31,687 nt of DNA, taken from the IMG/VR virus record IMGVR_UViG_3300042376_001976, positions 1 through 31,687 of that record. One strand, written 5' to 3'. Below are positions 1-31,687 of this stretch, piece by piece. The position numbers and the translations under genes were made by a program. Under the pieces are notes generated by a model. That model made no database searches, was not told the origin of the DNA, and saw only the letters and a program-made list of their open reading frames with translations. This DNA is from a virus. Each line of letters begins with the position of its first letter. Within the stretch, counting starts at the first letter, position 1.

Positions 1-998
1 ACGACGACGGTGCCGCGGGCGATGTGGTCGGGGTAGAGCTCCTGGATCTTTTTGACCACCGAGGGGGTGTCTTTGGGGTGGTACTCGTCGATGAAGTGGA
101 ACTCGTCGCCGCGGCGGACACAGACTTCGACGAAGCAGCAGCCGACGTTGAAGTCAATGCCGATGAAGAGGCGGTCGTCGGGCTGGACGACGGTGTCGGT
201 CCAGTGGAGGTCGCGGTCGAAGTAGGGGTAGACGGTGGTGGAGTTGAGGTTGGTGAATTGGCCTTCGAGGTAGGCGGCGAGGAGTTGGGGTGGGTCGTTC
301 TTGTAGAGGGAGTCGACGAAGCCTGGGGGGAGGTGGGGGTTGTCGAGGGTGCGGGCGCGGACGAGGTGGCGGTCGCTTTGGTCCTCGGCTTCGACGAAGG
401 TGCGGTACATCCAGCGGAAGCCCTCGGGGGTGCTGGCGACGGCGAGTTGGGGATTTTTGCCGCCGCGGAGGCGGGCGAGCATCATCTCTGTTGCTTTTTG
501 GGCGATTTCGGCCGAGGAGGTGTCGATTTCGTCCGCGATGCAATAGGAGAGGTTTTGGCCGCGGATGCGGTTGTAGGTCTCGGTCGCGCGGCAGAGCAGG
601 GTGACCGTGCCGCCGGGGACGTGCAACCGGTATTCGGGTTGGGGGGAGACGCGGAAGTCGTAGTCGATGCCGTTGGCGTCGAGGTAGTCGTCGAACGAGC
701 GGACCCAGACGTCGCGGATCATGATGTGCGTTGGCTCGAAGACCGCGGCGACCGTGTTGACGTTGTCGAGCGCGCGGAGGACAGCGAGGGCGCACAACGA
801 GTGGGTCTTGCCCGCGCCGAAGCCGGCGACGTAGCCGATGATCTTGCGGTCCGTGCAGTCGACGAACTCGCGCTGGGCGGGGAGGAGGCCGGCGTAGATG
901 CGCTCGCGGATTTGCTCGCGGGTCTCGCGGCACCGCGTGTTGGTGTTGATCGGAGGCTCGAGGCATTTGCCGCCTGGTATCGAGCCGAGGAGAGACAC
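1..998 (-). CDS. terL: Terminase large subunit, 3' end beyond window
   Basis: Packaging motor ATPase and headful or site-specific nuclease that loads DNA through the portal. About 332 codons are visible and the reading frame is still open at the left edge. A Walker A-type motif (GYVAGFGAGKTHS) lies at residues 55-67, a Walker B (YCIADEID) at 152-159, and an AST coupling motif at 188-190. The start of the RNase H-like nuclease domain (FIGIDFNVG) is at 278-286, with Asp282 the likely first metal ligand. The start is taken as GTG at 996-998, because an in-frame TGA lies seven codons upstream and no ATG intervenes. No clear Shine-Dalgarno is seen. A copy of the dispersed motif (1011-1030) sits just upstream. 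Identity as TerL is secure; the packaging type cannot be read from this part. Confidence 0.93.
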   Translation of the reverse strand, partial: MSLLGSIPGGKCLEPPINTNTRCRETREQIRERIYAGLLPAQREFVDCTDRKIIGYVAGFGAGKTHSLCALAVLRALDNVNTVAAVFEPTHIMIRDVWVRSFDDYLDANGIDYDFRVSPQPEYRLHVPGGTVTLLCRATETYNRIRGQNLSYCIADEIDTSSAEIAQKATEMMLARLRGGKNPQLAVASTPEGFRWMYRTFVEAEDQSDRHLVRARTLDNPHLPPGFVDSLYKNDPPQLLAAYLEGQFTNLNSTTVYPYFDRDLHWTDTVVQPDDRLFIGIDFNVGCCFVEVCVRRGDEFHFIDEYHPKDTPSVVKKIQELYPDHIARGTVV

Positions 999-1010
999 CG
1001 AGTGGGCGCA

Positions 1011-1030
1011 GCTACGTCACTAGGTTACTC
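1011..1030 (-). promoter_or_regulatory. Dispersed intergenic motif, terL copy
   Basis: The + strand reads GCTACGTCACTAGGTTACTC. It matches 17 of 20 bases of the copy in front of the ssDNA-binding protein gene (8547-8566) and shares CTACGTCAC with the copy at 7855-7880. It lies about 12 bases upstream of the terL GTG and is oriented, by the family core, in the direction of terL transcription. It could be an operator, a stoperator or part of a promoter. Confidence 0.5.
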
Positions 1031-1133
1031 GTGCCCTAGCAGGGTCGAGGCGAGGGGCCGCCCACCACAGACGGCCACCGCTTTTAAGGGCCCACACAGC
1101 CCCGAGTGCCCCAAGGCACCTAGTGAATATAGC

Positions 1134-1151
1134 GTAATTACGCAGCTAGGT
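1134..1151 (+). promoter_or_regulatory. Dispersed intergenic motif, cassette-side copy
   Basis: Sequence GTAATTACGCAGCTAGGT, identical at 17 of 18 positions to the copy at 12203-12220, about 11 kb away. It points rightward, toward the cassette, but lies about 400 bases from the first cassette gene. It is the best-conserved pair of the motif family. Confidence 0.55.
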
Positions 1152-1307
1152 CAAGGTGGGGGGAGGTACGAGCGGGTGGAGAGCGCCGGGGTGTGGGGGT
1201 AGGTGCGTGCGTAAGTAGTTAAGTCTGGGGGGTTTGGTGTGAGAGCACCTACCTGCGCCAGTACAGCTGTTCTCCTTTACCCGGGGGGAGGTGCTGGCGC
1301 CGGGGCG

Positions 1308-1328
1308 CTGTCCAGCGATTCTGGACAG
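1308..1328. repeat. Perfect 8-bp inverted repeat
   Basis: Arms CTGTCCAG (1308-1315) and CTGGACAG (1321-1328) are separated by five bases. It sits in the non-coding region before the cassette, 35 bases from a second dyad. No T-run follows, so an operator is more likely than a terminator. Confidence 0.5.
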
Positions 1329-1362
1329 AGTAAAAGGGCTGCGCCGCAGGGGATCTCAGCCT

Positions 1363-1389
1363 GCGTACCTGTGTGTATGACAGGTACGC
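1363..1389. repeat. Perfect 10-bp inverted repeat
   Basis: Arms GCGTACCTGT (1363-1372) and ACAGGTACGC (1380-1389) flank a seven-base spacer. There is no following T-run. Position and symmetry suit a repressor operator for the rightward cassette, perhaps for its ribbon-helix-helix protein, but that link is inference. Confidence 0.55.
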
Positions 1390-1557
1390 GAATTGGCCAG
1401 GATCGCAGGCGCCGCCTGGGGTGTGCAGTGTAAAGAGTGGTTGCGTGGACTGCAGCATACGTGGCTAGGTAGCTTACAATTGCATCAGGTCAGGCCCCCT
1501 CCCCCGTTAGGTGAGGGAGTGCAGGGCCACCCACCACACACCACCACCCTTCACACC

Positions 1558-1785
1558 ATGGCTACCTACTCCGTCACCTGTTTTTTGGAGTATTCGGATT
1601 GTCTGTACTCCGGGTTTCGGCCCGCTCAGCAAGCCTGGCCAACACGCGTATACGGTGCCGCCGCGCGCCGCGCCGATGCTGTAGCGGCGGCCCTTGCAAC
1701 GTCCGATCCTGACGTGGTGGTGACCCGTGTCGTCTGCGCATCCGGCGAACTGCGCGGCCATCTCCCTGGCGGGCTTGCCGCCTGA
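1558..1785 (+). CDS. Small protein of unknown function, first cassette gene
   Basis: The 75-residue protein starts MATYSVTCFLEYSDCLYSGFR and is rich in Ala, Arg and Val in its second half. I do not recognise a family. ATG 1558 is chosen because the upstream part of the open frame is unlike protein and because a CACCACACACCACC-type leader precedes it. The 161-residue gene at 2005 has the same kind of leader, and neither has a Shine-Dalgarno. The next gene starts four bases after its stop, so they are probably co-transcribed. Base use is C-rich on the coding strand, unlike the genes on either side of the cassette. Confidence 0.55.
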   Translation: MATYSVTCFLEYSDCLYSGFRPAQQAWPTRVYGAAARRADAVAAALATSDPDVVVTRVVCASGELRGHLPGGLAA

Positions 1786-1789
1786 TCCG

Positions 1790-1963
1790 ATGCGCTACTA
1801 CCTAACCGCCGCAGCGGCTGCCCTCTCCATCGCCACTTGCGCCGCAGCCGTCGCCACCACTGACGCGATCAACACTCACCTAGCGCTAACCGCATGCCGC
1901 GTAGAAGCCGAACTGGCCAACCTTTCCCCGGCCTACTGCGAGGCCCGCGAGCAACGCGACTAG
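1790..1963 (+). CDS. Small secreted or membrane-anchored protein
   Basis: The 57-residue protein begins MRYYLTAAAAALSIATCAAA: a short charged start, then an Ala-rich hydrophobic stretch of about 17 residues containing a Cys. This looks like a signal peptide, a lipoprotein-like leader or one membrane segment. The remainder is polar with a CEAREQRD tail. It starts four bases after the previous stop. Such a protein could act at the envelope, for example in superinfection exclusion, but nothing in the sequence proves this. Confidence 0.5.
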   Translation: MRYYLTAAAAALSIATCAAAVATTDAINTHLALTACRVEAELANLSPAYCEAREQRD

Positions 1964-2004
1964 GTCGCATACCCACTTACCACCACACCACCACACCGCA
2001 CGCC

Positions 2005-2490
2005 ATGAGCTACGGAATCACCCAACAGCGAGTCGACGACCAGAACCGCATCAACGCACTCGCAAACGAGATCGAGGGGCACCTGTTGCGCCTGCTCAGC
2101 CCCTGGCAACAGAAGAAAGCTTTTAAGGTCACCGGCTGGAAAGGAAAGGTTGCCGCCCTCGAAACCGCGTTCGATCAATACTGCGAGGGTCACGGTTACA
2201 ACGTGCCGGCCACGGAGGACACCGAAGCCGCCACGGTATGGGTCAACCTTTACCGCCAGCACAACAGCGTTACCGCGTCGGTGCAGCTGCTGCTCAACAG
2301 CGGCCTACGTGCCGAGCTGTACCTGGGCCGCACTGACGACGCCGGCGTTCTCACCCACCTAGCCGACGGCTACCAGCGCCGCACTGATTACACGGTGGCC
2401 GAGATCGAGGGGGCGCTCGAGCGCGCCTATCAGCTCGAGGAACAGGCCCGCCAGCTGCGCAGCTCGGTGCGCGATTTCCAACGTCGCTGA
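2005..2490 (+). CDS. Hypothetical protein, helical, 161 residues
   Basis: The protein runs from MSYGITQQRVDDQNRINALA to a C-terminal helix rich in Glu, Gln and Arg. ATG 2005 is preceded by a repeated ACCACACC leader (about 1979-2000), as at the first cassette gene, not by a Shine-Dalgarno. The composition suggests mostly alpha-helix with a possible coiled coil near the C-terminus (residues about 130-158). No catalytic motif or membrane segment is visible, and no family is recognised. It is followed seven bases later by the 275-residue gene in the same direction. Confidence 0.65.
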   Translation: MSYGITQQRVDDQNRINALANEIEGHLLRLLSPWQQKKAFKVTGWKGKVAALETAFDQYCEGHGYNVPATEDTEAATVWVNLYRQHNSVTASVQLLLNSGLRAELYLGRTDDAGVLTHLADGYQRRTDYTVAEIEGALERAYQLEEQARQLRSSVRDFQRR

Positions 2491-2497
2491 TCACGCC

Positions 2498-3325
2498 ATG
2501 CACGCAACCCTTACGGATCGGATCAACCGCCTGTCAGCTTGCGCCGGCCAGTGGATCCTCGACCTACGCGACAGCGGCAACCGCGGCTACGACCTACACC
2601 ACCTGAGCGCGGGCTACAGCGCCGCCGGTTATGGCACCATCCGCGACCCTGAGACCGCGCTGCGGTTCTGCACCGATCAGCACTGGCGGGAGGCGCGGCT
2701 GCTGTTTAGCTGCGACTACCTAAACGACGACTGCAGCTGGCCCGGCGGCTACGACGCCCCCTCGATCTATCGCAGTAACGCCCGAGTCTTTCGCGATGAG
2801 TACAGAAGCGAGCTCGAGCTGGCGGATGGTGACGCGGACGGTATCGCGCTCGATATCCGCTATGTCACAGAAGAGATGCTCGAAACAATCGAAGCGCTGC
2901 AGCAGTATCCGCTGATTAGCGAAGACGACCATAGCGAGCTAGAGGTCGACCTTCAAGACGAGGCATGGGAAAGCTGGGCAGAGTCCGATTGGCTCGGCTA
3001 TGTCACCACCGCGCTAGCTGAGTTTGCCCCTGTCAGTTGCGACGACCCGGACGGCTGGGCAGAAGACGCGATGGGGCGCGCAGATCGCTCGAACCTGTTC
3101 GATCTGTTCCGAGCTTGCTGCGAGCAAACCGGCACGTACTGGTCGGAAGAGTCGGACGGCGCGCAGTGGATCAACCTCGAGCGCGCTGCGGAAGGAATCG
3201 ACCGGCACGACCTCGAGGTCTTAACCGGCCTGCGTCTTCTGGCGCCCGATCAAACGTGGCGCACCGAGTCCTATCCGTGGCCCGGCGCTGCAGCCGCCCC
3301 TCTCGTGCTGGAGGTGCAGTCTTGA
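2498..3325 (+). CDS. Acidic hypothetical protein, 275 residues
   Basis: Largest cassette protein, strongly acidic and rich in Trp and Tyr. A central segment (about residues 147-175, ISEDDHSELEVDL followed by DEAWESWAESDW) reminds me of a widespread unannotated phage/plasmid protein family, but I cannot name it. There is no signal peptide, membrane segment or obvious active site. It follows the 161-residue gene by seven bases. Its stop overlaps the TTG start of the next gene by two bases, and its last codons carry that gene's Shine-Dalgarno. The acidic character would fit DNA mimicry or a protein inhibitor, which is speculation. Confidence 0.75.
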   Translation: MHATLTDRINRLSACAGQWILDLRDSGNRGYDLHHLSAGYSAAGYGTIRDPETALRFCTDQHWREARLLFSCDYLNDDCSWPGGYDAPSIYRSNARVFRDEYRSELELADGDADGIALDIRYVTEEMLETIEALQQYPLISEDDHSELEVDLQDEAWESWAESDWLGYVTTALAEFAPVSCDDPDGWAEDAMGRADRSNLFDLFRACCEQTGTYWSEESDGAQWINLERAAEGIDRHDLEVLTGLRLLAPDQTWRTESYPWPGAAAAPLVLEVQS

Positions 3326-3480
3326 ACTCACCTAAATCTCACCGCCTCTCCATCGTGGTTCCCGCCGCCATCGCCGAGCGGTTGCGAGAGCTAGCCGAGA
3401 TGGAGGGCCGCAGTATCAGCAACCTAGCGGCGAGCCTGTTGCGGGCCGCCTTGCGTGATGGGCAGCCGGAACCGCAGTAG
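3322..3480 (+). CDS. Ribbon-helix-helix (CopG-like) DNA-binding protein
   Basis: The 52-residue protein has the RHH layout: a short beta strand (HRLSIVVP), helix 1 (AAIAERLRELAEMEG), and helix 2 after an N-cap (SISNLAASLLRAALRDG). RHH proteins act as dimers that insert the paired strand into the DNA major groove, often as autoregulators. The start is TTG 3322, set by an excellent Shine-Dalgarno (GGAGGTG, 3310-3316) five bases upstream; without TTG the domain would lose its strand. It overlaps the preceding stop and, at its 3' end, the start of the TerS-like gene. It is the obvious candidate regulator of the cassette; the dyads at 1308-1389 are candidate sites. Confidence 0.7.
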   Translation: MNSPKSHRLSIVVPAAIAERLRELAEMEGRSISNLAASLLRAALRDGQPEPQ

Positions 3481-3910
3481 CGAGGCGGAGCTCCGCCGCC
3501 GCGTGGATGCCGCCGCGGCGCTCCTTGCTAACGGCCTGCCGCGCACCGCAGCCGTAACGCAACTGGCGGAGCGTTACCGCGTCGACCGCCGAACCGCTCG
3601 GCGTTACGTGGCGGATGCCGCCGCCGAGCTCGCCGATGAGATCGGGGCCGCCGACCTGGCGGCCGCCCTGGCGGAATCGGTGGAGAGATTGAACCGCCTC
3701 TCCCACCAGGCCGAGACCCGCGGGAACCTAAATGCCGCGGTTGGCGCGGCCAAGGCGGCAGCCGGAACTCTGGCAGCGATCTATCGAGCCGATACCCTGC
3801 AGGCCGCGCGCCTTGCCGGCCACACCATCGCGGTAGCGGAACCCGAGGAACCCACAGACCGGGAGCGACGCCGCTACCGGCAAAGCATCAGCCCACCTAT
3901 CCCCTTTTGA
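3458..3910 (+). CDS. TerS-like helix-turn-helix protein of the cassette
   Basis: The 150-residue protein has an N-terminal helix-turn-helix (about residues 22-52, with DRRT at the recognition helix) followed by long Ala-rich helices, the layout of phage small terminase subunits. It aligns without gaps by eye to the leftward protein at 4743-5117, with about 20 of 50 identities over the first half including VD/ID-x-AA, NG, ER and DRRT. Small terminases bind pac/cos DNA and recruit TerL. The start is ATG 3458 (GTG 3455 also possible); the gene overlaps the RHH gene by 23 bases. The C-terminal tail (about residues 115-150) is Arg/Glu/Pro-rich and absent from the second protein. A plain transcription regulator is the alternative. 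Confidence 0.6.
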   Translation: MGSRNRSSEAELRRRVDAAAALLANGLPRTAAVTQLAERYRVDRRTARRYVADAAAELADEIGAADLAAALAESVERLNRLSHQAETRGNLNAAVGAAKAAAGTLAAIYRADTLQAARLAGHTIAVAEPEEPTDRERRRYRQSISPPIPF

Positions 3911-3912
3911 TC

Positions 3913-4236
3913 ATGGCCAGTCGAGATTGGGCGCGCTTCGCCCCGAGCCTTTCCCACCTAGCAGCCACCATCGAAGAATTCGAGCCAGTTATTTGCGGGT
4001 GGAGTAGCGGCCCGCAACCACAGGCTGCCGGTTATGACCCCGCCGAGCCCGAGCACCTTTCTATCGACGTCGATACCCCATGGCAGGACCCGAGCCCGTG
4101 GATCCACATAACCGCCGAGGGCTGCTACTGGTGGGATGATGACGGCAGGTGGGAGTGCTCTCACGGTGACCTGTGGGCCTTCCTTAGCCAGATCCCTCGC
4201 CGATTGCACACGTTCGGCAGGCAGACCGAAGAATGA
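3913..4236 (+). CDS. Small acidic Trp-rich protein, last cassette gene
   Basis: The protein has 107 residues from ATG 3913; a TTG at 3907 overlapping the previous TGA is an alternative start. It is acidic and rich in Trp, with a CYWWDDDGRWECSHGDLWAFL segment near residues 72-92. It contains Cys and His but no regular metal-binding spacing. No family is recognised. It closes the rightward cassette: a strong intrinsic terminator begins four bases after its stop. Confidence 0.6.
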   Translation: MASRDWARFAPSLSHLAATIEEFEPVICGWSSGPQPQAAGYDPAEPEHLSIDVDTPWQDPSPWIHITAEGCYWWDDDGRWECSHGDLWAFLSQIPRRLHTFGRQTEE

Positions 4237-4239
4237 CCC

Positions 4240-4263
4240 GCGGCGCTTAGGCGCCGCTTTTTT
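4240..4263 (+). terminator. Strong intrinsic terminator of the cassette
   Basis: Perfect 7-bp stem GCGGCGC/GCGCCGC with loop TTAG (4247-4250), followed by six T residues (4258-4263). A second GC-rich hairpin with a shorter T-run follows (about 4265-4290) and may back it up. It starts four bases after the last cassette stop codon. Confidence 0.9.
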
Positions 4264-4516
4264 GTGCGCCCTGCGAGGGGCGCGCTTTTATGACCGTTGC
4301 GTCCGGTTTCGGGGGATCGGCCGTAGGGAGGCGACCCCCGCGAGATGGGCCCACAAGCGGCGCGGCTGCGGTGAGCGTATGGGACAGCGAGGGGCAGGAT
4401 GGGCACCGCGGCGCCGATCCTGGCGGGGCTGAGATGGCGCTACCCATAGCGTCCCGGCCGACCCCGGCGCTACCTATGGTGCCCCCAGATATAGCGTCCG
4501 CCGGCAGCTGAGCACT

Positions 4517-4557
4517 ACATAGGCCGGGGCCTATGTGTCACTTAGTGGGGCTAAGTG
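4517..4557. repeat. Pair of adjacent hairpins
   Basis: First stem ACATAGG (4517-4523) with CCTATGT (4530-4536), six-base loop. Second stem CACTTAG (4539-4545) with CTAAGTG (4551-4557), five-base loop. Both are perfect 7-bp stems separated by two bases and lack T-runs. They could be a protein-binding site, part of a cos/pac site, or structured RNA. Confidence 0.5.
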
Positions 4558-4634
4558 CGAAGCGCTCAGGCATCGGCTTGCTGGCGCATCCGTTGCAGCT
4601 AGCGCCGGGCGTAGCGCCGTAGGCGCGGGAGGCT

Positions 4635-4728
4635 ATGAATGGCGAATTTCGCTGTGAACGCAAAAAGCGGCCAATGAATGGCCGCTGGAGCTGGGTGGCT
4701 ATGAATGGCCGACACCCTGATGAATGGC
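4635..4728 (+). repeat. Four direct repeats of ATGAATGGC
   Basis: Exact 9-base copies start at 4635, 4674, 4701 and 4720, all in the same orientation, spaced 39, 27 and 19 bases apart. The first and third extend to GGCTATGAATGGC (13 bases identical). Four copies within 94 bases is far above chance. The second copy lies in the loop and arm of the leftward terminator. The array lies just downstream of the TerS-like gene. Confidence 0.65.
4662..4686 (-). terminator. Intrinsic terminator for the leftward TerS-like gene
   Basis: On the minus strand the stem AGCGGCCA/TGGCCGCT (8 bp, five-base loop) is followed by TTTTT (complement of the A-run at 4662-4666). It lies 57 bases downstream of the TerS-like stop codon. 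If this protein is the true TerS, the terminator separates it transcriptionally from terL, which is unusual. Confidence 0.75.
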
Positions 4729-4742
4729 GAAAACCCTTGCCG

Positions 4743-5117
4743 CTACTGGTTTCTGGGGTTGAGGTTTAGCAGCTCGGTGATCAGGCGCATGGCGCCGATG
4801 GCGTCAGAGCCGCGGCCGTTGGTCATACTCATGTCCAACACTTTTTGCATTGCGCCAACCATTTCTGCAACCTTTTCTCCTCTATCCATCCCACACAATT
4901 CGCGCGCTAATTGTTTGCGTGCTTCGTGGGTCCTTCTCTCTACCGTTCTACGGTCAAGGGGCCACCTCTCCGTCATGATCTGCCGGATTTGCCATGGCTG
5001 TTTGCCGTTGCAGATCAGCTCGGCAGCGTAGTCAATCTGCTCCGTTATCTCCACTGAGTTCCAACCAACCCGCTTTTGTTTTTGGGGCTGCTCCTGAGGA
5101 GCAATGTCCTCGCTCAC
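4743..5117 (-). CDS. Small terminase subunit-like DNA-binding protein
   Basis: The 124-residue protein has a helix-turn-helix region (about residues 25-65, with DRRTVERR at the recognition helix) and a helical C-terminal part (AIGAMRLITELLNL) typical of phage small terminases or HTH regulators. It is related to the cassette protein at 3458-3910. Start GTG 5117 gives MSEDIAPQEQ; the Shine-Dalgarno is weak (AAGG about eight bases upstream). It lies on the terL strand, upstream of terL in that direction, as expected for terS, but the rightward cassette separates them. A transcription regulator of the operon remains possible. Confidence 0.65.
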   Translation of the reverse strand: MSEDIAPQEQPQKQKRVGWNSVEITEQIDYAAELICNGKQPWQIRQIMTERWPLDRRTVERRTHEARKQLARELCGMDRGEKVAEMVGAMQKVLDMSMTNGRGSDAIGAMRLITELLNLNPRNQ

Positions 5118-5182
5118 TGGAGATACCTTGAACGCTTACTCGAATGATACATAGCTCGGTAGCACGAGTGGATCGGTTTCCG

Positions 5183-5410
5183 CTAATTGCTAACTAACTG
5201 AGTAATTAGGTGCTCCACCCCCGAAGGGGGTGTGAGGGGTGAGTAGAGCCAGGCCATGGCGGCGGCGAGGGTGGCGAAGTAGCGAGGGGTGGTGGGGTTC
5301 GAGGGGGTTGTGGGTGTGGGGGGTTCGAGGGAGACGGTGTAGCCCTTGGCGGTGGCGTAGCAGCGCGCTCTGAGGGGGCTAGGGGCGCCGGGAAGGGGGG
5401 TGGAGGTCAT
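5183..5410 (-). CDS. Small hypothetical protein, end of thyX operon
   Basis: The 75-residue protein has a Pro/Thr-rich middle and a more ordered C-terminal part (YFATLAAAMAWLYSPL). The central Pro-Thr run suggests a linker. ATG 5408-5410 is chosen because the upstream open frame is Arg/Pro-rich antisense noise. It follows the 41-residue gene by ten bases and is the last gene of the leftward operon. No family is recognised and no T-run terminator is seen after it. Confidence 0.5.
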   Translation of the reverse strand: MTSTPLPGAPSPLRARCYATAKGYTVSLEPPTPTTPSNPTTPRYFATLAAAMAWLYSPLTPPSGVEHLITQLVSN

Positions 5411-5420
5411 GGCGGCGGTG

Positions 5421-5546
5421 CTAGGGCGGAAGAGGGGTGGAGGGGCCCTGCGGAGGCTTTTGGAGGGGGTTGGTGAGACCGGCGCCGTAAGGCGCCGTGT
5501 CGAACACGTAGCCGCCGAGGGCGAAGCCGAAGATGAATGGCGCCAT
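5421..5546 (-). CDS. Putative 41-residue membrane protein
   Basis: MAPFIFGFALGGYVFDTAPY begins with a hydrophobic stretch of about 14 residues and ends in a Pro-rich tail. It fits between the 106-residue gene (25-base gap) and the 75-residue gene (10-base gap) in the same direction. A tetraloop hairpin (5481-5496) lies inside it. The support is position and composition only. Confidence 0.4.
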   Translation of the reverse strand: MAPFIFGFALGGYVFDTAPYGAGLTNPLQKPPQGPSTPLPP

Positions 5547-5571
5547 CGAGGTGGCGGCGAGGTGGAGGGCG

Positions 5572-5892
5572 TTATGCCAGCTCGAAGGTGATTTCTTCCT
5601 CGTCGTAGTTGCCGGCGGCGTCGAACCAGATGACGCCGACGGTGGTGCTGAGCGAGGGTTCGTAGTGCTCGTCGATGAGCGCGTCGAGCGCCGAGTGGAG
5701 CGGTTCGTCGCGGATGTGGCCCGGGTAGATGAAGATGCGGTCCTCCGTCTCGGTGTCGGTGTAGCGGAAGACGAGGTAGGTGCAGTTGGTGGGTGGCTCC
5801 ATGACTCGTTGGGGGCGCCGAAACGAGGGAGTTCGGGGGTTGAGGACATGCTGAATCGCGCGGGTGATTGCAGTGATGAGGGGGTGGAACAT
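5572..5892 (-). CDS. Hypothetical protein downstream of thyX
   Basis: The 106-residue protein has a short N-terminal extension (residues 1-30) and then an acidic alpha/beta-like region with YLVFRYTDTETEDRIFIYPG and GVIWFDAAGNYDEEEITFEL. ATG 5892 lies 12 bases after the thyX stop; an internal ATG at residue 31 (MEPPTNCTYLVF) is an alternative start that would leave a compact 76-residue domain. No family is recognised. It is probably translated from the thyX message. Confidence 0.6.
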   Translation of the reverse strand: MFHPLITAITRAIQHVLNPRTPSFRRPQRVMEPPTNCTYLVFRYTDTETEDRIFIYPGHIRDEPLHSALDALIDEHYEPSLSTTVGVIWFDAAGNYDEEEITFELA

Positions 5893-5904
5893 CGAGGGGG
5901 TGGG

Positions 5905-6624
5905 TTAGGGCGATAGGCGGGCTTTGTGGAGGCGGGTGGTGGCGTACCAGGAGGCGATGGCGGGTGCCCAGGCTTCGAGGTGGGGCCAGAGGAGGTCGCA
6001 GAGTTGTTGGATCTCGAGTTGGGCGTCGCGTTTGGCGCGGAGATCGAGGAAGTGGAGGAGGGAGCGGAGGTTGAAGCTGACGACGAAGTCCTGGCGGATC
6101 GCGTAGGGGAGGATGTCCCGGGCGTGTTCTTCGCTGAAGCCGGATTCGAGGGCGAGCTTGTAGCGGCCCGCGGATTCGACGCAGAGGATGCGGTGGACGA
6201 GGCGTTGGTCGTCGGTGTACTCGTACCGCTTGCCCTGGCGGTCGCGGTAGGTGCCGGTGGGGCGGAGGTAGAAGACGTCTTCGACGTCGCGGGCGCCGGT
6301 GCAGACGTCGAGGATGCGGCGGCCGGTGTAGCGGCCGGATTGGACGTCGAAGCTGATGCCGACGCGGTGGGTGCGGGCCTGCTGCATCACCGAGTGGGGG
6401 AACCCGCCGACGTTGAAGGTGATGGCGGGGTGCTCGAGGGGGCCGTAGTGCCCTCGGTCGCTGGCGAGGAGGTGCTTCACCACCAACTCGCCGGCTTCCC
6501 CCTCGGCCGGCGGATCTTCTGCGAAAACGAAGTTTTCGCTGTAGTCCTGGTGCATCGCCCACCAGCAGAGGGTTTGGGGGTGCTCGGTGCGGGCGAGGAC
6601 GGCGACGCGGAAGCGGGGGTCCAT
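5905..6624 (-). CDS. thyX: Flavin-dependent thymidylate synthase ThyX
   Basis: Makes dTMP from dUMP with methylene-tetrahydrofolate, NADPH and FAD. The 239-residue protein carries the signature region RTHRVGISFDVQSGRY (residues 84-99), a variant of the RHR-x7-S motif with one extra residue, a form I recall from cyanophages. Also visible are HYGPLEHPAITF (residues 59-70) and, near the C-terminus, SLLHFLDLRAKRDAQLEIQ, which holds the conserved FLxLR segment. Its ATG overlaps the stop of the 71-residue gene by one base (TGATG), so translation is probably coupled. With Dcd at 15765 it supplies the thymidine-nucleotide pathway for phage DNA synthesis. Confidence 0.95.
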   Translation of the reverse strand: MDPRFRVAVLARTEHPQTLCWWAMHQDYSENFVFAEDPPAEGEAGELVVKHLLASDRGHYGPLEHPAITFNVGGFPHSVMQQARTHRVGISFDVQSGRYTGRRILDVCTGARDVEDVFYLRPTGTYRDRQGKRYEYTDDQRLVHRILCVESAGRYKLALESGFSEEHARDILPYAIRQDFVVSFNLRSLLHFLDLRAKRDAQLEIQQLCDLLWPHLEAWAPAIASWYATTRLHKARLSP

Positions 6625-6839
6625 CAGCTCACGAGGGTCGAGATGGGCTTGGTGGCGCAGTGGAGTTGGGGGAGGCGCCAGGTGCGGCCGTCGATGCCGA
6701 CGGCGTGGAGGTGGGGGCAGCTCATCCAGAGCTCGCCGCCGACGACGGTGAAGCTGCTGGAGTGGCCGAGGGCGTAGACGGCGTCGCCGAGGCGGAAGCG
6801 CCAGGGGTAGACGAGGCGGTTGGCGGGCTCCGGCGCCAT
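6624..6839 (-). CDS. Small hypothetical protein coupled to thyX
   Basis: The 71-residue protein (MAPEPANRLVYPWRFRLGDAV and on) has an RLGDAVYAL start and a GELWMSCPHLHAVGIDGRTWRLP segment, suggesting a small beta-barrel (SH3- or KOW-like). That is a guess from pattern. The ATG lies inside a perfect 12-base palindrome, GCGCCATGGCGC (6833-6844). Its stop overlaps the thyX start. A longer start at 6873 is possible but would add a low-complexity leader. Confidence 0.6.
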   Translation of the reverse strand: MAPEPANRLVYPWRFRLGDAVYALGHSSSFTVVGGELWMSCPHLHAVGIDGRTWRLPQLHCATKPISTLVS

Positions 6840-6927
6840 GGCGCGGGGCCGCGAGGGGATCACAGGTGGCATGGCTCGCTGCGCTCGCCAGAGCGCGGGT
6901 GAATGGGTGGAGGTGCTCCCCGCGCCG
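6840..6927. other. Short gap with palindrome and repeated 15-mer
   Basis: This gap between the nuclease and the 71-residue gene holds half of the start-codon palindrome and a 15-base string, GCTCGCTGCGCTCGC, that recurs exactly near 8563 in the operon's other gap. It also holds one arm of the stop-codon hairpin (6918-6939). No promoter is seen. Confidence 0.4.
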
Positions 6928-6939
6928 TTAGGCGCGGGG
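6918..6939. repeat. GC-rich hairpin with stop codon in its loop
   Basis: Perfect 9-bp stem CCCCGCGCC/GGCGCGGGG with loop GTTA. On the minus (coding) strand the loop reads TAAC and contains the TAA stop of the nuclease gene. No T-run follows, so it is more likely an RNA 3'-end or attenuating structure than a full intrinsic terminator. The ssDNA-binding protein gene has the same design. Confidence 0.6.
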
Positions 6940-7650
6940 GGCGGCGTAGTAGAGGTGGAGGCGGCGGAAGAATTCGGCCTCCCAGTGGTCGAGCTCGGGG
7001 GCGAGGAGCTCGTGGACGTCGGGGCCCGCCGAGTGGGGGCGGGCGATGACGAGGAGGGCGCGTTCGGGTTTGACGCCGAAGCAGTAGTGGATGGCGTGGC
7101 GGTAGGCGGCCAGCTGGCAGCGGTAGTCGTCGAGAAGGCCGCCGGTGCGCTCACGCTGCGCGGTCTTCCAATCGAGGAGGGTGAGGGCGCGGCCGGTGGG
7201 GTCGCTGCCGTAGGCCGCGTAGCCGACGCAGTCGAAGGTGCCGCTGTAGCCGGCGGGGTGCCAGACCGCTTGCTCGATGGCGAGGGCCTCGAGGAAGTGG
7301 GTGGCGAGCCAGGGCTCGACGTTGCGGTAGAACTCGCCCCAGAGGAGGTCGGCGAGGGGGACGGCGAAACCGCGGGGCGGGGTGCCGGAGATCCACGACT
7401 CGATGCGGGTGTGGGTCCAGGTGCCGCGGCTGCGGGCGTCGAGGGAGATGGCCTCGGCGTTGGGACGCTTCAGCCAGCGTTGGAGGTGCTCCTTGCCGTC
7501 GCTCGTGGCGCCGATGATGCCGGTGCACGAGGGGAGCTTGCCCGCGGGTGTGGTGTAGCCGTCCTTGGTGGGGCTGCGGCGGGCGTAGCCGCGCATCGCG
7601 CCGAGGCCGCCGGGGCGGAGGCGGCTGCGAGGGGGTGGGGTGGGGTTCAC
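6928..7650 (-). CDS. Cas4/RecB-like PD-(D/E)XK nuclease
   Basis: The 240-residue protein has the core of the RecB-like exonuclease fold: THTRIES with the upstream His/Glu, then YSGTFDCVG with the first metal-binding Asp, then LLDWKTA with the D-x-K pair, then DDYRCQLAAYRHA, the typical QxxxY helix. I see no cluster of Cys for the iron-sulfur site of true Cas4. Such phage nucleases act in recombination or DNA degradation. Start GTG 7650 overlaps the previous stop by four bases (GTGA); an internal ATG at residue 19 (MRGYARRSPTKDG) is possible. It sits between the probable ssDNA-binding protein and thyX. Confidence 0.85.
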   Translation of the reverse strand: MNPTPPPRSRLRPGGLGAMRGYARRSPTKDGYTTPAGKLPSCTGIIGATSDGKEHLQRWLKRPNAEAISLDARSRGTWTHTRIESWISGTPPRGFAVPLADLLWGEFYRNVEPWLATHFLEALAIEQAVWHPAGYSGTFDCVGYAAYGSDPTGRALTLLDWKTAQRERTGGLLDDYRCQLAAYRHAIHYCFGVKPERALLVIARPHSAGPDVHELLAPELDHWEAEFFRRLHLYYAAPRA

Positions 7651-7853
7651 AGCAGGACCACTACGAGGGGTTCGCCGTGGACCTGGGCCCAGGTGGTGGC
7701 GGCGGCGTGGGCGCGGTCTTGGTCGACCCACTCGTGCGCGTCGTGGGCTGAGTAGTCCCACTCCAACCACTTGCCGTCCCAGCGGTAGGGGTGGCAAAAG
7801 TATTGGCCCTTGGTGTTCATCAGCCCCCAACGAGGGTGCGAGTGGGTCGCCAT
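7647..7853 (-). CDS. Small hypothetical protein before the nuclease
   Basis: The 68-residue protein is rich in Trp, Tyr and His (MATHSHPRWGLMNTKGQYFC, then YRWDGKWLEWDYSAHDAHEW) and ends in a hydrophobic VVVLL. Its stop overlaps the nuclease GTG, so the two are translationally coupled. The start ATG lies directly after a copy of the dispersed motif (7855-7880), with no separate Shine-Dalgarno. Function unknown. Confidence 0.6.
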   Translation of the reverse strand: MATHSHPRWGLMNTKGQYFCHPYRWDGKWLEWDYSAHDAHEWVDQDRAHAAATTWAQVHGEPLVVVLL

Positions 7854-7854
7854 A

Positions 7855-7880
7855 CCTACGTCACCTAGTCGCGTAACTCG
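7855..7880 (-). promoter_or_regulatory. Dispersed intergenic motif, adjacent to the 68-residue gene
   Basis: On the minus strand the core reads GAGTTACGCGACTAGGTGAC and continues with GTAGGT into the ATG. It combines both forms of the family: the TTACGC-CTAGGT core and the TGACGTAG extension seen at 1011 and 8547. It occupies the whole gap before the gene and points in the direction of transcription. Confidence 0.55.
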
Positions 7881-7896
7881 CGGCCGTTAGGCCGCG
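7879..7896. repeat. GC-rich hairpin with stop codon in its loop
   Basis: Perfect 7-bp stem CGCGGCC/GGCCGCG with loop GTTA. Read on the minus strand the loop is TAAC and holds the TAA stop of the ssDNA-binding protein gene. It is the same arrangement as at 6918-6939 and abuts the dispersed motif. Confidence 0.6.
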
Positions 7897-8474
7897 AAGG
7901 GGTTGCCGCCGGTGAAGAGGGCGCCGAGGTCGGCGCCTTTGTCCTGGGCCTCGGTCCAGGCGGCGGTGATGCGGGCGGCGAGGGAGCCGGTGGCACGGGT
8001 GGGCTTCATGTCCACCGCGTACTTGGTGTTCAGCTTCTCGCCGGTGCGGAGGATCGAGACGTCCCAGCTCGAGAGGTCCGAGTAGTCGGGGTCCTCGGTC
8101 AGGCGGGCGAGGTCGCGCAGGACGGTGGTTTGGGTGGGGGCGAAGACCTTGACCTCCTCGGCGTCGTAGTCCCACACGAACATGGCGGCGAACTTCTTGA
8201 GGGCCGGGCGGCCGTCGCGCATCGCCAGCTGGCCGCCGAGCTCGGCTTCCCACTCGGCGATCAGCTCGGGGTCGGGTTGCTTGGCCGAGCGGCGAGGGGC
8301 CATGCCGCCCTCGGCCTTCTCGATCCATGCCTCGAAGCCGGTGATGGGGGCGTCGCTCAGGATGTGGAAACGAGTGGTGGCGCCGTCCGCCAACTTGGAG
8401 AGGTTCAGGAAACCGCCGCCGGCGTTGTCCTTGGCGGCCAGCGAGGTGGTGAAGTCTGCTTTGAAGAAAGGCAT
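7887..8474 (-). CDS. Probable single-stranded DNA-binding protein
   Basis: The 195-residue protein starts MPFFKADFTTSLAAKDNAGG and has a beta-rich centre: TTRFHILSDAPITGFEAWIE, then AAMFVWDYDAEEVKVFAPTQTTVLRDLARL, then WDVSILRTGEKLNTKYAV. It ends in a flexible tail with GNPFAA. This resembles OB-fold phage ssDNA-binding proteins that also carry the KVFAPTQ-type strand-helix segment. The usual acidic tip is absent. The partner genes (nuclease, ThyX, replication block opposite) fit. I infer function from fold-like pattern, not a diagnostic motif. A candidate promoter lies at 8528-8556. Confidence 0.65.
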   Translation of the reverse strand: MPFFKADFTTSLAAKDNAGGGFLNLSKLADGATTRFHILSDAPITGFEAWIEKAEGGMAPRRSAKQPDPELIAEWEAELGGQLAMRDGRPALKKFAAMFVWDYDAEEVKVFAPTQTTVLRDLARLTEDPDYSDLSSWDVSILRTGEKLNTKYAVDMKPTRATGSLAARITAAWTEAQDKGADLGALFTGGNPFAA

Positions 8475-8527
8475 GACGTCCGTTGGTCCGGGTGTCTGGT
8501 GGGTGAGTCCCTACTGGGCTCGGGCCC

Positions 8528-8556
8528 ACCCTACGCCGTCTGGTTGGCTACGTCAA
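8528..8556 (-). promoter_or_regulatory. Candidate sigma70-type promoter for the ssDNA-binding protein gene
   Basis: On the minus strand TTGACG (complement of 8551-8556) and TAGGGT (complement of 8528-8533) are 17 bases apart. The -35 is good (five of six) and the -10 weak. The -35 lies inside a copy of the dispersed motif (8547-8566). It would give a leader of about 45 bases before ATG 8474. Confidence 0.4.
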
Positions 8557-8566
8557 TAGGTAGCTC
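8547..8566 (-). promoter_or_regulatory. Dispersed intergenic motif, ssDNA-binding protein gene copy
   Basis: The + strand reads GCTACGTCAATAGGTAGCTC, 17 of 20 matches to the terL copy at 1011-1030. It overlaps the candidate -35 of the promoter at 8528-8556, where a bound repressor would block initiation. Confidence 0.5.
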
Positions 8567-8586
8567 GCTGCGCTCGCTACGTTCCG

Positions 8587-8886
8587 TCACACAGCGGCGG
8601 GGGTTGGCGGCACTTGCGGCGCGGTGAGTTGTCCCCGAAGAGAAGAGAGGTCGAGGTGCTTCTGTTGCGCGTAGCGCAGCAGGATCTCGAAGACCTCGGA
8701 GCGGTTGAGACCCTGGGTTTCGCCGAGGGTGGTGGCGAGGACCCAGGCGGTGTCGGTCAACGAGAGGGTGCGTTGGCGCTTCTCCTCCTGCCAGACGGTG
8801 CGGCGTTGGGTGCCGCCCATGGGACGGGATGCGGGGAGGGTCACGCCAAGGGCGCCGGCGCTGCCGGCGGTGTTACGTGTGTCCAC
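8587..8886 (-). CDS. Probable ribbon-helix-helix regulator
   Basis: The 99-residue protein has a central RHH-like unit: RQRTLSLTD (strand), TAWVLATTLGETQG (helix 1), LNRSEVFEILLRYAQQK (helix 2 with Asn-Arg-Ser cap), between disordered ends. RHH dimers regulate transcription by major-groove binding. The start is taken as GTG 8886; an in-frame ATG at residue 23 is an alternative that keeps the whole domain. It is the first gene of the leftward operon that ends at 5183. A dispersed motif copy ends three to four bases before the GTG, so it may autoregulate; that is inference. Confidence 0.7.
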   Translation of the reverse strand: MDTRNTAGSAGALGVTLPASRPMGGTQRRTVWQEEKRQRTLSLTDTAWVLATTLGETQGLNRSEVFEILLRYAQQKHLDLSSLRGQLTAPQVPPTPAAV

Positions 8887-8909
8887 TATACCTAGGCGCG
8901 TAACTACAC
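8887..8909 (-). promoter_or_regulatory. Dispersed intergenic motif, RHH gene copy
   Basis: On the minus strand the core reads GTAGTTACGCGCCTAGGT, 16 of 18 matches to the copy at 12203-12220. It fills most of the 35-base gap between the stop of the 226-residue gene and the RHH start, and it points in the direction of transcription. Confidence 0.6.
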
Positions 8910-8921
8910 ACTGGGGTTGGG

Positions 8922-9602
8922 TTATGCGTCGGTGAGGCGGGCCCAGAGGTCGCTGTCGGTGGTGTTGATCAGCTGGGCCAGGGCCGGGAGGTCGGCGAGG
9001 ATCGTGTCGCCGGGGACCGTGCGGCCCATCAGGAGGGGCTCCAGCGAGGGGGCGGTGGTGCGGAGCTCGGGCATCTCGCTCAGGAAGTCGCGACCGAGGG
9101 CGGCCAGGCCGAGGCGGAGGTGGCGGCCGAGGCGGGCGCTGTACTCGTCCTCGAGGTTCATCGGGATCTCGCGGGTGGTGTCGAGGTGGAGGTCGAGTTG
9201 GCCCGTCGCCACGAGGAAGAGCTCGGCGGGGCCGAGGGGTTGGCCCGTGGGGCCAACCATGGGGTCGAGGCCGAGCCAGATGTAGCGGAGGCTGTCGGGG
9301 AAGCGGGGGGCGTCAACGTCCGGGTAGACGCGGGAGCCGTCGGCGCGGAGAGCCGACGCGGCGAGGGAGAGGTTGAGGAGGCCGAGGACGAGGAGGCACT
9401 TGGGGGAGGGGTCGCGCATCTTGCCGGTGGCGAGGCCGCCGATCTGCGAGGAGTGGAGGTGCTGGGGGCCGGGGAAGATGGCGGCGGCGAGCTTGATCCA
9501 CTTGGGTTGGGTCATGCCGCGTTGGCGGGAGCAGCGACGCCACAACGTCTGGAGTTGGTTGCGGCCGAGGTCGACGGAGTCGTTTGGGTTGGCGTAGTGC
9601 AC
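8922..9602 (-). CDS. Hypothetical protein, possible DNA-binding regulator
   Basis: The 226-residue protein has an N-terminal helical region (about residues 9-80: LGRNQLQTLWRRCSRQRGMTQPKWIKLAAAIF and LHSSQIGGLATGKMRDPSPKCLLVLGLLNLSL) that resembles a variant helix-turn-helix domain. The C-terminal half is mixed and rich in Leu and Pro. It is transcribed divergently from the primase-helicase, with tandem repeats and a large dyad in the shared 103-base control region. A repressor or replication regulator would fit, but no diagnostic motif is seen. The start is GTG 9602, without a clear Shine-Dalgarno. Confidence 0.65.
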   Translation of the reverse strand: MHYANPNDSVDLGRNQLQTLWRRCSRQRGMTQPKWIKLAAAIFPGPQHLHSSQIGGLATGKMRDPSPKCLLVLGLLNLSLAASALRADGSRVYPDVDAPRFPDSLRYIWLGLDPMVGPTGQPLGPAELFLVATGQLDLHLDTTREIPMNLEDEYSARLGRHLRLGLAALGRDFLSEMPELRTTAPSLEPLLMGRTVPGDTILADLPALAQLINTTDSDLWARLTDA

Positions 9603-9609
9603 GAGGGGG

Positions 9610-9641
9610 TTACTTGCGTATGTAGTTACTCACGTATCTAG
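9610..9641 (+). repeat. Tandem 16-bp repeats in the divergent control region
   Basis: TTACTTGCGTATGTAG (9610-9625) is followed directly by TTACTCACGTATCTAG (9626-9641), with 13 of 16 bases identical. The second unit shares TTACTCACGTA with 12889-12899 and belongs to the dispersed motif family. They lie between the divergent genes at 9602 and 9706 and are good candidates for operators or iterons. Confidence 0.6.
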
Positions 9642-9655
9642 CACAGCTGCTACGT

Positions 9656-9695
9656 TGCGTCGGGCCTACGTGATCGCGTAGGCCCGATCTACGCA
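9656..9695. repeat. Large dyad upstream of the primase-helicase gene
   Basis: A perfect 10-bp inverted repeat, CGGGCCTACG (9661-9670) and CGTAGGCCCG (9677-9686), has a six-base spacer. Outer arms TGCGT and ACGCA extend it imperfectly. It ends about ten bases before ATG 9706, without a T-run. An operator or origin hairpin is likelier than a terminator. Confidence 0.6.
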
Positions 9696-9705
9696 ATGTC
9701 TTCAG

Positions 9706-11991
9706 ATGGAAGCGAGTGAAGCGCTCACCAACGAGAGCGTGATGTCGGAACCCGCGCCGCAAGGCGCGGGGGCGGGGGAGTTGGTGCGGGCGGTAAGGCG
9801 GTTGCCGGATCGGCCGTGGTTCAACGTCGTGTACCGCAAGGGGACCGTGTCGCCGAGTGGGCAGGAGCACCGGGGCAAGTCGCCGTTTGGTGGGCCGTAT
9901 AAGCGCAGGACGCCGGCGCAGTGCGAGGTGCTGTTGAAGAAGCGGCCGGAGGACTTTGGGGCGGTGTCCGTGGCGCTGGGGCCGGATTCGGGGTTGTGCT
10001 GTCTCGATATCGACGTGCCAGAGGCGTTCCGCACCCTCGAGCACACCCATGGCTTTAGTCGACAGAAGCCGTATGTCACCTCGAGGAAGCCGGCGGGGAC
10101 GTGCTTCAAACAGTTCTTCCGCGTGCCCGAGAGCGAGTGGGACGGCCTGCACGAGGTGGATGCGGGCTCGTACCAGATCCTGTGGCACGGGAACATCGCC
10201 GTCATCGAGGGGGTGTACCCCGGCAGCTCGTGTGGGACCTACCCCGAGGGGGTGTATCGCCTCATCGGGGATCTGGGTGAGGTGCCGGAGGCGCCGCGCT
10301 GGGTGATCGAGGAGATGCGGGGGCGGGCGGTGAAGGACACGTCGTTCTCGCAGGCGTTGGGGAAACTGTTTGCGTCGTTTTGCGATAACCAGAGCGACGA
10401 GGAGGCGGCGGAGTTCATTCGCAGGCAGCTGCAGTGGATTCCGCCGCAGGGGACGCTGCCGGAGTCGCTAGAGGCCGAGGGGGTGACGCCGAGGAAGTTT
10501 TGGTTGACGGTGGGGATGGCGATTCACTACCGGCTGCCGGATGAGGTGGGGCGCGGGTTGTGGCGGGAGTGGTCGAGGCGGGATACGGATTACGCCGACG
10601 AGTGGGAGTCGGGGCGGGCGGAGGCGTACCTGGAGCGGCAGTGGGAGACGTTTAAGCGGGATGGGGGGCGGCAGGGGCGGCCGGTGACGCCGGGGACGCT
10701 GTTTTGGTTGGCGGAGCAGAACGATCCCGAGCGCAAACGGTTTCCCGAGGGGCAGCGGGAGGCCATCGAGGGGGTGGTGCAGCAGGCGAGGTCGGATGCG
10801 GCGGCGATGCGGCACGCGCAGCTGATTCACGCGATGGAGGAGACGTACGAGCAGAACGCGGAGAACGCGAGCTTGATCACCTTCAAACTGCAGGAGATTG
10901 CGCGCGAGTACGGCAGAAACGTGACGGACATCCTTGGGATCTGGGCCGCGCACAAACAGGCCACGCTGCAAGAGAGAACCGGCATCAGAACCCCCGAGGA
11001 TTTGTGTGGGTTGCCGGGGCGCGAGTACCTGCTGCCGGGCTTGGTGCAAAAGGCCGCCGTATACGTCCTCGCCGGAGCCGGAGGCTCCGGCAAAACCTCC
11101 TTCTGCGGGGCGTTGGCGCGGCACGTCATCGAGGGGAGGAGCATCGAGGTGAAGGGGCATTGGCGGCCGGTGCAGAAGGGCCGCGTCCTCTGGGTCAGCT
11201 CCGATACCAACGACGTGGACTTTCGCGACGTGCTCGTTAACGCCGGACTCATGGCGGTCGACGAGGGGGGTGGGTACGCGGCCCTGTGGGAGCGGGGGGC
11301 GCTCGACTACTGGCCGGGCTTCCAGTGGACGATGGTGACGGCGCTGGAGCGGAGGATCCGACGCTTCAAGCCCGACCTCGTCGTGATCGACAGCTTGGCG
11401 TCGTGTAACCGCACGACGGGGATCGACGAGAACTCCGCGGCGGTCGCCAACCCGCTCTACGAGTTGCAGCAGTTGGTGCTGGATCAGCCCGTCTCCTTCT
11501 TCGTCCTCCACCACCTCAACAAGGGGGGCGCGATCCGTGGCTCCACCGCGATTGAGGCGGCGTGCTCGAGTGTGTGGCGGGTGCAGAAACCCTCCGAGGA
11601 GCAGTGCCAGGCCAATGGCCTCAACGCTGCGACGGATCGCCTCATCGCCCCCGGCTCCAAAAACCGGGGGGTGGATCAGAAGCTTCTGTGCCGGTTGGAT
11701 CGCACCTCTGACGTCTTCAAAATCCTGGAGTTCTACGAGCGGGAGGCCAGGACGGGGGGTACGTGCATGGATCGGGTCGTCAACCTCATCGACACGACGG
11801 GACCCCACTCGAGGGCGTCGCTTTGCGACTTGATTGGGTCGGAGTACAGCCAAGCCGCCATCGAGAAGGCTCTGGTGAAGGCCAAGGAGGCGGGACTCAT
11901 AAGACGCATGAAGGGAGGTGTGAGGGGGGCTCCCTTCGTTTACGAGTCCCTCATGCGGGGGGTGAGAGAGAAAGTACGAGAAACTAACTAA
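9706..11991 (+). CDS. Primase-polymerase/helicase replication protein
   Basis: The 761-residue protein joins two domains. The N-terminal part (about residues 25-210) resembles the bifunctional primase-polymerase (AEP) fold, with the metal-binding CLDIDV motif near residues 99-104 and a conserved basic segment KPYVTSRKPAG. The C-terminal part is a RecA-like hexameric helicase: Walker A GAGGSGKT near 456-463, Walker B DLVVIDS near 557-563, then FFVLHHLNKGGAIRGSTAIEAA with the sensor and arginine-type region. The fusion primes and unwinds phage DNA. It starts at ATG 9706 (ATG 9742 is an alternative) with no strong Shine-Dalgarno, after tandem repeats and a dyad. The iteron-like cluster follows its stop. 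Confidence 0.88.
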   Translation: MEASEALTNESVMSEPAPQGAGAGELVRAVRRLPDRPWFNVVYRKGTVSPSGQEHRGKSPFGGPYKRRTPAQCEVLLKKRPEDFGAVSVALGPDSGLCCLDIDVPEAFRTLEHTHGFSRQKPYVTSRKPAGTCFKQFFRVPESEWDGLHEVDAGSYQILWHGNIAVIEGVYPGSSCGTYPEGVYRLIGDLGEVPEAPRWVIEEMRGRAVKDTSFSQALGKLFASFCDNQSDEEAAEFIRRQLQWIPPQGTLPESLEAEGVTPRKFWLTVGMAIHYRLPDEVGRGLWREWSRRDTDYADEWESGRAEAYLERQWETFKRDGGRQGRPVTPGTLFWLAEQNDPERKRFPEGQREAIEGVVQQARSDAAAMRHAQLIHAMEETYEQNAENASLITFKLQEIAREYGRNVTDILGIWAAHKQATLQERTGIRTPEDLCGLPGREYLLPGLVQKAAVYVLAGAGGSGKTSFCGALARHVIEGRSIEVKGHWRPVQKGRVLWVSSDTNDVDFRDVLVNAGLMAVDEGGGYAALWERGALDYWPGFQWTMVTALERRIRRFKPDLVVIDSLASCNRTTGIDENSAAVANPLYELQQLVLDQPVSFFVLHHLNKGGAIRGSTAIEAACSSVWRVQKPSEEQCQANGLNAATDRLIAPGSKNRGVDQKLLCRLDRTSDVFKILEFYEREARTGGTCMDRVVNLIDTTGPHSRASLCDLIGSEYSQAAIEKALVKAKEAGLIRRMKGGVRGAPFVYESLMRGVREKVRETN

Positions 11992-12137
11992 ACCCCTCTC
12001 GTACCAAGGGATTTACCCTCGTACTTCCAAAGTACGAGAGTACGAGAATCCACCCCACTCGTTTCTCGTACCTCGTACACCCCCCATTACGAGGGCAAAC
12101 GCCAGTCGCTCACAGGGGTTTGGGCACTTTCTCGTAA
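11940..12137. repeat. Iteron-like cluster of CTCGTAC sites, candidate origin
   Basis: The 7-mer GTACGAG/CTCGTAC occurs seven times exactly, at 11974, 11998, 12018, 12032, 12040, 12065 and 12072, in both orientations. Three one-base variants (TTACGAG/CTCGTAA) lie at 11940, 12087 and 12131. The cluster begins in the last codons of the primase-helicase gene and fills the following gap. A dense set of short sites beside a replication gene is typical of an origin or a regulator-binding array. Confidence 0.7.
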
Positions 12138-12161
12138 TCGGGTTCGGTCTACGCGCACGCG

Positions 12162-12190
12162 CGCGACTCGACCACCTCGAGTAGGTCGCG
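12162..12190. repeat. Inverted repeat between iteron cluster and next gene
   Basis: CGCGAC (12162-12167) and GTCGCG (12185-12190) flank a sequence that itself contains CCTCGAG. It lies between the CTCGTAC cluster and the dispersed motif copy at 12203 and may belong to the same control or origin region. Confidence 0.35.
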
Positions 12191-12202
12191 TTAGGCTTGC
12201 GC

Positions 12203-12220
12203 GTAGTTACGCAGCTAGGT
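12203..12220 (+). promoter_or_regulatory. Dispersed intergenic motif, reference copy
   Basis: GTAGTTACGCAGCTAGGT, used here as the reference for the family. It matches 17/18 at 1134 and 16/18 at 8887-8909 (minus strand). It ends three bases before the first GTG candidate of the next gene and points the same way. Confidence 0.6.
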
Positions 12221-12229
12221 CGGGTGAGG

Positions 12230-12526
12230 GTGAGTGAGAAGCACCTCCTCGCTTTCGAGGAGTTCCACCGGGACAATCCCCACGTCTATGAGCGGCTGAA
12301 GCGGTTGGCGTTCCGCTTGAAAGTGCGGGGGGTGCAGCGGTGGGGGATCAAGGCCCTCTACGAGGTGCTGCGGTTCGAGGAGGCGCTGGCGACGACGTCG
12401 AGTGCGGGGACGTACCGCTTGAACAACAACTTCACGGCGCTGTACGCCAGGAAGTTGATGGAGGCGGAGCCGGACCTCGAGGGGTTCTTCGAGCTCAGGG
12501 AACGGAAGCGGTTAGCCAGCGGGTGA
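12230..12526 (+). CDS. Conserved phage protein of unknown function
   Basis: The protein has about 98 residues, with the pattern AFEEFHRDNPHVYERLKRLA, then GIKALYEVLRFE, then YRLNNNFTALYARKLMEAEPDLEGFFELRER. I recall this as a common small protein of phages and prophages without known function; the order FH-NP-VY, LNNN-YAR and GFFE-R is its signature. GTG 12230 is preferred (MSEKHLLAF), but GTG 12224 is possible. The start lies right behind a dispersed motif copy. Its last 32 bases overlap the convergent HNH gene. Confidence 0.75.
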   Translation: MSEKHLLAFEEFHRDNPHVYERLKRLAFRLKVRGVQRWGIKALYEVLRFEEALATTSSAGTYRLNNNFTALYARKLMEAEPDLEGFFELRERKRLASG

Positions 12527-12803
12527 TGGCGGCTTCGCGGAGGCCGCAGTGGAAGGGCTGGGCGCGGAACCACTCGAGCCAGGGGCGGCTGCCTTTGGAG
12601 CTCTGGCAGCGGAGGCAGCAGCTGACGAGGTTGTGGCGTTCGGTGGGGCCGCCGAGGGCTTTGGGGTGGACGTGATCGAGGGTGGGGGTGCGGCCTAGGG
12701 GCTCGTCGCAGTACCCGCACCGGTAGTCCCAGTGCAGGTGGATTTGGTCACGGAAGGAGCGGCGGGTGATCAGGTGGGTTTCCGCGATCAGGGCCCTGCG
12801 CAC
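12495..12803 (-). CDS. HNH endonuclease
   Basis: The 102-residue protein has a zinc-binding CGYC pair (near residues 29-32), the catalytic LDHVHPKALGG segment, then RHNLVSCCLRCQSSKGSRPWLEWF with the second Cys pair and the C-terminal Asn/His region. This is a compact, apparently complete HNH nuclease. It is leftward inside a rightward replication block and overlaps the previous gene's end by 32 bases, close to polA. This is typical of a free-standing homing endonuclease, though a packaging or restriction role is possible. Start GTG 12803. Confidence 0.88.
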   Translation of the reverse strand: MRRALIAETHLITRRSFRDQIHLHWDYRCGYCDEPLGRTPTLDHVHPKALGGPTERHNLVSCCLRCQSSKGSRPWLEWFRAQPFHCGLREAAITRWLTASVP

Positions 12804-12912
12804 GCTGGTTTTTCAGTCCTGGCCACAGGCTAGGGAGGGCCTACGGCTCCGCGAACTACTTGACGAGGTGGGCGCTGGAAGGCATACTTACTCACGTAGC
12901 TCAGAGGGCTCT
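12804..12912. promoter_or_regulatory. Gap with dispersed motif copy before the polA unit
   Basis: It holds a motif relative around 12884-12904 that shares the 11-mer TTACTCACGTA (12889-12899) with the tandem repeat unit at 9626. It runs into the AGAGGG Shine-Dalgarno-like string before ATG 12913. It points rightward, toward the polA unit. Confidence 0.45.
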
Positions 12913-13197
12913 ATGGGTTCATGCGTAGGTAATTGCGGGTCGAGGCCCGTGACGTGGAATCCCCTTAGGCAGGGGGATCTCCACTTCGTGGAAGACATTG
13001 AGGCCGCGTGGCGGTTGTGGGGCGACCGGCGAGATGAGATCCGCCAGTACCTGCTTGCTCGGTACGGCAGGAGTGTCAGTGCTGATCTATTGGTGTTGAT
13101 CCTGCAGGACTGCGAGTATCTGACGTCGATGCACGACGAAACCTTTTTCGGCGAGATGCTACGCAACGGCGTTACGTGCGGGCTGGAGGCGGAATGA
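12913..13197 (+). CDS. Small hypothetical protein coupled to polA
   Basis: The protein has 94 residues. The region HFVEDIEAAWRLWGDRRDEIRQYLLARYG and the following SADLLVLILQDCEYLTSMHDETFFGEML are helical; no family is recognised. ATG 12913 has an AGAGGG string four bases upstream; an internal GTG near 12989 is an alternative. Its stop overlaps the polA ATG (ATGA), and its last codons supply the polA Shine-Dalgarno, so the two are co-translated. Confidence 0.6.
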   Translation: MGSCVGNCGSRPVTWNPLRQGDLHFVEDIEAAWRLWGDRRDEIRQYLLARYGRSVSADLLVLILQDCEYLTSMHDETFFGEMLRNGVTCGLEAE

Positions 13198-15053
13198 CTG
13201 CGCTGCTCACGACGAAGGAGCTCGAGCGGAAGTTCGAGCGGTTGGGGAAGGCGTTCTGCTTTGACACGGAGACGGCGATGGCGCCGGATTCGTTTAAGGG
13301 GTGGAACTATGTGCGCTTGCTGCAGTTCTGCAAGGGCGACGAGTTCGAGTTCTACTGCGACACCCTCGAGATGGGTGAGGCGGAGCGCGAGCTGGTCGGT
13401 GAGATGCTGCAGCGCTCGGACATCGAGGTGACTGGGCAGAACCTGGCGTTCGACTACCGCGTGATGCTCGGGTGTGGGATCTATCTCGGTGGGAAGCCGT
13501 CGGTGGCGCATGTGCCGACGTTTTACGACACGATGCTGGCGTCGCAGATCGTCTACAACGGGCGGGCCAACATCAAATGCAACCTCGCTGCCATCGTGAA
13601 GCGCGAGTGTGCTCACGTCTTGGATAAGACGCTGCAGACCAACAACTGGATGGAGGCGAAGCTCACCGACGAAGAGATCGCCTACGCCATGGATGACGTG
13701 CGCTGGACGATCAAGGCCGGTCGGGTCCTGCACAAGAAGCTGAAGGCGCAGGAGCTCTGGAATGTGTATCGCCTCGAGTGTGCGCTGATTCCGGCGACGG
13801 TGGAGATGGAGGCGACGGGAATGCGCCTCGATCCCAACGCCATTGGGGAGACTCTCGAGATCTACGAGAGGGAGGTGGAACAATGCCGGGCCTGTTTCCT
13901 GGAGACGCTGGATGGGCGGCTGCAGGACGATGGGTTGGACGGGCTGCCGAGGGAAGAGGACGGGCAGTTCAATACGAGGATCAAGGACAGTGGCTCGATT
14001 CGCCTGGGCACTAAGAAGTACGCGGGCTTCAATCTGAACTCAGCCCAGCAGGTGCTCAAATACTTCAACTCGTTGGGTATTGAGCCGGTTGATGATGCCG
14101 GTAAGGGGTCGCTGGATAAGAAGGTGCTGGCTCGTTTTCAGAGTGACGAGTTGGTGCGGATGTACCGCAGCTACAAGAACGTGGAGAAGCGTTATGGGAT
14201 GGCGCAGAAGCTGACCGAGCACGCGGACCCAGATCACCGCATCCGTGCTCGGTTTATGCCGCTGGGTACAGGTACGGGTCGCTGGTCGTCGAGTAGTCCG
14301 AATCTGCAAAATATTCCTAGGGATCCTGCGTTTCGTTGTGCGTTTAGAGCGCCCGAGGGATCTGTTTTTGTGGAGGTGGATTTCTCCGCGATGGAGTTGA
14401 GGATTGCGGCTGCTTTGGCAGGTGAGCAGAAGATGCTCGACGCGTTCAATAGCGGTAAAGACGTTCACACCGTTACGGCGTCGTTGATGTATGGAGTGGA
14501 TGAAACCAACGTGACTAAGTCGCATCGGCAGGCAGCTAAGTCGGCGAACTTCGGTTTGCTGTATGGGTCACATCACCGTGGGTTGTGCAACTACTTCGCG
14601 ACTGTTGGGGTCTTCATCTCGATGAAGGAAGCTGCCAACTTCTATGACTTGTGGCACGCGGCGTACCCGGCATTTAAGAAGTGGCACGAGAAGTGCGAGG
14701 GGCGGGCTGTAGCTGGGGATGACGTGAGGACGGTGATTGGTCGTCGTCGTTATTTGGCCGAGAAGGACAACAAGGTGACGACGCAGGCCAACAATGTTGT
14801 GCAGGGGACGGGGGCTGATATTGCGAAGGCTGCGCTAATTGAGATTCACCGGAGGCTGGGGAGGTACGAGGGGGCCAAGTTGGTGGCCACGGTGCATGAC
14901 TCTTTCCTGGTGGAGTGCAGACCGCAGGACGCCGAGGAGATCAAGTCGATGATGCTCGCGGAGATGGAGGATGCGGGGCGCTCGATCCTTGGAGACAAGG
15001 TGAGGCTCACAGGTGAGGGTGGTTTTGGTCCGTCGTGGGGTGAGTGCAAATGA
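13194..15053 (+). CDS. polA: DNA polymerase I family (family A) replicative polymerase
   Basis: The 619-residue protein has a proofreading exonuclease domain and a polymerase domain, without the 5' nuclease. Exonuclease motifs are FCFDTET (Asp24/Glu26), TGQNLAFDYRVM and YAMDDVRW. Polymerase motifs are A, VEVDFSAMELRIAAALA (near 392-408); B, RQAAKSANFGLLYG (near 444-457); and C, ATVHDSFLVE (near 563-572). Motif C has Ser where Glu is common after His-Asp. The residue matching E. coli Phe762 is Phe. Start ATG 13194 has GGAGGCGG just upstream; a GTG at 13176 is less likely. It overlaps genes on both sides by ATGA, so it sits in a tight operon. Confidence 0.96.
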   Translation: MTALLTTKELERKFERLGKAFCFDTETAMAPDSFKGWNYVRLLQFCKGDEFEFYCDTLEMGEAERELVGEMLQRSDIEVTGQNLAFDYRVMLGCGIYLGGKPSVAHVPTFYDTMLASQIVYNGRANIKCNLAAIVKRECAHVLDKTLQTNNWMEAKLTDEEIAYAMDDVRWTIKAGRVLHKKLKAQELWNVYRLECALIPATVEMEATGMRLDPNAIGETLEIYEREVEQCRACFLETLDGRLQDDGLDGLPREEDGQFNTRIKDSGSIRLGTKKYAGFNLNSAQQVLKYFNSLGIEPVDDAGKGSLDKKVLARFQSDELVRMYRSYKNVEKRYGMAQKLTEHADPDHRIRARFMPLGTGTGRWSSSSPNLQNIPRDPAFRCAFRAPEGSVFVEVDFSAMELRIAAALAGEQKMLDAFNSGKDVHTVTASLMYGVDETNVTKSHRQAAKSANFGLLYGSHHRGLCNYFATVGVFISMKEAANFYDLWHAAYPAFKKWHEKCEGRAVAGDDVRTVIGRRRYLAEKDNKVTTQANNVVQGTGADIAKAALIEIHRRLGRYEGAKLVATVHDSFLVECRPQDAEEIKSMMLAEMEDAGRSILGDKVRLTGEGGFGPSWGECK

Positions 15054-15307
15054 AACGGGCTGCGATGGACAACGCGGTGCTGCAGTGGCGGTTGCCGGAG
15101 CACGAGCAGGCGAATCTTGGGGAGGGGGTGTCGAGGCCGAAGCCGGGGCAGAAAACGAGGATGTATCGGATCGTGGTGCGGTTCACAACCGCGAAGCCGA
15201 TGACCGCGATCTTGCCGGCCGCAAGTAAGCGGGATGCGCTGAAATATGCGAAGAACCGCTGGCCGATGGCCGAGTGCGCGGTTGTAGGAGTCTTCGATGG
15301 CACCTAA
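15050..15307 (+). CDS. Small hypothetical protein after polA
   Basis: The 85-residue protein has an Arg/Pro-rich N-terminal part and a beta-alpha-like C-terminal part (RMYRIVVRFTTAKPMTAILP, then ASKRDALKYAKNRWPMAECAVVGVF). The second part looks like a small ferredoxin-like or KOW-type fold seen in many phage accessory proteins, but I cannot name it. It overlaps the polA stop (ATGA) and the next gene's start by 11 bases. Confidence 0.65.
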   Translation: MKRAAMDNAVLQWRLPEHEQANLGEGVSRPKPGQKTRMYRIVVRFTTAKPMTAILPAASKRDALKYAKNRWPMAECAVVGVFDGT

Positions 15308-15620
15308 AAACAGGCTTCGGCCGTCGGATGTGATCTACATCCTTCAATGTGAGGAGAGTGATGGGGTTGTGGCTCAGCGCTTGGGGGTTAGTCGCCAGGC
15401 GGTTAACCATGTGCGCTCGGGTAAGTCCTACCGCAGGGTGGCTCCGCAGTTGCCGAGGCGTGAGTGTGGTCACTATTCCGTCGACGGGGCGGTTTGCACT
15501 GACTGCAATTTCTGGGCAGGCTATGGGTGCTCGCTGGGATTTCCAGAGGCGATGAAAGACCTGCGTTTTGCACAGGAGTGTTCGATGCGGCTTGTGATGT
15601 CGGAGGAGGCGCATGACTGA
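15297..15620 (+). CDS. Helix-turn-helix protein with Cys-rich C-terminus
   Basis: The 107-residue protein has an N-terminal helix-turn-helix (SDVIYILQCEESDGVVAQRLGVSRQAVNHVRSG, about residues 10-42, with VSRQAVNHVRSGKSYRR as the recognition part). A Cys-rich segment, CGHYSVDGAVCTDCNFWAGYGC (near 57-78), may bind zinc. This suggests a small transcription regulator. It overlaps the genes before and after by a few bases. It is a further candidate reader of the dispersed motif. Confidence 0.7.
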   Translation: MAPKNRLRPSDVIYILQCEESDGVVAQRLGVSRQAVNHVRSGKSYRRVAPQLPRRECGHYSVDGAVCTDCNFWAGYGCSLGFPEAMKDLRFAQECSMRLVMSEEAHD

Positions 15621-15774
15621 GCTTCCTCCCGTTGAAACGGAGTCGTTGGAAGACGGCTGCGTTCGAGTGAAAGTTGGGGATCAGACGGGTGTGGTGAGTA
15701 GCTGGCACCTCGTAGAACCCAAAGCAAACCAACTGATGGCCGCTTGGCTGAAGGAGAGAGCCCAATGCTCATGA
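15613..15774 (+). CDS. Small hypothetical protein between HTH and dCTP deaminase genes
   Basis: The 53-residue protein starts MTELPPVETESLEDGCVRVK and has a helical C-terminus (PKANQLMAAWLKERAQCS). Support comes from a strong GGAGGAGG Shine-Dalgarno just before ATG 15613, the overlap with the upstream stop (15613-15620) and the 10-base overlap with the dCTP deaminase start, matching the packing of its neighbours. Its second half provides the deaminase ribosome-binding site (AAGGAGAG). Function unknown. Confidence 0.6.
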   Translation: MTELPPVETESLEDGCVRVKVGDQTGVVSSWHLVEPKANQLMAAWLKERAQCS

Positions 15775-16346
15775 ACGATGTCTGGATCAAGTCGAGGGGA
15801 CTGTCCGGGATGATCGAGCCGTTTGTGCCGGCGTTGGTGCGGACGACGAGTGGCGGCTCGGTGATCAGTTACGGCACAAGCTCGTATGGGTATGACCTGC
15901 GGCTGTCGCCTAAGCAGTTCTTGGTGTTTCGGCATGTGCCGGGAACGATCATGGACCCCAAATGCTTCAACGAGGACAACCTCGAGGAGGTTGAGTTGCG
16001 GCGGGATCAGCGAGGGGAGTTCTTCATCCTGCCGGCGCATTCGTATGGCCTTGGGGTGGCGATGGAGCGGCTGAATATGCCGTCGAACGTCACGGGGGTA
16101 GCGGTAGGTAAAAGCACTTACGCGAGGATGGGGATCATCGTCAACACCACGCCGGCGGAGGCGGGGTGGCAGGGGTATCTGACGCTGGAGTTCAGCAACA
16201 GCTCGGGGGCGGACTGCAGGTTGTACGCCAACGAGGGGATTTGTCAGTTGCTGTTCCTCGAGGGGGATCCGTGCGAGGTGTGCTACTCGACGCGGTCGGG
16301 GAAGTACCAGGGGCAACCTGAACGCGTTGTGACGGCTAGGGTGTGA
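15765..16346 (+). CDS. dcd: dCTP deaminase
   Basis: Converts dCTP to dUTP, feeding dUMP to ThyX. The 193-residue protein belongs to the trimeric dUTPase/dCTP deaminase superfamily: SYGYDLRLSP near residues 36-45; GKSTYARMGIIVN near 116-128 with the Ser and Arg active-site region; EAGWQGYLTLEFSNSS near 132-148, with Glu in TLEF as the expected catalytic Glu; and GICQLLFLEGD near 157-167. Start ATG 15765 has AAGGAGAGAG at 15751-15760; ATG 15771 is a second option. The bifunctional dCTP deaminase/dUTPase type cannot be excluded. It overlaps its neighbours by a few bases. Confidence 0.93.
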   Translation: MLMNDVWIKSRGLSGMIEPFVPALVRTTSGGSVISYGTSSYGYDLRLSPKQFLVFRHVPGTIMDPKCFNEDNLEEVELRRDQRGEFFILPAHSYGLGVAMERLNMPSNVTGVAVGKSTYARMGIIVNTTPAEAGWQGYLTLEFSNSSGADCRLYANEGICQLLFLEGDPCEVCYSTRSGKYQGQPERVVTARV

Positions 16347-16690
16347 GGCGGATGGTGCGGTCTGCTCTGGATGCGCGGTTGCTCAGGCAATGCGCGGACA
16401 TCTACTGGCAACGAGCGTTCAGTGAGCTGACGCTCGATGACCCGAGGCGCATGGGGGCTGTGGCCTTTTTTGTGCTGAAGGTTGTCCTGCCAATCCTTTC
16501 CAACTCTTCCGATTTCGAGGTCATGAAGAACCCGTGTGATCCCGTTGAGCAGCAGCAGCGGCAGGACTTCCTGGACTGGTTGTACGACTGCAGCAAGCGG
16601 TATGAAGAGGGGAATCACAGGTATACCGGGCTGTTTCAGGAGTACCTGCGGGCAGAAGCGGCACGGATGAACGAGGAGCCGGCGGTATGA
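16343..16690 (+). CDS. Hypothetical protein after dcd
   Basis: The 115-residue protein is largely helical, with a hydrophobic stretch VAFFVLKVVLPILSNSS near residues 40-56 and a polar C-terminus (PVEQQQRQDFLDWLYDCSKRYEEG). The GTG at 16343 overlaps the dcd stop (GTGA); ATG 16352 is an alternative. No family is recognised. It overlaps the next gene by ATGA. Confidence 0.65.
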   Translation: MRRMVRSALDARLLRQCADIYWQRAFSELTLDDPRRMGAVAFFVLKVVLPILSNSSDFEVMKNPCDPVEQQQRQDFLDWLYDCSKRYEEGNHRYTGLFQEYLRAEAARMNEEPAV

Positions 16691-16983
16691 GCGGCACCGA
16701 TCTAAACAGCACCCTCAAGCATCGGGGGGAGCGCTATGGCGACTTCGTCGGACATGCGACGGTGACGATGCGTCTGAAACGTGTCGTGGGTGATGAGTTG
16801 GCCGTTCGGGGCAAGACGCTCGCTGATGACCAACAGGAGGCACTCGACATGGTTTTCCACAAAATCGGGCGAATCATTAACGGCGACGCGGACTACGACG
16901 ACAGTTGGCATGACATCGCTGGGTACGCGCAGCTGGTGGCTGAGCGCCTTCGGCGTGATTCCGCGTCCCAGCGAGCTGAATAG
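16687..16983 (+). CDS. Conserved phage protein, DUF6378-like
   Basis: The 98-residue protein with RGERYGDFVGHATVTMRLKRVV, then LADDQQEALDMVFHKIGRIINGDADYDDSWHDIAGYAQLVAERL. The order RYGDF-H, DQ-EAL-M-HKI-RI-NGD and DSWHDIAGYA matches a common phage family that I know as DUF6378, function unknown. The paired His/Asp residues recall all-alpha pyrophosphohydrolases, which would fit the nucleotide-metabolism context, but that is inference. GAGGAG lies eight bases before ATG 16687. Confidence 0.8.
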   Translation: MSGTDLNSTLKHRGERYGDFVGHATVTMRLKRVVGDELAVRGKTLADDQQEALDMVFHKIGRIINGDADYDDSWHDIAGYAQLVAERLRRDSASQRAE

Positions 16984-16994
16984 GATGGACCTAC

Positions 16995-17189
16995 GTGACG
17001 GCGTCGGGTCGGATGGACGAGGGCAGCGTCTTGCGGTCGGTGGTGATGCGGCGATTGCAGATGGCCATGTCCATGGCGACGGCTGGGGAGCTCGACAGGG
17101 CGGCCAGGTTCCTGGAGTTTGCGAGGCAGGTCAGGTACGGGAAGAAGCGGCAGCGACAGGGATGGCGGGGTCGCAGGGAAAAGGGCTAG
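16995..17189 (+). CDS. Small basic hypothetical protein
   Basis: The protein has up to 64 residues. The helical core LRSVVMRRLQMAMSMATAGELDRAARFLEFARQVRYG is followed by a very basic tail (KKRQRQGWRGRREKG). GTG 16995 is the longest start and ATG 17013 the safer one. It lies 11 bases after the previous stop and appears to end the replication block. No family is recognised. Confidence 0.5.
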   Translation: MTASGRMDEGSVLRSVVMRRLQMAMSMATAGELDRAARFLEFARQVRYGKKRQRQGWRGRREKG

Positions 17190-17197
17190 CAGTCGCT

Positions 17198-17236
17198 GAT
17201 ATGCAATATCTGCATTTAGGTGGCCGATCTAATCGG
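17198..17236. repeat. Cluster of small palindromes
   Basis: GATATGCAATATC (17198-17210) overlaps the dyad ATGCA-x5-TGCAT (17201-17215), and CCGATCTAATCGG (17224-17236) follows. They occupy the gap between the replication block and the small gene convergent with the serine recombinase. They could be operators or part of a recombination site. Confidence 0.4.
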
Positions 17237-17251
17237 GGAGGTGTATCGTCT

Positions 17252-17521
17252 ATGCCACCTCTTGGACCTAAAGAAAATCGGAAGGTCATGGATGAGGGAT
17301 ACGAGCTGCTAATTGAGCTTGCGAACCGATATCTCAAAAACGAAGGACCACCTGCTCAACCTCCTGCTTGGTTACAACCACCCGCTCCACAAAGCGGTGA
17401 TATAGCTCTGTCAACTCCTCGTAGGAGGCGTGTTCGTAGAGGCGCGGATCGCGTAGTGCTACCAGGAGCTCGGTCGGGACAGAGGGCACTTGCGATAAAG
17501 ACTCCAGGCGTTGCTGTTTAG
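17252..17521 (+). CDS. Small protein overlapping the serine recombinase convergently
   Basis: The protein has 89 residues. The first 30 (MPPLGPKENRKVMDEGYELL, then a helix) look like real protein, and the rest is Pro/Arg-rich and is antisense to the recombinase end for 188 bases. The main support is an excellent Shine-Dalgarno, GGGGAGGTG (17235-17243), eight bases before the ATG. Either it is a genuine overlapping gene, or a rightward gene whose original 3' end was replaced when the recombinase module arrived. Confidence 0.45.
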   Translation: MPPLGPKENRKVMDEGYELLIELANRYLKNEGPPAQPPAWLQPPAPQSGDIALSTPRRRRVRRGADRVVLPGARSGQRALAIKTPGVAV

Positions 17522-18644
17522 CCGCGATTGCGTCTTCAAGGTCAGGGTCGCCGAGGGCTTGGAGAGTGGCGATGGAGGCGCGGAGCTCGGCTACCTCCGG
17601 GCTGTCCTGGATTGGGGCGTTGGTTGCGAGGGAGTCGGCGTGCGCAGCGAGGGTGTGGGCGATCGCGCCGGCGATGAGGGATTCGTGGGTGCTCTTGTAC
17701 TGCTGCTCGCAGCCGCGGGTTCGGCACATCACCGAAGGGATCGTGCGGGAACCGGCGTAGCTCATGGCTTTGCCGCAGCTGCCGCAACGACAAAGGCTGG
17801 TTAAGAGCCGCTGCTTGCTTTTACTGTGTCGTCCCCACATACGTCGGTTGGCATCAAGTTGACGCTCGATGGCCGCGAATTCTGTGTGCGATATAAGGGC
17901 AGCGTGGGTATTCCAGGCAATATCTACAAACACGTGGTTCTTCTGTTGGCCGTAGCCGAGGCCACCGCGAAGTACGGGGTTCAATAGCCATGCCTTGACG
18001 GCACGGCAGCTGTGGAGCGGGATGTCGCCCCGTCCTTCTGATGCCCAGACGTCGAGGGCGGTGTTCATGCGCCAGTCCCGCGCTGCCAAAATGCGCAGAA
18101 ATTGCTGCGCGCGCTCCCACTCGAGGGGGTGGGGTTCGAGGGCGGTGCGGTCGTCGTTGATGCGGTAGCCCCATGGGGCTTTGCCGCGACAGGGCATTCG
18201 GCGCTTTCGGCGCTCGGCGAGGCCGGAGCGGATGCGCTGGGAGAGCATTCGACTCTCCATCTCGGCCATGGTGGTCATGATCCGGCTCATGACGAAGCCG
18301 GTGGGGGTCACGCTCTCGATGGTGCCGCCGTCGAGGGCGGTGATGACGACGCCCTTGCGCGCCGCGAAGGCGATGGCGGCGTCGGTGTCGGCGGCGTCAC
18401 GACCAAGGCGGTCAACTCGAGTGATGACGACCTCACGGGCACGGCCGGTCGCGATCAGCTCGAGGAGCTGCTGGTAGCCGTCGCGGTCAGTGGCGCGCCC
18501 GGACTGGATGTCCTGCAAGACCAGATCGACGCCGGCAGCTTCGATGCGGGCGCGCTGGTTTTCGAGTGCTGCGAGCTGTTCTCCGCTGGCGGTGGACACG
18601 CGCACGTAGCCAACACGCTGCTGCTGCCTCGCGGGTTGCGACAC
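17334..18644 (-). CDS. Serine site-specific recombinase
   Basis: Cuts and rejoins DNA through a 5'-phosphoserine link. The 436-residue protein has a resolvase domain (residues 10-150) with VGYVRVS, the catalytic Ser17, and the ITRVDRLGRDAAD active-site segment (74-86). A recombinase domain follows (PWGYRINDD to about 270), then a zinc ribbon (C287, C290 and C307, C312) and a C-terminal helical part. This is the large-serine-recombinase order, at the short end of the size range. Start GTG 18644 has GGGGAG six bases upstream. It could be a second integrase, an excision recombinase or a DNA inversion enzyme. A dispersed motif copy (18700-18717) lies upstream. Confidence 0.93.
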   Translation of the reverse strand: MSQPARQQQRVGYVRVSTASGEQLAALENQRARIEAAGVDLVLQDIQSGRATDRDGYQQLLELIATGRAREVVITRVDRLGRDAADTDAAIAFAARKGVVITALDGGTIESVTPTGFVMSRIMTTMAEMESRMLSQRIRSGLAERRKRRMPCRGKAPWGYRINDDRTALEPHPLEWERAQQFLRILAARDWRMNTALDVWASEGRGDIPLHSCRAVKAWLLNPVLRGGLGYGQQKNHVFVDIAWNTHAALISHTEFAAIERQLDANRRMWGRHSKSKQRLLTSLCRCGSCGKAMSYAGSRTIPSVMCRTRGCEQQYKSTHESLIAGAIAHTLAAHADSLATNAPIQDSPEVAELRASIATLQALGDPDLEDAIAAKQQRLESLSQVPSVPTELLVALRDPRLYEHASYEELTELYHRFVERVVVTKQEVEQVVLRF

Positions 18645-18699
18645 AGAAGACTCCCCAAATTTGCGACGAGGGGCTTGCAGTCCCTGTATTGACCTGATT

Positions 18700-18717
18700 A
18701 TCTAGCTAGGTAACTGC
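18700..18717 (-). promoter_or_regulatory. Dispersed intergenic motif, serine recombinase copy
   Basis: On the minus strand it reads GCAGTTACCTAGCTAGAT, 14 of 18 matches to the 12203 copy. It lies about 55 bases upstream of the recombinase GTG and in its direction. It also sits between the recombinase and the divergent gene at 18730, so it could control both. Confidence 0.45.
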
Positions 18718-18729
18718 ACACACCCTGCA

Positions 18730-18933
18730 ATGCAGCGGAATTGCTTCAGGATCACGGCCATCGTCGAAGAGCTGGTTGAGGTCACCGAGGACCTCCTCTC
18801 GGCGATCCATCACTACGGGGACAACGTCGAGGACAACGAGGTGACAAGGACCATGGCGACGGCTTGGCTGAACAGCCTCAAAGCACTGAGGGACCTTGTG
18901 CGGGGCGCGATAGCGCGTCACCAGAATGGGTAA
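18730..18933 (+). CDS. Small hypothetical protein before the lysin
   Basis: The 67-residue protein is helical and acidic (MQRNCFRITAIVEELVEVTE, then LLSAIHHYGDNVEDNEVTRTMATAWLNSLKALRDLVRGAIARH). Its ATG lies inside the palindrome CTGCAATGCAG (18725-18735) and has no Shine-Dalgarno. It ends three bases before the lysin GTG, suggesting co-translation. No family is recognised. Confidence 0.55.
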   Translation: MQRNCFRITAIVEELVEVTEDLLSAIHHYGDNVEDNEVTRTMATAWLNSLKALRDLVRGAIARHQNG

Positions 18934-18936
18934 GAC

Positions 18937-20073
18937 GTGACTGCGTTGGGTCTGATGATCGAGGACGTGCAGTTTGACGACCAGAAGTGGCTGCAGTTCT
19001 GGTCGAATTACAAAGGTCTGGATCATCAGACCCGCGCGGTCATTGAGTTGGGCAAGCACATTCGGGGCGCCGATCCGTGCTTGCTCACCGATAGCGCCGA
19101 GTGGGTGGGGCTATGGCGGGCCGTCAAAGACATCCCCAACACCTGGGATGGGATTGAGCAGGCTGCGAAGAAGCACGGAGCCCGTTTCCCTGAGTTAGTC
19201 GCGGCTCAGTATTGGCTTGAATCAGGCGGTGGCAAATACATGAGTGGCGCCAACAACCCGTTTGGTTTGAAGGGGCCGGGAACGGCGAAGAAGACCGAGG
19301 AGGTTGTCAACGGAAAGACCGTTACCATCTCGGACACGTTCGTCGATTTCGAGTCGCTGGATGCTGCGGTGCAGTATCTGGTGACGCGTTGGTATTTGGA
19401 TCGGAAGGGGCATACGGGTGTTAACCGTGCCGCGAATCGCGACGAGGCTGCGAGGGAACTGCAGAGGCAGGGGTACGCAACGCAGCCCGCGTATAGCGAT
19501 CGTTTGATTGCGCTGATGGCGCAACACAGGCCAGTGCCGCCTTCGAGTGGCAGGAAGGTGTTGGCGGTGCCGTATCAGTCGCAGCTTGATAATGCGAGTG
19601 GGAAGGGTTATCGCGAGTGCTTCAGTAGTTCGTGCGCGATGTTGGCGATGTTCTACAAGAAGGTTGTGAGTGATGATGCCTACAACGCGGTGCGCGCCAA
19701 GTACGGGGATACAACGAGTGCGCAGGCACAGTTGGCGGCGTTGAGGTCGCTGGGGCTGCGGGCTGACTTCAGGACGGATGGGACCGTTGCGGCGCTCCGG
19801 CGGGAGATCGACGAGGGGCGGCCTGTTGCGGTGGGTTGGCTGCACAAGGGACCGGTGTCCGCGCCGAGTGGGGATGGGCACTGGTCGGTGATCATCGGCG
19901 TGGATCAGAAAGGCGACTGGGTCCACAACGATCCGAACGGGGAGGCCCAGTTGGTTGGGGGTGGCTACACCTCCAATCGAAATGGGGCTGGTGTTGTGTA
20001 CAGCCGCAAGAATTGGGAGCCGAGGTGGAGACCGGGCGGGAGCGGGGGTTGGTATCTGACTTGCGCGGGTTAG
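18937..20073 (+). CDS. Two-domain lysin: glucosaminidase plus C39-like peptidase
   Basis: The 378-residue protein has a short N-terminal helical region (1-70). A glucosaminidase-type domain (about 72-200) follows, with VAAQYWLESGGGKYMSGANNPFGLKG, where Glu in WLESGG is the likely catalytic acid; FVDFESLDAAVQYLV; and GYATQPAYSDRLIAL. A papain-like C39-type domain (about 207-378) has ECFSSSCAMLA for the catalytic Cys, HWSVIIG for the His and NDPNG for the Asp/Asn. It should cut both glycan and peptide bonds of murein. There is no signal peptide, so export would need a holin, and candidates lie just downstream on the other strand. Start GTG 18937; ATG 18955 is possible. Confidence 0.88.
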   Translation: MTALGLMIEDVQFDDQKWLQFWSNYKGLDHQTRAVIELGKHIRGADPCLLTDSAEWVGLWRAVKDIPNTWDGIEQAAKKHGARFPELVAAQYWLESGGGKYMSGANNPFGLKGPGTAKKTEEVVNGKTVTISDTFVDFESLDAAVQYLVTRWYLDRKGHTGVNRAANRDEAARELQRQGYATQPAYSDRLIALMAQHRPVPPSSGRKVLAVPYQSQLDNASGKGYRECFSSSCAMLAMFYKKVVSDDAYNAVRAKYGDTTSAQAQLAALRSLGLRADFRTDGTVAALRREIDEGRPVAVGWLHKGPVSAPSGDGHWSVIIGVDQKGDWVHNDPNGEAQLVGGGYTSNRNGAGVVYSRKNWEPRWRPGGSGGWYLTCAG

Positions 20074-20375
20074 CGGACGTTGCGGAGCGCCGCTTTGATT
20101 GGTGAGTAGAGGTCGACGACTTGTTCGATCTGGCGGGCGGTGGCGGGGTTGCCGGTGGCTTGGGCGATGCTCGCCGCTATCTCGGCCGCCATCATCTCTG
20201 GGTTGGCGGTGCGGAGCAGGGTTGGCATCTCGTTGTCGAGGCGGTCGTAGATGTCTGGGAGCGCACGCCGTAGAGGGCGGTCGATGGCTGCTTTGGCGAG
20301 GGGTTTGATGACGGCCTCGGTAAGGCCCATCACGAGGAAGGCGACTAGGCCGTCGAGCAGGGTGCGCAGGGACAT
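20070..20375 (-). CDS. Hypothetical membrane-associated protein of the lysis region
   Basis: The 101-residue protein has one hydrophobic stretch near its start (LLDGLVAFLVMGLTEAVIKPL), then a helical polar part. Its stop overlaps the lysin stop convergently by four bases. It starts four bases after the 85-residue gene. The membrane segment and location suggest an accessory lysis protein, but no family is recognised. An upstream start at 20432 would overlap the 85-residue gene and is less likely. Confidence 0.6.
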   Translation of the reverse strand: MSLRTLLDGLVAFLVMGLTEAVIKPLAKAAIDRPLRRALPDIYDRLDNEMPTLLRTANPEMMAAEIAASIAQATGNPATARQIEQVVDLYSPIKAALRNVR

Positions 20376-20379
20376 GACG

Positions 20380-20637
20380 TCAGGCGGAAGGTGGGGCATT
20401 GCGGCGTCCGCGACGGCCCTCGTTGGTGGCACTGACCTGGGAGGGGGAGTCGGTGATAAAGGCCCACATCGTTGAGGCGGCGCCGCCTGCGACGGTGAAG
20501 GCTTGGGTCCACTGGTTGCCGCACTGGCCGGGGCGGCGTATTTCGCAGGAGGCGACGTTGGCGCTAGCCATGACGAGCATGTAGCCGTAGCAGCCGACGA
20601 GGAGGCGGAGGACGAGGTTGACGACGAGGGGGTTCAT
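20380..20637 (-). CDS. Putative holin-like membrane protein
   Basis: The 85-residue protein has two hydrophobic segments (about residues 4-28, VVNLVLRLLVGCYGYMLVMASA; and 46-62, AFTVAGGAASTMWAFIT). They are joined by a Cys-containing loop, CEIRRPGQC, and followed by a polar basic tail. Size and two-segment topology match small holins, and it lies in the lysis region. Its ATG overlaps the stop of the 84-residue gene (ATGA). Two Cys could form a disulfide if the loop is periplasmic. Confidence 0.6.
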   Translation of the reverse strand: MNPLVVNLVLRLLVGCYGYMLVMASANVASCEIRRPGQCGNQWTQAFTVAGGAASTMWAFITDSPSQVSATNEGRRGRRNAPPSA

Positions 20638-20888
20638 GAGCCGTGTGCTTCGAGTTTGGCGACGCGCTGCTCGATGAGGTTTAAGCGCGTGTAGGTCTCG
20701 CGGCGGTCGGCTTTGATGTCGACGTGCAGCGTTTCGAGGCGGGTGGCGACGTTATCGACCGCGGCAGTTAGTCGGATAACAGCGTCGCGGCCTTCGCGAG
20801 ATCTATTGGTCATCGAGCCGATACCCATGGCGCCGATGGTGATAGCTCCGCCGATTGCGGCTGCGATGACCTCGATCACGACCGACAA
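20634..20888 (-). CDS. Membrane-anchored coiled-coil protein, spanin- or holin-like
   Basis: The 84-residue protein has an N-terminal membrane segment (VVIEVIAAAIGGAITIGAMGIG) and then a coiled coil (AVDNVATRLETLHVDIKADRRETYTRLNLIEQRVAKLE). This layout is common to inner-membrane spanins and some holin accessory proteins, and it overlaps the holin-like gene. The function is inferred from topology and position only. Confidence 0.6.
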   Translation of the reverse strand: MSVVIEVIAAAIGGAITIGAMGIGSMTNRSREGRDAVIRLTAAVDNVATRLETLHVDIKADRRETYTRLNLIEQRVAKLEAHGS

Positions 20889-20903
20889 AAGGCTCTTCCA
20901 ATT

Positions 20904-21125
20904 CTATGTTTTCGGCGCTCCTGCCATTACAGCGGCGTTGAGGTTTTCGGCGGCCTCAGCGGCGAGCCAGCGGGAGATCTCCCGCTGTTGGCACCAAAGG
21001 TGGTTCAGAAGTTCGGCGTGGGCTAGCAGGCTCTGCCAGTCCTCGTCTTCGTAGAGCTCGAGGAGGGTGCGTTGGACGGCTTCGCGACGGAGCTCCGCCT
21101 CGGGTGAGATCTCGAAGGGGCGCAT
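20904..21125 (-). CDS. Small helical hypothetical protein
   Basis: The 73-residue protein starts MRPFEISPEAELRREAVQRT and is helical and acidic with several Trp. ATG 21125 is preferred over the first ATG at 21158, because the added residues look like noise. It is followed 15 bases later by the coiled-coil gene. Function unknown. Confidence 0.55.
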   Translation of the reverse strand: MRPFEISPEAELRREAVQRTLLELYEDEDWQSLLAHAELLNHLWCQQREISRWLAAEAAENLNAAVMAGAPKT

Positions 21126-21175
21126 GACTCCGTCGCAGCGTATCCACACGCTACACAACGTGGTTACGTTGGTTT

Positions 21176-21325
21176 CTAGCGGCCCTGTCCTCTGTAGCGC
21201 TTGCCCCGGCCGTTGCGGCTTGTGGCGGACAGCGAGGTACGTAGCGAGCGGCCCTGCCGGGTCTTCTTGGGGGTGCCGGCTTGGTGCTCGACGCGGGCGG
21301 TGCCGACCTTTGACTTAACGGCCAT
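21176..21325 (-). CDS. Conserved 49-residue basic cyanophage-type protein
   Basis: The protein starts MAVKSKVGTARVEHQAGTPK and ends SATSRNGRGKRYRGQGR. It is very basic and ends in the YRGQGR motif. I recall short proteins of this exact pattern (KSKV, H-GTPKKTRQG, SRNG-K-YRGQG) in many cyanophages. No function is known; the charge suggests nucleic-acid binding or DNA condensation. Its stop lies 50 bases before the next leftward gene. This gene supports the cyanobacterial host assignment. Confidence 0.75.
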   Translation of the reverse strand: MAVKSKVGTARVEHQAGTPKKTRQGRSLRTSLSATSRNGRGKRYRGQGR

Positions 21326-21502
21326 GGTTAGAGGTGGTCTGAGATGACATTAGGTGCTCCATTGCGAGGGGGCGGGGCTACACACCTGAGTCGCACTTGC
21401 TACTATTTGCGCCTAGACCTTTTTTGAGGGATCTAGGCGGTCCAGTAGCAGCCGGCTGCGGGAAAAAAGGTGGACACCGCGTGAGGACCCACCACCGGCT
21501 AC
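21326..21502. other. Non-coding gap after the integrase, with a long hairpin
   Basis: No gene is seen. It holds a two-part dyad (21398-21450) and a T-run on the minus strand (complement of the A-run near 21464-21469) preceded by a weak GGTGG/CCACC stem, which may terminate integrase transcription. A gap next to a tyrosine integrase is the usual place for attP. Confidence 0.5.
21398..21450. repeat. Long two-part dyad beside the integrase, candidate attP
   Basis: Outer arms TGCTACT (21398-21404) and AGTAGCA (21444-21450) enclose inner arms CGCCTAGA (21410-21417) and TCTAGGCG (21432-21439). The loop is CCTTTTTTGAGGGA. Both arm pairs are perfect. The symmetry would suit integrase core or arm binding, or a strong RNA hairpin. 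I found no match to a tRNA 3' end that would settle it. Confidence 0.55.
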
Positions 21503-22405
21503 TCAAATCACGGGCACTTCGTACTCCGCCGTTGTGGCTGCGTAGTGCTTCCAGATCACTTCAGATGTGTTCCCAGCCCAGTTGGCTGCCTGTGTCACTG
21601 GGATGCCGGCCTCCAGCCAGCGGCTGATCGCAACGTGCCGCAGGTCATAGGGCCGGTAGCGCTTCTTGATCAACCCGGCGCTGTGCAGTTGGCCCATGCG
21701 CTTGATGAAAAAGCTCTGGAAGGCGAGGCGATTCCACGGGAACACATAGTCGCTATCGCGTGGCAGGCCGGCCAAGATCTCCTGCGCTCTGGCGTTGAGC
21801 GGCACCCAGCGTTTCTTGTTGGTCTTGGTGCTGTTCTTATGGCCGTGGGTCAGCGTGAAGTTGCTGTGGATCAGCACCCGCTCGCCGTCAATGTCGGCCC
21901 ACTTGATCGCTCGGGTCTCACCCGTGCGCAACGCGGTCTGCAGCATGAACTCGGCAAACAGCGCCCAGTTCACGCCCCGGTAGGTGAGCTTGGCCTCTAA
22001 CGCCACAAGCACCAGGGGAATCTCCTCGCGGGGAATGACGACCACCTCGTGCTCACCCTGCGGAGCCTTTGGCATCCTGAAGTTGGCGACCGGGTTGCGA
22101 GGCAGGATCGCTACATCTTCTGCAGCAGCCCAGCGGTACAAGCTGCGCACATACATGCAAACGCGCCGCGCAGCCTTCTCGGGCTTCTGCTGCAACAGCC
22201 AGGTCAACACGCGCCGGCCTTCAGGGAACTCCTGAATCGGACAACGCGCAAGCCATTTGCTGACTTGGGCGTAGTCGCTGGTGAGGCTGGTGGGGCAGAG
22301 CGACACGCTGCGCTCTGCCTTGAACAGCTCCCAGGCTTGAGAAAGTGTCTGCTCGCAGACGTGCGCAGTCATCCCTGCGCGATAGGCTTCAACCATCGGT
22401 TCCAC
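21503..22405 (-). CDS. int: Tyrosine recombinase, phage integrase
   Basis: The 300-residue protein has an N-terminal core-binding domain (residues 12-110) and a catalytic domain. Visible residues: Arg160 in TALRTGETRAI; Lys in TKTNKKRWVPL (near 195); YDLRHVAISRW, with Arg256 and His257; GNTSEVIWKHYA, with the Tyr288 nucleophile. Two usual positions differ: Tyr253 replaces the first His of the HxxR box, and Asn279 sits where His or Trp is common. Start GTG 22405 follows an in-frame TGA, with ATG 22396 and 22372 as options. An adjacent frame upstream reads RDQIQYEWNRWLKPIA, so a shortened N-terminus cannot be excluded. It implies lysogeny. Confidence 0.92.
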   Translation of the reverse strand: MEPMVEAYRAGMTAHVCEQTLSQAWELFKAERSVSLCPTSLTSDYAQVSKWLARCPIQEFPEGRRVLTWLLQQKPEKAARRVCMYVRSLYRWAAAEDVAILPRNPVANFRMPKAPQGEHEVVVIPREEIPLVLVALEAKLTYRGVNWALFAEFMLQTALRTGETRAIKWADIDGERVLIHSNFTLTHGHKNSTKTNKKRWVPLNARAQEILAGLPRDSDYVFPWNRLAFQSFFIKRMGQLHSAGLIKKRYRPYDLRHVAISRWLEAGIPVTQAANWAGNTSEVIWKHYAATTAEYEVPVI

Positions 22406-22567
22406 TCGTACTGGATCTGATCACGGGTCAGGCGGTTGCAGCCGCGCTGGCCCACCACACAAGTAGCACACTGCTGTAGATGTGCTGCCTACTTGCTTTG
22501 GGTGTGGATGGCCCAAGCGTGAGACGCCTCAAGGACGCACAGGGGCTTGGGCTCTATCAGCTTGACG
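22406..22567. other. Gap upstream of the integrase
   Basis: No gene is supported. An imperfect inverted repeat lies at 22460-22495. The rest shows no clear promoter for the leftward integrase. Confidence 0.4.
22460..22495. repeat. Inverted repeat upstream of integrase
   Basis: CAAGTAGCACA (22460-22470) pairs with TGTG and CTACTTG (22481-22495) with a small bulge. The outer 7 bp are perfect and the inner AGCACA/TGTGCT gives 6 bp. It could be an excisionase or regulator site, or a hairpin ending the tail transcript. Confidence 0.45.
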
Positions 22568-22903
22568 CTAGGCAGCTGCAGGTGCTGCACTCCAAGGCAA
22601 ACCTTGGGCGACTTTTGGAGCACGCTGATCCTCGATCTGCTGCGAGAGGGCCTGGTGGATCTCTGCCACCTTCTCCTCAGCGAACTTGGCCTGCACCCAG
22701 CTCACCACCTCAGCCTCAGTGACGCTGGCAAACGGGATCATGTTGTCCGGGTCAGCAGGGTCGAGGCCCAGGCTGCCGTAGGCCGAGCTGGCGTACACCT
22801 GGTCTTCACTGCGGGCGGCCACCGAATAGTGAACCGTCTGAATCTCTCCGGTTTGCGCCAGTCGTTCGAGCTGGTTAATGGTCCAGGTGTAGGTGTCAGC
22901 CAT
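22568..22903 (-). CDS. Cyanophage tail-associated small protein, DUF7936-like
   Basis: The 111-residue protein starts MADTYTWTINQLERLAQTGE, then HYSVAARSEDQVYASSAYGSLGL, then PFASVTEAEVVSWVQAKF. The YTWTI-QLER start with HY/HW, YGS-G and TEA-V-WVQ is a pattern I recall from short proteins encoded beside tail fibre genes of cyanophages (I believe DUF7936). It is probably a virion or tail-fibre accessory protein. It lies between the integrase and the fibre genes on the late strand. Confidence 0.7.
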   Translation of the reverse strand: MADTYTWTINQLERLAQTGEIQTVHYSVAARSEDQVYASSAYGSLGLDPADPDNMIPFASVTEAEVVSWVQAKFAEEKVAEIHQALSQQIEDQRAPKVAQGLPWSAAPAAA

Positions 22904-22990
22904 GGGTGGTGTGGCAGTGCCTTAAGGCTAAGAGTGGTGCAACCTGTTGAACAGGCCGGTTGCCCGCCTTAGTGAAGGTGACTACAACGC

Positions 22991-23173
22991 CTAGCCAATC
23001 TTGATCGCGCCATCCGACATCTGGATCTTGGCGTTACCGCTGATCTTGATACTGCCGCCTTCTTTGGTTTCGACAGTGACGCCTTCAACCTTCTCGGCGA
23101 CGTGCTTGACCAGCTCGGTCACGTCTTCGTCGTTGTCTTCGGCGCTGATCTCGTAATACTCTTGATTGGTCAT
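22991..23173 (-). CDS. Small acidic hypothetical protein
   Basis: The 60-residue protein starts MTNQEYYEISAEDNDEDVTE. It has an acidic N-terminal half and a short beta-repeat-like C-terminus (GGSIKISGNAKIQMSDGAIKIG) that could form a small beta-helix or tip module. A weak hairpin lies upstream (about 23197-23225). Function unknown; its place among fibre genes suggests a virion or assembly role. Confidence 0.55.
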   Translation of the reverse strand: MTNQEYYEISAEDNDEDVTELVKHVAEKVEGVTVETKEGGSIKISGNAKIQMSDGAIKIG

Positions 23174-23261
23174 GGTTTCTAGGGAATCGTGGCCACAGGG
23201 CAGGAGCGGTAAACTCGCTGCCCTACAACTGTAGGCGAACTAAGCAGAGAAGAGAGTAGGG

Positions 23262-25523
23262 CTACGAGGCTTTGAGAGCTGCTACTTCGGCTTGAAGTTG
23301 AGCAATAGCTTCGCCCTGCCGCTTGATTAGATTCAGCAAGTGAGGCACAAAGCGGTCATAAGCTACGCCTTCGGGTTCAGGCTCGCAGGGCGTTTTAATT
23401 ACGGAACCGTTTTCGCCGTAGGTGATGTCAATCGTTTTCCAGTGAACAAGACGTGGGTCAATGGCTGCAACTTCTTCTGCAATAAAACCCCAGTAACTAT
23501 GTTCTGGACAGTCCGCCTCACAAGTAGACCGATACCAAACAGGCCGACAATTTAGAAGAGCATCAGCGTATGAATCTTGGAGCGTTTCTATGTCGGTTTT
23601 ATACTTTTTAGACGATGTGCTTCTACGCATACCGCCGGTGGCATCGACATTAACATTGGCAGCATTAGCTGTAGTGAAGTTGTAAACGCCAGGCATGTCA
23701 ATGAAGCCATTCTGGCTAATCCTCATTCGCTCCGTCGGGCTGCTCGCTCCGTCGGCGGTAGTGGAGAACACTAAACGGCCTGGACTATCGCCCGCTGCAC
23801 AGGCTGCATCGGTATAACAAGATATGCTTGCGCACTGCTCAGAGCCTGCACCATTAAAGAAGCTTAAAAAGCCAATCGCGCTATTTGCTGCTGTAGCTGC
23901 AGTTCCACGGTTGAAATAAACATAAGTTTCTAAGTTATCTACACTGTTGCCTGAGAACACGGCTCTAGCAGTGCTAGCCCAACTAGACGTGCCAACTAAC
24001 AACCTGCCGGAGCTGTCGATGCGGGCGCGTTCTGTTGGCGTGGAGCTATTGCTGCACCGCATAACAAGTGCGGTGTTTTCAAGGCCGATGCCTGCGTAGT
24101 TAGTGTCGTCGGCGTTAAACTTGACTACTGAGTTAAATGATGCACCACCTGTGCGAATGCTAATAGCAGCGTTGGCACCAGAATCATTGATAGAAAGACG
24201 TTCAGTAGCTGCAGTAGTGCCAATCCCTAAGCGGCCTGAGGAGTCAATGGTGACAGCCTGAGTTGTATTAGCATAGGCTCTAAAAAGGTCTGCCGTTCCT
24301 GTGCCTTTAACGGCAAAAACTGGCTGGCTATTATTGTTTGATAAGACTTCAAAATCAGCAAGTCCAGAAGTAGGAAAGTGTCTGATGTAGCGAGAAGAGC
24401 TAGTGTAGACATCAAGATTTGCGCCAACGATACTAGTCCCCAGACCTAATCGACCACTTGAATCAACACGCAGGCGCTCACTGCCTTCTGTCGTAACAAC
24501 GAATCGACCATCCGAGCCGGTGTCGATTACCTCAGCGCTGCTGTTGCCTTCCTCGATTTTGTCGGTGTTGCCTGCAGATGGTGTCGTCCATGTTGGCGCG
24601 GCACCGGACCCTGCACTGGTAAGCACCTGCCCGCTAGTGCCGTAGTTTGCTCCGCTCAGGCCAATCTCGCCATTTGCGCCAATGCGGATGCGCTCAGAGG
24701 AGTTAGACGAGATGGCTACGTTATTTGCGGAAGGTAGATAAACCCCGTTTGTGGGCACGCTGCTGCCGCTTGGGATCAGCGCTGCAGCCGTTGCAGTGCC
24801 GGTGGTGGTGACGTTTTGGCTGCCGAAGTCCGGGCTGATCTTGGTGCCAGCAATGGCAGCGCTGGCGTTGATGTCGCCGTTGACGATGGTGCCGTCAACA
24901 ATGTTGGCCGAGGCGACGGTGATTGCTGTGGGCAGCGCACCGGTAGCCAGCTTGCTCAAGCTGATGGCGGCAGTCCCGCTGATGTCAGCGTCCACCACGG
25001 TCCCATCAGCCAGCATCGCGCTGGTGACGGTGCCGGTGTCGCCGGTGGTAACCACGGTGCCTGTGACATCGGGCAGGGTAATTGTCTTGTCCGACGAGAC
25101 AGAGGCCGGGGCCTGGAGGGCGATGTAATTGGTGCCGTTGGCGGTGGTTTCGCGGAAGCGAACCTGCTGCTGGTTGTCCATGACCAGCGCGCCGGTCATC
25201 GTGTCGCCGGCGGCGTCAACGAAGGTGCCGCTCTCGCTGCGCCAAGCGGAACCGTCCCAGATCTTGAGGACGAAGGAGCCGCCGCTGGTATCGAGCCACT
25301 GCTCACCGACTGTGTTTCCGGTTGCGCCGCCAGAAGCGGGCGAAGCATTGGGTGCAGTGGTTCCGATATGAACGGGACCGACTTTTACGAGGGCACCGCT
25401 GCTGTCTTTGAAGAACAGGCCGGTGCTATTCGCGTTGGTATTGACTGCGAGCTGACCGTCACTCATTGCGCCCGGAGTGGGACGCTTATTTGCCGTGCTG
25501 GAGCGCAGATGTTGGAGGGTCAT
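23262..25523 (-). CDS. Tail fibre with C-terminal S74 intramolecular chaperone
   Basis: The 753-residue fibre starts MTLQHLRSSTANKRPTPGAM, a virion-attachment type N-terminus common in cyanophage fibres. It is followed by QWLDTSGGSFVLKIWDGSAW and repeats of the type SERxRxDSSGRLGxGT (from about residue 270 to 530). The C-terminal domain (about 650-753) is peptidase S74: SSKKYKTDIETL with the cleavage Ser and Lys, WGFIAEEVAAIDP, and a final coiled coil (LLNLIKRQGEAIAQLQAEVAAL). It should trimerise and then cut itself off. The C-terminal half (about 23262-24500) is clearly less GC-rich than the rest. Confidence 0.88.
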   Translation of the reverse strand: MTLQHLRSSTANKRPTPGAMSDGQLAVNTNANSTGLFFKDSSGALVKVGPVHIGTTAPNASPASGGATGNTVGEQWLDTSGGSFVLKIWDGSAWRSESGTFVDAAGDTMTGALVMDNQQQVRFRETTANGTNYIALQAPASVSSDKTITLPDVTGTVVTTGDTGTVTSAMLADGTVVDADISGTAAISLSKLATGALPTAITVASANIVDGTIVNGDINASAAIAGTKISPDFGSQNVTTTGTATAAALIPSGSSVPTNGVYLPSANNVAISSNSSERIRIGANGEIGLSGANYGTSGQVLTSAGSGAAPTWTTPSAGNTDKIEEGNSSAEVIDTGSDGRFVVTTEGSERLRVDSSGRLGLGTSIVGANLDVYTSSSRYIRHFPTSGLADFEVLSNNNSQPVFAVKGTGTADLFRAYANTTQAVTIDSSGRLGIGTTAATERLSINDSGANAAISIRTGGASFNSVVKFNADDTNYAGIGLENTALVMRCSNSSTPTERARIDSSGRLLVGTSSWASTARAVFSGNSVDNLETYVYFNRGTAATAANSAIGFLSFFNGAGSEQCASISCYTDAACAAGDSPGRLVFSTTADGASSPTERMRISQNGFIDMPGVYNFTTANAANVNVDATGGMRRSTSSKKYKTDIETLQDSYADALLNCRPVWYRSTCEADCPEHSYWGFIAEEVAAIDPRLVHWKTIDITYGENGSVIKTPCEPEPEGVAYDRFVPHLLNLIKRQGEAIAQLQAEVAALKAS

Positions 25524-25574
25524 TCCTTAACGCCCGCCGGGCCGGAACTTACCCTTTAACTGTAACGAGAGGGG

Positions 25575-27893
25575 TTAATAACTCCCGTCGTCCAAATCGC
25601 TAGTCATGGCCAGAGTGCCGGTCTTATCTGGCACCGTGACTACTCGATCTGCTGTTGGGTCGGCGACCGTTAGTGTTGTCTCGTAGTCATCGGCGGTCGA
25701 GCCCTCGAAGACGATTGCGGCGCTGGAGCCGATCTCCAAGATGCCGGTCATCGTGCCGCCGCCGGTCACGAGAGCGTCGTAGGCGGCCCACTCGAGGCCC
25801 GTGGCTGTTGAGCTGTTGGCCTTCAATACATAGCCAGTTGTGCCGGCTGACAGCTTGGCCAGTGTGTTGGTGCCGGAGCCGGCAATTAGGTCGCCTTTGG
25901 CGTAGGTGGTGATACCTGTGCCACCGACGGTCGGTGCGAGCGTGCCGCTGGTGATGTTGGTGGCGTTTCGGCACTCACCGCTTACTTCCTCGATAGCGGC
26001 CTGGACGTTGCTACTGGCGATCTGCCCAGAAGGAACGAATGCAACCTGCGACGCGAGCTGTGCGATGTAGGCGTCGCTGGACTCGATGCGGACCCACGCG
26101 GTGCCGGTCGAAACCAACATGTCCGGCGGGAGTAGAGCAACTGTTGGTGCAGGTGCCGTGCCCGTTCCCGAGTTGGCAACAATGACAAAGTAGTTCTGGT
26201 TTGTGGTGCTGGCGGCGGGCAGCGCATTGCCGGCGCTTAAGCCGAGGGCGGAGCCTTCTGCCGTTACGGACGCAATCTGGTTGGTGTTTGCGTCGTAGGT
26301 TCCGGCAAAGATGACTGTGCCCGCTGTGATGCCAACGCCCTGCCAGACGTTGCCGTCCCACATGTAAACGCTTCGCTCAAGCGGGTTGAGGAAGAATTGA
26401 CCGATGAAATCGGCTGCGGGAAGAGCTGACCCTATTTGAGCTGTTGCGTAGTCGGCGAGCTTGGCGGCAGTTACTGCTTCATCCGCCAATATCGAGGTCG
26501 AGAACGTGCCCGAGGTGATCTTGCTCGTGTCGAGGGACGGAATGTCCGAAGCGGAGAGCGTTGTGCCGGCAGTGACGTGACCCTGGGCGTCGACGGTCAG
26601 CTTCGTGTAGGTGCCGGCAGTCGTGCTGTTGCTGTGGTTGAGTGTGCCGCTGGTAATAGACAGGCCAGTGCCCGGCTGGATGATGCCTTTGGAGCTTCCA
26701 GTGGCGTCAGGTAGGTCTGAGGGGACGAGGGCACGGAAGGTCGGCGATGCGTCTGAACCGGTAGTTGGGCCGGCGAAGATGCGGTTGGCTGACTGCGTGT
26801 CCAGCGAGGTGGTGATGGTTGCGCTGTACGCGTCTGGGTAAGTGACCTCAAACGCCAGTGGGCTGGCGTCAGAGATGGTGATGGTGCTAAGCGAGGCTTG
26901 GCGGACCCACGAGCTGCCGTCCCAGGTGTATTCGATCGCGGTGGCCGTGTTGAGCCACTGCTGCCCGATGAACGCGCCAACGCCTGATGGTGTAGCCGCA
27001 GCGACGATTGCCGCCGATTGGTCAGCCAGCTTGGCGGCGGTGATGGCGTCGTCTTGCACCTTTGCGGTGCTGACTGAGGCGTTACCGAGCTTTGCCTCAA
27101 CTACGGCACCGCTCGCGATTGTGGCGGCAAAGGTGTCCGTACCTGACCCCGTTACGTCACCGGTCAGCGTGATCGTCTGATCGCCGGTGTTTGTGCCGGA
27201 GCTGGTGCCGCTGTGGGTGCCGGAGAAAGTGCCGGATTGGGTCGCGAGGGAGCCGAGGCCGAGGGTGGCGCGCTGGGCGGTGGCGTCGGCGTCATCGAGT
27301 AGGGCGCGACCCGCGGCGGTGCAGGGGATTTCCTCGACATCTCCCGCGCCTGCGGTGCTCCGGCCAAGCAACACGTTGCTGGCGCTGGTGTCTTGCAGCT
27401 TGGCGTAGGTAACAGCGCCGTCGGCCAGGGCGGCGGTGCCGAGGTTGCTGGCTTTGGCGGTTGTTACCGCTCCGTTTGCCAGCTTGGCTGTAGTCACCGA
27501 GCCGTCGACCAGCTCAGGCACAACGTCGGTAAAGGCACCGGCTTTGTAGACCTGAAGTTTGTTGGTCGTGCTGTTCAGGTAGCCGCGACCGTCAAAGTTG
27601 TCGGTGGTAGGCGCGGAGCTGTCGACGTAGATGCTGCTGTCGTCGGCAAGCTTCGCTGCTGTGACCGCGTCGTCCGCCAGTGCGGCTGGTCCGAGCTTTG
27701 TGACGCTGGCTTGATCGAGCTTGGCGATGTCGATCGAGGAGGAGTCGACGAGGTCAAGTCCGGCGTCGACGAGGTCCTTAGCGGTTACTTTTTTGGTCTG
27801 GGAAGCAGAGATATCGGCGATCGGCAGGACGTCGGTAGCGGCCACCGATGCCTTAGGAAGCGCTGTTAGCTGCGTAATCCGCTGGTCAGCCAA
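25575..27893 (-). CDS. Large repetitive tail fibre or fibre-connector protein
   Basis: The 772-residue protein starts MADQRITQLTALPKASVAAT with a short anchoring domain (DVLPIADISASQTKKVTAKDL). It then has many imperfect repeats of the type DDAVTAAKLADxS / GAVTTAKL, together with IGQQWLN-YTWDGSSW modules, and ends in a Gly/Thr-rich part (TVADPTADRVVTVPDKTGTLAM). Such repeats form trimeric fibre shafts in cyanophages. It precedes the S74 fibre in transcription order (51-base gap), so it may be the proximal part of the same fibre. There is no S74 domain here. Confidence 0.82.
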   Translation of the reverse strand: MADQRITQLTALPKASVAATDVLPIADISASQTKKVTAKDLVDAGLDLVDSSSIDIAKLDQASVTKLGPAALADDAVTAAKLADDSSIYVDSSAPTTDNFDGRGYLNSTTNKLQVYKAGAFTDVVPELVDGSVTTAKLANGAVTTAKASNLGTAALADGAVTYAKLQDTSASNVLLGRSTAGAGDVEEIPCTAAGRALLDDADATAQRATLGLGSLATQSGTFSGTHSGTSSGTNTGDQTITLTGDVTGSGTDTFAATIASGAVVEAKLGNASVSTAKVQDDAITAAKLADQSAAIVAAATPSGVGAFIGQQWLNTATAIEYTWDGSSWVRQASLSTITISDASPLAFEVTYPDAYSATITTSLDTQSANRIFAGPTTGSDASPTFRALVPSDLPDATGSSKGIIQPGTGLSITSGTLNHSNSTTAGTYTKLTVDAQGHVTAGTTLSASDIPSLDTSKITSGTFSTSILADEAVTAAKLADYATAQIGSALPAADFIGQFFLNPLERSVYMWDGNVWQGVGITAGTVIFAGTYDANTNQIASVTAEGSALGLSAGNALPAASTTNQNYFVIVANSGTGTAPAPTVALLPPDMLVSTGTAWVRIESSDAYIAQLASQVAFVPSGQIASSNVQAAIEEVSGECRNATNITSGTLAPTVGGTGITTYAKGDLIAGSGTNTLAKLSAGTTGYVLKANSSTATGLEWAAYDALVTGGGTMTGILEIGSSAAIVFEGSTADDYETTLTVADPTADRVVTVPDKTGTLAMTSDLDDGSY

Positions 27894-27930
27894 GGCTCAG
27901 CCTCCGAGGACACCCCTATTGATACCCATG

Positions 27931-28806
27931 TTAGTCCTCTGCTTCTTGGAGCAGATATTCGAGTGATTGCTCCAACTCGATACGATCGTCGTCCTCTTTC
28001 AAGACGTAGCCAACCGGTTCGCCGATAAGGAGGCGTATCTCACCTGTGGTCACAAAGTCGATGCGACAGGTGATGACCTCTGTACTGCTGACTGATACGC
28101 CGGCGCGCGTGACGCTTGCGGCCATCTCGTAGAAGACGTTCTTGACTCCAGAGTCGTTGTCCTTGTCTGTTAAGTACAGGGCTAGGTCAAATTCACTGCC
28201 GATGTCGAGGCGCTGTACTAGCTGGAGCATCAAAAGCGGTGTTTCCCTGACGCCGGTACTCTCGTAGTCGAAAAAGCACTCGATCGTCCCGCTTCCGCTG
28301 ATGAGTCCTGCGGCGTAGTTTCGCCGAAACTTGTCGCTCAGCGTCGTTGTGTCGATTGCCTCTCGGTCCGTGTTCAGCGTGTAGTCGGTGACACCGCCGA
28401 GGATGTTGGAGCGGACGTCACGCACACCAAGGTTGATAGCCAGATCCGCACCCACGAAGGTGGTCAGGACAAACTCGAAGGCCCGAACATTGTTGACGGC
28501 GTTCTCGAAGCTTGAGAAGAAGCGAAGGCCGCCAACGGCGTTGACATTGACGTAGGCGGAGATCGTGTTCTCGACGACGCCGGAGGTCCAGCAGGCCGGG
28601 GTGAAGCAGACCAAGCCGCGCGGGTCAGCTGTCGTGATGTCTACGCGATCCCCGGTGAGGAGGTTGTCGAGGGCGGCGTCAAAGCTGAGTCGGTTGAGGA
28701 CCGTGTTGACGTCTGCCGAGCTGATGTTGTCAGCAAGCGTTCCGAAACCAGCGCGGCTTCCGCGGCGGATGCGGATGTTGCCGGTCGAGCCGAGGAAGAA
28801 TGTCAT
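27931..28806 (-). CDS. Virion structural (tail) protein
   Basis: The 291-residue protein starts MTFFLGSTGNIRIRRGSRAG and is beta-rich, with TDYTLNTDREAIDTTTLSDKFRRN near residues 140-163, a pattern typical of tail tube-type domains. The C-terminus ends in an acidic helix (EDDDRIELEQSLEYLLQEAED). Its ATG overlaps the stop of the 143-residue gene (TAATG), so the two are coupled and probably partners. The tail role is inferred from pattern and context. Confidence 0.7.
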   Translation of the reverse strand: MTFFLGSTGNIRIRRGSRAGFGTLADNISSADVNTVLNRLSFDAALDNLLTGDRVDITTADPRGLVCFTPACWTSGVVENTISAYVNVNAVGGLRFFSSFENAVNNVRAFEFVLTTFVGADLAINLGVRDVRSNILGGVTDYTLNTDREAIDTTTLSDKFRRNYAAGLISGSGTIECFFDYESTGVRETPLLMLQLVQRLDIGSEFDLALYLTDKDNDSGVKNVFYEMAASVTRAGVSVSSTEVITCRIDFVTTGEIRLLIGEPVGYVLKEDDDRIELEQSLEYLLQEAED

Positions 28807-29237
28807 TACGCGATCACTTCGACGAAGTCGCCGTCGACGGTGAACTGGATCGGCACTGAGCTGAGTTCTCCTGTGCTCACCGTCACCTGGGCACTGGTTA
28901 TGTAGGCGTAGAACTTAATGTCATCCGATGCGTCGCCACCCACGTTCAGTTCCATGTAGACGCGGTCGGAATCCGTGATAGCTCCGGTCTTCATGATCTT
29001 GCCCAGCAACGAGGTGAACTCGGTGTAGGCGATGCTTTCGCTTGAGTCGAGGCGGTAGTAAAGCAGGGTCGCGCTGCCGCTGGCTCCTTTAACGCCGGGG
29101 GTGTAGGTATTGACGGCGCTGTCGACGGTGTTGGTACTCAGCAGCTCGACGGTTGTTTCGAGGGACCAGTCACGGATCTTGGCGACAGGCTTCCCTCCAA
29201 AAACCAAGGAACCTGTACGTCCTGTGTAGAAGCCCAT
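28806..29237 (-). CDS. Probable tail tube protein
   Basis: The 143-residue protein starts MGFYTGRTGSLVFGGKPVAK, then IRDWSLETTVELLSTNTVDSAVNTYTPGVKGASGSATLLYY. The sequence 'W-(S/T)-L-x3-V-x-L-L-STN-x-VD-x2' followed by a G-x-SGSAT strand is the pattern of phage major tail proteins, and the DUF and neighbour protein share the DT/TNT-like strand. It is short and compact, as expected of a siphovirus tube subunit. Gene order hub-tube-fibre on the same strand supports this. Confidence 0.7.
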   Translation of the reverse strand: MGFYTGRTGSLVFGGKPVAKIRDWSLETTVELLSTNTVDSAVNTYTPGVKGASGSATLLYYRLDSSESIAYTEFTSLLGKIMKTGAITDSDRVYMELNVGGDASDDIKFYAYITSAQVTVSTGELSSVPIQFTVDGDFVEVIA

Positions 29238-29263
29238 GACGGTATGGCTTGGCCTTTTTCAGA

Positions 29264-31687
29264 TTAGCGAATTGTGAAAAGTCCATCGCTAAAGTCAGCG
29301 ATTAGGCTTTGGCCGCTGGTGTCGCAGGGGTGCTCAGTTGCGCGCACGGTGATTTCACCCTCTTCGTCCATTTGAACTTCGACGACGCGGAAGACACGCT
29401 TGGAGCGTGCTGCAGTACCGAGTACAAATAACCAGCCTGCGTAACTAGCTAGCCCAGAGGCTGTGTTGTTAGAGATTGAGGCGGTTGTGGTGACGACGGC
29501 TGAGCCGCTGCGGTACAGCAGGACGTTGTAGGTGCCGTTGGGAATGCCGTCGACGAGGGGGACGTTGAGCGCGCCGCCACCTTCGACCTGTCCGCTGTAG
29601 ATGCCCTGCCACTCCTGGAGGCCGAGGTCGACGTAGATGTAGGCGCCGGGGGAGAGGGGGGTGTCGGTTGGGAAGGTGCTGAACTCGATGGTGCGGCGGA
29701 TGTGGCGGCGCTGCTGGCAGAGCAGCTTTCCGTAAAGGATCGCTTGGCTGCGGTTGGTGACGTACTGCGAGATGTCGAAGGTCTGGCGAATGGCGGTGGC
29801 GTCGGCTACCCCGGCGAGGCGGACGTCGACGCTGGCGTTGCGGGGGAATACGCCGTCGACCTCGGTGTCGCGGTAGATCACGGTGGCGATCAGATCCTGG
29901 ACGCCGCTGCCGTAGTCAATGAACTCCTCTTTGTAGGTGCCGTCCAGGATGTTGCCGGCGTTGAAGAGGGCGCTGATGGGGACCGAGCGGCTGATGTTGC
30001 CCGCGTTGTCACAGGGCACGGCGGGTACGAGGGTTTCCTTGCCGCCGATGCGGCCGAGCTCGAGGAGGCTGTAAGGGGCAACCTCGGCCCAAAATTGACG
30101 CCAGGAGGAAGGGTCTGCAATAACGCCGTCAAAGAACAGGCGGTTGGCCTGACAGAAGCGCTTGGCTTTGGCGAGCGCGACGAGGTCGATGCCGCCGACC
30201 TTGGCGTACTGGCCGATGCCGTCGATGGTGTCGAGAATGGTGTCGAGGAAGACTTCGGGGGCGTAGCTGGTTGGGGTGTCGGGGGTTGAGCTGTAGCTAC
30301 CGTCGTCGTTGAGGCGGCGGACGAGGCGGCCCTTGTTGACGAAGACGGACATCGAGCGGAGGTCCTGGACGCCTTGGCCGCTGTAGATGTTGAACCCGAG
30401 CATGGTCAGGTTCTGGTAGAGCTGCGGGTAGTTGGTGAAAGGTTCGGTGCTCTGCTCGGTGACAGCTTTGATGTCGAGCTCGGGGCCGTTGTCAAAGCTG
30501 AAGTTGAGCTGAGTGTCGGAACGCATTGAGAACAGACCCCACTCGTCAAGTTCGGCGGGGTTGCGGTTGAGCGGGGCGACGTAGTAGTCGCGAGCCCGCA
30601 GCTTGCCCTTGAAGGTGAAAACACCGCCGGCGGGGCTTGCTACCTGCTGGTCCGGGCCTGCGTTTTCGATGTACGCGAAGTCGGCGACGCCGTGGTACCG
30701 CATCTCGGCGGCCGTATCGGCGATGGGCTCAAAGCGGAATTGCCACTTGCCTAGGTTGTCGTTGGCGATGAACTTCAGTGAGATGAAGTTGTCGATGTCG
30801 GCGCCACGCCGGATAACGAAGATGCGAGGTACGCGCTGCCATTCGGTACCTGTACGGCGGTGCCAGACCCAAAAGAACATCGAGCGCAGCTTTATGCCGT
30901 TGTCGCTGTCCTTGTATTGCTCCATGGATACTTCGCCGTAGGTTTTGGCACGGCCTTGCACCCGCTTGAAGACGCGGGCTTTCATGGCAAAGTCGACGAT
31001 GCGGCAGGGTGTGATGGTCTCGTAAGAAGCCTCCTCGATCTTTACGAGGCACTTTGTGTTGAAGTAGTCGTTGAGGAGTTCGGGATTGTCGAGGACTCTT
31101 TGGTAGTAGGAGCGCTCTGTAATCTTGGCGTTGATCTGGGACTGCCAGCTCTGGTTGCGGGCGTTGGTTGCGTCTTGATCGATGTTGCCAGCGTTGCCGT
31201 AAATCTCGTTTAGCTCTTGGTTGAGGCGACGCTGCTGTTTCAGCATTCGCTTGCGATCCTCACGCAGCGTGCCGCCGCGAGGTGTGTTGTACCCGTACTC
31301 ACGAATTGCCCAGTCCAGCTTGGCCTGCTGGTTCTTTAGTCGACGGCTGAGCGAGTCGATACGGACGCGTGCGTCGCGGATCCACTGACGACGGCGGTCG
31401 ATAAAAGATTGGTTTGTATTGTTCTTCTTGCGCTCGACACTGATTTCCTCCTGCCACTCTTCGATGTTGTTTCGTTCGGCGTCTCGTGTGCTCCGAGTGT
31501 TCAACACACGCTGGGCAAACGGGTTTATGCGATCGTCGTAAATGTCGCCGTCGTCGTTAATAATCGCTTCCAGCTCACCGTATGTCCAGCGGTAATCTCG
31601 TAGATCCTCGATCTGGTCGATCAGCGTGTCGATCTGAGCTAGGCGGCTGTTGATCTCGCCGATGCGTGCTTGGACGGAGGCGTTTAC
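29264..31687 (-). CDS. Probable tail hub/tip protein, 5' end beyond window
   Basis: The frame is open to the right edge (about 808 codons visible; the start lies beyond). The visible N-terminal part is a long coiled coil (31687 to about 31060, VQARIGEINSRLAQIDTLID and on). The C-terminal half has GVQDLIATVIYRD, ILYGKLLCQQRRHIRRTIEF and LSPGAYIYVDLGLQEW, a pattern like the C-terminal domain of tail tip/J-type hub proteins, where DNA and receptor signals meet. There is no enzymatic motif. It is the first gene of the visible late unit, followed by the tube. Identity is inferred and could be a baseplate or other virion protein. Confidence 0.65.
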   Translation of the reverse strand, partial: VNASVQARIGEINSRLAQIDTLIDQIEDLRDYRWTYGELEAIINDDGDIYDDRINPFAQRVLNTRSTRDAERNNIEEWQEEISVERKKNNTNQSFIDRRRQWIRDARVRIDSLSRRLKNQQAKLDWAIREYGYNTPRGGTLREDRKRMLKQQRRLNQELNEIYGNAGNIDQDATNARNQSWQSQINAKITERSYYQRVLDNPELLNDYFNTKCLVKIEEASYETITPCRIVDFAMKARVFKRVQGRAKTYGEVSMEQYKDSDNGIKLRSMFFWVWHRRTGTEWQRVPRIFVIRRGADIDNFISLKFIANDNLGKWQFRFEPIADTAAEMRYHGVADFAYIENAGPDQQVASPAGGVFTFKGKLRARDYYVAPLNRNPAELDEWGLFSMRSDTQLNFSFDNGPELDIKAVTEQSTEPFTNYPQLYQNLTMLGFNIYSGQGVQDLRSMSVFVNKGRLVRRLNDDGSYSSTPDTPTSYAPEVFLDTILDTIDGIGQYAKVGGIDLVALAKAKRFCQANRLFFDGVIADPSSWRQFWAEVAPYSLLELGRIGGKETLVPAVPCDNAGNISRSVPISALFNAGNILDGTYKEEFIDYGSGVQDLIATVIYRDTEVDGVFPRNASVDVRLAGVADATAIRQTFDISQYVTNRSQAILYGKLLCQQRRHIRRTIEFSTFPTDTPLSPGAYIYVDLGLQEWQGIYSGQVEGGGALNVPLVDGIPNGTYNVLLYRSGSAVVTTTASISNNTASGLASYAGWLFVLGTAARSKRVFRVVEVQMDEEGEITVRATEHPCDTSGQSLIADFSDGLFTIR

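Follow-up and report, generated by a model that had tools for sequence, protein, structure and literature searches.

A resident accessory operon opposed to the terminase genes of an uncultured phage clade encodes a TerS paralog whose end resembles the SSB tip

The finding of a rightward operon with its own TerS-like gene between two leftward terminase genes raised the question of whether the operon had been inserted there or belongs to the phage, and what its TerS-like protein may do. We addressed this question in a window of 31,687 nucleotides, that is, the whole stretch of viral DNA analysed (IMG/VR record IMGVR_UViG_3300042376_001976), in which the surrounding phage carries terL, tail and lysozyme genes. 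The leftward gene for the terminase large subunit, terL (3-998, starting at 998; PHROG 2, 3e-31), has its C-terminus cut by the contig edge and is nearest, at 43-47%, to that of cyanophages KBS-S-2A, S-H1 and MED4-184; judged by terL, the phage clade is uncultured and nearest to marine cyanosiphoviruses. The small terminase gene proper, terS (4743-5117), is leftward as well. In the neighbouring block a leftward gene (7887-8474) encodes a phage SSB-like protein (weak phrog_1192, 0.0014) with GGNPF conserved near its C-terminus, and the integrases of the window are encoded at 17334-18644 and 21503-22405, outside the cassette.

An earlier note on this DNA had described seven close-packed rightward genes at 1558-4236 lying between the two leftward genes, among them an RHH regulator, and ending in a strong terminator. 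ORF calls and coding-like codon use bore out the seven genes, the first of which, c1 (1558-1785, 75 amino acids), is the weakest ORF among them, with a low coding score and no family match in Pfam or PHROG profile searches. It is followed by c2 (1790-1963), a small protein with a hydrophobic N-terminus from a family of eight members (f28) recurrent among operon first genes, and then by two cargo genes, c3 (2005-2490, 161 amino acids) and the acidic c4 (2498-3325, 275 amino acids, net charge -35; weak phrog_3906, 3.7e-8). The regulator is c5 (3322-3480, TTG start), a ribbon-helix-helix protein (Pfam RHH_5, 1.1e-11) whose gene overlaps the start of c6 (3458-3910), the TerS-like gene, which is itself followed by an extra acidic cargo gene, c7 (3913-4236, net charge -12). 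The terminator-like hairpin ending the operon (4240-4257, rightward) has seven G-C pairs and a T6 run, but a simple scan found four such hairpin-T sites, about the number expected by chance (3.0); a second rightward hairpin resembling an intrinsic terminator lies at 4264-4285.

Inverted GC skew was among the features for which the cassette had been considered an acquired element. The base counts given for three 60-nucleotide stretches proved exact (13 G to 31 C at 1801-1860, 15 G to 24 C at 3841-3900 and 32 G to 10 C at 5221-5280), and indeed no other 2.7-kb stretch of the window has a skew as low as that of the cassette, the nearest value being -0.002 near 21.9 kb. The overall skew of the cassette, -0.066, against a mean of +0.17 for the rest of the window (250-bp windows), is however milder than these examples, being strongly negative only at about 1500-2250, and the dip does not stop at the cassette, since the leftward TerS gene also has a skew of -0.11. 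GC3 is 0.75 in the cassette, 0.81-0.94 in the leftward neighbours and 0.66 in TerS. A recent insertion argued from skew was rejected, as skew is the same and GC3 likewise lower in the relatives.

An opposite-strand operon beside terL was found in more than 40 related viral contigs, and in every relative showing both terL and c6 it opposes terL, at terL identities from 99% (L015) down to about 60%. The skew dip recurs in all 22 relatives measured. Since more than 40 contigs have such an operon and every relative measured has the dip, the operon is resident and old. The earlier note had held that a gene order and skew uniform among close relatives would mark the cassette as ancestral, and this is largely what was found, order and dip being common to the close relatives. 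Through the clade as a whole two gene orders exist, terS-cassette-terL, as in the window, and cassette-terS-terL, with terS directly upstream of terL; the terL tree places a single change between them with modest support (83/70), and a distant lineage (L051, L075, L078) also has the window order.

Comparison with L015 revealed what has been exchanged. Both flanks are 95-97% identical, yet the cargo genes differ: DNA homology is kept at 1-1544, at 1809-1990 (c2), at 3331-3844 (RHH and c6) and from 4237 onward, next to the terminator-like hairpin. The segment at 1545-1808, in the c1 region, is swapped, c3 and c7 are absent from L015, and the L015 operon contains DUF7227. The constant core is formed by RHH and c6 at the 3' end, RHH immediately preceding c6 in many of the relatives. 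Thus, we conclude that the operon is old and maintained through the clade, that its ends are fixed, with proteins of the small membrane type coming first and RHH then c6 last, while the cargo between them is interchangeable, and that only this cargo is acquired. Of the earlier claim of acquisition, the distinct unit and part of its content stand, while the recent insertion of the whole does not. As to the cargo of the window, c4 recurs at 65-69% identity in phages that are distant in other respects (terL 22%) and has an AF2 model (pLDDT 77.6) without a noteworthy PDB match, and no relatives of c3 were found in the viral contigs. No known anti-defence gene, ArdA included, was recognised in the window operon by Pfam or PADLOC; operons of the relatives L035, L059 and L065 do carry ArdA (PF07275; 1.6e-24 to 5.5e-20), and because of this the operon looks like an accessory operon of the anti-defence type.

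The cassette had also been credited with a TerS-like gene of its own, and profile comparison confirmed this for c6, which aligned with the phage's own TerS over 96 columns (hhalign Prob 97.4, E 1.2e-11). In a joint tree c6 and TerS form two separate clades (support 100/99); by these comparisons c6 arose from an ancient duplication of the TerS of this phage. Sequence homology and the helices of the AF2 model (pLDDT 84.6) give c6 the domain order of TerS, an HTH followed by an oligomerisation-type helical hairpin, with a disordered tail behind. The top Foldseek match of the model in the PDB was the small terminase of the thermophilic phage G20C, at an E of only 1.6, below significance; VIA gave matches at Z 6.8 for the N-terminal part and 6.4 for the helical part, and a PDB sequence search with the c6 and TerS profiles returned nothing significant. 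A PADLOC match of c6 to DrmMI (5e-4) was weak and taken as HTH noise. The c6 proteins form a single clade, which the searches located in these phages only: neither c6 nor this TerS was found in sequenced phages, a DNA-level search of INPHARED with 1400-5200 gave no match, and a pattern scan of 84,980 bacterial and archaeal species genomes found neither c6 nor terL.

What sets c6 apart is its end. A C-terminal Pro-Phe, often as DLPF, DCPF or DPPF, follows a variable linker in 36 of 46 members (28/31 in a first set, 8/14 in a second), the remaining ten ending in types such as DDYPH, PPL, DPTP, NNNP, PMPWD and PELIG. Among 966 called proteins in the contigs, 26 end in PF, and all of them are c6, none TerS. 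In the first set Pro is encoded by all four of its codons and Phe by both, and stops and 3' flanks vary, which rules out an artefact at the DNA level or from overlap; the Pro-Phe end of c6, absent from TerS, is by this codon variety selected at the protein level. The E. coli SSB tip is DDDIPF. Acidic residues precede Pro-Phe in most relatives' c6 (DDLPF, PDIPF and EDLPF among them), whereas the window tail, SISPPIPF, has none of the acidic residues that characterise SSB tips. SSB-Ct binds its partners through its last Pro-Phe (PMC7913777). The end of c6 thus resembles the SSB C-terminal tip, the reference tip being that of E. coli, which may not be the host's, and this likeness suggests that the copy was re-tooled to handle host DNA machinery.

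The convergent junction beside the terS stop holds an iteron-like array of four TGAATGGC copies (4636-4728, + strand; spacing 39, 27 and 19). The unit occurs five times in the window against 0.82 expected, none of 100 shuffles reaching five, and the junction array is present in 32 loci. The array may be a site of packaging or an origin. That c6 binds there does not follow, because L003-type phages, in which the search found no c6, have kept the array as well; comparison by eye of the unit with the HTH recognition helix showed no clear covariation.

The best explanation of these data, to which we give an even chance as a whole, is a resident accessory operon opposed to the terminase and late genes and containing a TerS-derived c6 that bears an SSB-like tip. 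We propose that c6, beyond its paralogy with TerS, may be a DNA-binding oligomer engaging SSB-interacting proteins. The operon would be expressed early, protecting incoming DNA and taking over the host, a role suggested by ArdA in the relatives, and c4, an acidic protein, may mimic DNA. If c6 oligomerises like TerS and its HTH binds phage DNA, with the TGAATGGC array as a candidate site, the oligomer would display several SSB-like tips, by which repair or replication proteins that interact with SSB would be captured or recruited on the DNA of the phage. The specific form of this proposal is tentative and less likely than not: a duplicated TerS turned into a ring-forming, multivalent SSB-tip mimic that would hijack or block host SSB-interacting proteins, from an early anti-defence operon that separates terS from terL and adjoins an array of repeated recognition sites. 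If true, a packaging protein would have been exapted to manipulate the host SSB hub through a short, testable peptide, and the terS-terL junction of this uncultured clade would be a place to mine for anti-defence genes (c3, c4, c7, DUF7227 and others).

A rather unlikely alternative is that c6 is a second packaging factor, which by analogy with PICI Rpp would form mixed rings with TerS or replace it, altering the packaged DNA or blocking competitors. The paralogy spans the whole HTH and helical region, every one of these phages has c6 as a neighbour of the terminase genes, and where the gene order is that of the window, c6 and terS have iteron-like repeats between them. That a TerS heterocomplex is able to redirect packaging is known from Rpp (PMC6739421). 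However, c6 is co-transcribed with cargo on the opposite strand and not with terS-terL, its hallmark is a tail ending found in no TerS, and nearly all genomes retain the two paralogs, suggesting different jobs. We regard it as unlikely, too, that c5 and c6 do no more than regulate transcription of their own operon, with the PF tail making some other contact, for example with RNA polymerase or in self-assembly. Each has a DNA-binding fold and is encoded at the end of the operon, and the repeats by the 3' junction could serve as operators, but it would be unusual for regulators to lie at the 3' end beside a terminator and to have the repeats downstream instead of at the promoter, and a plain regulator leaves the conserved, exposed Pro-Phe unexplained. 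An ordinary hypervariable, moron-type locus without common function, with c6 a degenerating TerS duplicate, would fit the cargo turnover, the many short contigs that begin or end here and the genes mostly without known function, but is very improbable given that more than 40 contigs retain c6, that its HTH residues are invariant and that its last two residues bear a codon-level sign of selection. Least probable is the satellite remnant inserted between terS and terL that the earlier note had considered, which would account for the TerS homolog, RHH regulator and deviating skew but is contradicted by a locus that stays in place, skew included, through a clade whose terL identity falls to 60%, by c6 forming one clade, found in these phages only, and, TerS homolog aside, by the absence of satellite features.

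Comparison with known systems delineates the locus. PICIs with terS (SaPI type) and the TerS-binding Rpp (PMC6092414, PMC6739421) likewise place a second TerS-like protein near packaging functions; unlike them, the cassette is part of a resident phage locus without sign of a satellite genome, its 1558-4236 ORFs include no integrase, primase or rep by Pfam and PHROG, att sites are absent from this stretch, all seven genes lie on one strand instead of showing divergent master regulators, and it is 2.7 kb embedded in a phage rather than about 12-15 kb without structural and lytic genes. With TerS, both that of G20C and the phage's own, c6 shares the HTH, the antiparallel helical hairpin and the terminase locus, but it lies on the opposite strand in a cargo operon, has a long disordered Pro-Phe tail and coexists with a real TerS. 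With SSB-Ct it shares, in the relatives, a disordered linker of variable length and an acidic/Leu-Pro-Phe chain end; unlike SSB it is without an OB fold, and carries the tip on a TerS-type HTH protein with weaker acidity, none in the window copy. Finally, although it lies at a phage terminase locus, has no oriT and bears its SSB-like tip on a TerS paralog instead of an SSB gene, the operon, taken together with those of its relatives, is like the anti-defence islands of plasmid leading regions (PMC11541004), which combine ArdA and accessory genes on one strand between fixed borders, with an SSB-related function alongside.

The seven tightly packed rightward genes claimed in the earlier note (c1 to c7, 1558-4236) were recovered exactly by a codon-based caller between terL (start 998) and the leftward terS gene (4743-5117), and the base counts quoted there proved exact on recounting. 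With a GC skew of -0.066 versus a mean of +0.17 elsewhere, the cassette is the lowest-skew 2.7-kb stretch of this 31,687-base IMG/VR virus record; strongly negative skew is limited to its first 700 bases, and the leftward TerS gene also lies inside the dip (-0.11). The coding strands of leftward neighbours are C-rich too (skew -0.30 for terL, -0.29 for thyX), so some of the cassette skew follows from C-leaning genes lying on the other strand. GC3 is 0.75 in the cassette versus 0.81-0.94 in the leftward neighbours, TerS excepted.

A DNA-level search of INPHARED gave no match. The nearest cultured phages by terL are KBS-S-2A, S-H1 and MED4-184 (43-47%), and in the two of these that we inspected a small gene with the orientation of terL lies immediately upstream of it, and no opposite-strand operon separates the pair. 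By scanning viral contigs with c4 (2498-3325), terL and c6 (3458-3910) we gathered more than 40 related contigs, and in every one showing both terL and c6 the operon, c6 included, is opposite in strand to terL. Two gene orders occur, terS/operon/terL as in the window and operon/terS/terL, separated by one change on the terL tree (support 83/70); the window order also appears in a distant terL lineage (L051, L075 and L078; ~22% identity). In a subgroup typified by contig L003, c4 shares the strand of terL and no c6 was found; L095 and L096 likewise have c4 on that strand, adjoining terS, so c4 is not confined to the strand of the cassette. As the opposite-strand placement is kept, and the skew dip and reduced GC3 are present in nearly all relatives measured, the cassette is old and resident and did not arrive by recent insertion. 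The satellite interpretation of the earlier note was rejected.

Several other features were seen. Four relatives (L034, at 8720-9923, and L035, L036 and L037) have a terL interrupted near residue 65 by ~1 kb, which in three of them holds an opposite-strand HTH/HNH protein (HNH_3, 8.5e-7 in L034) and resembles an intron or homing-endonuclease insertion. Genes of protein family f9 adjoin terL in many relatives; like L010 10416-10607, they encode 63-aa proteins with one hydrophobic helix joined to an HTH_23-type domain. At 17334-18644 and 21503-22405 the window itself encodes a serine recombinase, matching Resolvase at 4.6e-28, and a tyrosine integrase, matching phrog_1 at 7.6e-39; it also has a minus-strand HNH endonuclease gene (12495-12803; HNH_5, 1.1e-8) between the primase and polA genes.

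Within the conserved operon, cargo is exchanged. Compared with the relative L015 (terL 99% identical), the window matches at 95-97% over 1-1544, 1809-1990, 3331-3844 and from 4237 onward, and the genes between these stretches differ: c1, c3, c4 and c7 (3913-4236) in the window versus DUF7227 (Pfam match 1.1e-74), families f25 and f63 and others in L015. The small membrane-type protein c2 (1790-1963), the RHH gene (3322-3480) with c6, and the terminator are kept fixed. The strongly acidic c4 (-35) is 65-69% identical in phages with terL identity of only ~22%, indicating that it moves horizontally.

The earlier claim that the cassette has its own TerS-like gene was upheld and can be extended. 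The c6 profile aligned with that of TerS 4743-5117 over 96 columns (probability 97.4, E 1.2e-11), some single c6/TerS pairs reached BLAST values as low as 8e-9, and a joint tree placed the two in separate clades (support 100/99), identifying c6 as a TerS paralog from an ancient duplication of which both copies were retained. The AF2 model of c6 begins at the N-terminus with three helices that make up the HTH, continues with a helical hairpin and ends in a tail of low confidence; its top PDB match in Foldseek was the G20C small terminase at an E of only 1.6, and VIA matched the two parts of that protein separately (Z 6.8 and 6.4), a predicted likeness that we take as supportive only. We did not find c6 in bacterial genomes or sequenced phages.

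The C-terminus of c6 consists of a linker very variable in length and sequence followed by Pro-Phe, which ends 28 of 31 proteins in our first set (28/32 counting a shorter copy in L029) and 8 of 14 complete members of a set collected later. Typical ends are PPDDLPF, SPDIPF, DEPDLPF, EDLPF, PPDCPF and PDPPF; that of the window is SISPPIPF. All four Pro codons and both Phe codons are used, and stop codons and downstream DNA vary, so selection acts here on the protein level. Among 966 called proteins, 26 end in PF; all are c6, and none is a TerS. In a phage SSB-like family (window 7887-8474 and homologs), a GGNPF that hardly varies stands a few residues short of the C-terminus and may serve these proteins as a partner-docking tip of their own.

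Downstream of c6, 32 loci carry an array of 3-10 TGAATGSS repeats, directly past the stop codon of the adjoining leftward gene, which is terS where the order is that of the window and a Cas4/exonuclease-like gene in other loci. Copies in the window junction lie at 4636, 4675, 4702 and 4721 (five matches in the window versus 0.82 expected), and the only two other clusters lie within the exonuclease gene and nearby. The array is a candidate recognition site for packaging, replication or regulation; since L003-type phages retain it without c6, it may be read by TerS or by some other protein. Just past the c6 terminator, many loci (e.g. L015, L022, L051 and L066) share a further conserved element, TTTTATGTCC, with another TATGTCC after it in several; GGACATAA is strongly enriched there, 25-fold.

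In our view, the cassette is most likely an early operon against host defences, closed by c6 with SSB-like tips. Expressed early, it would counter host defences, while c6 would use DNA binding and oligomerisation inherited from TerS to place or display several tips, which may recruit SSB-interacting replication and repair enzymes to phage DNA or sequester them. The main rivals are that c6 modulates packaging by mixing with TerS, a role comparable to that of Rpp (PMC6739421), or that it is a plain regulator.

Two known systems bear comparison. Bacterial SSB ends in Pro-Phe as c6 does: more than 17 partner proteins bind its nine C-terminal residues (E. coli, MDFDDDIPF), and RecO takes up the final Pro-Phe in a hydrophobic pocket (PMC7913777); we found no paper in the open literature searched linking a terminase protein with such a motif. 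Plasmid leading-region anti-defence islands hold ArdA and SSB genes (PMC11541004). The operons of three relatives encode ArdA antirestriction proteins (L035, 1.6e-24; L059, 4.6e-22; L065, 5.5e-20), and although no anti-defence gene was recognised in the window, the operon with its exchanged cargo resembles these islands.
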